Assembly (NCBI GenBank): GCA_963855995.1
Contig: OY979716.1
Span: 18,533,040 to 18,597,039, forward strand
Origin: Muricea muricata
Taxonomy: Eukaryota > Cnidaria > Anthozoa > Malacalcyonacea > Plexauridae
Direction: 5' to 3'
DNA: 64,000 bases
Part shown: positions 1 through 64,000 of the stretch, in pieces
Numbering within the stretch: the stretch's first letter is position 1
How the letters are laid out: each line of letters starts with the position of its first letter
The notes under the pieces: model-generated
Told to the model about the DNA's origin: nothing
Seen by the model: the letters and a program-made list of their open reading frames with translations, nothing else
Databases searched by the model: none
Made by a program: the position numbers and the translations under genes

Positions 1-262
1 AAAAAAAGCATACAGTGTAGAATTGTTCGAAGAAACTTGCTGCTGGTATTACAGCAACGCAATGTTAATCCACAATAATATTGACAGATATATGGAATGT
101 TTAATATTATATACCTCTTAAAACATGTACAGTCTGCATTAAAAATTGTGGCTGTTTGTAAACTTAAAGTTAGTTGAAAATATCTTTCAAACGTTACACT
201 ATGTGTCAAGGGTAGGCATGTGATTTATTGCGCACCATGCCGAGTTCAAAGGTGTGCCAAGG
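1..262. repeat. Host flank, left part of duplicated segment copy A
   Basis: From about position 135 this stretch is closely similar to 23,862-23,987 (copy B). The similarity then jumps across the inserted transposon and resumes at 11,536. Positions 1-134 do not match copy B. No coding potential was seen. The stretch ends with CCAAGG (257-262), which recurs at 11,536-11,541 and is single in copy B (23,982-23,987). It therefore acts as a 6-bp target duplication. Confidence 0.75.
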
Positions 263-654
263 TATGGTGGCCCATCGTTGCCATAGTGATAATCCTGCAG
301 TGTTCTCAATATTGCGGGCAAAAATTGAAATAAAAATAAAATAAATATAAAAATACAAAATCAGAATTACAAAATATGTGATTTAAAAATAAAAAAATGT
401 AAATAAAACAAAAAACCAGAACAAAAACAAATTGAAAAATTTATGAAATTAAAATAATAAGTTAAACTTTAAAATGTAAAATAGAAAACTGATTAAGTAA
501 ACAACTTTGAAAATTTCAAAACATTTGATTTTCATTTTGCTTTTTATTTTGCTATGGCAACGATGGGCCATATCGACATGTGGAATTGAAAGTAAATTTT
601 TGAATGTTTATGATGGCCCAGCGTTTCCATAGCCCACTATGTCATTGGTCAGCG
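263..654 (+). repeat. Left terminal inverted repeat of the 263-11,535 transposon
   Basis: About 390 bp that recur inverted at 7,531-7,878 plus 11,496-11,535. The repeat is itself nested: GGCCCATCGTTGCCATA motifs lie at the outer end (about 269) and, inverted, near 552-574. A related GGCCCA motif lies near 612. The inner boundary is at GTCAGCGG (about 647-654). The core is a very A/T-rich block at 300-540. Confidence 0.85.
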
Positions 655-809
655 GTGTCTCACCCGGACAATATGATGGGCATAAATGAAGTATTTCTTG
701 GGAAGTCGCTCACTCATTAAATATAATTTGCTTTATAGTTTTATATTCTCAGTGGCTGCCAGTGTTTAATAAAACGTTGACAGGTATTTATTCATATAAA
801 GCTACAACT

Positions 810-2680
810 ATGGATAACAGAATTCGAAATCCAGATTGGGAGACGGACGAAGATTTAAAATCGGATATTCAAAAGTGGCCTAGTTTACGATATGATAACT
901 CTGGTTGACCCAGAAGGTCTTGAACGTCGAAGTAATGTCGGTAGAAGGAAACGTCACCGTGGGCCAACTGGAACATTTACATCATTGGTAAGATATTTTA
1001 TATTCCAGTGCATTTGAAATGAACACCACTGTCACCACATGACAACATCCTTATCAACATTTTTAGGGACCCAACCATACACACTCTGGCGATGGACATA
1101 ACAAGCTAATGGATTATATGAACCATACTTTCCCATTGGCGGTATATGGACTTCAGTGGTTATATTTTATACTTGAAACTTTGGACGTCAAATTCTGACC
1201 CTGAACTTATTGGGCGTTGGTATTTAGAGCATCTTTACAAAACAAGAGGTGTGAATATCTAGACTTATGGGCTGAAATTTTATCATGGTTTTGCTACATG
1301 TTAAATTGTTAAAGTACCAAATGAAAGTAAAATAATTGTTAACAGCAAGTGTATCAAATGTTGCCAATAATATTGCATTCTAACGTTTCAGTGATAAGTA
1401 AGAATCTTCGATTGGATAAGGGGACTGAGACTGGTCAAATGGCCACAATTCATGGGTTTTTGAGACAAACACATGCAGATGACCAAGCAAACCAGGATGT
1501 TGTTGACACAGTACAGCGTGGTCCTTCCACAAGCAACAAGGTATTGCAAATGCAATGCATTTGGCTGAGCCTGAGTGATTGTTTATGGTTGTCAATGATT
1601 TTTGTTTAATCCAAAATATGTTGTAATTTGGTACGAAATAGAAATATGAAAAACATATAGTTATTAAAGTACTGGAAGAAGAATTGTCAAGGCCTGTCAC
1701 ATGTTCATCCTCATTAAAATTGGGTGTTTTTGCTAAATTTAGATAGAAAGGTGGTGGCGTGAGCTGCATCAGCGTTTTGAAAAATTCTTTAAAAGGCAAC
1801 TGAGGATGCTATTAGAAAGAGGATATTATGATCCAAATAACCAGACTGACAGGTACAGAGTCTATTAAATACAACTTCTAAAATAAAAAAAATGAATTCT
1901 ACTTGGTTAATTTATTCAATTTTTCATTCTCCACAGGGATCTACTTGCATTTATTTTTATTCCTGTTATCCAAAAGGAAATGAACACATTTAGAGAAACT
2001 ATATGGAACTCTCACAGAGTCAGAAGTCAGAAAGAGGCATAAATGCCTAAAGGGATCCCTAATCATTTGTATTCCTTTCCTGAAAACTATGGGGCTGAGG
2101 AATGTGGTATGAAAAGTTTAAAATTAATTTACTTCACTCATCAGTGTAATGCATATGTATGTTAAATCCACTCCTGTCATCTATTGGTGGTATGTTATAG
2201 CTTGGTTAAATTAACCCCACAATCCCACATATTATTTCTTAAAAGCTTGCAATGTGCTAACATCTTGTATAATTATAAACAATTGTCTGGTGTTAGACAA
2301 AATAGAATTGATATGATCTCCTTGCAAGTTATTCTACGTCATTCTCTGCATTAAGATTTACATGTAACTTTGCATCACTGTGTATTTTAGTTGGCACTGT
2401 CCAAATACTAAGCTATGCATGCTGAATGTCATTGAGTATCTTAATCCTGTAAATGCTTTCCAGCATAAAATTTGTATTTTATTTAGGATTACCTGTCACT
2501 GAAGAAGCTCTAGTTGAAGTGACACAGTTGTCAGGTGTTATGACTGTCGGAGACGACTTTTTATCTCCCAATGTAAGAGCAGAGTGTCAGCGAATTATTT
2601 CAGAAATAGATGGGGTGAAACCTGCGGATGCTGCTGATACCTATCTTTCTCTTAAATCCAATTATCAACCACAAGCTTAG
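810..2680 (+). pseudogene. DDE integrase-core transposase, six exons, broken
   Basis: This is probably the transposase of the surrounding element. Suggested exons are 810-987, 1,067-1,249, about 1,388-1,541, about 1,742-1,853, about 1,937-2,101 and about 2,488-2,680, most with GT/AG borders. The protein resembles the integrase-core family found in fish and cnidarians. It shows DGHNKLMDYM in exon 2 (probable first catalytic Asp), LDKGTETGQMATIH in exon 3 (second Asp), and IERWWRELHQRFE in exon 4 (catalytic Glu). The last exon ends SLKSNYQPQA and a stop. Breaks: a frameshift in exon 1 near 893-900, a frameshift in exon 2 near 1,149-1,153, and an in-frame TAA in exon 5 at about 2,039. The catalytic residues are intact but this copy cannot make a full protein. 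Family assignment is from motif reading. Confidence 0.8.
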
Positions 2681-3139
2681 TGACAGTATAGTGGAAATTT
2701 AATGTCAATTAGTTCATAGGCAAAAAACAACACCTATTATCTCACTGAGCACCAGTGTTCTCCTCTTCACCAAAAAATTGTCTGGCATTAGACAGGGTAG
2801 TGCTGTATAATAAGGTAGGGCAAAGTGTAACTCAAATTAACAAAAATGTAAAACACAAAAGTGTCTTTATACTGAGCCAAACATTATTGGTCAAGTCACT
2901 ACTCTCTAGAACACTAGATATTAATAGTAGCTACCATATTGAAAACTAAACTACTATAGTTATATTGACAGTGATAAGATAATGTTTATTGATGTAAAGT
3001 CCTCAATAAGCACATGAATAAACTAAAGTAAACAAAATAAACATGTATTTTATTTTACAACTTTAAGTGATAAAAGTTCCAGTTTATCATTTCATTGTTT
3101 GCATATTACTTCTGCTCAATTTAATGTTGTTCTTGAACT

Positions 3140-4105
3140 TTATTCACTTGGCAGCGGCAATGATAAGACAGATAAACCCATTAGTTTGCAGTACTCATTA
3201 CACACATGATTTTTTGCAAAATTCTCCATTCCCAGAGTTGTGCAGTTGCCACAACAAAAATACATTTCATTTGTCCCAAAGTCTAACACATTATCTGTAG
3301 CTATTTCAGGGTCATATAGAGTAAAATCTGAGCCCTGAATATCAAGAAGCATAAGCTTCTTCTCAGATGAATGATAGGTATAATGTACTAGGGACTGTGC
3401 CTTGGCAAATATCTCCTTGCACTGATCACTTGCTCCCTCTGGTGGTTTTGTGCACTGACCATCATTGTTGACAATCTTGACAAATTTTCCAGGCACATAC
3501 TCTTCAAAAGTTGCTGGCTCACCACTGTATGACATATAATAACAGTGGTTATATTTAAAACACTTACCAAAACTGGGTGGAGCTTTCGATTCAAATTTCT
3601 TTGTGAGGTGTCTTGCCACAGCATGCATTTGCACCTGTTTGCAACAGTGGTCTTCGACTGTTGTGTTTGCAGTCCCTTCAATTGTGTTTTTAGCCTTTGT
3701 GTTGTAGGTTTTCACAACTCATTCATTTGTTTGGTGGTTTTTAGCACTTTTCTTGCCAGTTGCATGGAAAGCATCCCTGAAAGCACCACTAGCAAATTTC
3801 TTGGTGTTAACCAAAAGTTCTTCCTCCATGACTTCTGTCCACTCCCTTGAGTTAATGTCGAATGCTTCACAAGTAACGGTTACTTTGTTTTTTGGTTGTG
3901 GTTTTGCTAGTTTGCCAGCTTTTAGCAAAGTATCTATTGATACTGATGCTGGATAGGCTGTTTCTATATTCTTGCTTTTGGCTGGACTACATGTGTCAGT
4001 TGCACTCTTACAAATTCTAGCAGTGTGTGAACTTGATCTTCTGTCATCAAAATAATCTTAAACTTGGTTTTCAGACAATGACTGGTCATCCTGCATCATC
4101 ACAAA
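3140..4105 (-). pseudogene. Alpha-kinase (MHCK/EF2K-type) catalytic domain
   Basis: Reading leftward, a linker (about 4,070-3,930) is followed by KFASGAFRDAF, which resembles the glycine-rich N-lobe of alpha-kinases. Next comes VKTYNTKAK, with the likely ATP-binding Lys, then FEEYVPGKFVKIVNNDG. Further on are HYTYHSSEKKLMLLDIQGSD, containing the DIQG catalytic/metal region, and NFAKNHVCNEYCKLMGL, matching the zinc-binding HxCNxxCxxLGL C-terminus of the family. Alpha-kinases are atypical Ser/Thr kinases such as EEF2K, TRPM6/7 and Dictyostelium MHCK. A frameshift near 3,715-3,722 separates the N-lobe from the Lys, and a stop lies upstream near 4,060. The 5' part of the gene is at 7,408-7,028. 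Target and cellular site cannot be read from sequence. Confidence 0.85.
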
Positions 4106-4162
4106 TCTTACCAGGTAAACCTGTTTAATTAAATTATCTCGTTGTGTTACTTGTATTTAATA

Positions 4163-6416
4163 TAGTCTAGGACCTGTATAGGAGTTTGTATGCATTTCAT
4201 TTGCCACAAGTAATCTCAACTGTTTTAGGGTAAAATGACCATGCCGGTCAACATGGCATATGTGCCAAAACCTGAATCCGGGGCGAAAGTCCTCAAAATG
4301 ACCCCGCCTTGAAACGGCAGTGTCGACATAGCTCTAACCTCAGACCAATGCAAGCAACGGCAATTCTGAAGTGCCTATAGTGTTTAGAAAAGTTGCTTAT
4401 AGGGGTGGTTATTAGACGCAAAACATTGCCTAACTATAATATTTTCCAAGAAAATCACCACTCAACAAGCTAGGTCAGCAACTAATTATGCATAAAATCC
4501 CTAAAATCGCTGGCAGAAATAAAATTTTCATATTTCGTAAAAAAAATTATTATAACATGAAAAACCATGTTCAATTGTATCCAATTCTTGCAGATTTCAA
4601 AAGGATTGACATTATCTTGTTGATATACAAGGCACTGTATGTCACTTACCCCCCGCAAAAACACGATTTTAGCCATATTTTCCGTCTTGTTTGCTTTTTT
4701 ATCGCCGACTAGCCGAAGTCTCATACAATTCTTGTACTTTTCCGTAATCACAGATGACTAAAGAACAATTCAGCCCAGTTTTGACTTGTTCTGAGACTGT
4801 GCCATCTACTTTATCTCCGATTTTTTCTCCTCGACAATTAGTCAAAATTGCCGCCATTACGAAGTCTTGCCGCTTTTCTGTCCGATAAATGAGGCTTCTT
4901 CGTCTTTGTGTGTATTTATACTATGTAATCCAGCAGTACTTTATACTATTGAATTTCTGAAGGTCATTTTGTTAAATTTGATCAAATTTCAAAACAAAAA
5001 TCCACCCACATAAAATCAAGTCTCTTCGAGCTTCAAAATAATTTGAAAGTCACGCGCAATCGTCACGAAAATTCCTCGTGGGCGACCATACCGGGGGGAG
5101 TGAATATTTGCACGAATGCGTTTGCATGTTTATATTTGCGTATTATTTTGTTTTTAAGCTTTAACTACAAGAAAATCTGACAGTTATGCATTTCTCCCAT
5201 GTTTATTTTGAGGGCTATGCCAGTGCAGATACGTACGTTTCAATTTTAAAATCTTAGTGGGCTAATAGTGGCTTTTAGTGGCTTAGATGCTTAGTTATTT
5301 CATACTTTAACATAATAAAAATCGCCCTTTAAATAAAAATGGGGAAATGCTTAAGTCTGTCTGATTTTCTTTTAGTTGAAGCTAAAAAACAAAACAATAC
5401 GCAAATAAACATGAACATAGATAATATGAAATGTTTACTTGGCTGTGGAAACGAGCAAACGTATTCGTGAAAATATTCACTCCCCCGGTATGATCGCCCA
5501 CGAGGAATTTTCGTGACGATTGCGCGTGACTTTCAAATTATTTTGAAGGTTGAAGACACTCGATTTTATGTGGGTGGATTTTTATATTGAAAATTGATAG
5601 AAGTTTACAAAATCACCTTTAGAAATTCAATAGTATAAAGTACTGTTGGATTGCATAGTATAAGTACACATGAAGACGAAGAAGTCACATTTATCGGACA
5701 CAAAAGCGGCAAGACTTCGTAATGGCGGCAATTTTGGCTAATTGTCGAGGATGCAAAATCGAGGATAAAGTAGACAGCACAGTCTCAGAGCAAGTCGAAA
5801 ATGGGATGAGTTGTTCTTTAGTGATCTGTGATTATGGGAAAGTACAAGAATTGTATGAGACTTCGGCTACTCGACGATAAAAAAGCGAACAAGACGGAAA
5901 ATATGGCTGAAATCGTGTTTTTGCGGGGGGTATGTGAAATACAATGTCTTGTATATCAACAAAATAATGTCAATCCTTTTGAAATCCGTAAGAATTTGAT
6001 TCAATTGAACATGGTTTTTGATGTTATAATAATTTTTTTTAGGAAATATGAAAGTTTAATTTCTGGCAGCAATTTTAGTGATTTTATGCATAATTAGCTG
6101 CTGACTTGGCATGTTGAGTGGTGATTTTCTTGGAATATATTATAGTTAGGCAATGTTTTGCTTCTAATAACCACCCCTATAAACAACCCTCCTAAACATT
6201 ATAGGCACTCCAGAAAGGCAGTTGCTTGCATTTGTCTGAGGTTAGAGCTATGTCGACACTGTCGTTTCAAGGCGGGGCCATTTTGAGGACTTTCGCCCCG
6301 GATTCGGGTTTTGGCACATATGCCATGTTGACCGGCATGGTCATTTTACCCTAAAACAGTTGAGATTACTTGTGGCAAATGAAATGCATACAAACTCATA
6401 TACAGGTCCTTGACTA
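4163..6416. mobile_element. 2.25-kb fold-back (palindromic) element
   Basis: Two roughly 1.0-1.1-kb arms are near-identical inverted copies: TAGTC.AGGACCTGTATA at 4,163 matches the complement ending at 6,416. Only about 150-200 bp of non-palindromic sequence lies in the middle (around 5,190-5,340). The arms carry matching small ORFs (4,751-4,482 on - and 5,828-6,097 on +) that are simply the same arm sequence twice. No transposase is seen. It lies within the - strand alpha-kinase gene, probably in an intron. Target duplication is not clear (A/T-rich flanks). Confidence 0.85.
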
Positions 6417-7027
6417 ATATGAAAACTTCTTTACACTTTTTGCCACATATGAAAGGCCCTGAATCACACTTTACTATTTGATTTACTCTATCTTACACCT
6501 TTCATGTTGATGTGAAACACAACTTGGGCATCACTTATAACATCTTGTGCCTTTCCATGCCTGGAACACTGACTTCCACTATTAAAGTTTCTAGCATTTA
6601 CTGGCAAGTGTGTCCAAGGACACAGTGTGTCCATGCTGACTAAAGTGACCAAACCTTGTCCTCAAACACCTTCCAATTTCCTCAATATAATTAAAACATG
6701 CATGCAATATAAAGGCCCACCAGGGGGCATTGCACCTCAATAAAATCTGTTCTTAATTGCCCATCTGAGATGGGAATTTACAAACCAACCTATTTCACAT
6801 TAAAAAACTACTGAATGTAACCCATTGTTGTGCTAATTTCTTACTTAGCCCCCAGGATCAAGGCTTATTTTAAATATTCAAATACATCAGGACAGGGCTC
6901 AAAAATTCTCAATTAAAACTGGGGCTATATCAAAATAGAAAATGGGTGTAAATATATATACTATAATATGTATTATAGAGAATCGTAAACGGAAGGTAAA
7001 TAGAGTGTGATATAAATTTAATACCTT
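6417..7027. other. Intronic sequence of the alpha-kinase gene, nothing recognised
   Basis: A/T-rich sequence between the fold-back element and the N-terminal exon. I saw no convincing exon. It is probably intron if the kinase gene model is right. Confidence 0.4.
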
Positions 7028-7408
7028 ATCTTTTCGGTGCGGGATTTGTCCGATATTGGTGCAAGAAGGACCTTTGTTTGATACTAACACATCGCACGTG
7101 CTCGCTGGTAGGTTGAAGTGGGCTGCGCACGCTTTCTTTAAGTTTACCAAGGAAAGGTCTTCGTACTCAAAGTTGACAAACTCCCTCGGTTGGACAGGTC
7201 TAAATGTTTGCTTGGTGTCGGGCTCAGACGCCAGTCTTTGTACTATGATTTCGTGAGGAGCACTTGACCCGGACTTCTTTTTTCGCCCTGACATGGCATC
7301 GTTCCGAGTTCTTTTTCCACTCATCTTTGCTTGGAGATCATTCCACAATGCTTGCCTTTTCATACCTTTTATAATCAGCAAAAATTCTCGAAGAACAGCA
7401 CAGCACAC
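7028..7408 (-). CDS. N-terminal exon of the element-borne alpha-kinase gene
   Basis: Open from an ATG at 7,408 (a later ATG is at about 7,363) to KDK at about 7,028, followed by GT, a plausible donor. The N-terminus is basic (MSGKRTRNDAMSGRKKKSG), a possible nuclear signal. A compact segment follows with FEYEDLSLVNLKKACAAHF and then CDVLVSNKGPSC. From memory, this type of module precedes alpha-kinase domains in invertebrate and fish predicted proteins, but I cannot name it with certainty. It lies just inside the right TIR and is transcribed inward. I link it to the kinase exons 3 kb downstream by strand, order and element context, and the splice path is not proven. Confidence 0.6.
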
Positions 7409-7530
7409 TACTCACACATATACTTAAAATAATTTCTGTTTTGCTGTAACAAACTCACAAAAAGCCAGCGAAAAGAGCAAAAAGCCTAGCTAAACTGCAG
7501 AACAGCAAAAGAACAGCCTGAAAAACAAGC

Positions 7531-7878
7531 CGCTGACCAATGACATAGTTGGCTATGGAAACGCTGGGCCATCATAAACATTCAAAAATTTATTTTCAAT
7601 TCCACATGTCGATATGGCCCATCGTTGCCATAGCAAAATAAAAAGCAAAATTAAAATCAAATGTTTTGAAATTTTCAAAGTTGTTTACTTAATCAGTTTT
7701 CTATTTTACATTTTAAAGTTTAATTTATTACTTTAATTTCATAAATTTTTCAATTTGTTTTTGTTCTGGTTTTTTGTTTTATTTACATTTTTTATTTTTA
7801 AATCGCATATTTTTTAATTCTGATTTTGTATTTTTATATTCATTTTTATTTTAATTTTTGCCTGCAATATTGAGAACA
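7531..7878 (-). repeat. Right TIR of the 263-11,535 transposon, inner part
   Basis: Reverse complement of 263-654, beginning at CCGCTGACC and running to TTGAGAACA at 7,878, where the CACTA-like element begins. The remaining 40 bp of this TIR lie beyond that element at 11,496-11,535. Confidence 0.85.
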
Positions 7879-7892
7879 CACTCTAAAAACAG

Positions 7893-8255
7893 GTGTGTTT
7901 GATAACACACCAAGGTGTGTTTTAGTACACCCCAAGGTGTGCACAATAGCACACAAAGGTGTGTAATTTTAACACACCTTTTTACTTATAATCAGAAAAC
8001 ACACCATGGTGTGTTGGAAAACACACCAAGGTGTGCTGGAAAACACATCAATATGTGTAAGAAAACGCACCAAGATGTGTACAAAAACACACCCTATTTT
8101 TACACACCTTTTATTACACACCTTTGAAAAATACAAGCTGTGTTAGGAAACACACCTTTTTGATGAAAACCCACCATGGTGTGTTTTGGAACACACCATG
8201 CACAAGTTTGAGAAACACAGCTAGGTGTGTTAGAAAGCACACCTTGTTTTTGGTA
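7893..8255. repeat. Left sub-terminal array of GGTGTGTT motifs
   Basis: More than a dozen irregularly spaced copies of GGTGTGTT or its complement AACACACC, often paired as short hairpins. In CACTA elements such arrays are typically transposase-binding sites. Small ORFs across it are composition artefacts. Confidence 0.85.
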
Positions 8256-8690
8256 TGTTACGAAGCAAAAGCATGAAGAATTTCATATGGTAAATATAAA
8301 TGATATATAATTTGTCATCATCATATTAACATGGTGTTAACTTCAGTTTATCGTCCTATCATGGCGACTCAGAATATCGAGCTTAGTCTTAGATATTCAA
8401 ATCTTGATGTGTTAAAAATATTAGCCAAAATATGATTAAAACTCTCACCATACATCAGATCTATGCCGCCCGGTTGTCCAGTAGCAGTTAGATAAGAATG
8501 TTATGTATTTATTTTTTCCTTACCCGATAAAAATGTAAACTATTTCATTTTTCGTTCCGCGGGCAAGTAGGTTTTTATCCAGGTGTTTCTAGAGATCAGT
8601 GGTAGTACTACGCGCGCAAAGCTCACCGGGAATCTTCACACTTGGACTCCATATATTTGCACGTTGTATTATAAATGGTGATGTTTATAG

Positions 8691-10340
8691 CAAAAGAAAC
8701 AGTATTTTAGCCAATATTGTCAAAGAAATAACTCCCAATACATCACAAAGGAAGGTGTAAAAGTCAGGTAAGCACACTGTTTTCATTTTTGTATGGATAA
8801 AGCAAATTTAACGTGTAATATTTACTTCCTTGAATTCCTTCCATCGTTCATAATTTTAATAGAATCGTGTTGCATTTGAAATTTGAATTTCGCGCGATAG
8901 TATTTGGAAATGGATAGATTTAAATTCATTTACTTTATTTTCCTTGATGCATAGCATTTAGTTCGATTCTGTTAACTTGTCTTTTTTGGACTGGCAAGAT
9001 TTTAATAGTGCCTCTTGCCTTGATTGCCTGATGGGGTCATGTTATGATGTGGTCATAAAGGCTTGAAGCCAGACTCAATGGCTGACTGATCATCTAAGCA
9101 GGGAAATTTAATGGCCTTTAACTACTTTCTACATTGCTGAGTTTTTAACATTCATTTACTTACAAAAATATAAGTACTTAAAACTTTCATAGTTCAAACA
9201 ATTTCATTAGTGCTCAAACTGTTTCATTGTAAGATTTGTTATGCTGCATTAATATGCTCCAGTAAAAAAGTTTTTGGCTATCCAGTTGAAACTACATTAA
9301 TAGTCATGTAAAAGTCTACGCAGGGTTTATATAGTTCTGAATGGCAGTAAAATATTTTGGTTGCAATGATGACTTGGCTTTAATCAGGCCAACTATTGGA
9401 ATGCTTCTCAACAAAATATTAGAATTACACTCTTAACCTTATATCACCTATTATTACAAGCATAAATGCTTGTAAGCACTGTGATGTGTAAAGTCAAAGA
9501 TACTAATTGGCCTACTGTCAACATCCTATTACCGATACTGAAGAATCCTTAACACTGAACATGTTTGACACCATAATGCTTAGATTTGTGTCGTTCGAAT
9601 AAAGACTTCCTGCCCCTCTAATCAAACTTGCTGTATAACTGGGAGGAAAGAAATAGTGTTTAATTCATGATAATGATAAAATATTGTGTGACATTGAAAT
9701 GTTGGTAAAGGAAATTAAATCAGTTTTAGGGGGGAAGGTGCAAATGTCTAAAATTACATATCAATTTGCCCTAATTAACCATGAATTAGCCTCACTGCTC
9801 TTTCTGAGGCAGAGCATGTTGTGTTGAACAATAAACCTTTATGCCATAATGTTTTTTCCATACTTAGTGTCTTACATTATACAGTACTTGATTTTATAAT
9901 GTCAATTTGCTTGACACCAAACAATTCCATTCATCAATGGAAAAGTGCTACTAGTAAATCTGTTGAATTAAATGTAAAATTATAAACTTTGCTATTTTTT
10001 TATTCATTTCTGATAAATGTACTAGGAAGAGTGCTGATACTTCTTTAATGCATTGTTTTTTGTCAAATCAAATAATAGAATATTTTGCATAGAAGGGTGA
10101 TTTATGATAACCTCATGTACAGTATTATTGCATTGAATGTCTAAGTTATACCTTGTTATGTAAGATATAATACTTATCTTAATATATGACGTATCTTATT
10201 ATAGACCTACAAAATTTGGATTTCATGCATATAACTGCCTGGAAACAGCTTTGGGTAAACTTGCATGCGAAGTCAAAGCAAATGATGCAAGGCTTCGTTT
10301 AAAAAAGTTGAATCAAATGCTGCAAGGCTTCAACAATTAG
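8691..10340 (+). other. Possible two-exon gene fragment inside the CACTA-like element
   Basis: Candidate exon 8,691-8,767 is preceded by TTATAG and followed by GTAAGC. Candidate exon 10,205-10,340 is preceded by TTATAG and ends in a stop. Joined, they read open without a shift, and the second exon gives FGFHAYNCLETALGKLACEV and ends LNQMLQGFNN. I do not recognise the product, and no start codon lies in these two exons. It could be a remnant of an element gene, a captured fragment, or chance. The intervening 8,768-10,204 shows nothing else. Confidence 0.25.
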
Positions 10341-11040
10341 ATGCAAGATATTTTGATTCATGATTCAGCCTTGGAAAATATGGGATTCCAGACCAGTAAC
10401 TCCAGTAAGCAGTTTAAGAGCATTCGAACATGTTATTTGAAAATGTGTGACAATGAGAATTTTGAACTCTGCGCTAATTAGTAATTATGTAGTGATTACC
10501 TATTGATATATGTAATAAACATACTAACTGTTCCCAAGACCATTAAATTGTTGATATACATGTCTGTGACACAACCAGAAAACTAATTGGTTGAATTATT
10601 CATAAATTTGTTGGTTAAAACAGCCAAAAACAACTATTTACAGCAACAACAACAAAAAAATTTACTTTGTGGACCATTTATTCCTTGGCTGTTTTAACCA
10701 ATTAACTCAGATGCATCTAACTGTATGAAAACTGGCCTTGTTAGTACTCTGATAGATATGATCTTAGTATTATATGTCTTTGCCAAGTCCTACCCTCACA
10801 GTATGATTGTGGTGCTGTTTATTTTTTATGAAATTGTTTTGAACTGCAGTAAGAATGCTTATTGAGGTTGATGACTGAGTGATTATTATATATTTCCTAA
10901 CTGCATGTGCTGTGTATATTCTGTAACTTGTGTTATTAGTCTGATACAATAGAAATAAAAAGTGTCATTTATGAATTTACCAGTTAAAGGATAATACATT
11001 CTCAACAAGTTCAAGTATCTGTACTCATATAACTATATAT

Positions 11041-11482
11041 AGTGTGTTTTCTTCAGGTAAAACTGAATCATGTGCTTTTCAAAAGGTGTGTAAAAAAGCA
11101 TGTCTATTGGTGTGTTATAATAAAGCACTTTCTAGGTGTGTAACAAAACCCACCAAAGTGTGTTTGAAAACGCACCATGGTGTGCTAGAAAACACACCGA
11201 GGTGTGTTAGAAAACGCACCAAGGTGTGCTAGAAAACACACCTTTATACAAAACCCACCTTATGGTGTGTTAAAATTTGGACAGGCAGAAAACACACCTT
11301 AAGGTGCGTTTTGTAACACACCTAAAGGTGTGTTTAACACACCTTAACGTGTGTTAAACACACCTTAAGATGTGTTGTAAAACCCAACTTAGGGTGTGTT
11401 AAACACACCTTAAGGCGTGTTTTAAAACCCACCTTAAGGTGTGTTAAAATTTGGACAAAAAGGTGTGTTAAATTAACACACC
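11041..11482. repeat. Right sub-terminal array of GGTGTGTT motifs
   Basis: Counterpart of the left array. Many copies of the same motif in both orientations end immediately inside the right terminus, several as head-to-head pairs (GGTGTGTT followed by AACACACC). Confidence 0.85.
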
Positions 11483-11495
11483 TTTTTTTAGAGTG

Positions 11496-11535
11496 CACTG
11501 CAGGATTATCACTATGGCAACGATGGGCCACCATA
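11496..11535 (-). repeat. Right TIR of the 263-11,535 transposon, outer part
   Basis: The terminal 40 bp of the right TIR, ending GGGCCACCATA. They are separated from the inner part by the CACTA-like insertion. The first two bases (CA) duplicate 7,877-7,878 and are the target duplication of that insertion. Confidence 0.85.
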
Positions 11536-12895
11536 CCAAGGTGTGTTCATCCAATTGCATGCCATTCCCGATAAGGCCTGTAAACCTGACTCATAATCAT
11601 TACGTTCACCTGAACCAGCCTCATACTAATAAATTCACATCATGTTGGACGCTAAGAGTATAGTTGTGTGACATTTAGTCATTAAGATGTAAGTGTCATC
11701 TTTACAAGCAAAATTATCTGGTGTTGTAGCACAGGTTAAATTAATAATTAAAGTAGGATCTCTGGAGCATTGGGGCTCAATAGTTCAACAAAACAAATTG
11801 ACATACAGTGCTGTATAGCAAGGGCCTTCCTTTTGCAGGTAATATCATCTGGTGTTCACCTAGTGTGAAATAACAAACAAGTAATGTCATTGGAGAGCAT
11901 TGATTCTTATAATTAGTTAGTCACTAAAGAAATATAAGGGAAGTTTTGTTACACCATAAAGATGCTTGTATCTTCCTTTTTGGAGTAAAGTTAATTATCT
12001 GGTTTCCAAAGGCTAAAATAGTATAGAATAGGTTTCTTTGGTGAGCACTGCTGTTTTTAATTAATTGTCGATAAGTAAAATTTTCATATACTGTACATTA
12101 AGTTTAATTTTGTTAAGTCATTGGCATGCACAATGAGGCGCTCCTACCTGCTCTAGTTTATTTGTTAGTAAAATCATCTCATGTCATATAGTTTAGGGTG
12201 ATAAATTATTTATGATTCTAATTTTTGTACTAAATTCCGTAATTCTTTGTAATTGATTTTTTATAATAAATTCTAAGGCATAATATACATATGTAGAACT
12301 GTGTATTCCATTACATTTACTGTATTCACTAAGTATTACAGCTCAGTTTTTATATTGTGTGCCCTATTCTACAGTAAGCCTTAATTCATACTTCTTTACA
12401 ACTATATTGTTGAAAACCACAAATTTTACATTAGTTTCCAATTCCACTTTGCCTTTTTGTTTATTGGTGTAATGTATAAATTTTCAAAGCTCGTGCATAG
12501 TGAGCTTTATCAGCAAAGATGACCAAGATGAACAATATTGTCACACAAACCAGCTTAACGCAGCTATGTTTTAAACACATATTTTAACATCTAGCCGGTT
12601 TTAACAGAGGCGTTATATATATGTTTGTACTTGTGCAAACAACAGCTAGATAGCCTACGCGATACAGTATATTGTGTTTGCGCAGTTGAAGCATTCCGGC
12701 ATTCATATTATATCGCAAAACCAGAAATACATTTAGTAAAAGCTTATGCACAAGAGCTTGTTGTGCGTCAAAATGATAGTGAAAATTCGTGCGTGCTTGT
12801 CTTATTGATTTAATGAAATTTCCGTGTGTGCTTAAACAAACATTAAATGTCTCGCTTGGTTTAAGTGGTGTTTCGAGTACACATTAAATCATTAA
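11536..12895. repeat. Duplicated host segment copy A, middle part
   Basis: Closely similar to 23,982-25,390 throughout, with small indels. No convincing coding sequence. Begins with the CCAAGG target duplication of the first transposon and ends with TTAA (12,892-12,895), the target of the next insertion. Confidence 0.85.
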
Positions 12896-15800
12896 GAGGA
12901 GATTTTTTAGAAAGTCGCGTATTTTTTGCGAAAACCGCTCAAAACTTAGCGACCAAGCCTTCGCGAAAAAATGTTCTGCCGCCATTTTCTGTTTTGAAAG
13001 TTTTCCAAAAATATTTGCGAAGAAAAACAGAATTTTACTGGATTTTTGATTATGTCATCAAGGCAAAACATTGCTAAATATAAAGAAGGATAACGTGGTA
13101 AGTGTAATATCGTATTTAATGGACGTTATTTGAATTATTATTATGTTAATATGCACACGTATCTGACTCAGGAGTGAGCATATTTTAGCTGTAAAATTAT
13201 CTGCTATTTTAGATTAATAATAAAACTGATTGAAAGCCAGTGCTTTCGTCCTCTGGATGATGATCAGCTTGTTTACAACTCGTTAATAACATAAGTACAT
13301 GGAAAACGTTAAAGGATTTTGCATTTTTAAGGAAAATTTGAGCATTTGTAATTTTAAATCCCTTTACTTCAATTTACTAATTTTACATGCATTCAGTTTT
13401 TTACTCATTTACAGGCATTCAGTATACAACTTCATGCCATAGGCTATATAATCTGAAACGCCCTTTTTAGAAATGAAAATAAAATTTTCAGTCATATGTT
13501 TACTGTAAAGTTTTGAATTACACCAGCATCGTGGATGCAACAATCTGGTAGGAAGGATGCTGAACCAGGACTGGTCATAAAGCAGGGCCTGACAGTCAAC
13601 TGAGGCAGCATGCGTTATTAGTAAAGACACCAGACAGGCTGAAGGAGCCAAGCATGTTGACATCAAAACAAAATTGCCTATATGGTCATAAGGGCCAAAT
13701 ATTTTATTTTTTTCTTTGATAATTGCCTGGGGATTAACTCAGACCCCCCCCCCCCCAGTAACCTGAAGTTAATCAATTCCTCTACTAATTAACCATGAAA
13801 GTATTTTTTTATAGATCTCTGTGATATTACTATTACAATCTTGAAGATATGATTACAGTATCTGAAAACATCAACCTCATTCTGTCAGTGCTGGGTGACA
13901 AAAACCTGCACATTGTGGAATATTCTGTCTACTGTATAAAGTTATAAACATTTTCATTATATTCACACAAGAATAGATTGTAGCATAAATAATAATCTGT
14001 GAATTAATAAATATTCATTTTCATCTTTCATTTTTTGTTTTCTTTAATAGCCTGCAAGAAAAGATCTTCTTAGAAATTCTGATATTTTTGCACATTTATT
14101 ATGATACACTGTATATGCATGATTTAAATTATGCCTGGCCGGGCAGAATCCCAATAATAAGGTCCCACCCACCCATGTGTTTATTTTCATGTGTTTAAAA
14201 TGTGTTTTTATCATTTAAAATACAATGACCAAATTAATTTGAAAGGAACATGAGTCATGATAGTTGGTGTGGACATTACCTGTTAATGGCAGCACTCAGA
14301 CATAATTTGGTTGGTTTTAAAAATCATAAAAAATGGCCTAATCAATGAATAATGGTTTGAGTAGAAAATACCTTTTCTAGTTCATGCTTAGTTCCAATTC
14401 TCTTCCAAGCCTGCTGGACTTTATGGCACTTGTAAAATGTCACTGTGAAAGTAATAATACAAATTGAATACAATGTAACACAAATGGTAAATATTACATC
14501 ATAACAGTAACATGGCTTGCATTCAATGTCAATTTTCTTTTCGGCGTCCACTTCCAAATGACCTCAAATTTGAACTGGATGTGGTTTTTAAAGTCATTTT
14601 GATTTTGAAATGCATTTTAGGATTGAGAAAGACATCCAGGCACAAAAAAATAGATAATTTATAAAGGAGGGTTATTTGCAAATATTACATCATAACAGTA
14701 ACATGGCTTGCATTCAATGTCAATTTTCTTTTCGGCGTCCACTTCCAAATGACCTCAAATTTGAACTGGATGTGGTTTTTAAAGTCATTTTGATTTTGAA
14801 ATGCATTTTAGGATTGAGAAAGACATCCAGGCACAAAAATTGAAATAATGGAAAGTTATTTGCAAATATTGCATCATAACAGTAGCATGGCTTGCATTCA
14901 ATGTCAATTTTCTTTTCGGCGTCCACTTCCAAATGACTTCAAATTTGAATTGGATGTAGTTTGTGAGGTCATTTTAATTTTGAAAGAAATTTTAGCATTG
15001 AGAAAGACATCCAGGCACAAAAAAATTGACATAAAGGAAGGTCATTTGCAAATATTACATCATAGCAGTAACATGGCTTGCATTTAATGTCAATTTTCTT
15101 TTCGGCGTCCACTTCCGAATGACTTCAAATTTGAACTGGATGTAGTTTGTAAAGCCATTTTGATTTTGAAATGCATTTTAGGATTGAGAAAAACATTCAG
15201 GCACACAAAAATTGAAATGATGGAAGGTTATTTGCAAATATTGCATTATATTATGAGTTGAACAGTGCTTGGATTCAAAGTAAATTTTCTTTTCGGCGTC
15301 CACTTCCGAATGACTTTAGATTTAAGCTGGATGTAGCTTGTGAAGTCACTTTAATTTTTAAAGACATTTTAAGATTGAGAAATAAGAGCAAACACATAAA
15401 AAAGGGAATAATGAGGATTGAGGGCATATACCTCAATCTCAATTAACAAGTGTCAAGTAGACCAACTGCCAAGTGTGCAGGACAATAGATATTTATTTCC
15501 AATACACATTTGCATAATTGGACTTTTTCCTCATAATATTACAAATATAAGCTTAGATGATTGTTGAAAAAACTAGTGTAGTAGGGCAATAAGATAAAAC
15601 AATAGCTTGCCTCTGGCTCTCAATGTATAGATTGTCAGTAGTTGACACAGCGGTAGAAATAAAGTTTTAAATTAAAGAACAACATACAAGTAAAAATTAA
15701 CTGTATATCTTACCTCGATCATCTCCAAAGCCCCGAGGTAAGTCCATTGTAGGTATTAAAATCTTTGCGCGTGTTGTGAACTGAATGACAGAACTTAAAT

Positions 15801-16064
15801 CGCGTCGTCGAATATCGAGTCAATTTCACGCAATTTATTATTTACCTTTCTCTGTCGATAATAAATCAGTATCCTAATATAACACATTTATTAATTAATT
15901 CAATTTTTTTCCATATAAATTATTATATACGTCTTTATTTTTAAACATTCATAGTAGAGCAAAACGAACACCGCTCTTTGACAGCCGCCATGTTGGAAAA
16001 ATTCATTGATAACGACGTCATGGGTTTTGAGCGCGTATTACGCGACATAGAAAAAAATCTCCTC
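12896..16064. mobile_element. TTAA-flanked DNA transposon, non-autonomous
   Basis: Starts GAGGAGATTTTTT at 12,896 and ends with the complement at 16,064. The TIR is about 26 bp with a few mismatches and includes GTCGCGTA. TTAA stands on both sides (12,892-12,895 and 16,065-16,068), while copy B has a single TTAA at 25,387-25,390. TTAA duplication is typical of Kolobok, piggyBac and Sola3 elements. The termini do not look like piggyBac CCC ends, so Kolobok-like is my first choice. No transposase is recognised in its 3.2 kb; the main content is a tandem array. Confidence 0.8.
14485..15450. repeat. Tandem array of about five 186-bp units
   Basis: Unit starts (ACATGGCTTGCATTC or variant) fall near 14,511, 14,701, 14,885, 15,071 and 15,262, giving a period of about 184-190 bp. 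Each unit contains CTTTTCGGCGTCCACTTCC. Because the period is near 62 codons, short ORFs stay open across units (for example FSFRRPLPNDFKFELDV on +). This may be coincidental. It lies within the TTAA-flanked element. Confidence 0.85.
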
Positions 16065-16307
16065 TTAAAGGAAAATGATAACCTTTAGTTCGCTAATAGT
16101 TGAACATTATAGCAACATAAAGTTATATAACTGCTTTCTTCAACGTTGTCATTATTAAAGCCCGTTAAAGTTCGTTTAAAGGGTGCTTAAATGTAATACT
16201 CATTTAAGGGAAACTTAAAGGTGGCTTAAAGCTTGCTCTGAAGATTTACGGAACTTTTGGTTTTCCTTAAAGATAATTGAATTCAAATTTTCATCCTGTG
16301 CCAGTAC
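16065..16307. repeat. Duplicated host segment copy A, right part
   Basis: Resumes similarity to copy B (25,387 onward) and runs into the discoidin exon; the similarity continues to about 16,435. Compared with copy B it has an extra stretch around 16,165-16,215 and lacks the 359-bp LTR. The CATC that flanks the LTR in copy B is single here at 16,313-16,316. Confidence 0.8.
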
Positions 16308-16557
16308 GAAGTCATCCAATGACTTTCACTGCAGCCTCCCTGGGTGGATATTCCCGTTACTGTAGTTAACTGGCCATGGTCAACCTGAAACCATGCATTT
16401 TTTTTTTTAAACTTTAGGGTCCAAGAGTAGTGGCCGTTGTTTGTGTTCAATCTTCCGTACCAAGGTTTGTGGTAGTTGTCGTGATCAGATGACGCAATAA
16501 TGGCTTGGTTTGGTATTTTTCCACTTTCCATTCCCAGAGCTTTCGACGAAAGACAAG
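16308..16557 (-). CDS. F5/8 type C (discoidin) domain exon
   Basis: The - strand reads ALGMESGKIPNQAIIASS near its start and NAWFQVDHGQLTTVTGIST in the middle, then WMTSY. These match the conserved N-terminal half of the coagulation factor 5/8 C domain (ALGMESGxI, ITASS, WLQVDLG, VTGVxTQG, WVTSY). An acceptor (TTTTTAG) precedes it and a GT follows at 16,307-16,306, so it is an internal exon of about 250 nt. Such domains mediate extracellular adhesion in secreted or membrane proteins. The neighbouring exons are not found. Copy B retains only its 3' part (25,957-26,070), cut by a LINE. It may be a functional host exon or part of a decayed duplicate. Confidence 0.8.
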
Positions 16558-16789
16558 CTAAAAACCCCATAATTTCTCAAACATTTTTTTAATTGCAATG
16601 TGCCACCAAAATCCAGACGACACCGACTATACATACAATCTGTACAGTCCCTTCCAAGGATTTTAGTGTCACAATTTTACCAGTAATACATTTTACAAAC
16701 ACGCTTCCCAGACTGAATCATGTTCACAACATAAGTACTTTTTATGTTTTTTTGCACTCTATGCACAGCAAAATTTGAATTCTTATTTT

Positions 16790-17160
16790 AAGAAAAAAAA
16801 TACTTGTTTCAAGCAAAAAATTGCTTGAAACAAGTAAGATTGTTCTTGTCAGTATACTGAGAATATTTTTCTAGGCTAGAATTCTAGGCAAGAATTAAAT
16901 TCTGACCAAGAATAATTATGCTTGAAACAAGTAAAAAAATTCTTTCTTAGGAAGAATAATTATGCTTAAAATAAGTAAAAAATTTCTTGAAATAAGTAAA
17001 AAAAATTCTTAAAATAAGCAAAAAGATTCTTGTCAGTATAGTAAGAATATTATTCTAGGTAAGAGTTTTAGTAAGAATATTATTCTAAATTAGAACTTTA
17101 TAGTGAGGGTATTATTCTAGATTAGAATTTTAACTAGAATTAATTTACTTCAAACAAGAA
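16790..17160. repeat. Left sub-terminal TTCTTGTTTCAAG array
   Basis: Repeated TTCTTG, TTGAAACAAG and AAGAATATTATTCTA motifs in both orientations, for example TACTTGTTTCAAGC next to GCTTGAAACAAGTA at about 16,800-16,835. Confidence 0.8.
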
Positions 17161-17881
17161 AACCAATATACTAAGCACAAAGCACACACAAATTTTGTGA
17201 TAGCAAAATGAGCAATTTAATAACCACTGAAATTTGTACCATATGAACCAAAACTGGAGTACCCTGTTGTGGCTAGAGGTAAATTAAAGGTAACAACACT
17301 TGAAATAAATTAAGGCATAAAATATCAACTCATCACAAACTTAACCTTCATATAAAGTGTACACTTCAACCTTAATTAACCCAAGTTCTATTAATAATCA
17401 CAGTATCTAGATAACCTTGTCTCTAATGCTCATTTTACATTGTCATATAAGCCACATAAGGTTAATCAATGCAAAATTCCTGAATTTGATAAAACTGGTC
17501 ATCACCAAAGTGATGAAGTTTATTATTGCACGTTCTTTCATTGAAGAATGTAACTGTTCTTACTGGACTGTGTGGTTTGCCCATATTTAGATCCTCATAT
17601 GCAAATAATGAATCCATGTGTCAAACAGTGAGTGACTATTCCATCCAGAGTTTCTTGAATCATGTAATTCTAAAAATATTTTACAAAAACAATCATATTG
17701 ATCGGATTAAATGATCTCAATTCCAAAATACCATTATAATTAAATGTAGTAGGTTTGATTAAATCTTTGATACAACTTTGAGATGATAAAGTATATATAT
17801 CATTGGTATGGGTCAGTATACTATAGCACAATGTCATTATTATATTGCCATAAGCAATTATATTAGTGTTTTGTAACAAAA

Positions 17882-18235
17882 AGTGGCCACATAGCCTACA
17901 CAGGGAGCTCAGATCACTTGCCTTTCACCTCTAAGATTGTAGTTTTGATTCTCAGTAGGGACATTCTCAATGTCACTCAAACCCTGTCCTCATGTGAAAA
18001 GGGTACCACTGGATGAAAAATCAAATTTAGAAAAAGTTTGCCTTGTGCAAATCTGATTTTTCATCCAGTGGATAAATCAATACTTTTCTGAAAGTGTGGG
18101 TTTCCTGTGGGTGCTATGGTTTCCACCCACAGGCAAGTTTGACCGGGTAGGTTAGGTAATAAGCCCACAGTAATTGGCATATGCTGTTGTGGTGACCCTG
18201 CCTTAATTGTGGCAAAGCTAAATAAAAAAATAGAT
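17882..18235 (+). mobile_element. tRNA-derived SINE
   Basis: The head has a tRNA-like layout: an A-box-like stretch near 17,890, CACTTGCCTTTCACC in the anticodon region, and a B-box-like stretch (GTTTTGATTCTC) near 17,942. A unique body containing CCTCATGTGAAAAGGGTACC follows, and the tail is A-rich (TAAATAAAAAAATAG). Both promoter boxes have drifted, so it is probably inactive. Confidence 0.6.
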
Positions 18236-18406
18236 GTACATTGCACAGTAAAAGTAGCTAGAACACAGTCACAACAATAATAGACAGTTATGGATCTGCT
18301 GCTATGTCAGGTATTTGGAATTACAGTGGTATGTTGTCTAAGGAATACATGGCATGCATGACAGCAGTTACAGGTCTTTGGCTTAATCTTATCAACTCTG
18401 TGGCCC

Positions 18407-18653
18407 TAGGTAGCCCAATAATTGATGGTATATTTTTGGTTCACAAAATGTGTATTTATTCTTCTGTAATGATTATTACAACTGTATTGATTACGCACGG
18501 TCCAGTTCAATGATGTAAACATGATGCACCACAAGCTGACCGTGCCATTGAACTGCACTGTGTGTAATCAATACAGTTGTAATAATCATTACAGAAGAAT
18601 AAATACACATTTTCTGAACCAAAAATATACCATCAATTACTGGGCTACCTTGG
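18407..18653. repeat. Fold-back repeat, about 100-bp arms
   Basis: 18,407-18,512 and 18,540-18,653 are near-perfect inverted copies separated by about 30 bp. The arms include ATTGATGGTATATTTTTGGT and its complement. A MITE-like hairpin inside the CACTA-like element. Confidence 0.85.
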
Positions 18654-18860
18654 TTGTGGCAACTGGCAAGCCATTTATTTAAATGTAAACCATATCTAGT
18701 AACATGTGGTTTACATTAAATGACCTCTGCCAAGCAGCCTGTGATTGTATATTGTAGTATTAATATTCTAGCTAATGGAAGCTTTTGATTGCCTGGTATT
18801 CTACAATTTCTTAATAAATACACCACTCACTACAAACAAAATATTGACTTACCCGTACTT

Positions 18861-19233
18861 TGACCTGTGACATCATCTGACTCGCTTCGACCAGACGCCG
18901 ATCCACCAAATAATATATCAAATTGGCCAATGCATACGATTTATCACATGGAAAGACCATTTTCCTTCAGACAAAAACAGTTTGTAAATACAAAAGAGTA
19001 CTAAGCAGTATAAATATAGCTTTGTGATTTAAAATAGTGTGCTAAAATTTACATAACTTAACTTTCGCAGCTGATATTTTATGTTGTCAATGTTGATACA
19101 AAGGCAACTGCCAACCATGTAAATATAAAACGCTTTATTACCGTATAAATTCGTATAAAATTCAAATTATTAAAATTGTAGAACACTTACCTAACAAAAT
19201 ATCGTGTAAATCGGGGCGGATTGGTACCATTTT
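18861..19233 (-). other. Candidate exon pair inside the second CACTA-like element
   Basis: On the - strand an ATG at 19,233 opens MVPIRPDLHDILL and is followed by a perfect GTAAGT donor at 19,191. A second candidate exon at about 18,965-18,861 follows TCTGAAG and ends at another GTAAGT. Joined directly, the frame runs into a stop. The second exon alone reads MVFPCDKSYALANLIYYLV in another frame. Possibly a decayed 5' end of an element gene. Product not recognised. Confidence 0.25.
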
Positions 19234-19789
19234 TCCTTTCTTTTCTCGAAATTTAGTCAATAATTTCATTCAAAACAGCGTTCTATTTTCAAAATTTAAA
19301 AATAACGCGCTTCGCACTGAGCGCGCAAAGTCTCATGGGCATTCCATAAATGGTAAAGCATGGCAACTGATCTCAATTCACACTTTCTTTACGAATGCTG
19401 TAACAGTCAGGCGAACGACAGCAATGAAGGTCTGTGCCCACTAGGCGACTAATCGCTGCAGCGCCTGTTTGGTATAGTATGGAACACTTTATTTAACCAC
19501 GCATATGTTTCGTGTGAACAGGAGAATTTAGTGACAATTTTGTTGCTGCGTGCTACCGTATTTGTTTGATTGGAATGGTTTGATTTTGTGTGAGATATCC
19601 GGATCGCAGCGACAGGACTAGAAGCTTGAGACTTGTCGCCTCACTTATGACCTGACTGTACACACGAAGCGATTTGTTGTTGGACATTTTGTAGCGACTT
19701 GCTTTCTAGTGTGTACCGACCTTATTAGGCCCCATACAACAACATAATTTTAAATCCAATTATTTTTTAAACTTGCAAATATATTGTAG

Positions 19790-20110
19790 AATATTACTTT
19801 TTCTAAGAATATATAGCTTTATAATAAGCCAAATCCTTCTGAGAATAGCTTTTCTTATGAAGTAGTATTATAATAGCAATTCTCATTGTAAGAACAAATT
19901 TTCTTATTTCAAGAATATTTAGTTTCAAAGATATTCTTGAAAAGAATCTATTTCTTATTCTAAGAAACATATAGTTCTTGGTAAGAATATCTTTTCTTGT
20001 TTCAAGTAAAATCGATTCTTGCCAAGAAGAATTTTCTTGAATTTTCTCATTTTAAGCAAAAGTTTGCTTGAAATAAGAATTTTGCAAGAATTTTATTCTT
20101 GTTAAGAATT
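19790..20110. repeat. Right sub-terminal TTCTTGTTTCAAG array
   Basis: Counterpart array with TTCTTATTTCAAGAATAT, TTCTTGTTTCAAG and inverted forms, ending just inside the right terminus. Confidence 0.8.
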
Positions 20111-20125
20111 TTGAATTTTGCTGTG

Positions 20126-20476
20126 TGCAAGTATCACAACAGAAATTATGCTATTAGACTATTAGTCGCTTCAGGTTTGATGAAGATATTTATCTAACAG
20201 ATACGTAATATTTGTAAAATTCGTTAATAATAATTAAAGATTTTCAAATTACATATTTACATGCGTACCTCTGTCCACATGCAAATTAAGGTTCGATTGT
20301 CTAAATCGTGGCACGTTGTATTTATTTCGCCATAGAATCTTGTATAATGTATGAAAGCTTAGTTTACGTCATTGCATAGCTCTACTTGTTGTCTTCATAA
20401 CGGGAAAAGTTTAATTCTCCCACCGTACGTATGTCCAGAGACATTGTTGTCATGGATAAGGCGTGAATTTTAAGCA
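20126..20476. other. Non-coding interval
   Basis: Sequence between the CACTA-like element and the Helentron-like element. No ORF, repeat or motif of note was recognised. Confidence 0.5.
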
Positions 20477-21479
20477 AACAAGACGCTTGCTAAGCGTTTA
20501 CTCGAGCTAAAGCGCTCAGCCACGCTCTGCATGTGATGTGGCATGTTTCCATATATTAAAAGGTGACTGAGTTATTATCTTTACAATAAGCATATTAAAA
20601 TATATATTGAACCAATATCGGGCTAACTATGCTGGCTAGCGGCGTAACTAGCGTCAATATATTTCATGTATAAATCCGTCAGCGTGAATTTTGTTACTCA
20701 GAACCTGACTTGGGTCTCGAGCACGCTGTTGTTGATATTAACAGGTGTGCTTAATATCAAATCATATAGCATATCATATTCAGCCCATTCACATCAAGAT
20801 TTCGACACTGAGGTCTTTTTCAGTACATAATTAATACTGTTAGGGCAACATATTCTCCCGTATAACTCGATCGCGATAGAAGTAAGTTTGATATAGTGTA
20901 GGTACATGTGATGGTGTATATTTGTATAAACTAGACGAGTAGACAATTAAAGTATGCGTATGTCAGGTTGAGCGGCGTTTGAAAGCGTATACATATACAG
21001 CCATTTTGTTTGGATCGAGGACGCGTAGAAGCAAATATTCCCATATATTTGGTCGAGTGCGCGTGTTAAAACGCACGTTTACAATCACAGTACAGCGCAG
21101 CTGCCACTTGCCAGACCAGTCGTGATAAATGTGTATGGTCATTTAGTTTTGATCAGGTACGCCTAAAAAGCGTATATACAGCCATTTTGCTTGGATCGAG
21201 TATGCATCAGCGTAGTGCCGTTTTGTTTGGATCCGGAGCTGAGTAGGCATAGAAAGCATATAATTATACATCTTGCCATTTGCCTGACCCGTCGTGGTCA
21301 GGGACAGGAAGTCGAATGAGATGATAAACTGATGTGACTGAAGAGCAGCCAATCAGATAAGCTTAAGCCTGAAAGACTTGCCACGATTGGTCAAAATGTA
21401 GAGTGGCCGCGTGGGAGACTAAGTCTTGCGCGAAAAAAAAAACCGAAGGGAATTTATGACTCTCGCGTTAGCTCGAGTA
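20477..21479 (-). mobile_element. Helentron-like non-autonomous element, copy 1
   Basis: About 1.0 kb, with a second copy at 49,269-53,536 (split by a LINE) and a partial one at 45,083-45,502. On the - strand the element starts ACTCGAGCTAA. Near its 3' end the inverted copy TTAGCTCGAGT is followed by a 15-bp hairpin (ACGCTTAGCAAGCGT) and then CTTGTT. An offset inverted repeat with a hairpin beyond it only at the 3' end, and no clear target duplication, is the structure described for Helentron/Helitron2 elements and their short derivatives. No Rep/helicase is encoded. Short ORFs inside are not convincing. Confidence 0.6.
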
Positions 21480-21651
21480 ATGAATTACTGTACAAATAAA
21501 AATGAGTTAACAGAAACGGGAGACATGTCTTCCATGTTCAGTCAAATATTGAAGCCTCTTTACGAAAAACAGGGAACAGGGCGATATAGCTGTGGAATGA
21601 CCTAAAATTTAAATGAAGCTCAAGCATTCACTATAAAACATCTCATGGTGG

Positions 21652-22362
21652 ATGAATAGCTGTGATTTTCTTGATCTTCGTAAAGCTTTTGATGTTATAG
21701 ATCATGACATCTTACTACACAAGCTCAAACAGCACGGTGTAAAGGATAATGAACTTGAATGGTTCGGAAGTTACCTCTCGAGCAGACGTCAGTTCGTCGT
21801 AAGTGGAGAAGCAGAATCAGATCATCGGAATACCTCACACGGAGTTCCTCAGGGGTCTGTCCTCGGCCCAACATTGTTTAATATTCATATTGATGGTATT
21901 CTCAATGTTTGTCAAAAGAGTAAGGGTTCACTGTATGCCGATGACACTGAACTTTATGCTACCTCAAAAAATATTAACATATGTAGTAGCCGAACAATGT
22001 GTTAATGAAGACCTTAAACATATTTATTCTTGGCTTGATCAGTACGGTCTGACAAGTAATCAAAAGAAGACGGAAGTCATGGTTATAGGATCCAGATATT
22101 CAGTGGCCAAGGCGCGTGATTTGCATGTTGAATTAAACGGGGAAATATTGAAACAGTCAGATCATTTCAGATACCTCGGTGTCGACATTGATAGCTGTTT
22201 GACATGGAAAAAACATGTATCGAATTCATCAGCGCGAATGTACCCTAAGCTCAAAATACTGAACCGTATATCGGCATTTCTTGGCTGTAAGACGTTATTA
22301 AAGATATATAAACAAACCATTTTACCAGCACTGGATTACGGCTGTATGGCTTGGGCAGAATG
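21652..22362 (+). pseudogene. LINE reverse transcriptase fragment
   Basis: Opens with CDFLDLRKAFDVIDHDILL, then HGVPQGSVLGPTLFN and SLYADDTELYA. These are the palm motifs of a non-LTR reverse transcriptase, with the YADD catalytic box. After a frameshift near 21,990 the thumb continues (SWLDQYGLTSNQKKTEVMV, FRYLGVDIDSCLTWKKHV) until it stops matching at about 22,362. The same family is present at 26,071-27,108. Endonuclease, N-terminus and 3' end are absent. The element is a truncated CR1/L2/Rex-like fragment; the exact clade is not determined. Confidence 0.85.
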
Positions 22363-23279
22363 TGGGGTCATCCTGTACTTTGTAAACGGAGTTTACATTA
22401 CTTTTTCTGACCTTATTTTCGTGCAGAAAAAGTAATCATAATGTATGTAATTGCAAGTTTACAGGGTTTCAGTGTGTATTCACGTGAGAACACAGTGTGA
22501 GAGGGATCGAGAGCTGTGGGCGTGTGATTGTGATTTAGGATTTAATATACACGATGGAAAAGAATTTATGATTTGTTAATTGTGTTGCGACTACACATAA
22601 CATTTCCAACAATAGCACACTTTTTATCACAGTTGTATCATTATTAAAAGACTCGTATTATAACTACATTTTTTAGCCTTTACCTGTTGGCCCAGTAGAC
22701 AACGTTGCATTTGCTGTTGGTCTTGACTGTGACAATGTTTCTAAAAATGATAATGATAAACTGGGTTAAAATTTCTTGCTCCTCATCATTTTCTGTACAG
22801 TAAGTAATACACGCGAGGAAACTGTTTAATGTATGAAAAAACGGACGTTTAAGTATATTAAGTGACTTCAAATACGCCGCATTGCAATGGTAATTAAGAC
22901 CCTTTTTACACAGTTCCGGATCCGGTTGACCACGACATCAAGTTCGGTCTCTTTGCGGTCATATTTATTCATAACAGTTTCTCTATGATTAGTTGATTTT
23001 AAATTCTGTAATACTATCATAAATTTGAAAGCTACACTCATCTTCAAGCTTTCCAATTTCTTATGATGTCCTTGAAGATCTGGTAACGTGTAAACGGGGT
23101 GTAGAATACAATATTATGTCGAATTCTGATGCATCGAAGCCGTTGTTATGGCAACATTGTTCAATGCTGTCAAAAATATTGTTCGGCATTGCTACACCAT
23201 ACTGACCATGCACATATTGACATCTAATAATCCAATAGATCAATTGTTAAGACTTGATCACAAATAGTTGAGAAAAACG
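22363..23279. other. Non-coding interval with a small hairpin
   Basis: No gene recognised. A hairpin at about 22,396-22,437 pairs ATTACTTTTTCTG with CAGAAAAAGTAAT. Short - strand ORFs at 22,680-23,243 have no recognisable motif and are treated as chance. Confidence 0.4.
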
Positions 23280-23420
23280 CAACACAAGGTCTTCTGCTGG
23301 CGGGAATTAAATCTGTCGCTCTCTGATATTCTAGTAAACTAACACTCTACCATCTGAGCTACTTTGAATAGGCAGTTGAGCTGCAGGTTTAATTCCTGCT
23401 GAGTGCCCAATGTTACATTG
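23270..23420 (-). mobile_element. tRNA-derived SINE head
   Basis: The - strand reads GTAGCTCAGATGGTAGAGTG, a very good tRNA A-box region, followed about 40 bp later by AGATTTAATTCCCGCC, a B-box-like element. The spacing is tRNA-like but the stems do not form a normal cloverleaf, so I call a SINE rather than a tRNA gene. Confidence 0.55.
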
Positions 23421-23726
23421 TGCAACTGTTCCTTGTCATGTCTTACAAATTGTGTGTGTATTTTCACATCAAATATTCCAGATATAAATGAAAAGATCTT
23501 CCATGTGAATGTGCAGTAAAAATCCTTCAAGCTAGTAATATTTCCATATGACGGAAAAGTTTTTACAATTATTGGATTTCATATAGCATTTAGGATCTCA
23601 GCTTTTAAGGCCAACCATTTCGGTACAGCTCATGTTAGTAAATTCAGGCCTTTCCAGGAACAAAACTGCAGGGGTGCAATGAATTACACTCCTTGGGATT
23701 GCTGGGCGTGCAGTGGCATGCAATAA

Positions 23727-23744
23727 CTCCCCCCCCCCCCCCCC
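23727..23744. repeat. Poly-C tract
   Basis: A run of about 17-18 C residues. A similar C run lies near 13,745-13,757 and a G run near 60,182. These are prone to length errors in sequencing. Confidence 0.9.
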
Positions 23745-25597
23745 ATTCTCAATAGATATCATAAGGTGCTAATTCTTAATTATGCAAGGCTTTATCTAAC
23801 AGCAAACACTGCAACTGAATTGTCCGTAAAATTATTTGTTTTATTAATTATTTCTTATCCGCATTAAAAATTGTGGCTTTTTGTAAACTAAAAGTTAGTT
23901 GAAAATACCCTTCAAACATTACACCATGTGTCAAAGGTAGGCATGCGTTTTATTGCGCACCATGGCGAGTTTAAAGGTGTGCCAAGGTGTGCATGTTCAT
24001 CCAATTGCATGCCATTCCCGATAAGGCCTGTAAGCCTGACTCATAATCATTATGTTCACCTGAACCAGCCTCATACTAGTAAATTCACATCATGTTGGAC
24101 GCTGAGAGTATAGTTGTGTGACATTTAGTCATTAAGATGTAAGTGTCATCTTTACATTTTATCTGGTTATCTGGTTTTGTAGCAGAGGTTAAATTAATAA
24201 AGTAGGGTCTCTGGAGCATTGGTGCTCAATAGCTCAATAAAAGAAATTGACATACAGTGCTGTATAGCAAGGGCCTTCCTTTTGTAGGTAATATCATCTG
24301 GTGTTCACCTAGTGTGAAATAAAAAATAAGTAATGTCACTGAAGAGCATTGATTCTTATAGTTAGTTAGTCACTAAGAAATATAAGGGCATTTAGGGTAG
24401 TTTTGTTACACCATAAAGATGCTTGTATCCCCCTTTTGTGAGTAAAGTTAATTATCTGGTTTCCAAAGGCTAAAATAGTATAGAATAGGTTTCTTTGGTG
24501 AGCACTGCTGTTTTTAATTATTTGTCGATATTAAGTAAAATTTTCATATACTGTACATTAAGTTTAATTTTGTTAAGTCATTGGCATGCACAATGAGGCG
24601 CTCCTACCTGCTCTAGTTTATTTGTTAGTAAAATCATCTCATGTCATATAGTTTAGAGTGATAAATTATTTATGATTCTAATTTTTGTTCAAAATTCTGT
24701 AATTCTTTGTAATTGATTTTTTATAATAAATTCTAAGGCATAATATACATATGTAGTACTGTGTATTCCATTACATTTACTGTATTCACTAATCTATTAC
24801 AATTTCAACTATTGTACAGCTCAGTTTTTATATTGTGTGCCCTATTCTACAGTAAGCCTTAATTCATAACTTCTTTACAACTATATTGTTGATAACCACA
24901 AATTTTACATTAGTTTCCAATTCCACTTTGCCTTTTTGTTTATTGGTGTAATGTATAGATTTTCAAAGCTTAAATTTTGTGGCTCGTGCATAGTGAGCTA
25001 TATCAGCAAAGATGACCAAGATGAACAATATTGTCACACAAACCAGCTTAACGCAGCTATGTTTTAAGCACATATTTTAACATCTAGCCGGTTTTAACAG
25101 AAGCGTTATATATATGTTTGTTCTTGTGCAAACAACAGCTAGATAGCCTATACGCGATACAGTATATTGTGTTTGCGCAGTCGAAGCATTCCGGCATTCA
25201 TATTATATCGCAAAACCAGAAATACATTTAGTAAAAGCTTATGCACAAGAGCTTGTTGTGCGTCAAAATGATAGTGAAAATTCGTGTGTGCTTGTCTCAT
25301 TAATTTAATGAAATTTTCGAGTGCGCTTAAACAAACATTAAATGTCTCGCTTGGTTTAAGTGGTGTATCGAGTGCACATTAAATCATTAAAGGAGAATGA
25401 TTACCTTTAGTTCACTAATAGTTGAACATTAAATCAACATGAATTTATATAACTGCTTTCCTCAACGTTGTTATTATTAAAGCCCATTAAAGCTCGTTTA
25501 AAAAGCTTGCTCTCAAGATTTAAGGAATTTTTGATTTTCCTTATTAAAGACAATTAAATTCAAATTTTGATTCATCCTGTGCCAGTACGAAGTCATC

Positions 25598-25956
25598 TGT
25601 TAAACGACCCTTTTCTTCGTTTTCTTTTACTTATTAGTCCACGGGATCGTCGGGCCGTTAGGGGGACAGCTTCAGTCATTAACCCAAGATAACATACATG
25701 TAAGACCAATCTTCAATATCTTGTAACATTTATTATATACTTCTTCTATCTCATCGTTCTTTCGTTAACTCTTCAACTATTATGCTCAACTGTCATACTA
25801 CATCTAATTCGTGTGTGCAATCGTTTTTGTCCCCTCTGTGCTTCAATGTTTCTTTGTTTATTGTCTGGTACCGATCAATGGTTCATTGTGCGTGCTACGT
25901 GCGTGTGCATATCTTAATTACATTAATTGGTGTCCTGTTGCAAATACTGTATTACA
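25598..25956. mobile_element. Solo LTR
   Basis: 359 bp starting TGTTAAACG and ending TATTACA, flanked by CATC on both sides (25,594-25,597 and 25,957-25,960). Copy A shows the uninterrupted site with a single CATC at 16,313-16,316. TG...CA ends and a 4-bp duplication fit an LTR retrotransposon reduced to one LTR by recombination. It is not the same LTR as that of the gypsy element at 27,818. Confidence 0.75.
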
Positions 25957-26070
25957 CATCCAATGATTTTCATTGCAGCCTCCCTGGGTGAATATTCCCG
26001 TTACTGTAGTTAACTGCCCAAGGTCAACCTGAAACCATGCATTTTTTTCTTTAAATTTTGGGGTCCAAAA
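25957..26070 (-). pseudogene. Truncated discoidin exon, copy B
   Basis: Corresponds to the 3' half of the 16,308-16,557 exon, including the complement of the WFQVD region with substitutions. A LINE at 26,071 removes the rest and the solo LTR separates it from its donor site, so this copy cannot be functional. Confidence 0.7.
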
Positions 26071-27108
26071 GATATGCCGATGACACTGAACTTTAGGCTA
26101 CCTCAAAAAATGTTAACATAGTAGCCGAACAATGTGTTAATGAAGACCTTAAACATATTCATTCTTGGCTTGATCAATATGGTCTGATAAGTAATCATAA
26201 GAAGACGGAAGTCATGGTTATAGGATCCAGATATTCAGTGGCTAACGCGCATGATTTACATGTTGAATTAAACGGGGAAATATTGAAACAGTCAGATCAT
26301 TTTAGATACCTCGGTGTCGACATTGATAGCTGTTTGACATGGAAAAAACATGTATTTATCAGCGCGAATGTACCTAAGCTCAAAATACTGAACCGAATAT
26401 CGGCATTCCTTGGCTGTAAGACGTTATTAAGGATATATAAACAAACCATTTTACCAGCACTGGATTACCGCTGTATGGTTTGAGCAGAATGTGGAAAGGG
26501 CAATTCGCAGCGGTTAGAGCGCCTGCAGAATCAAGCAATGCGTATTATACTATCAGCAAATCGCAAAACGTGCACGCAAGAAATGCGCACTAAACTAGGC
26601 TTATTATCATTGAACAGCAGAAGGCGCTTTATTCGTTTGCAATTAGTATATAAAATTATACACAACATTGACTGTCCCCGACAACTAACTGGTTATTTTA
26701 GTAGAAGATCAGAAACGCATAATAGATCCTTGAGAGACAACACGTTGTTGTGCGTAATTCCAACCAAATCGAAAATGGGGGAGTCGCCATTTCAATGTTC
26801 GGCCGCGAAAGAATGGAACGCCTTGCCAAAAAACTTATGAGACTTAAAGACTTTGTATTCGTTTAAAAACAATATTTTTGGGGTTTTTTTAGAAACTGAC
26901 GCTCACGAACATCGTTGTAGCATATAGTAATTCTTAGCACTAATTTTTTTTTGTTTTGTAGATAATATATAGTATAGTATTATGGATGCAAACTATTTAT
27001 ATATTAATGCTGGTCATCGGTTAATACCAGCTGATATTTTGTTAGCGGATCGGTTTTTTACCAGTTTAAATAAAGAAGTTATTATTATTAATATTATTAT
27101 TATTAAAT
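26071..27108 (+). mobile_element. 5'-truncated LINE
   Basis: Begins inside the RT catalytic box (ATGCCGATGACACTGAAC), continues through the thumb (26,214-26,483) and C-terminal region (26,538-26,840, RLQLVYKIIHNIDCPRQL), and ends in a 3' (ATT)n tail at about 27,070-27,105. 5' truncation and a simple-repeat tail are typical of target-primed reverse transcription. It has stops and frame breaks, and is the same family as 21,652-22,362. Confidence 0.85.
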
Positions 27109-27817
27109 ACTTAACGAGAATTGACCAGTGTAAAAGGATCCAAAATTAATAATAAACTTATTGCCACTGCATGCATTCCTCCACGTCAACAATTACCAAT
27201 AAACATATCAAAACATATCATCATAAGAATCATGTACATTAAGTACTGCAACTCATCCCACGCTAAAAACACTCCATGTAATCGGCCCTTGATACTGTAC
27301 ATTAATACTTATGATAATAAATATTAACATTATTTAATGAACATTATTATTTATTGAAAATAATTTCGGAGTTTTGATTGGTTTAGAGCTAAAGTGAAAT
27401 CGTCATATCCGCTTGGTTGTTGCCCAAATTAGGGGTTGAAAATAAATATACGACATTATATGACTCATTTCGTCGTATATTGAAAACAAATGTACGGCAT
27501 TATGACTCATTTCGTCGTATATTGAAACAAGATATGACATCACGCTATAATTTATGCGGCTTTTGACTGACCTTGTAGTCTGACAATTGTTTTAATTAAG
27601 AATATTTTTCGTAGTCTGATTGGCTTATTAAAGTTTCCGAACAATTTCGTGCTGTTCCATTAGTAGCAGCTTGTGTCTTCTTACTTACAAAGCAAGCCTT
27701 TAAACTGAGTTAAGTTTAAAATATTTTCATTCGGTTCTCGCAGGATATGAGGAATTATTAAGGCTTCGGTTTGTGTTATCTGCGTCAGCCTTCGGCTTCG
27801 GCTACGGGAGATAACAC
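27109..27817. other. Non-coding interval with a short direct repeat and hairpin
   Basis: A roughly 50-bp unit containing GACTCATTTCGTCGTATATTG is present twice at about 27,440-27,535. A 46-bp hairpin (GTGTTATCT...AGATAACAC, 27,772-27,817) abuts the gypsy LTR, and its last four bases (ACAC) are the target duplication. No gene recognised. Confidence 0.6.
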
Positions 27818-28014
27818 TGTGAGCGCCAGCGTGGACTGGGCGCTAGACTGAAATACTTAAGCGCTAGACTGTAATACTATAAAGCGCAAGACAATAATGT
27901 CTGGTCCAACGTGAGAGATACGCAGTTGTTGTTGTTGAGATACTTTGATATTTATGTTGAGACAAACGTGTCGTGGGAAATAGAGTTTTAAATAAATTTA
28001 ACGGTGAGCTATCA
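27818..28014 (+). repeat. Gypsy 5' LTR
   Basis: 197 bp, TG...CA. The motif GGCGCTAGACTG recurs internally. The matching 3' LTR diverges by a handful of positions. Confidence 0.85.
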
Positions 28015-28016
28015 CA

Positions 28017-28030
28017 TTGGTGGCAGTGCA
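28017..28030 (+). promoter_or_regulatory. Probable tRNA primer binding site
   Basis: TTGGTGGCAGTGCA lies 2 bp after the 5' LTR. Its TGGTGGCAG start is the usual form of a retroelement primer binding site. The tRNA species is not identified. Confidence 0.6.
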
Positions 28031-28074
28031 ATCATTTTTATAAGCGATCCACGCACTCAGGAAGAGATAAAACA

Positions 28075-28661
28075 ATGCCAAACGAAGAAAAACCTATCGA
28101 GACAAAGTTAAGGGCGACATTCGACAGCAAGGTCACGCCAGACGAATTTGAATAATTTGAAGCGGCATGGACAGTAGCCCAGCGTGCCAATACGAGCGAA
28201 ACCAACAAGCCATTTCGCTGGTCGACTCCTGAAGGACGAGCAAACATGTTACTGGCCCAACTTACGGACAGTGTTCTTGTGTGGGCAGTTCGTCAGCCGG
28301 CTGAAATTCAAGTGGATGATAAGGAGCTGTTAAAAGCGTTGCGAGAAAATTATGCTAAAGTGAAATCTCAAGAGGCTTACCAGCAGGACTGGGCGAACAT
28401 CTCTCAACAACCTGGAGAGCAGTTCGATGATTACTACAGTCGGCTCGAAGTCGCCTATGATAATGCTTATCTTGAGCCTGAATTTCGTGAAAGCAAGGTG
28501 AAGTCTCGCCTGTTGGCTGAAAAATTTCGTGATTCTATACGTGACTTACGAGCGCGAGAGAGTATTTTAGACAAGGGGATTCTCGATGACACTGGTAAAT
28601 TGAAAGATTCAGGGGTAATTATTGCTATTGCTAAAAGGGCAACCGAAGTAGGTGTCTTTTG
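28075..28661 (+). pseudogene. Gypsy gag
   Basis: Starts at ATG 28,075 and is interrupted by a TAA at 28,153-28,155. The main block reads ANMLLAQLTDSVLVWAVRQP and later EQFDDYYSRLEVAYDNAYLE, the kind of capsid helices with a FDDYYxRL motif seen in gypsy gag proteins. It assembles the retroelement particle. No intact CCHC zinc knuckle was found downstream, where 28,660-29,130 is out of frame and contains a poly-G tract at about 28,824. Confidence 0.75.
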
Positions 28662-29129
28662 AAATCAAGCCCCACTGTAGCACGGGTCACCCCTCCTGAT
28701 CAGTGGGAACTGGAGTCCATGGTTAACAACGCAGGGGGGCCCAGCGATCCAACCAGGCTCGCAGGGGGAATAACCCCAACAAGTACTGGCGTTGTCAATA
28801 TTGCAACACGACCAACCATCTTGGGGGGGGGGATGGAAGGCCTGTCCCGATAGACAAAAATACAACCCCTCCTGGCTGCCACGCCGACCAAAGCCAAAGG
28901 CAAATAGAGTACAACAACCATCCGGAGAGCAGCCCCCTGACAAGGATTTTCCCCAAAACCCGTAACCGAGGGTCCCAGTTGCGGGCGGTTCTCCAAATCA
29001 CCCACACCTACAAAAAAGTCTAAAGAAGAAGGGGCTATGCCAACGGACGACCCTTTGGGGACTGAGGATGATATAAAGGCAATGCATCGGGGCAGACGAA
29101 CGAGATTGAGCTGGGGGACTCGGCGATAG

Positions 29130-29990
29130 ATGGGTCTTACGAACGCAGAAATGAGACAATCAAACATTTAAGAGGGGTATTAAAACGCAGCCGTTTTGTG
29201 CGTGCCCGATGGGATAGTGGAAACAAGGAAATCAGCCTGCTACTAGACACTGGGGCTGACGTCAGTATCGTGGATGAAAGCGTTTTAACGAGCAATGAGT
29301 GCAAGACACTGCGAAAACCAGACACCAAATCACCCCAAGGTGTAAGCGGGAAGCCATTAACATTGTCGGCACTCTGACAAAAACTGTACGAGATGGTGGC
29401 CAAGTGGTAAGAAATCATAAATTCTTTGTGGTCAATAATTGTGTGGTCAAATATTTAGCCGGAATAGACTTCATATTCCGTTTAGGCAGAGCGACGTGGG
29501 ACCCGAAGAAGGGACAACTATTCATTCATGAAACGGGTAAGTGCAGGAAAACTAGAGACAATTTATCGACCAGAAACTGGAATAAACTGGGAAAGAACTT
29601 GCGATGTACTTGTTCAGGACGATATTATTGTCGAGCCCGGTAAAGAATGTTTACTTAAATGTGTGTCAGAACATGCGTTCCGAGTCAGGTCTTGATTATA
29701 TGGCGGCCCACACTACCTCTCCAGGAGAGGAACCTGTTCGCCCCGCCTGTTGTATTGTGAGGGTAGAAGAGAATAAGGAGCTATGGCTACGAGTCATCAA
29801 CGTGAACAAAGTACAGGAAACTCTTCATAAAGGAACTGTAATCACTCAGTTAAACCCAGAATTTCAAACCACGTTTCCAGGTCAACACATGAAAACGAGA
29901 CCGACTGAGCGAGTTACGGGATACAAAAGTGATGAGAGACTTGACACTGAGAAACAGAAAGAGGTTGATAAACTTCTGACAGAATTTTGA
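29130..29990 (+). pseudogene. Gypsy aspartic protease region
   Basis: SLLLDTGADVSIVDESVL near 29,240 contains the DTGA active site of retropepsins. VVKYLAGIDFIFRLG near 29,450-29,490 corresponds to the C-terminal part (LGxDFL-like). The frame shifts at least once near 29,300. The segment at 29,604-29,990 is the linker to RT. The protease would cleave the Gag-Pol precursor. Confidence 0.75.
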
Positions 29991-30083
29991 GATGCATTTT
30001 GTAAGCCCGGTGATCGTCTTCCTTCGGTAAAGGGTCTGGGGAAGCATCACATTAGGCTAAAGCCAGGTGCTCAGCCAGTAGGT

Positions 30084-31541
30084 ATGAGACCAAGACGGTT
30101 ATCCCCAAAGGAGCGGGGGGGGGGGGAGATGAATAACGAGATAACCCATCTCCTGAGTCAAGGATTGATAACGCAGTCAACGAGTCCCTGGGCGGCACCC
30201 ATCGTGGTAGCACGAAGAAAGAATAGTCAGATTCGGCTTGCGATCGACTATCGGGCCTTAAACGCCCAAACGTTTGATCAGCATAACCCGATACCGCGAA
30301 TCGATGACTTCATCGATCGCCTGGGTGAAGCCAAATATTTTTCATTCTTGGACTTGAAAAGTGGGTATTATCAGATGCCCTTACACGAAGAAGACTCTGA
30401 CCTCACTGGATTTGTCACCCCAGACGGCCACTTTAAGTGGACATGTCAAGGTACCCCTCTTTTGGTTTATCTGGAGCACCAGCCTCCTTTCAGCGTTTGA
30501 TGAGTGGCGTGCTCGGGTCTCTGAACTTGCAAGTAGCACTTTGCCACCTGGACGATATATTTGTGTGGGGAACAACACGGACGGAGCACATGAAACGTCT
30601 CCGACAAGTACTCCAAAGGTTACAGGAGGTAGGAATACTTCTGAATCCTGAGAATTGTACCTTTAGGGTTCGTCGGATTGAATTTCTTGGTCATGTTATC
30701 GGGGAAGGAATGCTATCTATCAGTGAGGCCCAGCGACAAGCGTTAATCAACACCCCGACAACGATAACGATGTTGTGAAAGGCATTGGGAGCATTTTCAT
30801 ACGTCCAAAGGGGGATTCCAGGAATGGCGGACATTGCAAAGCCATTATACGATCTTCTGGATAAGGATGGTAAGAAAATGCTTCAATGGACACCTGAAGC
30901 AACGGACGCATTTGAACGGCTCAAGATACAGGTGGCTAAACCTCCAGCACTTTACCTTCCAGATTTCAACAGACCCTTTGTGTTAGTGACGGATGCTTCC
31001 ACAGTGGGTACTGGTGCCATGCTGGCCCAGCGAGATCGATATAAACCGGATGGTCCACTTAATCCTGTGGCATTCTTCCATCGCACGCTTTTCTCCAGTG
31101 AAAGAAATTACAGCACGACGGATCGGGGAGTTGCTAGCTATCGTATTGGCAGTAAAGAAATTCCGTGTCTACTTGGCGGGACAACGTTTCGATCTAATCA
31201 CTGACCATCGTGCTCTGACTTGGATCAACGAAAGCTTCGAGTTTAACGATGTGTTTGGTAGGCGAGAAAGGTGGTTGGAATTTTTGCAGCAATATCCTTT
31301 TAACCCCATTCATTGTGCAGGAAAATCACCAGAGTTAGCAATGGCAGATTATTTATCGAGAGTCGGACACGGTGAGCAGGTTGCAACCTTATGTATGACA
31401 GCGTCAGCGCTTGGACGGGCAGAATCAGACAGTGCGTACAAGCTCTTTCCCATCCTTGGAATAAAGGAGATCCAGGAAGCACAGAGGTCTTGTCCGGAAA
31501 TTGGGAATATCTTAGAGCTTGCGAAGAATGACAGGGATTAA
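30084..31541 (+). pseudogene. Gypsy reverse transcriptase and RNase H
   Basis: RT motifs in order: STSPWAAPIVVARRKN, RLAIDYRALNAQT, FSFLDLKSGYYQMPL, and after a frameshift near 30,440-30,470 GAPASFQRLMSGVL and CHLDDIFVWG. The catalytic box reads HLDD rather than the usual YLDD or YIDD. RNase H follows (FVLVTDASTVGTGAMLAQ, then after another shift ITDHRALTWIN). A run of about 14 G at 30,114-30,127 lies just before conserved RT sequence and could be a length error. A stop at about 30,776 separates RT from RNase H. Confidence 0.85.
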
Positions 31542-31749
31542 AGGACACTGGAAAAATTGAGGCAAAGGCCCTGTGGCAGACGCGTGATCGGTTGATTCTG
31601 TTAGGTGATGGGATTTTACGATACCGTAATTATAAAGGTCGACAGTCCACTTGGGAAAAATTAGAACCTTGTTGCTGTACTGCCTCGAAGTCTACGTCGT
31701 AAATTCCTGCAGATAGTTGACGACTCTCCACTTGGAGGTCACATGGACG

Positions 31750-33326
31750 CGATCGCACATGGGACCGGACTAGAGGATTGGTATGGTGGCCTGGGGTAAA
31801 GGCTGATGTAATTAAGTATGTTGCTGGATGTGACGTTTGCCAACACGTCAAACATGGTTCGAAACGTAAAGCACCTCTAGAGAAAACGGACATTCCTAAG
31901 CAACCATTCCAACGTATCCAAATGGATTTTGTTGGTCCAGTCCAGGCATCAGTGCCGGAAGGCTTGACGTACGTCCTTGCGATACAGGACGTACTAACGC
32001 ATTTTACTTCCGGTTTTCTTGCTACAATGGAATGCGTCTTCGTTCTGAGCAAATTGTGTGCGTATAGTTACAAAATATAGATCACTAGAAAGAGCTTTTC
32101 AAGGCGATTCTGCTGGTGCAATTGCCAAGAAGTAAACCCTAGAAGAATTGGATATATTTTCAATCAAAGGTGACTGTTTACAATGTATGTTTATTGACAA
32201 TGCAATTTACAACATTTTACAATATATCAAATTTCATATACTCTAAACGGCCATAAATCGGCTGCACTGCACTGTATCAAAAATCTAAAATAATACTCTA
32301 ATAGATCTTTATATGCTGATTCCAATGGTGGTACTCGTTTTCTTTTGCCTTGCGTAAAAGCCGAGCTATGCCACAGCAAAGTCATCGTTCACCCGTGAAC
32401 GAAATACAAGAGAACTCACGGGGAGGAGTTAAGTTGGTTGCGACGTCAGATAATTCGGCGGAAACGGCGGTTCGAGTGTTAATTGATGAATGGATAACAA
32501 AGTTTGACATACCCGAGGTGATTGGAAGCGACCAAGGCCCCCACTTTACAGCGACAGTTTTCGAGGGTACGTGCAAAGAACTTGGAATAGAATATGCCAG
32601 GGGAAGCCCTGAGCATCCTCAGCGACAAAACCAACTATTTGGAAATATTATGGCGCTATGCAATCGAAACCCGGCAAGTTGGGCAAGAGCGATGTGTTCT
32701 GTGATGCTTGCCCATAATACTTCTGTCAACAAAACAACCGGGATGTCACCATACGAACTTGTTTTTAACAGCAAGCAAGGCGCCCAGAGACATTCTTCTT
32801 GCCTAAAATACCTGTCAGCTCCGACGTGGAGTGGACACCGGAGAACGTCCACAAGGGTGCCATTGCAAGTCAGGTACGGTCGGACACACAAAAATTAGAC
32901 GATGTCTTTCAACTGGTATAAAACGCAGGATTTCCGTGGAGCAGGATAAAAGAAAAAAAAGTACAAAGTCGTCGATGAACCATCCATTCAAGATCGGGGA
33001 GGGAGTTCGAACGCGGTTCACGGCAACAGAGCGGAACAACAGAGGCGGAAAGAGAATGGTGGAGTAAGCGCTTCATAATTGTAGAGCGCCACAACAACAC
33101 CTGCAAACTGCAAGATGGAGAGAATCCTACCGGTCGTGTAAAACAACGCCATTTTAACGAGATAGAACCAGCACCACAACAGATTCTGTCATGGGACACG
33201 GAAGAATCAGGCGATTCGATTGACAATTGGACGACAAGCAGTGATTCTGAATGGGAACAACCACCACCCAGGCGCAGTACTAGAGAACAACAACCACCTA
33301 AACGCCTTCAGGTTGATTGGCAGTAA
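31750..33326 (+). pseudogene. Gypsy integrase, split by a 430-bp insertion
   Basis: The zinc-binding part shows VWWPGVKADVIKYVAGCDVC. The core begins FQRIQMDFVGPV (first Asp), is interrupted after THFT at about 32,000, and resumes at about 32,430 with ATSDNSAETAVRVLI and VIGSDQGPHFTATVF (second Asp). A Glu-containing GSPEHPQ region follows. The C-terminus is out of frame with short proline/arginine-rich segments (QPPPRRSTREQQPPKRL) near 33,270, a common end for gypsy Pol. The DDE core would join cDNA to the host chromosome. Confidence 0.85.
32000..32429. repeat. 430-bp dispersed repeat, copy 1 (inside gypsy integrase)
   Basis: Starts CATTTTACTTCCGG and ends GGGGAGGAGT. A copy of exactly the same length lies at 61,203-61,632 and differs at few positions. 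It shows no terminal inverted repeats, A-tail, Pol III boxes or clear target duplication. The first and last few bases overlap integrase coding sequence (see findings). Confidence 0.75.
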
Positions 33327-33429
33327 AAACATTACGATCAGCAAGAAGCAGTCGAGCTAAACGATGAACTGTTAGACTGAACACTTGTAGAGATTATAAG
33401 TTCTTTTATAACTGAATATAGACGGGGAG

Positions 33430-33490
33430 TGTAAGCGCCAGCGTGGACTGGGCGCTAGATTGTAATACTATAAAGCGCTAGACTGTAATT
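33430..33490 (+). repeat. Gypsy 3' LTR, first part
   Basis: Starts TGTAAGCGCC immediately after a purine tract (GACGGGGAG, 33,421-33,429), the probable polypurine tract. Cut by a LINE at about 33,490; the rest is at 35,442-35,584. Confidence 0.85.
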
Positions 33491-34726
33491 ACACTATTTC
33501 TTGATTTAAAAAAGGCCTTTGACTGTGTTGATCATGATATTCTTCTCAAAAAAATGCATGTGTACGGCATACAAGATCAAGCGCTTAAGTGGTTCAGATC
33601 CTATCTAACTGACAGGACACAAATGTGCAAAATAAAGCAAATAAAATCTAGTAAAAGAATTATAAATTGCGGTGTTCCTCAGGGTTCAAGCCTAGGTCCA
33701 CTGCTCTTTTTGATATATAGTAATGATCTACCAAATTGCCTTTCTTCTAATACTAGTGTAAGTATGTTTGCAGATGATACAAATATATCATCATGTGGAG
33801 CAAACGTACATGAAATTAATGAAAGATTGAATGAAAACTTAGAGAAGGTAGATCAATGGCTACTTGCCAACAAACTCACATTAAACAATGACAAGACTGA
33901 GTACATGAAAATAGGATCCAAACAACGTCTATCTAATATAATTAATGATCCACAAATTGAACTGGGAGAAGCAGCAATTAAACGAGTTAACAAATCCAAA
34001 ACATTAGGTGTAGTAATTGACGATCATTTGACATGGAATGCACAGATCGATAATATCACAAAAAAGGTTTCTAAGGGCATAGGTATGCTACGTCGAATTA
34101 AAGAATATGTACCTACTTCTACAATAATAAAAGTCTATAATGCAATAATTTTGTCCCATTTTGATTACTGCAACCTTGTTTGGGATTAATGCGCGGATTA
34201 CTTATTAAAAAACTGCAAAAATTACAAAACAGAGCGGCACGAGTAATTACTGACAGTAGCTACGAGATAAACTCCGAAAACATATTACGTGAACTAGACT
34301 GGCTGCCCTTGAAAGATCGTTTCCGGAACAAGAAAGCAATGTTTGCATATAATGTTAAAAATAATATTAAACTGCCACAATCAATGATTGGTAAAAACGA
34401 AATGAAAAATGACTCAAATCATAATTTACGCAATAACGATACCGATCTTGTTTTAAAGAAGCCAAAAACTAATTTTATGAAGAAAAGCATTACCTATTCT
34501 GCCGCTTCAATTTGGAAAGATTTGCCAAAATGTGCAAAACAGAAAGGGATTAGTAAAGCAAAATTTAAGTCTATTCTTGACCGTCGCTGAGTCTGTAAAT
34601 ATTTTTAACATAATATAGTAATAGTTATATACAGTTGTGTGTTGTTACAATTGTAATAATATACAAGGAAATGTTTCTGGGCTGTGATTGGTTGATTCGA
34701 GTGCAGTTAATCCCAAACATCACCCA

Positions 34727-34832
34727 GAACAGTGCAAAAATCTGTAACACAGTGCAAAAATCTGTAACAACAGTGCAAAAATCTGTAACAACGGTGCAAA
34801 AATCTGTAACAACAGTGCAAAAATCTGTAATA
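34727..34832. repeat. Minisatellite, about five copies of a 21-22-bp unit
   Basis: Unit ACAGTGCAAAAATCTGTAAC repeated head to tail. ORFs read across it on both strands are artefacts. Confidence 0.9.
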
Positions 34833-35127
34833 AGCTCTTTGAGCGATGGGATTTACTCGCAGAAAAAACAAAAATATGGCGGCCGAATTTTCACGTTTGC
34901 TTAAAGATTTCGTCGAAATTTTAACACAACTTGGGATACTTCTCTGACAATTATGATCACAAAACAAACTCTAAAGTATGCTGGAACTTTGTACATAAAA
35001 CTTTTAGCCATGGCTTTTGTAAACATGAATTTTTTAAGCGAAGAAATTCGAGAATGAGTGCACTTGCATAATGCGAAGTTGTAAGTACAAAATGCTTGTT
35101 TGCATTTCCTTTTTATATTATTAATAA

Positions 35128-35288
35128 GTAATAGTATAATTTCGAGTGCAATTACGGATAAACAAGCACGAGTGAGTTTTTAAAAACCGCAAATAGCACT
35201 CGTCCTTCGGACTCGTGCTATTTTGCAGTTTTTAAAGACTCACTCGTGCTTGTTTATCCGTAATTGCACTCGAAATTATACTATTACC
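35128..35288. repeat. 160-bp near-perfect palindrome
   Basis: Arms of about 70-75 bp (AATAGTATAATTTCGAGTGC...) pair with their complement around a short TCCTTCGGA centre. Strong cruciform/hairpin potential. Confidence 0.9.
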
Positions 35289-35441
35289 TATACTAACAGT
35301 TGTATAGTATAGTATAGCAGTAGTTGTGTTTGGATGAAATTTTTTAATTGTATGTGTTACTGTTCAACGACCTCTTGAAAAACAGATATGTGTAGATTCT
35401 AAAGGGTTATCGTTGTAAAATATTTTTAAATAAATAAATAA

Positions 35442-35584
35442 ACTATAAGACGCTAGACAATAATGTCTGGTCCAACGTGAGAGATAAGCAGTTGTTGTTG
35501 TTGAGATACATTGATATTTATGTTGAGACGAACGTATCGTGGGAAAAAGAGCAGTTTTAAATAAATTTACGGTGAGCTATCTCA
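35442..35584 (+). repeat. Gypsy 3' LTR, second part
   Basis: Continues the LTR from ACTATAAGACGC to the terminal CA, with AATAATGTCTGGTCCAACGTG shared with the 5' LTR, and is followed by the ACAC duplication. Confidence 0.85.
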
Positions 35585-35639
35585 ACACAAACCTATGCCC
35601 TAATAATTGGGTTGGGATAAAACGTGGAACCGGAATGAC

Positions 35640-35850
35640 GGAATGGCGGAACGGAACGGAGAGGTGGAACGGAATGGGGATAAAACGCGGAACGGAAATG
35701 CGGAACGGAATGGGGATAAAACGCGGAACGGAAAGGCGAAACGGAATGGGGATAAAACGCGGAACGGAATGGTGGAACGGAATAGGGATAAAACGCGAAA
35801 CGGAATGGGGATAAAACGCGGAACGGAATGGGGATAAAACGTGGAAAGGG
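35640..35850. repeat. GGAACGGAATGGGGATAAAACGC minisatellite
   Basis: About eight imperfect units of 20-30 bp. ORFs translated from it on either strand are low-complexity artefacts. Confidence 0.9.
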
Positions 35851-36544
35851 AACAAAATTAACGACAATATAAGACACGTCATTCTTTTTGATATAACTAA
35901 ACATGCACAAAAATTACATCACATTTACTTGACAAATCAATTTTTATAATGTTAAGTTGATTTTGTGTGATTAATTTGTTATTAATTAATATTGTTCTAT
36001 TCTTCTATTTAAAAGCGATATGTTCTACAAAGCTATTTGTTCTACAAAACGATATGTTCTGTAAACTACTACAAACCTCGACATGTTGTTCTAAAAAGCG
36101 ATATGTTCTAAAGCGCCGATATCGTCATGGCCGAAATATGTTTTACTTGACGCTAACAACTCTGATAATAAATGTAACACTAACACATTGTTGCGAGATA
36201 ACTGAAAGAGAACACAATGTAATAAATGTAATAGCATACACACCTTAAACAAAGGCCTGTATACGTAAAATTGGGGAGAATTTTAAAAAATATATTTATA
36301 AAATAAAATATATTTTTAAATGTGTTTACTCGTGCTACCAGGTGACTTTAATTAAATGTCATAAATTTATATGAGGAGAAAGAATGCAAATTTTCAATAT
36401 TACGTACAGGAAACGCTTTGACTGTTGAGCGTACCAACATTTACAAGAGTATTCTCTACCTCGCTTTCGAATCTAACTTTCCTTTACAACTTTCTTAACA
36501 ACGTGCTTAATAAAGAACAATCTTGGGAGATTTTATATCACGTT

Positions 36545-36766
36545 TCAGACCTGTAAACCAAATTGTCGTAGAAAGCGCATATGTTCTGCTTTCAAATGCG
36601 GCAAAAGACCGTGTGGTACGGATGTCATTTGTGAAATGAAGTAAGGTTGCACTGGTTGTTCTCTTTGAATGCAACTTTCCTGCACGTGAAAGTAAACATT
36701 TCCTTGTGATTCGCGAGGCGCTGGTCGAGAAAAATCATCCCAACAAATTGCTGTGCATAAACGCAA
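36545..36766 (-). CDS. Cys/Pro-containing ORF inside the fold-back-like element
   Basis: 73 codons with good composition: CWDDFSRPAPRESQGNVYFH near the start and HGLLPHLKAEHMRFLRQFGL near the end. I do not recognise the family. It may be a captured exon or the remains of an element gene. Its frame is open across the middle of an otherwise non-coding element. Confidence 0.4.
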   Translation of the reverse strand: MRLCTAICWDDFSRPAPRESQGNVYFHVQESCIQREQPVQPYFISQMTSVPHGLLPHLKAEHMRFLRQFGLQV

Positions 36767-37295
36767 CTACCTTTACCGAACATATCGCTACAAAATCAAT
36801 ATAGCATTATAAAAATTGATCTGCCAAGAAAAATATGAGTTAATTGCCTTTTGTTTGTGCATGTTTAGTTATATCAAAAAGAATGACCGAAAAGTTTATA
36901 TTGTTCTGCATTAATTTTATCCCCCATTTCGCGTTTTATCCCCATTCGGTTCCGTTCCGCGTTTTACTCCCATTTCGTTCCGCCTTTCCGTTCCGTTCCG
37001 CCATTCCGGTTCCGCGTTTTATCACAACCCTTAATAACTCCTCATATCAGTCGATCTCATTCAATATTTGTTTATCAATCCACGCAACCTTGAGCCAGTC
37101 GAGATAAAGTTTAACGTGATATATCTTAAACGTAATGACCGTCTATAAATATCTAACATAAAAGACACTAGGAATTGGCAATCATGTAAAAAGATATTTT
37201 CATATTGTTAACATGTTTATGTTCTTATTTCGTATGGTTAGAAGGGTGCATCATATTCAAATGGCTTTTGGGGGGCAATAACATCAATTGATCAA

Positions 37296-37550
37296 TCACT
37301 TGCCTGGTGTTTTATTCGAGCAGAATGTTTCATATGCCATAATATGGTTTTCAACATCTTGAGCGATATCTTTGCAGCAGTTCAAGGAAAGTGTACTACC
37401 AGTAGCGCATAATGTTTTATTCGCCTCAATCTTTTTGTCGACCAAGCCTTTTATAGACTCGCAACAGATGGCATAACTAAGTGTAGCTGTTAAAAGAGAA
37501 GCGACAAAAACTGAAAGGATAATATGTGCCATTTGCTGCAGTTTATCCAA
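37296..37550 (-). CDS. Small secreted cysteine-rich protein
   Basis: 84 residues (start possible at Met1 or Met8). Residues 8-28 (MAHIILSVFVASLLTATLSYA) form a convincing signal peptide with cleavage after SYA. The mature part has six Cys arranged as two similar 20-residue blocks, each beginning CC and ending in C, with matching Ile and Val spacing (CCESIKGLVD...LC and CCKDIAQDVE...FC). This suggests an internal duplication of a disulphide-bonded helix. It ends KTPGK and a stop. A GC-type donor (CAG/GCAAGT) overlaps the end, so it could instead be a first exon that continues elsewhere. Family unknown. No TE motif in it; it lies between two elements. Confidence 0.55.
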   Translation of the reverse strand: MDKLQQMAHIILSVFVASLLTATLSYAICCESIKGLVDKKIEANKTLCATGSTLSLNCCKDIAQDVENHIMAYETFCSNKTPGK

Positions 37551-37872
37551 AACGTCCTCAGCTTGTCTCAGAATAAAGTGTTTGTGACGAAATGATCCTG
37601 TTTCAGCATTGTTAGCTGAAACGATGACGTAACTGTGTTACGTGCAGTTCATGACAATAAACAGATATTCAAATTACGTTCTATTTCGCTGCGCTTAAAC
37701 GAACATAAAATATTTTCTTTCTAAATACTGCAAACAGACACAATACAGATGGTTAGATGGGTAATGCTCATCACAAAAGCGGAGCGTTTTATTATTTCCT
37801 TGAATACATTATTCACAGTTATTTATTTTGTAGTATGATTGCATGGCTTAGAGTCCAATATGTTCGGTAATA

Positions 37873-39051
37873 CCGAGTCTATTTTCAATGCTTTCAAGGA
37901 TGTACATCTCGTTGGCTAGGTCGGTTTTCCGACGACCGTGTAGTTTCAATAGTCTTTCCGATACTTTCCGGTCATTTACAGCTTCTGTTGCTCCTCCTGC
38001 TCGTAGATTGTGCAGTCCATATTGTTTCTCGTCATATCCCAGATATCTCGGAGCCTGTTTAACTATTTCTCTGCATCGTGTGTAAGATCAACCGATCCGA
38101 ACGTTGTATTCCAATAAAATTACTGGTTACAACGTTTGATAATTCCAATAGTTACTGGAATTGTCATTTCATGCACATAAAATGAACCCTGACCCAAACC
38201 CCAACCCTCACCCTAACCCTAACAATCCCAATAATTTATTGGAGACAATAATTTTATTGGAATGCAACGTTTGGGTCGGATGGTAAGATAACTTGGTGCC
38301 ATATAACTTTTCTTCGGACCTAAAAAATCTCAATGGTCTGAAAATAGGTACTAAATGTGTTTCTGCAACGACGTTCGAGGTATCCATGTACCTTCGTAAT
38401 ATTTTTGTTGGACAATATTCCGTATCGATTTTCTTAATGTAGACATAATTTTTTTCTCGATAAACATCAGTTTTCGAAGTACGTATGAATATTCGAATGT
38501 GATCTTCTCTAAATTGTACGTGGTTGGTTGTTATATTAGCCAGCTCGTTGTAGCGCAAGAATCAGCTAAATCCGATAACACATATACATGCTATTGGAAG
38601 GTTTTTTAAATCCGTATTGCGACTCGCGTGTTTCTCGATTATCTTTTTAACAATTGTCGATGACAATGGTAGTTTCTTAGTGACATGTTTGGCCTTATCT
38701 CGTTTACTAGCCTCAAGGATATTACGAACTATCGGAGCGTCCAATGGATTGTGTATATGGTAGGGTACGAAAGTATGTAACCATTTAAGAGCCGCATGAG
38801 CGACAACAAGACTTGCACTGCTAGCTGAACTGGTAGTTCTTATTACATAAATGTAAAGCTGCTATCAAATCTGTAACAGGAATAATTACCCTCCCAAAAT
38901 GTGCCATAATCCACTGGAAGAACTTCTTGATTTCTTGTAGGTATCTTTTTGAGGTAGACGGTGCCCTTGACTTAAAGAGATAGTCTAAGAAAACTTTAGT
39001 GTGAGGCTTGACGTCTCTCGGTAGATTCATCCACTCCGTATAATTATTCAA
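37873..39051 (-). pseudogene. Tyrosine recombinase (DIRS-type)
   Basis: N-terminal SAM-like part: APSTSKRYLQEIKKFFQWI (about 38,960). Catalytic part: FRYNELANI-like sequence with the first Arg (38,558), SKTDVYREKN, then LHNLRAGGATEAVNDRK (HxxR box) and HGRRKTDLANEMYI with the likely nucleophile Tyr, at 38,060-37,880. The Arg...His-x-x-Arg...His...Tyr order is that of phage-integrase-like recombinases. Stops at about 38,560 and 38,910 and a MITE at 38,091-38,282 break it. Confidence 0.85.
38091..38282. mobile_element. 192-bp MITE containing telomere-like repeats
   Basis: Ends CCGATCCGAACGTTG and its imperfect complement form a roughly 30-bp TIR. The flanks GTAAGATCA and GTAAGATAA (38,082-38,090; 38,283-38,291) form an 8-of-9 matching target duplication, compatible with Mutator- or hAT-type elements. 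The middle contains ACCCTAACCCTAAC-type repeats. It inserted into the recombinase gene. Confidence 0.75.
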
Positions 39052-39059
39052 GACCTAAG

Positions 39060-39345
39060 ATGAATAAGCAAAGGTCCATTGTGATTTAATATCAACACCC
39101 TTGTTAGTAATACCCAATTGTTACCAATTATAATACCCAATTGTTACCAATACATAGGTCTGTGCCTGTCAATATTAGGCCAGGCCAGCTGTGCCTTTAT
39201 CAATTAGTGCTCACATACTTCGCATTATAATACCCGATTGTTACCAATACACACAGGCCTGTGCCTGTCAATAATAGGCCAGGCCAGTGCCTTTTATTCA
39301 AATTTACTAGGCCAGCGTCTTTCGTTCAGGTCCTTGGGGCCAGTG
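39060..39345. repeat. Two imperfect direct repeats of about 105 bp
   Basis: Units with ATACCCAATTGTTACCAATA followed by GGCCTGTGCCTGTCAATA and TAGGCCAGGCCAG occur at about 39,108-39,175 and 39,228-39,285. They lie between the RNase H and recombinase parts of the DIRS-like element. Origin not recognised. Confidence 0.7.
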
Positions 39346-39513
39346 CCCGCTTTTTTTTTGTTTAGATTGTTCACAACAACTAATTCACACATATTAAGTA
39401 AAATCCATCCTAAAAGCTGCTATTTTCCCTTGAAATCGATGAGAACCAAACAGTGCATTTGTATTCCTGCCGTGTTCTAATGCTTCGCTATCGAATACTG
39501 TATAGTCAACCAG

Positions 39514-40305
39514 CTAGCTATAACTGACCAAATTAAAGTATGACGAAGGCGGCCAAAACGGTACAAGTACGGTTGCTTTTGCTTTCTGTTGTCTTAGGTA
39601 AAATACCGCTCTTGCAATAATAGTTATGCGCGTACCACTAGACAGTTTTCCCAGGATAAATTCTGTACGAAGAAATCCACACCGGTGCAACCCGGATTCC
39701 AGTGCCAAGAAATAAATCTTAAAATCTTAGTAATGTAATATAATTTGCGAAGCAATCCAATGTGTGGCATCCCCAGAGGTCCTCTAATGTATTAAAGCAT
39801 TGTCGTGTAATCTGCCAATTGTCAATATCAATCAATCTACTTAAAAAATCTGCCCTTTGTAACTCTGTATGAGGTATCCAATCAATTTCGAACTCAATTT
39901 TTGTTCTAAGCACAACTGCGATTTCATGTAGGTCCTTTCTTATGCTGCCCACTCGGGCTACTGTACAGGCTGCTTGGCTGTCAGAATACCACTTCACATA
40001 AGAGTGTTTTAACATTGGTAGAAAAGATTTTAAAGCAAACTCTATAGCGGAGAGCTCCCGCGAAGTCGAGCTTTGTTGGCTTTGTACCTCAGTCCACTGT
40101 TTATAACATACTTGTTCACCCTTTAAACCCTTGTGCGCCCCGCGCCCGGATTTACTAGGATCTGAATATACTACAAAGTACGAATTACTGCTTATTGGAT
40201 TGACTTCTCGCGAGTTCAGTTTGTTTATGTTATTCTCCCAAAATCGAACTTCTTGGATACAGTATGCATTCAACCTAAATTTAGAGTCCCAATCATTAGC
40301 TGTAA
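39514..40305 (-). pseudogene. DIRS-type RNase H region
   Basis: Contains VRFWENNINKLN, VVYSDPSKSGRGAH (first catalytic Asp region), SSTSRELSAIEFALKS (Glu), VKWYSDSQAACTVARVGS (Asp) and DWIPHTELQRADFLSR. WGCHTLDCFANY, the domain typical downstream in DIRS elements, follows. The linker continues at 39,708-39,514 (VLVPFWPPSSYF). One frame break near 39,715. Confidence 0.8.
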
Positions 40306-40309
40306 TAAT

Positions 40310-42808
40310 AGCAGCAATTGCTATTGCTGTTGTATACCATCCTCATTGGTCTAATTTTGAAAATAATCTTATGCGCGACCACTTGCTTCAATCGCTGAGA
40401 ATTGCTGAATCAAATTACCCAAATTGTGCCTTGATAGTAGCAAGTGATTTTAATCGTTTAGATGGTACTTCAATCAAAAGACAATTAATTTGCATCAAAT
40501 TGTTAAAAGGCAACAAGAAAAGACGCAATCGTCGATTTAGTTCTTCCTAACGTGAACAAATATTACAAAAAACCAAGAATTTTTCCCCCCTTCGGGTTGT
40601 CTGATCATAACACCATCGTTGTTGAAGGCCAACTGAGAGATTGAGGCTGTTCTATGAAAATCTTACTTAAACGTGATATACGCGCCAGCCGTAAAGCTGA
40701 GTTGGGTAGATATCTGGCAGTACTGGAATGGGAGAAACTTTTTTCCTCTATTGACACCTGTGAAGAGTTAGTGAATATGTTCAACAATGTGATTCCGACT
40801 GGCCTCGATATATTAATGCCTATTAAAAAGATTCGTATAAACTTAGCTGATGCTCCATGGATGGCCCAACATCTGAAATCACTAATTTTAAAACGACAAA
40901 AGGCATTCCATGATCATGCATGGTGCAGCATCGTCCCAGTATAAATTTTACAGAAATATCGTTAACCGTGAACGAAAGTTAAGCAAAGCAAATTATTATA
41001 AGTCTATAATTGAGCACTCTAAAAATGACAACCCAAGACTATGGTGGAATGAAATCAAAAGATTATGCGGCGCAAAGAGAAATTCTGTTACATTGACCGA
41101 CCACGTCCAAGATGATGTAGCAAATGATTGATTTATGTGAGAAAGAGATAGCAGATGCTATAAATAAGACTTTGTTAGAACCATTAGAAGAATATCGTCT
41201 GTCAGAAACACTGAATAAAATGCCATTAGAAGTGAATTTCCTGAAGTGTCAGAATGGCGTGTTCGAAGTACACTTTTAAGGCTAAATTCATGGAAAGCAG
41301 GAGGCCTGATGGAATTCCAAATTGGATTTTGAAAGACTATGCAGAATTACTTGCTTTCCCTATTACAAAAATCATTAACGCCTCTTTTAAAGAACAACGA
41401 CTCCCTTTCATCTGGAAACTTGCAGACGTATCACCATTGCCTAAAATCAAGCCTGTAACTGATTTAAGGAAAGATCTAAGACCCATTTCATTAACAGCGT
41501 GTCTGTCGAAGATCGCCGAAGAATTTATTGTGTGTGACTATGTGAGACCTGCCGTCCTTAATATTCTTGATCCATGCCAATATGGTGCAATACCCAAATC
41601 GTCTACTACTTATGCCCTGATACACATGGTTGATAATTGGGTGACAGGAACAGACAGTAATGGTGCTACAGTAAAATCTATTCTGCTTGACTATCGGAAG
41701 GCCTTCGATTTTATTGATCATAGCATTCTATGTGACAAACTTTATAATTTGGATTTGCCTAAAACTGTAATCAATTGGATAAGATCGCTTACAGCGAATA
41801 AAACTCGCCGACGGATGTTTTTGGAGGCTCCGTTCCTTCCGGGGACCCTCAGGGGACAAAGTTAGGACCATGGTTATACCTTGTGTTAATTAACGATTTA
41901 AACCTTTGTGATATTAAAAATGCTGACATGTGAAAATATGTCGATGATACAATAACCTCGGAGGTCATAACGAAAGGAGAAAAAAGTAACGCCCAGGCTG
42001 TGGTTGACATGGTAATTCATTGGTCTACGGTAAATAGAGTAAAGTTAAATGGTGAAAAGTGTAAAGAACAAAGGATTTCCTTTTCGAAAGATCAACCAGT
42101 TTTCGATCCTATTGTTTTGAATGGACAGCCTTTAGAAGTCGTAAACAGTGCGAAGTTACTTGGTGTGAAGCTTACAAATAACCTTTCATGGAACGAACAT
42201 ATTAATGACACAATAAAAAAGGCTTCGAAACGATTTTATTTTCTCATTCAATTGAAAAGAGCAAATGTTTCATTGAAAGACTTGGTTCTCTTTTATATAA
42301 CGTGTATCAGATCTGTCCTGACTTATGCCGTCCCGGTGTTCTTTGATGGGCTGCCAAATTACATGAAAATTGAACTTGAACGCGTGCAGAAAAGGGCTTT
42401 CTCAATTATTTGTCCAAACATCCCCTACATCCAAGCCTTACAGGAAGCGAATATTCCGACGATAGTCGACAATTGTGAACACGTGTGTCATAAAACATTT
42501 AATTCCATCGTTAATGATAGTGAAAATAAACTTTTTAAGTTGCTTCCAACTTTAAATAACGTTTCGTACAATTTACGAAAAAATAAACGTTTTACAAATT
42601 CCAGAATGGAAAACTAATTAATCGTTGTAGGAACTCTTTTATTATGGCAAATTGCATTAAAAATAATTATTCTTCGTCGTTGTAAATATACTTAATTTTA
42701 CCTAAAGTTTGATAACTGTCTGTTTAACTTGATTCAAGTATGAAATCTGTAAATTAATTTTCTATATGTAAATATGCAATTCAGTATTTATAATAAACCA
42801 CCATTCAT
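40310..42808 (+). mobile_element. LINE (CR1/L2-like) inside the DIRS element
   Basis: Starts within the endonuclease (LIVASDFNRLDG near 40,435, the GDFN-like motif), has a long linker, then RT: PDGIPNWILKDYAELL, KDLRPISLTACLSKIAEEF, SILLDYRKAFDFIDHSIL and, after a frame break near 41,865, YVDDTITSE at about 41,940. The C-terminal part is 42,000-42,617. Several stops. Ends CATTCATTC at 42,800-42,808, a tail typical of L2/CR1 elements. It lacks the 5' part of the endonuclease. Confidence 0.85.
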
Positions 42809-43620
42809 TCAGCTACAGACATACTGCAATGTCTTGTCATAATCTGAGATACGTTTTTAGTAACAGGGCTAGTGGAAACAATTTTGCCCGTAAAGGAGGT
42901 CAGTTCTCTGGCAGAGACGAAACATTCTTGGGAAATGATATTCCTGATTGTTTTACTAATATTGGAAATAAGCCTTTGTGTGATTGCAATAGTTCCGTTT
43001 ATCGAATTCCAAACTAAACCGAGCCAAATCAACTCCTGGCAAGGTTGCCAATTACACTTACGCCTCGCTAGTGATTAAACCGGCATCCTTGATATCGTGT
43101 CTAACTGTTTCTGATAATTTCTTGCAATCGTCGAAACTCATTTCGGTTAACCAACCATGGTCTAAGAAAATAGCAATGTTTATACCTTGTATTCTCCAAT
43201 GTTTTTCTAGAGGCTTCAAGCACTTATAGTGAATATGTAAAGCGCACAGGACAGGCCAAAAGGTAACATGACCGTAAAAACTTAATATATAATTAAAGGA
43301 CTGAGCTTTTGTGCCCTTCCAAGCAAAGCCTCTAACGTTTGTGATTCTGGGTGTATGTCCACGTGATGATACCCGCTTTTTAAATCGAATGAGATCGTAA
43401 AAGAGTTTATCTGAAAATATGTCAACGCTGTTCGCCAATCTTCGCACTTAACGCTATTTTTAGATACATATTTGTTGACGTGTACTTTCCGTAAGGTTGG
43501 ACAGAGACGGACAATGGACGGTCACTACGTGTGGTATCTCCTCTGTTTGAACTATTCGGCCAGACTGAACTAATTCCAAAATCGCTTGCTTCACGAATTG
43601 GTCATGTTGTAGAGCTGTAA
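42805..43620 (-). pseudogene. DIRS-type reverse transcriptase
   Basis: The N-terminal part (about 43,610-43,450) shows LQHDQFVKQAILELVQSGRI. The palm shows FTISFDLKSGYHH in one frame, then CLKPLEKHWRIQGINIAIFL followed by DHGWL. The catalytic FLDDG of this family reads FLDHG, a loss of one active-site Asp. LGLVWNSINGTIAITQR and SARELTSFTGKI complete it. Two or more frameshifts. Confidence 0.8.
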
Positions 43621-44244
43621 AAGACAAGGTAAAAGGCAGCTAAATAGGTTATGTCGTTTAGTCTCAATGCATCAAAATTTATGGTAATGTTTATTATATT
43701 GTTTATATTAATAGTCAGATATGCTTTCCCTATGCATTTCTTAGCTGATTGTCCATCTACATAAGTACAGTATGTGCTTGGAACCAAAAATGAAGTATGC
43801 TATCCTGGAGGACATTGGCAAGCACTACATTGACCAAGCAGCAGAATTAGTGAAGACTGGACATTCCTTTGTTTACGTTTTGGACAATATTGATTGGGAA
43901 GAAAAAGTGCATGCTATGAGACAGGATGTGCAAAATCGAAGTGTTCATGCGGTGGCTACAAGCATTGTGTTCGACCGGGTTCTTGATAAAGGATTGCCTG
44001 ATTCTGGCCCACAGCATAGTCTAAAAGATTGCAATGTCCACCAGCTGGTGGATATCAACCAAACAGAATTTGATGCAATTAGGGACAGGTATAGAATACT
44101 TGTTTCCAACATTCTGTTTGAACATTTCCCTGCTTTTGCGATGTTCAGAAATCTGCCTACGAGCACCAGTTGTGAATATCCAAATGAGATGGCAAGCAAG
44201 TCTGTAGTCTTGACAATGCCGGTGGTGATGAAAGATGAAAAGAA

Positions 44245-44850
44245 ATATTCTGATTGTGTTGATGTCCTACATAGATCAAATGGAAAAATAGACACAGGAG
44301 ATTTATACGGCGGCTGAACTATGTTCCCGAGAACCTGAACCATCAGAGGATACAACTCCAGCAATTGGAACCACTTCAAGGCCTGACCTGCTTCCCATGT
44401 CCCCCCAGTTACATCTGACAGTGATCCACTGCATGGTGTAAAAATCCCATGCTTTGGTGATCAACTCACTCGAGTTCAATTTGCAGGTGCGAAAGACCTG
44501 AGAGCTGGGCGGGTGCCATTTAGCGAAGCACAGATTGGATCACCTTTATCCTTTCTGTATTGTTGACTGGCGTACGAAGAGAAGTTTTTTGAAGGTACAG
44601 TGTGCTTACCTTTTCAAATTATGAGACCAGTAAATTTTGTTAATACAGTAACTGCAGTACTGTAACTTTTGTACAGATGTTCCACAAGGTTTTCAAGGTT
44701 TACCCAATAAAATGCATCGAATAATTAAAGTAAAATGTATAATAAGGTTATATATTTGTTTAGACAATTTTGAAAAAACTTTACAAGAATTCTGGGAGAG
44801 AAAAGGGAGCACTTCGCTTCTTCAGAGTAAAGTTAAATCGCCGAAATGTG
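44245..44850. repeat. 606-bp direct repeat A1 (part of the DUF6589 gene)
   Basis: Appears identical by eye to 46,557-47,162 (offset 2,312). Includes the GDQLT exon and the intron before part 2. A1 ends at ...CGCCGAAATGTG, where the sequence switches to Tc1/Helentron/LINE material. Confidence 0.95.
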
Positions 44851-46556
44851 TATGAAAATGCCAAAATTATCACACTATGCGAGACAGAGAGTGATCGCTT
44901 TATATTCTGCCGGAATTAACCTAACCAAAATAGCTAAGTTGCTGGAGGAGGAAGGGATAAAAGCTTCACGATCGGCGGTAAGCTTACTTGTGTCTCGCTA
45001 TCAGCGAACTAATAGCTTTCAAGATGCGAAAAGAAGTGGGCGAAAATGTAAATTGAAGAACGAGCATCTCGAATTTATTGACAACAAGACGCTTGCTAAG
45101 CGTTTACTCGAGCTGAAGCGCTCATCCGCGCTCTGCATGTGATGCGGCATGTTTACATATATTAAAAGGTGACTGAGTTATTATCTTTACAATAAGCATA
45201 TTAAAATATATATTGAACCAATATCGGGCTAACTATGCTGGCTAGCGGCGTAACTAGCGTCAATATATTTCATATATAAATCCGTCAGCGTGAATTTTGT
45301 TACTCAAAATCTGACTTGGGTCTCGAGCACGCTGTTGTCGATATTTACAGCTGTGCTTAATATCAAATCATATAGCATATCGTATTCAGCCTATTCACAT
45401 CTAGATTTCAACACTGAGGTCTTTTTCAGTACATAATTAATACTGTTAGGGCAACATATTCTCCCGTATGACTCGATCGCGATAGAAGTAAGTTTGATAT
45501 AGTAGGTAGGTAGGTAGGTAATACTTTATTTAAAGTCAAAATAACACGCTAGCCGCATCAACTTAAAGCTGGTTTCCATGGAGGGCGTGTTGGATGTAAA
45601 AATCATTAAAAAGAGAACATGAACTAATTACAAAAACTCACAGATTAATATACAGGACAACAAACTATATATATAGAACAAACAAATAAACTGGACATGT
45701 CATCGTCCAACAATTGATTTAAATGAATGCAGTGATTCTACTAATTTCTCTTCTATAGAGAGTTGATTCCAGAGCACTGTGCCACTATATTTGAAAGACT
45801 TTTTCAAAAATTCTCGCTTTGGCTTAGGTAGAGTTAGATCTGTAGCAGTATTTCGGAGGTGATAGTTAGTTTGATCTATTTCCCTCCTAACGAAGGAACC
45901 ACGCAGACCAGGCGCAGTGTGGTCATTTAATATTTTATACATTAATGCTGACTTGGCACCAGACCGTCGATTTTCAAGTGTATCCCAAGAAAGCATGTTG
46001 AGAAGATCGACTGAATGAGTATCATGGTTGGCACCCAATATAACTCTTGCTGCACGAGTCTGAAATCTCTGTAGCTTATCTTTTAGAAGTTTTCCGCACG
46101 TGTCCCATAAAGGGGAACAATAATCAAAGTAGGGCTGAACAAGACTTTTGTAAATAGATTCTAAAGTATGCACTGGAACAAAGGGCTTAATACGTTTAGT
46201 AGCACCAATACCGGAACTCGCCTTTTTGCATATCATGTCGATATGACTAAACCAGCTAAGGTTTTCATCTAGTTTTACTCCCAGACAAACTTGTGTATTA
46301 GTTCGAGAAATTGGTTTTCCATTTGCCACAACGGGTTCCTCACAAATGATATTATTAAGATTATATGAGGAGCCAATAAACATCATTTTGCATTTAGAGG
46401 AATGCATCTGCAGTCTATTTTCTTTAAGCCAGTTACAAAAATGAGCAATATCTGAATATAATTTTACAACAAGCTCATTTGCATTATTTGAAGAGGAAGA
46501 AATTTGCGTATCATCTGCGTACATGCCTGGGATTGTTGATTTTAAGCAATCAGGCA
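44851..46556. repeat. 1,706-bp duplicate of 49,035-50,740
   Basis: Appears identical by eye to 49,035-50,740 (offset 4,184). It comprises the Tc1 N-terminus, the 3' part of the Helentron-like element and the 3' part of the LINE. The 98-codon Tc1 ORF (44,846-45,142) and the 285-residue LINE ORF (46,557-45,700, -) match their originals residue for residue. Confidence 0.95.
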
Positions 46557-47162
46557 ATATTCTGATTGTGTTGATGTCCTACATAGATCAAATGGAAAAA
46601 TAGACACAGGAGATTTATACGGCGGCTGAACTATGTTCCCGAGAACCTGAACCATCAGAGGATACAACTCCAGCAATTGGAACCACTTCAAGGCCTGACC
46701 TGCTTCCCATGTCCCCCCAGTTACATCTGACAGTGATCCACTGCATGGTGTAAAAATCCCATGCTTTGGTGATCAACTCACTCGAGTTCAATTTGCAGGT
46801 GCGAAAGACCTGAGAGCTGGGCGGGTGCCATTTAGCGAAGCACAGATTGGATCACCTTTATCCTTTCTGTATTGTTGACTGGCGTACGAAGAGAAGTTTT
46901 TTGAAGGTACAGTGTGCTTACCTTTTCAAATTATGAGACCAGTAAATTTTGTTAATACAGTAACTGCAGTACTGTAACTTTTGTACAGATGTTCCACAAG
47001 GTTTTCAAGGTTTACCCAATAAAATGCATCGAATAATTAAAGTAAAATGTATAATAAGGTTATATATTTGTTTAGACAATTTTGAAAAAACTTTACAAGA
47101 ATTCTGGGAGAGAAAAGGGAGCACTTCGCTTCTTCAGAGTAAAGTTAAATCGCCGAAATGTG
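46557..47162. repeat. 606-bp direct repeat A2
   Basis: Second copy of 44,245-44,850, continuing into the rest of the DUF6589 gene at 47,163. Confidence 0.95.
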
Positions 47163-48076
47163 ACAGTCGACGTTAAACACTTTGAGGACTGTGAGCAACT
47201 GTTGTTCAGTGTTGGTAAGTGCTTTGTTATCGAAGCCCTCATGGAATTTTTCCAAATGGATGATGCAAAGTGCGAACCAACAGCAAACGGTCCTTATAGT
47301 GTTAACATCTTCAACGAAGCCCACCAGAAGACCTGCATCAAGGGTATCCTGGACAAGTTCCTTGATGAATTTATTTTCGTTGCTGGAAGTAGGAAAGTGG
47401 CAGATAGTGTTTGGTGCTATGGTGTCAACATCATCAAGTCTTTCATGGTGCTTGTGGATTTTAAGGATGCTGTTTCTACTGGCAATGGTGAGTACATTTC
47501 CATTCTAAGAAAACAGCTGTTGACCCATTTCCTTGCAACGCCTGGCTTTAACGAATATGCCATAGAGATGCTAATCAACATCCTTCAGTGTGAGGTGCTA
47601 TTGTCAAAAGCTGAGGCTCATCGCTGCAAGTGGGCTGCCACAGTGAACTGGAGAGGTGGTGCTGGTCACAACATCGAGATCGACCTCTTTCAGGAGAACA
47701 GAAACTGTGATGTGAAGAAATTAATGAGGTCGATGGGTGCCAACAAGACTGAGAAAGCGATTGAGAGAGCAAAGCATCTGGAGGTGTCTCAGTGATTGTG
47801 GAAGCATTTGAGAAACAGGTAAACATTCACCCAAAGTCAGGGTTACACACCCACAAATCATCTGCTGATGATGAAAAACTAATTAGTAGGGACTTAAGAA
47901 GTTTAAGGCCTTTCAAGGAAGAAGACAGTCGATCATTTGAGATCTTTGTTGGCATCTCACATGATCCTACCCATTCATTGGACAAAATTAAATTTAAAGA
48001 ATGGATTGATCGCCACAAGAAAAACATTGTGCTACATTATCCAGCTACAGAGGAAGCAGAAGAATCCAGCGAGTGA

Positions 48077-48571
48077 ACATCTTTGAACAGAATTGCTTCA
48101 ACGTGATTTACATGTATTATAGTTCCATTTCACTCAATATATGACAAATTATGTTACTTTAATGCCAGTTTCTAATTTAATGCATGAGTTGCATTAGTTA
48201 TGTCTCTATGATCAATGTCAGTACTTTATTGGCCTGTCTTTGCATGTGAAATAGTTTATGTGAACCAAAAACAGTTACACTTTAGATCAAACGAGAATAA
48301 GAGAGTACAGGTGGCTATAGTTGGTAGCGTCACTGTCTTTGAAAGCTATTCTGTTTTATTACTATTTTACATATACTTTTTTAAAATTTAGGAAGTGTTC
48401 AAAATGTTCATCATTTTGCTACTTGAAATGTTCTCTGTGACAATTCATGCAGCCTAGTGTAAGGCAATTCTCATCAACTCTAGTCAGCTATCATCCTTGT
48501 TTGACCATCATTTGGTAACTGTTTGTAAAAAATGTGTTATATCACAAGAATATTTCAAAAAATATAGAAAC
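48077..48571. other. 3' flank of the DUF6589 gene, non-coding
   Basis: A/T-rich sequence with no recognisable gene. Probably 3' UTR and intergenic DNA. Confidence 0.5.
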
Positions 48572-48708
48572 ATACTCTGAAAAATAATGTCATCAGACAA
48601 ATTCATTCTGTCTGATGATGACTTTGCTATAAAGTAAAAAATTTACAGTCTCACTTGTCTTGCTTGATTCATATCGTGAATTTTAAGATAACATTATTTT
48701 TCAGAATA
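48572..48708. repeat. Short inverted-repeat element
   Basis: CTGAAAAATAATGTCATC near 48,576 pairs with the complement GATAACATTATTTTTCAG at 48,687-48,704. A second hairpin, TCATCAGACA/TGTCTGATGA, sits just inside the left arm. MITE-like, immediately before the Tc1-like TIR. Confidence 0.65.
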
Positions 48709-48741
48709 CAGTACTGTCCAGAAATAACCTAACAAAAACCG

Positions 48742-48888
48742 AGGTTCACCGCGGCTAGACCGAGGTTGAACCGCGGTCGCACCGCGGCTACACCGCGGTC
48801 ACACCGCGGCTAGACCGAGGTCACACCGCGGTTGCACCGCGGTCACACCGCAGTTGCAACTGCGGTGTGACCGCGGTGACTTCTGCCT
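48742..48888. repeat. CCGCGG minisatellite
   Basis: About twelve 10-11-bp units of ACCGCGGTC / ACCGCGGCTAG type, with several CCGAGG variants and an inverted end (GTGACCGCGG). Strikingly GC-rich in an AT-rich window. Confidence 0.9.
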
Positions 48889-49029
48889 GACCGCAACCAT
48901 CACGAAATTGTATGGCTATTCGGCTCTTAGTCGGCAAGCGGCGACCGTTTCCGAATTTGCGTTTATATTAAAATTTCAGACTCAACTGAGTTTGTTGTGG
49001 CTTGTGAACCGGCTTAAAAATTTCAACAT

Positions 49030-49272
49030 TTGTGTATGAAAATGCCAAAATTATCACACTATGCGAGACAGAGAGTGATCGCTTTATATTCTGCCGGAAT
49101 TAACCTAACCAAAATAGCTAAGTTGCTGGAGGAGGAAGGGATAAAAGCTTCACGATCGGCGGTAAGCTTACTTGTGTCTCGCTATCAGCGAACTAATAGC
49201 TTTCAAGATGCGAAAAGAAGTGGGCGAAAATGTAAATTGAAGAACGAGCATCTCGAATTTATTGACAACAAG
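49030..49272 (+). pseudogene. Tc1-like transposase, N-terminal HTH part
   Basis: Reads KLSHYARQRVIALYSAGINL followed by a second helix-turn-helix stretch (KASRSAVSLLVSRYQRTNSF) and SGRKCKLKNEHLEFIDNK. This is the paired-like HTH DNA-binding domain with GRPR/K-type linker of Tc1 transposases. Coding stops being Tc1 at DNK, where the Helentron-like element enters. The original reading would continue at 53,542. Confidence 0.85.
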
Positions 49273-49686
49273 ACGCTTGCTAAGCGTTTACTCGAGCTGA
49301 AGCGCTCATCCGCGCTCTGCATGTGATGCGGCATGTTTACATATATTAAAAGGTGACTGAGTTATTATCTTTACAATAAGCATATTAAAATATATATTGA
49401 ACCAATATCGGGCTAACTATGCTGGCTAGCGGCGTAACTAGCGTCAATATATTTCATATATAAATCCGTCAGCGTGAATTTTGTTACTCAAAATCTGACT
49501 TGGGTCTCGAGCACGCTGTTGTCGATATTTACAGCTGTGCTTAATATCAAATCATATAGCATATCGTATTCAGCCTATTCACATCTAGATTTCAACACTG
49601 AGGTCTTTTTCAGTACATAATTAATACTGTTAGGGCAACATATTCTCCCGTATGACTCGATCGCGATAGAAGTAAGTTTGATATAG

Positions 49687-52600
49687 TAGGTAGGTAGGTA
49701 GGTAATACTTTATTTAAAGTCAAAATAACACGCTAGCCGCATCAACTTAAAGCTGGTTTCCATGGAGGGCGTGTTGGATGTAAAAATCATTAAAAAGAGA
49801 ACATGAACTAATTACAAAAACTCACAGATTAATATACAGGACAACAAACTATATATATAGAACAAACAAATAAACTGGACATGTCATCGTCCAACAATTG
49901 ATTTAAATGAATGCAGTGATTCTACTAATTTCTCTTCTATAGAGAGTTGATTCCAGAGCACTGTGCCACTATATTTGAAAGACTTTTTCAAAAATTCTCG
50001 CTTTGGCTTAGGTAGAGTTAGATCTGTAGCAGTATTTCGGAGGTGATAGTTAGTTTGATCTATTTCCCTCCTAACGAAGGAACCACGCAGACCAGGCGCA
50101 GTGTGGTCATTTAATATTTTATACATTAATGCTGACTTGGCACCAGACCGTCGATTTTCAAGTGTATCCCAAGAAAGCATGTTGAGAAGATCGACTGAAT
50201 GAGTATCATGGTTGGCACCCAATATAACTCTTGCTGCACGAGTCTGAAATCTCTGTAGCTTATCTTTTAGAAGTTTTCCGCACGTGTCCCATAAAGGGGA
50301 ACAATAATCAAAGTAGGGCTGAACAAGACTTTTGTAAATAGATTCTAAAGTATGCACTGGAACAAAGGGCTTAATACGTTTAGTAGCACCAATACCGGAA
50401 CTCGCCTTTTTGCATATCATGTCGATATGACTAAACCAGCTAAGGTTTTCATCTAGTTTTACTCCCAGACAAACTTGTGTATTAGTTCGAGAAATTGGTT
50501 TTCCATTTGCCACAACGGGTTCCTCACAAATGATATTATTAAGATTATATGAGGAGCCAATAAACATCATTTTGCATTTAGAGGAATGCATCTGCAGTCT
50601 ATTTTCTTTAAGCCAGTTACAAAAATGAGCAATATCTGAATATAATTTTACAACAAGCTCATTTGCATTATTTGAAGAGGAAGAAATTTGCGTATCATCT
50701 GCGTACATGCCTGGGATTGTTGATTTTAAGCAATCAGGCAGGTCGTTTATATATAATAAAAATAAGAGTGGCCCCAAAATAGACCCCTGAGGCACTCCAT
50801 ATGAAATAACTTTGTTGCAAAATAATTCTCCATTAATACTGCATTGCTGTTCCCTATTCTTAGATATGATTGAAACCATTTTAATTCCATGCCAAAAATT
50901 CCAAATTGTTCATTCATTTTATTTAACAAAACATGATGGTTTATAGAGTCAAATGTCTTTTTAATATCTAAGAACACGACTCCGTTTAATTTACCATTAT
51001 CCATATTTTCTAACCACTCATCGCACATTTGGATGAAGGCAGCTGCAGTCGAGTGCTTTGGACGAAATCCAGATTAGAACTTTGACAATAGGGAGTTTTC
51101 AGTCAGATAACTATACAGCTGACGGAAGACTTCCCTTTCAAATACTTTACTCACCACTGGTAAAATAGAAATTGGCCGATAGTTCTCACATTGTCTCCAT
51201 ATATTGCTTCCACTCATCTATGTTTATACCAGTAGCAAGCGATAAATTAAAAATGAATGTCAGCGAGGGTGCAATTATATCTGCTGACAATTTTAGAATT
51301 TTAGCAGGAATATTATCCAAGCCTGTTGCCTTACATGCTCTTAAGCCTCTTAAAGTTGAAGCAACACTATCAACATGTATCGGGGAGAATTTCAGAAAAG
51401 TATCTGAGGATTGGTTAAAAGTATAATTTACAGACAAATCACCAACATTAGTGCTAGCCTCATTTTCATATTCCGATGCTAACTTCGAACCTATACTAAT
51501 AAAGTAGTCATTTAATTCTTCTGCAATGAATGTAGGATCCGAAACAGATATACCATCAATCAACAGCTCATTAACATTATTGAACTTAGCATTTTTCCCC
51601 AATAGCGAATTTATTAACTTCCAAGTCTTTTTAGGATCATTCATTACAGAACAGTCTGTAATTTATCATGGAAATATTTAGATTTCGCATTTCGAATTTC
51701 AATATTCACTTTGTTGCGGAGAAGTTGAAATTTTTCCCAATGTAACCGTGAGTCATGTTTTATAGCATATTTCTTATGATAATCTCTGTTTCTCATCATG
51801 CATTTAATTTCTGGCGTAATCCATGGAACAGAGTTCCCCTTTACCCCCTTATGTCGAATTGGTGCATGCATATTTAATGTGTCATTAAAAAATGATTTCC
51901 AGACTCTCCAACATTCATTAGGATTACTATATTGATTAATAACATGCCATGGCATTTTGGCTAAGTCCCACAGAAAACCGTCAGCATTAAAACGTTTATA
52001 ATCTCTTACTTCTCTTACAGTAGGCTTATGCTTGAGGATGACATATTTCCTCACTGCATAAACAAAACTGTGATCAGACATCCCCACATGTATAACACCG
52101 GATACTGATATGTTTTCTTTCATGGTAGTTAGGACTAAATCAATCAAGGTTGACGACTTTTTGGTCACCCTTGTGGGTTTGTTAATTAATTGGTCCAATT
52201 GGTAAAGAAAGGACAGAAAGTTAAATTGTTGTGTGTGGGCATCTGGTGGTGACTTCATGACGTCACAATTAATATCACCTACTACAATTACTTCTTTATT
52301 TTCAGACAAGCACTTTTGAAGAAATACATCACATTCATTAAATAAGTTCGTATCTGAATTCGGAGGCCTATACCATGTGCAGACAAAAAGTGATTTACTA
52401 AAGGGGCGATTGATTTCAGCATTTCCAGACGGTCCGGCACCAAGTCATTTCTGTCTATATAAGACAAACTCTCTCTGATATATAGAACCACACCACCTCC
52501 AGCCCTACTGTGGTCCTTTCTTATCAAATTAAAGCCAGAAATACTTATTTCCCCGTCCGTTATTGAATCATCAATCTTAGATTCATTTATAGCGAAAATG

Positions 52601-52924
52601 TCGAAGGGAAATTTGAATAAAAAATGCCTAATTTCATCAATATGTTTCAATAGGCTATTAACGTTTAGACTAGCAATCTTCAAGCCCTTCAATTTAGTGA
52701 CGCAATGCAATATAGAATCACACTCACCGATTGTCGGATCATCATATGTCATACTAGACTTTAACGGCGAGGTTTCTTGTGAGCTGATATGTTCAGGTTT
52801 ACCTGCATATGTTGACTTGGGGTCACACCTACTCTTAGTTAGTATTTCCTTCCTCTTGCTTTGTATCCTTGCATTGACATTAGTCTCAGCAGGTCTTCTA
52901 GTAAATGCAGCTGCTGCGGGGCGA
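49687..52924 (-). mobile_element. LINE with endonuclease and RT (CR1/Rex-like)
   Basis: About 3.2 kb on the - strand. Endonuclease: SLNVNSLLKHIDEIRHFLF, FAINESKIDDSI and GGGVVLYIRESLSY (52,752-52,450), then VIVVGDINCDV and HVGMSDHSFVYAVRK after a frame change (52,309-51,644). RT: LINSLLGKNAKFNNVNELL, ACKATGLDNIPAKILK, FLDIKKTFDSINHHVLL, YGVPQGSILGPLLFLLYIND and GMYADDTQISS. The last ORF (50,879-49,884) ends SFKSIVGR. The 3' end is (TACC)n at 49,687-49,702. Several frame breaks. It inserted in the Helentron-like element. Confidence 0.9.
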
Positions 52925-52985
52925 GTGTAGATACATGTGATGGTGTAGATACATGTGATAGTGTAGATACATGTGATGGTGTATA
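52925..52985. repeat. 18-bp tandem repeat, three copies
   Basis: GTGTAGATACATGTGATG repeated at the right edge of the LINE. Copy 1 of the Helentron-like element has one such unit near 20,897, so the expansion occurred in or beside this insertion. Confidence 0.85.
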
Positions 52986-53541
52986 TTTGTATAAACTAGA
53001 CGAGTAGACAAATTAAAGTATGCGTATGTCAGGTTGAGCGGCGCTTGAAAGCGTATACATATACAGCCATTTTGTTTGGATCGAGGACGCGTAGAAGCAA
53101 ATATTCCCATATATTTGACCGAGTGCGCGTGTTAAAACGCACGTTTACAATCACAATACAGCGCAGCTGCCACTTGCCAGACCAGTCGTGATAAATGTGT
53201 ATGGTCATTTAGTTTTGATCAGGTACGCCTAGAAAGCGTATATACAGCCATTTTGCATGGATCGAGTATGCATCAGCGTAGTGCCGTTTTGTTTGGATCC
53301 GGAGTAGGCATAGAAAGCATATATACATCTTGCCATTTGCCTGACCCGTCGTGGTCAGGGACAGGAAGTCGAATGAGATGATAAACTGATGTGACTGAAG
53401 AGCAGCCAATCAGATAAGCTTAAGCCTGAAAGACTTGCCACGATTGGTCAAAATGTAGAGTGGCCGCGTGGGAGACTAAGTCTTGCGCGAAAAAAAAAAC
53501 CGAAGGGAATTTATGACTCTCGCTTTAGCTCGAGTAACAAG

Positions 53542-53811
53542 ATGAAAGAAAACGACGAGCTCACTTCAAAGGAATTAAAAGAAAAGTTGTCGAAGGAGTG
53601 TGGTGTGGAAGTGTCGACAACGACTATCCGTCGTGTGAAACGTAATGAACTTGGTTGGAAGAGTGAAAATGCTCGCTATTGCCAGTTTGTCCGCGAACCC
53701 AATAAAATGAAAAGACTTGTGTTTTCCCTAAATGCCATGGTCAACAAGGACTTGTTTGAAGACGTCATATTTACTGATGAGACAAGCGTGCAAATCGAGC
53801 AGCATGCGAGG
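53542..53811 (+). pseudogene. Tc1-like transposase, continuation
   Basis: Reads MKENDELTSKELKEKLSKEC, then second HTH and linker (STTTIRRVKRNELGWKSENA), then DVIFTDETSVQIEQHAR, where TDET is the first catalytic Asp region of the DDE/D domain. It ends abruptly at the next element (53,812). The remaining catalytic residues are missing. Confidence 0.85.
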
Positions 53812-53829
53812 ATGGCCCACAACTGTCAC

Positions 53830-54000
53830 GGCAAAATAAAATCATTCACGGCAAAAGCAAATTCACCACGGCAAAAGCAAATTCACTACGGCAAAAGCAA
53901 ATTCACCACGGCAAAAGCAAATTCACCACGGCAAAAGCAAATTCACCACGGCAAAAGCAAATTCACCACGGCAAAAGCCAATCATTCACGGCAAAAAGCA
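53830..54000. repeat. Tandem 20-21-bp repeats, left arm
   Basis: About eight units of CACGGCAAAAGCAAATTCAC with variants. The ORF running through it is a continuation of the transposase frame into repeat. Confidence 0.9.
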
Positions 54001-54167
54001 AATTGGTCAGGGCAAAATAAAGTCAAAGAACTGGTTAGCGGTTTGAAAAATTCAATTACAAAAAACGTAAATAAATTCAAGAAAATAGCATTGCATCTCT
54101 GGGCCTGGGTCGCTGACTTCCCATGTTTCCCATTTTATTTGCAGCATAATAAAATACAGGAACATAC

Positions 54168-54234
54168 CTTGTCCACATTGTTCACAAAAATTAGCATTTT
54201 CCCCTGTCTCGTTTTCACAATTTGAACAAAACAT
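54168..54234 (-). other. Captured first exon encoding a zinc ribbon
   Basis: From ATG 54,234 the - strand reads MFCSNCENETGENANFCEQC, then GQ, ending at AAG with a perfect GTATGT donor at 54,167. CxxC...CxxCG is the short zinc-ribbon found at the N-terminus of many proteins (zinc_ribbon_2 type). About 90 bp upstream could hold its promoter. It sits in the centre of a 0.8-kb transposon, so transcription from it would splice into neighbouring DNA. Confidence 0.6.
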
Positions 54235-54359
54235 GTTAGACTTTTCTTACCAGACTTTCTACCCTGAAAATGGCGCGAAGACGGCAGCTCCGCAACATGA
54301 ATCGTAACACGAAGTATTGGAGGACCGCTGGCCAAACCGCTAACCAGTTCTTTGATTTT

Positions 54360-54615
54360 ATTTTGCCGTGGCCAATTTGCTTTTGCCGTGAATGATTTGC
54401 TTTTGCCGTGAATGATTTGCTTTTGCCGTGGTGAATTTGCTTTTGCCGTGGTGAATTTGCTTTTGCCGTGAGTGATTTTATTTTGCCGTGAGTGATTTTA
54501 TTTTGCCGTGAGTGATTTTATTTTGCCGTGAGTGATTTTATTTTGCCGTGAGTGATTTTATTTTGCCGTGAGTGATTTTATTTTGCCGTGAGTGATTTTA
54601 TTTTGCCGTGGCTGT
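54360..54615. repeat. Tandem 20-21-bp repeats, right arm
   Basis: About twelve units. The outer ones read TTTTGCCGTGAGTGATTTTA and the inner ones TTTTGCCGTGGTGAATTTGC, inverted relative to the left arm. Confidence 0.9.
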
Positions 54616-54625
54616 TGTGGGCCAC

Positions 54626-56243
54626 CGTAATAATTTTTATAGTGTTTACATATCGAAAGATCGTACTGTGTCACACTGCATACGTCGCTGGCCGCGCGAT
54701 GGAATGTCAGGAATTTCGCCACTAAATGGTCTCAAAATCGAACTTTAATCGTAAAATTAACAAACGTCTAGTTCGAATTTTTCAGTAAGGTTGGTATTTT
54801 TATAATCAGAAAAAACCAAATTTTTAGAAAATGTAAAAAACCCGATATCAAAATTTCGATTTCTTGCACACTTTAAACAGTACTAGAAAAGCACTAGGAT
54901 TTTCTCTCGTTGAGCCAGCGTAACTAAAATGTGAACTGAACAAACACTAAGTTAGCTTTATTTATAATCTACTACCGTGTAGTTCTATGTGTTCAAAGCT
55001 GTTTTTCTGTTTGGTCTATGCAGTAAGAATGATCTCTTATTAATCATGACCAGTGTTGTTATACAGGAGCAACATATATAAACTAAGCTAACTTGCAGTT
55101 TTTATACAGGATAGGTCTTTAAACTGTTTTTCCCAGAGATCCAGCCAGGACATTTCTTTTTGTCCTAGTGTTATAATATTAGAAGGAAACTTAAACTAAA
55201 CTGACTTTATTTAAATGGGATAGCGCTATATTTCTAAACTTCTTCATCAAATTTCAGCAAGCATCATTGACTACAGGTGGAAAGCATTAACGAAAATATC
55301 AAGTCTGTGTAAATAGTTTCAAGCATAGCAACGACACAATTCCGCTTGGTTCTAAAATATTTGCAGATTAAGTTTGAATTTGACGTTTCATTTGACCAAG
55401 CAGCTGTTGTAATGTTCTTTGTGTCTGCGTTGAATAATTTTTTGAGACTTAGTTAGGATCACTTTTTTCTAAGCAGTTCTTTCAATAGGACCACGAAAAA
55501 ACATCTCTTTTTTGATCCGGTCTTACTACAGGATAAACGTTGCGCTAAATTGTCTTCATTTCATGGGACAGCTCTACGAATTTTAAACGTCCTAGACGTC
55601 CAGTAATGAGGTCTTACTACAGGAACACACTAACTTTAGTAATTTTATGCTGGCTAGCTTTGTCATTTCTATAGTGTTTTTCCTACAGGTCCAGCAAAGA
55701 TCATCGCTTATTGATCTAATCCTTAACTGTGCCTTTATTAGAAGCCTATACTTGTCCTATTTCACAACGTTTTGCAACCAAACTTGCAAAATGCTCATTC
55801 CGGATGAGAATATTCATCTTTCTTACCTAGATCGAAAAACTTATTCTAACCTGCAAATTATGTGCGTTGTTGTGCGTTCATTTTTCATGATAATTTGAAA
55901 TATCTATATAGTGTATGCAAGTGTATTGGAATATTTAAAATATGAGACAGTCACACTTGAGGCGGTGAAATTGAAAGAAAATAAGAGCGAAAAGTAATTT
56001 ATCTGTAAATAATCTATCTGAAACAAATTTTGTCCTAACAATGACTTCGTAAAACAAAAAAATTAATATAACTTCTGTCAGTTAAATTTTTGGCAGGTCG
56101 ATCATCGCATTGGGTGGGAGCATGTATTTATGCATAATATACTTGTGTTCATAGACCATAGGTGGCCAAGAAATCGGTGCTTTTTAACCTTCATTAAATC
56201 AATATTGCACATAATATTCCTTTTACGGCTCTCAGAAACTAGC
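54626..56243. other. Non-coding interval
   Basis: No gene recognised. The ORF at 55,647-55,898 has no recognisable motif. Phrases such as ATAAACTAAGCTAACTT and CAGTTTTTATACAGGAT hint at old diverged repeats around 54,940-55,200. Confidence 0.4.
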
Positions 56244-56739
56244 AGAATTGTGCGTTAGTCGGCGCGCAACGTTCGTTTAGTATTGTCCGTTTAATATATT
56301 CCCAAGGTTGGCAGCTGAACGACTAAATGTAAACAAATTGTCTGCCGTTAAGGCAAACACTTTTAAAACACACCAATGTCGTGGAAACTATATGGCAATA
56401 AGAAAACAAATTAAAAACTGCAACAAGTTAAACACGCATAATTTTACTACACTACCAATTTTCCCGTTTCAAATCCTTTCTAAAGGGCGAAAAAAAGGAG
56501 AGTTTTGAAGGTTTAGCGGCAGAAATACTTTTTCAAAAGCTATGCTGGTGATATTTTTAATTTTCTTGCCTTCCTTTATTGGCTCACATATTTTCAAAGT
56601 GCTTGCATTAACGGCAGATAATTAATTTACATTTTGTTCGTTTAGTTGCCAACCTTGAGAATACATTAAACTGTCCGATAATACTACACAAACGTCGCGC
56701 GAGACTGACCGACTAACGCGCGCGAGAAAAAAACAATTC
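56244..56739. mobile_element. MITE-like element, about 0.5 kb
   Basis: Inverted arms at about 56,244-56,365 and 56,598-56,739 share GCGTTAGTCGG, CCCAAGGTTGGCA and TCTGCCGTTAA. The centre is non-coding. Target duplication not resolved. Confidence 0.7.
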
Positions 56740-59150
56740 CCAAGATTCACTTTCCTGGTTGAGATGCATGGACTTTTTCCATGCTGAATGAAAGTTCTCT
56801 GAATTAAAATATATTTTTATTGAGTTTTCGACTGGGCACTTCGAGCCTTCTTCAGAATATAGGTTATTTACATATACACACACTACGTTTTAAGTTTCGC
56901 GTTGTTGCCTAAGATTATGTACCTATACATTGAGATCGTCTGATTGGTTCCTTACAAGTTAATAATTGACAGTCGATTAATAATGAATTCAAGATCGGTT
57001 TGCCATCGTGCCAGGCCGATTCAACACATGCACGAGTATCAGAATTCTGATTTTGTCCAGACCCTGAATTAATTTATTGCTGTGACCAAGCTCGGCCTTT
57101 ATCTTTGCTCACTATTGAAATTTATCCCCGAGCCAACGACGCGAAGCGCCATTCCGGGCGTAAGCCCGGGGCGAGGGTTACTAATTTTGCACTAGCAAAG
57201 TTCAAAGTCGCTGTTTATGGGCGATAGGGATGAGATTTTTTGGTAAGCATGACGTCATGTTCACACTGATCTCAACAATATGGCGGACTATCATGAATGG
57301 CTAACACTGATTAGCCAGATTTAAAATTTATTGTTGATTGATTAATCACGTATTCAACTGACAGCAAATATCTAAATTTGCTTTTTGCACTACAATATTT
57401 CGTATTTTTGCAAAAAGATTCGGCAACTTTCACAACCAACGAAGGGTGGTCATTTCTGATCTCAGGAATATGGCGGACTATCAGGAGTAGCAAACACTTA
57501 AGGCATCCAAAAAGGCGAGAAATAAGACGAAAACGACTGCCACAAGACTCCTGAAGAGAGATTAATTCGGGGAAAATACAGAGAAGCGCCAAGAATTTAC
57601 TATGTTGTGAAACACAAGGCAAGTTTGTTGATAATTGTATTTGTACTTGTGTTTTAATGCTTTATAAAGGCCGGCGTTGCCGTACTCATCCACTCTACAC
57701 ACTGTTTAAATTCCAGAGTAAGTTTATGTTTTGTAAATGCAAGACTATCTTCTTATTACTGTTATAATTAATAGGTCGTATTTTATACCAAATTTAAGCT
57801 TACATTAGGCGTAATAACATACTGATGACAAATGTTGTGCCATTTAAAAAATTGTCAATAAAACAAAGAATTAAAAACTGATATTTTGTCATTTTGAAAA
57901 AAGTATACAGAAAGAATAACAATTGCCGTGTTGCTATGAGAACAACCTATACAAGTACTTCATGTAATTCCGAAAATATAGTTGCATGCTCTTAGTTAGT
58001 GGCGAGGGGTTGCTGCATGCATGTATTTCTAGTTTAGTAAAGGTATTTTAAATTTGACAGAATAGGTTTCAATAAGTTAATAAATTGATCATTTTGAGTG
58101 CAATTCCTGATTCGAGATCAATTCCTAAATTGCTGGATTCTAGGTATCCTTTCGAACGTGATCTTGTCAGACTCTTAATCAACATGTGCACAGTTACGAG
58201 GTTAAGGGGTTAGATTGAGAGGCATCCTCCCTGTTAAACATGCATACAAGTCAAAGATAAAAGCATGTTTTGAGCACCAAATAATATTTTTATAATATTT
58301 CACAAGCAAGAGAGGGATGTGTTAAGATTCCACCAGTGATATCACAACTAGGACAATACAATACTAACGCCCACCCCCTCCCCGTTTTATGTTTTCATGG
58401 CATTGTCAAAACATTATTTGGTGCGCTAAACATGTTTCATGATCTTTTTTGTTCGTATTGTTTATGTATTTAACAGGGGCTTGAGTCTCTCAAAGCAATC
58501 TTTTAAAAATTTCCTGATAGTCTACAGTTGAGTGCATGTTTAGGCACAACATTTCCGAGTTGATCATGAGTCTTTTCGCACACGCAATCTGATCCGTCTA
58601 ACTATTCCTCAAGTTACGTCATACATAAATAGCTATCTTGGTAGTTTCACACGTATCCTAAATCTTACCAACACAAAGCCGTTCACATTAAACTATTGAG
58701 TCCACCATTTGCAGCGGTGTACCTTTACTCGTGTCAATGGTAAGTAATTTATATTTTGAATTATTTCTATGATAGAGCTATATAGCAATCGTGGTTTTAT
58801 ATTGTCTTCAGCATAGCTTGATTTCTTTTTATCTTCATGAAAGCGCATTTTAAGCACTTGAAATATAATAATTATAAGTCTGTTCCTTAAGGAAGCTATC
58901 AGTTAAGCTAGTCACTAGCCACTCCACGCAAATTTCTTCTTTCGGGGCAAAATTTTTAAACATCAGGTGATGTTGAAACTTGGCCACAAATGACGTACGT
59001 GTAGATTAGGAATAATATTGTATTTTTTAGCAATTTGCATACCATAATAAAGATAGCTACATCTTCGAACATTAATTGGATCATGCAATTCCTATAATGA
59101 ATATGAATGTAGTCTAATCCGTATTCATTTTGACAATCCGTTTCCCACCT
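56740..59150. other. Non-coding interval
   Basis: Contains GC-rich hairpins at 57,127-57,175 (GACGCGAAGCGCC; GGGCGTAAGCCC). A roughly 40-bp motif around AATATGGCGGACTATCA is present at 57,279 and 57,468. The - strand ORF 57,622-57,311 has no motif I recognise. No gene is called. Confidence 0.4.
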
Positions 59151-59159
59151 GCATGGAGA

Positions 59160-59535
59160 ATATGCCTTTTATGCAATGTAGCAAATCACAAATTGTGTGA
59201 ATAAGGTGGGAGTTATAGGAATATGCAGTGCACTTGCCACGTGTCAATACCACGGGAAACACAGAGGGTTTTTATGAAATGCAGAACAAAATAGACCTTT
59301 GAGTGTACTAGCTTTCCGCTTTGCTCATTATTGTTTTCCGTCAATAAAATCGTGACTATTATGCAATGTTGTAAATGCCAAATTGTGTAAATAGCAAATT
59401 GATTTAAGAAATAACCAGTGTACTATCGGTGTGGCACCACGGGAACCACCTAGGATTTTTATAAAATACAGAACAAAATAGAGATTTTAGCATCCTAGCT
59501 TTAGTCCAAGTTCTGGTCTTGATCATGAATTATTT
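59160..59535. repeat. Two tandem copies of a 190-bp unit
   Basis: 59,166-59,345 and 59,355-59,535 share TTATGCAATGT, CAAATTGTGT, ACCACGGGAA and ATACAGAACAAAATAGA in order with moderate divergence. Non-coding. Confidence 0.75.
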
Positions 59536-61202
59536 TAGATTACCTGTCAAAGTTTTGTAAATATTAAGTAATATTATACATGTGAGTAATATAAGGGTTA
59601 ATATATGTTCTTGATTAAACATTATCAGGTCTATAAAGCGTTTTATTAATATAGCTTCGATTCGTTTGGGCATAAAACATGGAAGAGCATGTTATTCTTT
59701 GAAAGCCAATTAATTTAATTATACAAAGATCAGTAATCTGCTCAATGTAAATGTGACAGTAATGCATTTAATTAATATAAGTAAACATAACTAATCATAT
59801 CACACGTATTCATTTGAGTTTTCTTTGACATTCTAGTAATTTTTAATAGTTTTACTAAAATATTCAGGATCCACTTGAGTCACATGAATTATTTCTATTT
59901 CAGCGTCTTTTTTGTGCATAGGATCATCACAGTTCGATTTTTTATGCCAAGGGCACCATTTGAAAATCAATCTTGTAACCACTGTTTTTAACTACGTCTG
60001 GCGCTACGGCAAAGATTTTGATTCAGGCAGGCATGTCATTGTCGAAAATCTGCAAACTTTTACGAAAATAATAAGACCACCAACGCAAAATAGATTTGTG
60101 CCCTAAAACCTCGGTACAGAGCATTGTTGTTCATGAATTAGGATGAACTTTTATTGTATAGTTACTTGCTAGCTTAACATCGGGGGGGGGGTATTTATCA
60201 AGTGTGATTCGTTGATTTCGGTGCAATTAATCCCAAACGAGAGTGCAAAATACGTAGCAACGATGCAATTGCGATTAAATTTGGCTTGTTTTTAACGAAA
60301 TGAATAAACTTTAAAGTGCGTATAACACCAAAATTTATATTTTTGAAACATGGAACTCTTGGTTTTGTGATAATCGTAGTGTATTTTTTTTATTTTCTAT
60401 TGGCGTTAACACGACAGCCTTGTCAACCTTTTCACACCTCGCAAACCTGGGGCACCCTTCTCGAGACCCGGGTTGACCCGGGGTAGGCGAGGTGAGAGGG
60501 CGTGAAAATTGTGCGTACATCTTCAAGTATACCCAGGTTGACCTAAAAACCACTAAATATCGACGTACATTCATATCGAATGAAGTTACACTATATTCAT
60601 GCTTAAAAATCTCTAATGACAGAATTCATCGTCTTTCGATATAGCTAAGTGACTAAAACATAAAGATTCATCAGAGAAATAATGATTTTTCTTGTCTTGT
60701 TGCCTCCAGAACTTCCCCGTCGGTCGGAAGTGAATAAAATGCCACTAAAATCTAATTTTCTTTCGCTGTGTAAGCCCCTAAGAAATGAATCAAGTATCAT
60801 TGTATTCCTCACATAAAAAGCTTTCGATTGAGGGGTTAATATTATTGTCAAATGCTATATATATTTAAGATTTGATCGGAAACTTACCGTCATTAACTTG
60901 AGTTATGGGAAAACTACACTGATTCTGTGAAACATCTCCCAATGGTTATTAGTTAGGAATAAGGCTTATACTCAAGCGCTTTTGTACTGAAAATTTCGTT
61001 TGAATACGCCAAATAGAAGCTTATTTACAAGCATTTTTATGTCGGGAATAGCTCTTGATCTTTGCTCTATTACCAAATTTGGCTTATATTTGGTTATGCA
61101 ATAGTCAGAATCACGTGAAATACATGCTATTGTCCGGTAGAATCGATTGCCGGTGTGTTTGAGTGTCTAGGGGTCATTGTTCGTACAGTTTGGGTCGCAA
61201 AA
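59536..61202. other. Non-coding interval with small repeats
   Basis: Contains a poly-G run (about 60,182), and at about 60,196-60,270 a sequence like the left end of the MITE at 34,696 (TTAATCCCAAAC, AGTGCAAAA). A hairpin at 60,433-60,503 pairs CACCTCGC with GCGAGGTG around CTCGAGACCCGGG. The 64-codon ORF at 59,912-60,106 has no recognisable motif. Confidence 0.45.
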
Positions 61203-61632
61203 CATTTTACTTCCGGTTTTCTTGCTACAATGGAATGCGTCTTTGTTCTCAGCGAATTGTGTGCGTATAGTTACAAAATATAGATCACTAAAAAGAGCTT
61301 TTCAAGGCGATTCTGCTGGTACAATTTCTAAGAAGTAAACCCTAGAAGAATAGGAGATATTTTCAATCAAAGGTGACTGTTTACAATGTATGTTTATTGA
61401 CAATGCAATTTAGAACATTTTACAATATATCAAATTTCATATACTCTAAACGGCCATAAATCGGTTGCATTGCACTGTATCAAAAACCTAAAAAAATACT
61501 TTAATAGATCTTTATATGCTGATTCCAATGGTGGTACTCGTTTTCTTTTGCCTTGCGTAAAAGCCGAGCTATGCTACGGCAAAGTCATCGTTCACCCGTG
61601 AACGAAATACAAGAGTGCCAACGGGGAGGAGT
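61203..61632. repeat. 430-bp dispersed repeat, copy 2
   Basis: Same length and nearly same sequence as 32,000-32,429, from CATTTTACTTCCGG to GGGGAGGAGT. Flanking sequences are unrelated to the gypsy element. Confidence 0.85.
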
Positions 61633-62593
61633 ATATAACTAAGATAGTCAGAACAACAGCAACGTGTTTTATTTAGGAAGTCGACCTTTCGTTTACGTGC
61701 ATGCCCATACATGTACAATATGTCAGGCTATAAGATAAGGACCATGATCAATAATCTGTATGTAAAAAATAGTCTGTAAAGAATATGATATGGGTACAAA
61801 ATTGCAGTAACTATAGCTAACTGTATACTAAACCGGGTTGTCGTTGAAAACAAAGCCTTGCAGATGTTATCATTTTTACCAGCCCGGTTCCTGCAAACAG
61901 AAAAATTAATCGTATTAAGCCCCATGAGGTCTATCAACACGAGTGAAAACATCCTGGGCTCGTGCAAACGGGGCCTAAGACGTCAAGTGTCTGTGAGTGA
62001 ATTCACTGTTGTGCGTATGCGCTGGAGCGCTGTCTACTCTTCCATTATTGCTGTCGGTGTGTACTGTATCAATGCAAGTACCAATAACCGAACGGTGAAA
62101 TAACGAACGCTTGTGAATGTTTAATTGTCTCCACGTTAAACCAACGCAGTGACGCTGGATTTCACTCAAACTCGCGAAGATCCGCTGTTGGACCAAATTG
62201 ACCTCGTCTGGAAAGCAATTTAAAACAACTTTATATAGTTCAACCTCTTTATTCTTGTATTATGCGTTTGCGCCAGGTAAGGGGTGATTGTATATCAGTT
62301 CTTGTCTGGTTCCAAGCAGAATGAATAAAGACGGCGATATGTGTCAAATTTTAGCCCATCATTAAGGTCAGCTGAACCAATCTGATTCAAATTTCACGCC
62401 TCATTACCTAAGAGTTTAATTACTTTGTATTTATTAAAAATAAATTTGCTGCAATATTTAAATATTTAATAATTATGCTAAGAGGGTGATTATATTACAG
62501 CCTACCTTGTTTCACCGTAATGGACCGTTGGTAAATATTTGTCAAACCTACATATATATATCTATGGTTACAATGCATTTAAGCTCAATCCTT
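61633..62593. other. Non-coding interval
   Basis: No recognisable gene, repeat or RNA. The short ORFs at 61,728-62,196 overlap each other on both strands and show no motif. Confidence 0.4.
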
Positions 62594-62770
62594 TCACACG
62601 TCGTGCGGCTCGTCATGTTTAAAGGGACATTGATTTGGAACTGAATTTACTTTGCGATTTGCGTCAGGTGAAATATCCGGTTCTAGGGGTCTCTGACTTA
62701 CATAATCAACCATTGTCCCAACTGTTCCTGGATAGTAGCCAACGGTGTTTCTTTTCCCGGTATCTGTACT
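62594..62770 (-). other. Possible terminal exon, unrecognised
   Basis: The - strand is open for 58 codons and then stops. It has protein-like composition (YYPGTVGTMVDYVSQRPLEP, ending FKHDEPHDV). TTTGAAG and TACAG just upstream could be acceptors. A GTAAGT inside it at about 62,702 could equally be a donor for another frame. No family recognised; may be chance. Confidence 0.25.
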
Positions 62771-63179
62771 TCAAAGATAAGTCCTCCCATATTGAGTAGT
62801 CATGCAAAAATCCTCGTCATTACTTGGTTTTGAGGATTTCTTGCCCCTCAAAAACTTGATGAATTTAGTAGTCAAAATGACAAAACCCTTGACATTTAAA
62901 TAAATCTTGCTGCTATTTAGCTGCTATGAATGTTGCTGCCAAAAACACACGATATTGATACAATTATACGTCAATATTTTGCTGAGTTCATCAATTTGGG
63001 TCTATCTAACTATCATCAACCACTAGGATATCATCTTTTTTAATTATACTTCATAAGCCAATCTTAAAATTTGGGGATTTTTCTCTTAACTTGACCGCAA
63101 AATTCACAAATTCTAGGAGCAGGTATTTCAACAGCGTCATGTGCATGGGATATCGGCTGCACCAAATTGACTGGTGGAA
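62771..63179. other. Non-coding interval before the LINE fragment
   Basis: A/T-rich, nothing recognised. Confidence 0.4.
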
Positions 63180-63690
63180 AAAACAAAACAACGCTATTCT
63201 AAAAATAAAGTAAAGCAGTGCGCGAAATTGAATGCTCGTCAGTGGTGGAAAGGGGTGAAAGGCCTTGCTGGAATGAATAGTTCCACCCAGGTGTCCAGTA
63301 TTTTGTCTAGTGAACGTTTGCTCGAAGGTGTAGTAGACCTTGCCAACCACATGTACATAAATAATTGCTTTATTCAGGCGACTACAAACATGCGGGAGTT
63401 ACGTGAACGACCTACTATTACTGAAGATGCAACAGATAAATACAGAGTTTCTATGGAAGAAGTTAAGGTAGAATTGTCCCGAGTTAGCCAATGTAAAGCT
63501 ACAGGGCCCAACAATTTTCCAAGTTGGGTTTTGAATAACGCTTCAGATATTTTGAGTCTCTCACTCTGTTCTATTTTTACGCCAATTGATGAAGCCTGTT
63601 TACTGACAATATGGAAATCCGCTGACGTTATACCCTCCCTAAACTAGCTCCAGTTACTGCCACTGATCCGGGACCAATCTCTTCAACACC
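63180..63690 (+). mobile_element. LINE fragment (linker and start of RT)
   Basis: Reads NARQWWKGVKGLAG, then VSQCKATGPNNFPSWVLNNA and TIWKSADVIP, the segment just before the RT fingers, similar in kind to the LINE at 40,310-42,808. A frameshift follows at 63,647, and the sequence is cut by the hAT-like end at 63,694. Confidence 0.8.
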
Positions 63691-63693
63691 AGT

Positions 63694-64000
63694 CAGTGGC
63701 GTCGCCAGGGAGGGGACTGGGGGGACAAGTCCCTCCCAGCTGTTTTATTAATCAATTTTGAGATTTTTCTAAATCTTAAGTAAAAAGTATGGGGGGTACG
63801 AATATTGTTTAAATTTCCAACCGGGAAATAAGTTTTTCAATGTTTTGCGCATTGAATTATTTCTCGCACGATCTGCGAATATCAACAACTTTTTATAACA
63901 AAAGTATAACATGAAGTACGACCACTTTGTCAGTTCACAACCACCAACCGGAAGTCAAACCTTGGCTTTTCTTTACGCAATTGATGTAAACATGGAAGTG
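63694..64000 (+). mobile_element. Probable hAT-like element, left end, runs off the window
   Basis: CAGTGGCGTCGCCAGGGAGG is very like the CAGTGGCGTAGCCAGG ends of hAT (Tip100/Charlie-like) elements. It abruptly replaces LINE coding sequence. Only about 300 bp are visible and no right end or 8-bp duplication can be checked. Confidence 0.5.

Follow-up and report, generated by a model that had tools for sequence, protein, structure and literature searches.

The element at positions 263-11535 of the window (the 64,000-nucleotide stretch of Muricea muricata DNA analysed here) is very probably a dead copy of an IS3EU-type cut-and-paste transposon, carrying two later insertions, that normally encodes a transposase and a convergent alpha-kinase with a predicted ubiquitin-like N-terminus. 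Such a gene pair is known in kind and little studied; what is new is its breadth in an animal genome, the co-inheritance of the two genes and the domain make-up of the kinase. To our knowledge, cut-and-paste transposons seldom have a protein kinase among their core genes. The features of the window copy and of its empty site are:

257-262, no strand: left target-site duplication (TSD) CCAAGG, the same as 11536-11541 and present once at the in-window empty site
263-655, + strand: left terminal inverted repeat (TIR), begins TATGGTGGCCCATCG (inverted-repeat pairs I2, I8, I10)
810-2680, + strand: transposase gene, intron-bearing and broken (start ~810; last piece 2489-2680)
near 1066-1150 (D1), 1388-1540 (D2) and 1743-1853 (E), + strand: transposase pieces with the aligned DDE triad motifs
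3140-4090, - strand: alpha-kinase exon 2, catalytic domain (PF02816; stops at 4058-4060 and 3719-3721)
~4163-6416, no strand: nested foldback-like insertion in the kinase intron (pair I1, 92% complementary; approximate borders)
7025-7363, - strand: alpha-kinase exon 1, basic start and predicted ubiquitin-like module, aligning with the N-termini of other copies
7530-7879, - strand: right TIR, inner part (pairs I2 and I10, L050 alignment)
~7879-11495, no strand: nested insertion within the right TIR, ends CACTCTAAA..TTTAGAGTG (boundaries from the L050 alignment)
11496-11535, - strand: right TIR, outer part, end CCACCATA (pair I8; 100% to the L050 ends)
11536-11541, no strand: right TSD CCAAGG, an exact 6-bp match to the left one
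23928-24050, + strand: empty site, a host-repeat copy without the element (92% to the joined flanks)

Positions 263-11535 form a single transposon with inverted repeats TATGG..CCATA. The TIRs are about 390 bp in size and pair in two blocks, 261-307 with 11491-11537 (96%) and 383-655 with 7530-7802 (97%), the right one being interrupted by the later insertion at ~7879-11495. When the two flanks were fused around a single CCAAGG and this 119-bp sequence was searched in the genome, five uninterrupted matches of 117-123 bp (92-97%) were found besides the element's own two flanks. The in-window empty site, read and aligned, holds a single CCAAGG with a 4-bp insert directly after it. The TIR-bounded element with an empty site of the original prediction is thus borne out by the paired TIRs, the exact duplication and the five empty-site matches. 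The element measures 11.3 kb with both nested insertions and ~5.4 kb without them. The one in the kinase intron consists of two inverted arms of 935 nt with 384 nt between them; the other has 22-bp repeat arrays near both ends and a 2-3 bp duplication, and we take it, from these features, to be CACTA/EnSpm-like.

The original prediction also placed two convergent genes inside the TIRs, an integrase-type DDE transposase on the + strand and an alpha-kinase on the - strand. The genes and their domains were confirmed by matches to PF24764 and PF02816, with one correction: both genes are broken in this copy. The joined transposase pieces of 1388-2679 match PF24764 (rva_4, E 5.8e-13) and, with the triad, identify a DDE enzyme of the IS3/IS481-like integrase type; the gene contains an in-frame TAA and lacks, near window position 876, ~250 bp that the sibling copy L050 carries. 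The kinase matches PF02816 (E 8.9e-32, the sequence being read with X at stops) and is interrupted in exon 2 by two in-frame stops, TAA at 4058-4060 and TGA at 3719-3721. These two stops, together with the TAA and the ~250-bp loss in the transposase, make the window element a dead copy. The kinase exons would be joined from a putative donor AAG/GTATTA at the end of exon 1 to a candidate acceptor at exon 2.

Across 16 elements, the triad residues are present in 16/16 (D1), 15/16 (D2) and 13/16 (E), the catalytic Glu being absent from view in the alignment of the other three. The kinase retains the ATP lysine, the catalytic Asp/Gln and the zinc His/His/Cys/Cys (nine active-site and zinc residues in all) in 16/16; their roles are presumably those of the TRPM7 residues, with partial backing from the alignment. 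The profile match and the retained residues argue for membership of the alpha-kinase family. L049, a relative whose kinase frame is open, gave a structural model of pLDDT 82.4 whose best PDB match is the TRPM7 kinase (1ia9, E 1.5e-19), and the model provisionally suggests a ubiquitin-like domain followed by an alpha-kinase; the N-terminal domain alignment was made without L060 (stop in the translation) and L046. TRPM7, eEF2 kinase and myosin heavy chain kinase A share the PF02816 motifs with the transposon kinase, and their PDB chains are matched at the sequence level (E 5e-10 to 2e-9, best chain each), in the catalytic part only. The transposon kinase differs from all three in its N-terminal module and in belonging to a transposon.

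The pair recurs in the genome. One genome search listed 150 of its 176 matches and scored 150 of 767 candidates, and another scored 126 of 232 candidates, so that all copy counts are lower bounds. Of 114 merged kinase loci, at least 87 have a transposase no more than 10 kb away among the matches listed; each of these 87 pairs is convergent, and 83 lie within 3 kb. No listed transposase lies within 10 kb of the other 27 kinase loci, and 25 of the 111 listed transposase loci are the nearest partner of no kinase. We read 15 elements, 11 picked among paired loci and four on their kinase match alone, and all 15, including those four, carry both genes in convergent orientation. In 5/15 both TATGG ends fall within the fetched stretch, with a 6-bp TSD exact in four (L048, L049, L059 and L061) and matching at 5/6 bases in L046; L050 has an exact 6-bp TSD too. 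Among 149 kinase and 116 transposase hits listed in other assemblies, 10 pairs lie on contigs of identical size (shifted controls, n=100: mean 1.15, maximum 4), nine of them, on eight contig sizes, of at least 5 kb (0 in every control). As several of these contigs span megabases, this gives only a hint that the two genes are co-resident elsewhere. Three distant rva_4 transposases of ~29% identity (L062, L063, L064) look like a separate clade; neither a kinase match nor a clear TIR was found in the 9 kb around them.

Kinase and transposase also diverged together. Their distances correlate across the 16 elements (r=0.842; 0/5000 permutations, in a test that takes no account of shared clades). 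The nearest neighbour by kinase is that by transposase in only 11/16 elements, and L051/L058 are separated by a distance of 0.04 for the kinase and 0.20 for the transposase; some exchange or alignment noise is therefore possible. Because pairwise NG86 dN/dS was mostly saturated, we used codon models, excluding rows of <60% coverage and near-identical rows. Omega is 0.081 for the kinase (17 sequences) and 0.045 for the transposase (13 sequences), and fixing it at 1 worsened lnL by 826 and 939; as kappa was also fixed (at 2) in the omega=1 runs and branches are long, these values are qualitative. Close kinase pairs are mixed: L049/L031 differ by 9 nonsynonymous and 0 synonymous changes, and dN/dS is ~1 for L027/L028, 0.29 for L048/L027 and 0.05 for L018/L021. 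Purifying selection on the kinase among diverged copies (omega ~0.08) and the recurrence of the convergent pair uphold the proposal of a co-adapted two-gene element rather than a chance capture.

Kinase-less family members had been named as the sign of a one-off capture, the acquisition of a host alpha-kinase gene by one transposon. Such a member exists: L050, the sole other copy of the window element's exact family among the matches listed, is without a kinase. However, its gap is an internal deletion that left the transposase, both TIRs and a perfect TSD in place, and elsewhere the kinase stands convergent to a transposase at no fewer than 87 loci, with nearest-neighbour kinase distances of up to 0.6. 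Recurrence across diverged families rules this reading out, and we consider it highly improbable. Even less credible is an expanded host kinase family beside which IS3EU preferentially inserts. Public annotations do label relatives TRPM6-like, EEF2K and myosin heavy chain kinase D-like, but both TIRs and TSDs enclose the kinase in the window element and in the five fetched elements with both ends, which refutes the idea for elements with both ends read, and orientation is the same in 87/87 pairs among the matches listed. A viral carrier is likewise unsupported: when IMG/VR viral contigs were scanned with the kinase profile, none of the 293 pattern matches proved to be a relative.

A harder alternative is that the kinase is a passenger of indirect benefit, for instance in damping host defence, with no part in transposition itself. 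The perfect TSD of the kinase-less L050 allows movement without the kinase in cis, and a TET/JBP gene of fungal TET+ IS3EU is thought to aid escape from silencing (PMC12730594, in the part of that paper dealing with these elements). The correlated divergence and a constraint comparable to that of the transposase nevertheless suggest a core role, with which an anti-defence function would still be compatible; on balance we regard the passenger reading as unlikely.

The ends and duplication are consistent with the IS3EU superfamily, given as having TAYGG..CCRTA termini and TIRs of >30 bp in the relevant part of PMC12730594; the element has these, a 6-bp TSD, a DDE-type transposase and an opposed alpha-kinase. 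The original prediction regarded the alpha-kinase as unusual cargo. This does not hold for the superfamily, because the pair is already in print: fungal TET+ IS3EU are mentioned in passing as encoding a transposase and an alpha-kinase in opposite orientations (Kojima 2025, PMC12730594, section 4.1). As described there, the elements of rust fungi and Tuber share the 6-bp TSD, the TAYGG..CCRTA ends and the opposed genes with ours; they differ in a TET/JBP gene between the pair, none being noticed in the window element in a reading not specifically directed at it, whereas ours has an animal host and a kinase with a predicted ubiquitin-like domain. IS3EU/GingerRoot, not separated from IS481EU in the sections concerned of PMC10045372, likewise have TA..TA termini, usually a 6-bp TSD and an IS3/IS481-type DDE core; unlike for the kinase-bearing element here, the word kinase is absent from that paper's main text. 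Among the titles and abstract openings listed, our literature search found no IS3EU-kinase link apart from PMC12730594.

From what is known of the family, the transposase would cut at the TATGG/CCATA ends and join them across a 6-bp stagger. Each gene may be driven by its own TIR, and the kinase could act as a trans-acting helper phosphorylating a nuclear protein. Our guess, at a little under an even chance, is that the target is the transposase or transpososome (activity, localisation, timing); a host factor involved in silencing, chromatin or repair is a less likely guess, and something else is somewhat less likely again. It is tempting, if tentative, to see kinase-bearing IS3EU as kinase-gated two-component transposons, in which an obligate ubiquitin-like/alpha-kinase partner, co-inherited across animals and perhaps fungi, would switch the transpososome or host opponents by phosphorylation. 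A conserved kinase partner would make phosphorylation control of transposition testable with an element-encoded enzyme. If the gated reading is true, rust alpha-kinase expansions and many animal TRPM6-, EEF2K- and MHCK-like genes would largely be transposon genes. The alpha-kinase family is termed highly expanded in rusts in the part of PMC4469406 concerned with it, and the fungal pair makes this expansion worth rechecking as possible transposon content. Relatives in Ciona, Phallusia, Stylophora, Paramuricea, Actinia and Dendronephthya are named as host genes (myosin heavy chain kinase D, EEF2K, TRPM6, alpha-protein kinase 2) and, as a caution for annotation, are candidate transposon genes under those names.

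One transposon occupies the first 11.5 kb of the window, with ends TATGGTGGCCCATCG / CGATGGGCCACCATA and CCAAGG on each side. The empty site originally claimed for it was recovered: a probe made of the joined flanks with a single CCAAGG gave five uninterrupted matches in the same genome (92-97%), and in the one read inside the window (23928-24050) CCAAGG stands once where the element would have inserted, directly followed by a 4-bp insert. The insertion is thus real and its target is a repeat. The features are:

about 263-655: left terminal inverted repeat (TIR)
about 810-2680, + strand: transposase gene, PF24764 (rva_4) match
7363-7025 (exon 1) and 4090-3140 (exon 2), - strand: alpha-kinase gene, PF02816 (alpha-kinase) match, 8.9e-32
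4163-6416: foldback-like insertion in the kinase intron, with 935-nt inverted arms, 92% complementary
7530-7879 and 11496-11535: right TIR, divided by a later element
about 7879-11495: this later element, ends CACTCTAAA/TTTAGAGTG, borders from comparison with the sibling copy L050

The element nested in the right TIR has CACTC..GAGTG ends and arrays of 22-bp AAAACACACCAAGGTGTGTTAG-like repeats near both of them; no frame of at least 90 aa was found inside, and it looks CACTA/EnSpm-like. Minus both nested insertions, the transposon would measure about 5.4 kb. Both of its genes are broken: the kinase contains two in-frame stops, and the transposase, besides an in-frame TAA, is short of about 250 bp that L050 has. 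By eye, many reverse-transcriptase-like and integrase-like open frames lie in 12000-64000, so the window looks transposon-dense.

Passages of Kojima 2025 (PMC12730594) assign IS3EU elements by a 6-bp target-site duplication (TSD) and TAYGG..CCRTA ends, and those of PMC10045372 give TA..TA termini and usually 6-bp TSDs for IS3EU. The former also describe, in every TET+ IS3EU family, a TET/JBP gene between an oppositely oriented transposase and alpha-kinase; on that account, an IS3EU element with an alpha-kinase is of a kind already known. What is added here is a survey in an animal genome, the correlated history of the two genes and a domain reading; a search of openly available literature at title and abstract level found no animal account.

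The pair recurs throughout the genome. Searches with the window proteins gave at least 126 kinase and 176 transposase matches (the best 150 of the 176 were used), merging into at least 114 and at least 111 loci. Among the matches listed, a transposase lies within 10 kb of 87 of the 114 kinase loci, always convergent (87/87) and within 3 kb in 83, and none lies within 10 kb of the other 27. The expectation that other copies would hold both genes was borne out in all 15 fetched loci, convergently, whether chosen on the kinase alone (4/4) or among paired loci (11/11). Both TATGG ends fall within the fetched stretch in five, giving elements of 3.8-6.3 kb with TSDs exact in L048, L049, L059 and L061 and matching at 5/6 bases in L046. 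In L049 the transposase frame is open over 356 aa and the kinase is 437 aa long; the L048 kinase has 415 aa, and the L048 transposase frame (355 aa) looks frameshifted in its tail. Outside the L049 element, a 191-aa frame (2107-2682, - strand) resembles by eye a conventional protein kinase catalytic region.

Across 16 elements (the 15 and the window copy), kinase and transposase protein distances are correlated (r=0.842, reached in 0/5000 permutations). The fit is imperfect, as nearest neighbours agree in 11/16 elements and the L051/L058 pair has a kinase distance of 0.04 and a transposase distance of 0.20. Nine kinase residues whose roles are established for TRPM7, a correspondence that the alignment shows in part, are kept in 16/16; of the transposase triad, 16/16 elements retain D1, 15/16 D2 and 13/16 E. 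The dN/dS measurement proposed for the kinase gave a codon-model omega of 0.081 (17 sequences), that of the transposase being 0.045 (13 sequences); models with omega=1 fit far worse for both, and very close kinase pairs are mixed, from near neutral through clearly constrained. Family membership predicts DDE cut-and-paste transposition with a 6-bp stagger. Because the catalytic residues are conserved and the gene is constrained, we propose that the kinase is an active enzyme serving the element, with the transposase or a nuclear host factor as its most likely target.

A search for the exact family by its 28-bp end, allowing up to two mismatches, gave four sites in the 453-Mb genome: the two ends each of the window copy and of L050 (C1:60915429-60918502). 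A search for further copies with the same ends had been suggested, and one thus exists, with the transposase but without the kinase. L050 has an exact TSD (CTCATC), its alignment breaks off at window position 3010 and resumes at the right TIR, and a kinase profile search of it gave no match, so one of the two copies found by this search lost the kinase by deletion. A kinase-less copy at a clean TSD fits either a kinase acting in trans or a deletion after insertion.

Relatives of both proteins are present in cnidarian and tunicate proteomes, several of the kinase relatives carrying host-gene names, and contigs paired by equal size hint that the two genes are co-resident in other assemblies, including Ciona intestinalis and Dendronephthya gigantea. 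Three distant rva_4 transposases (L062, L063 and L064; open frames of 396-418 aa), with no kinase match in 9 kb each, perhaps form a separate kinase-less clade. Contig C1 makes up 124 of 453 Mb (27%), yet holds 95/114 kinase and 91/111 transposase loci, a strong bias; C1 is possibly a chromosome rich in transposons, or else unplaced sequence that was joined. At 49.70-49.75 and 50.08-50.10 Mb of C1, five kinase copies on one strand lie about 11.48 kb apart and three on the other lie at that distance too. This spacing points to tandem amplification of a unit holding an IS3EU element, possibly in a large inverted arrangement.
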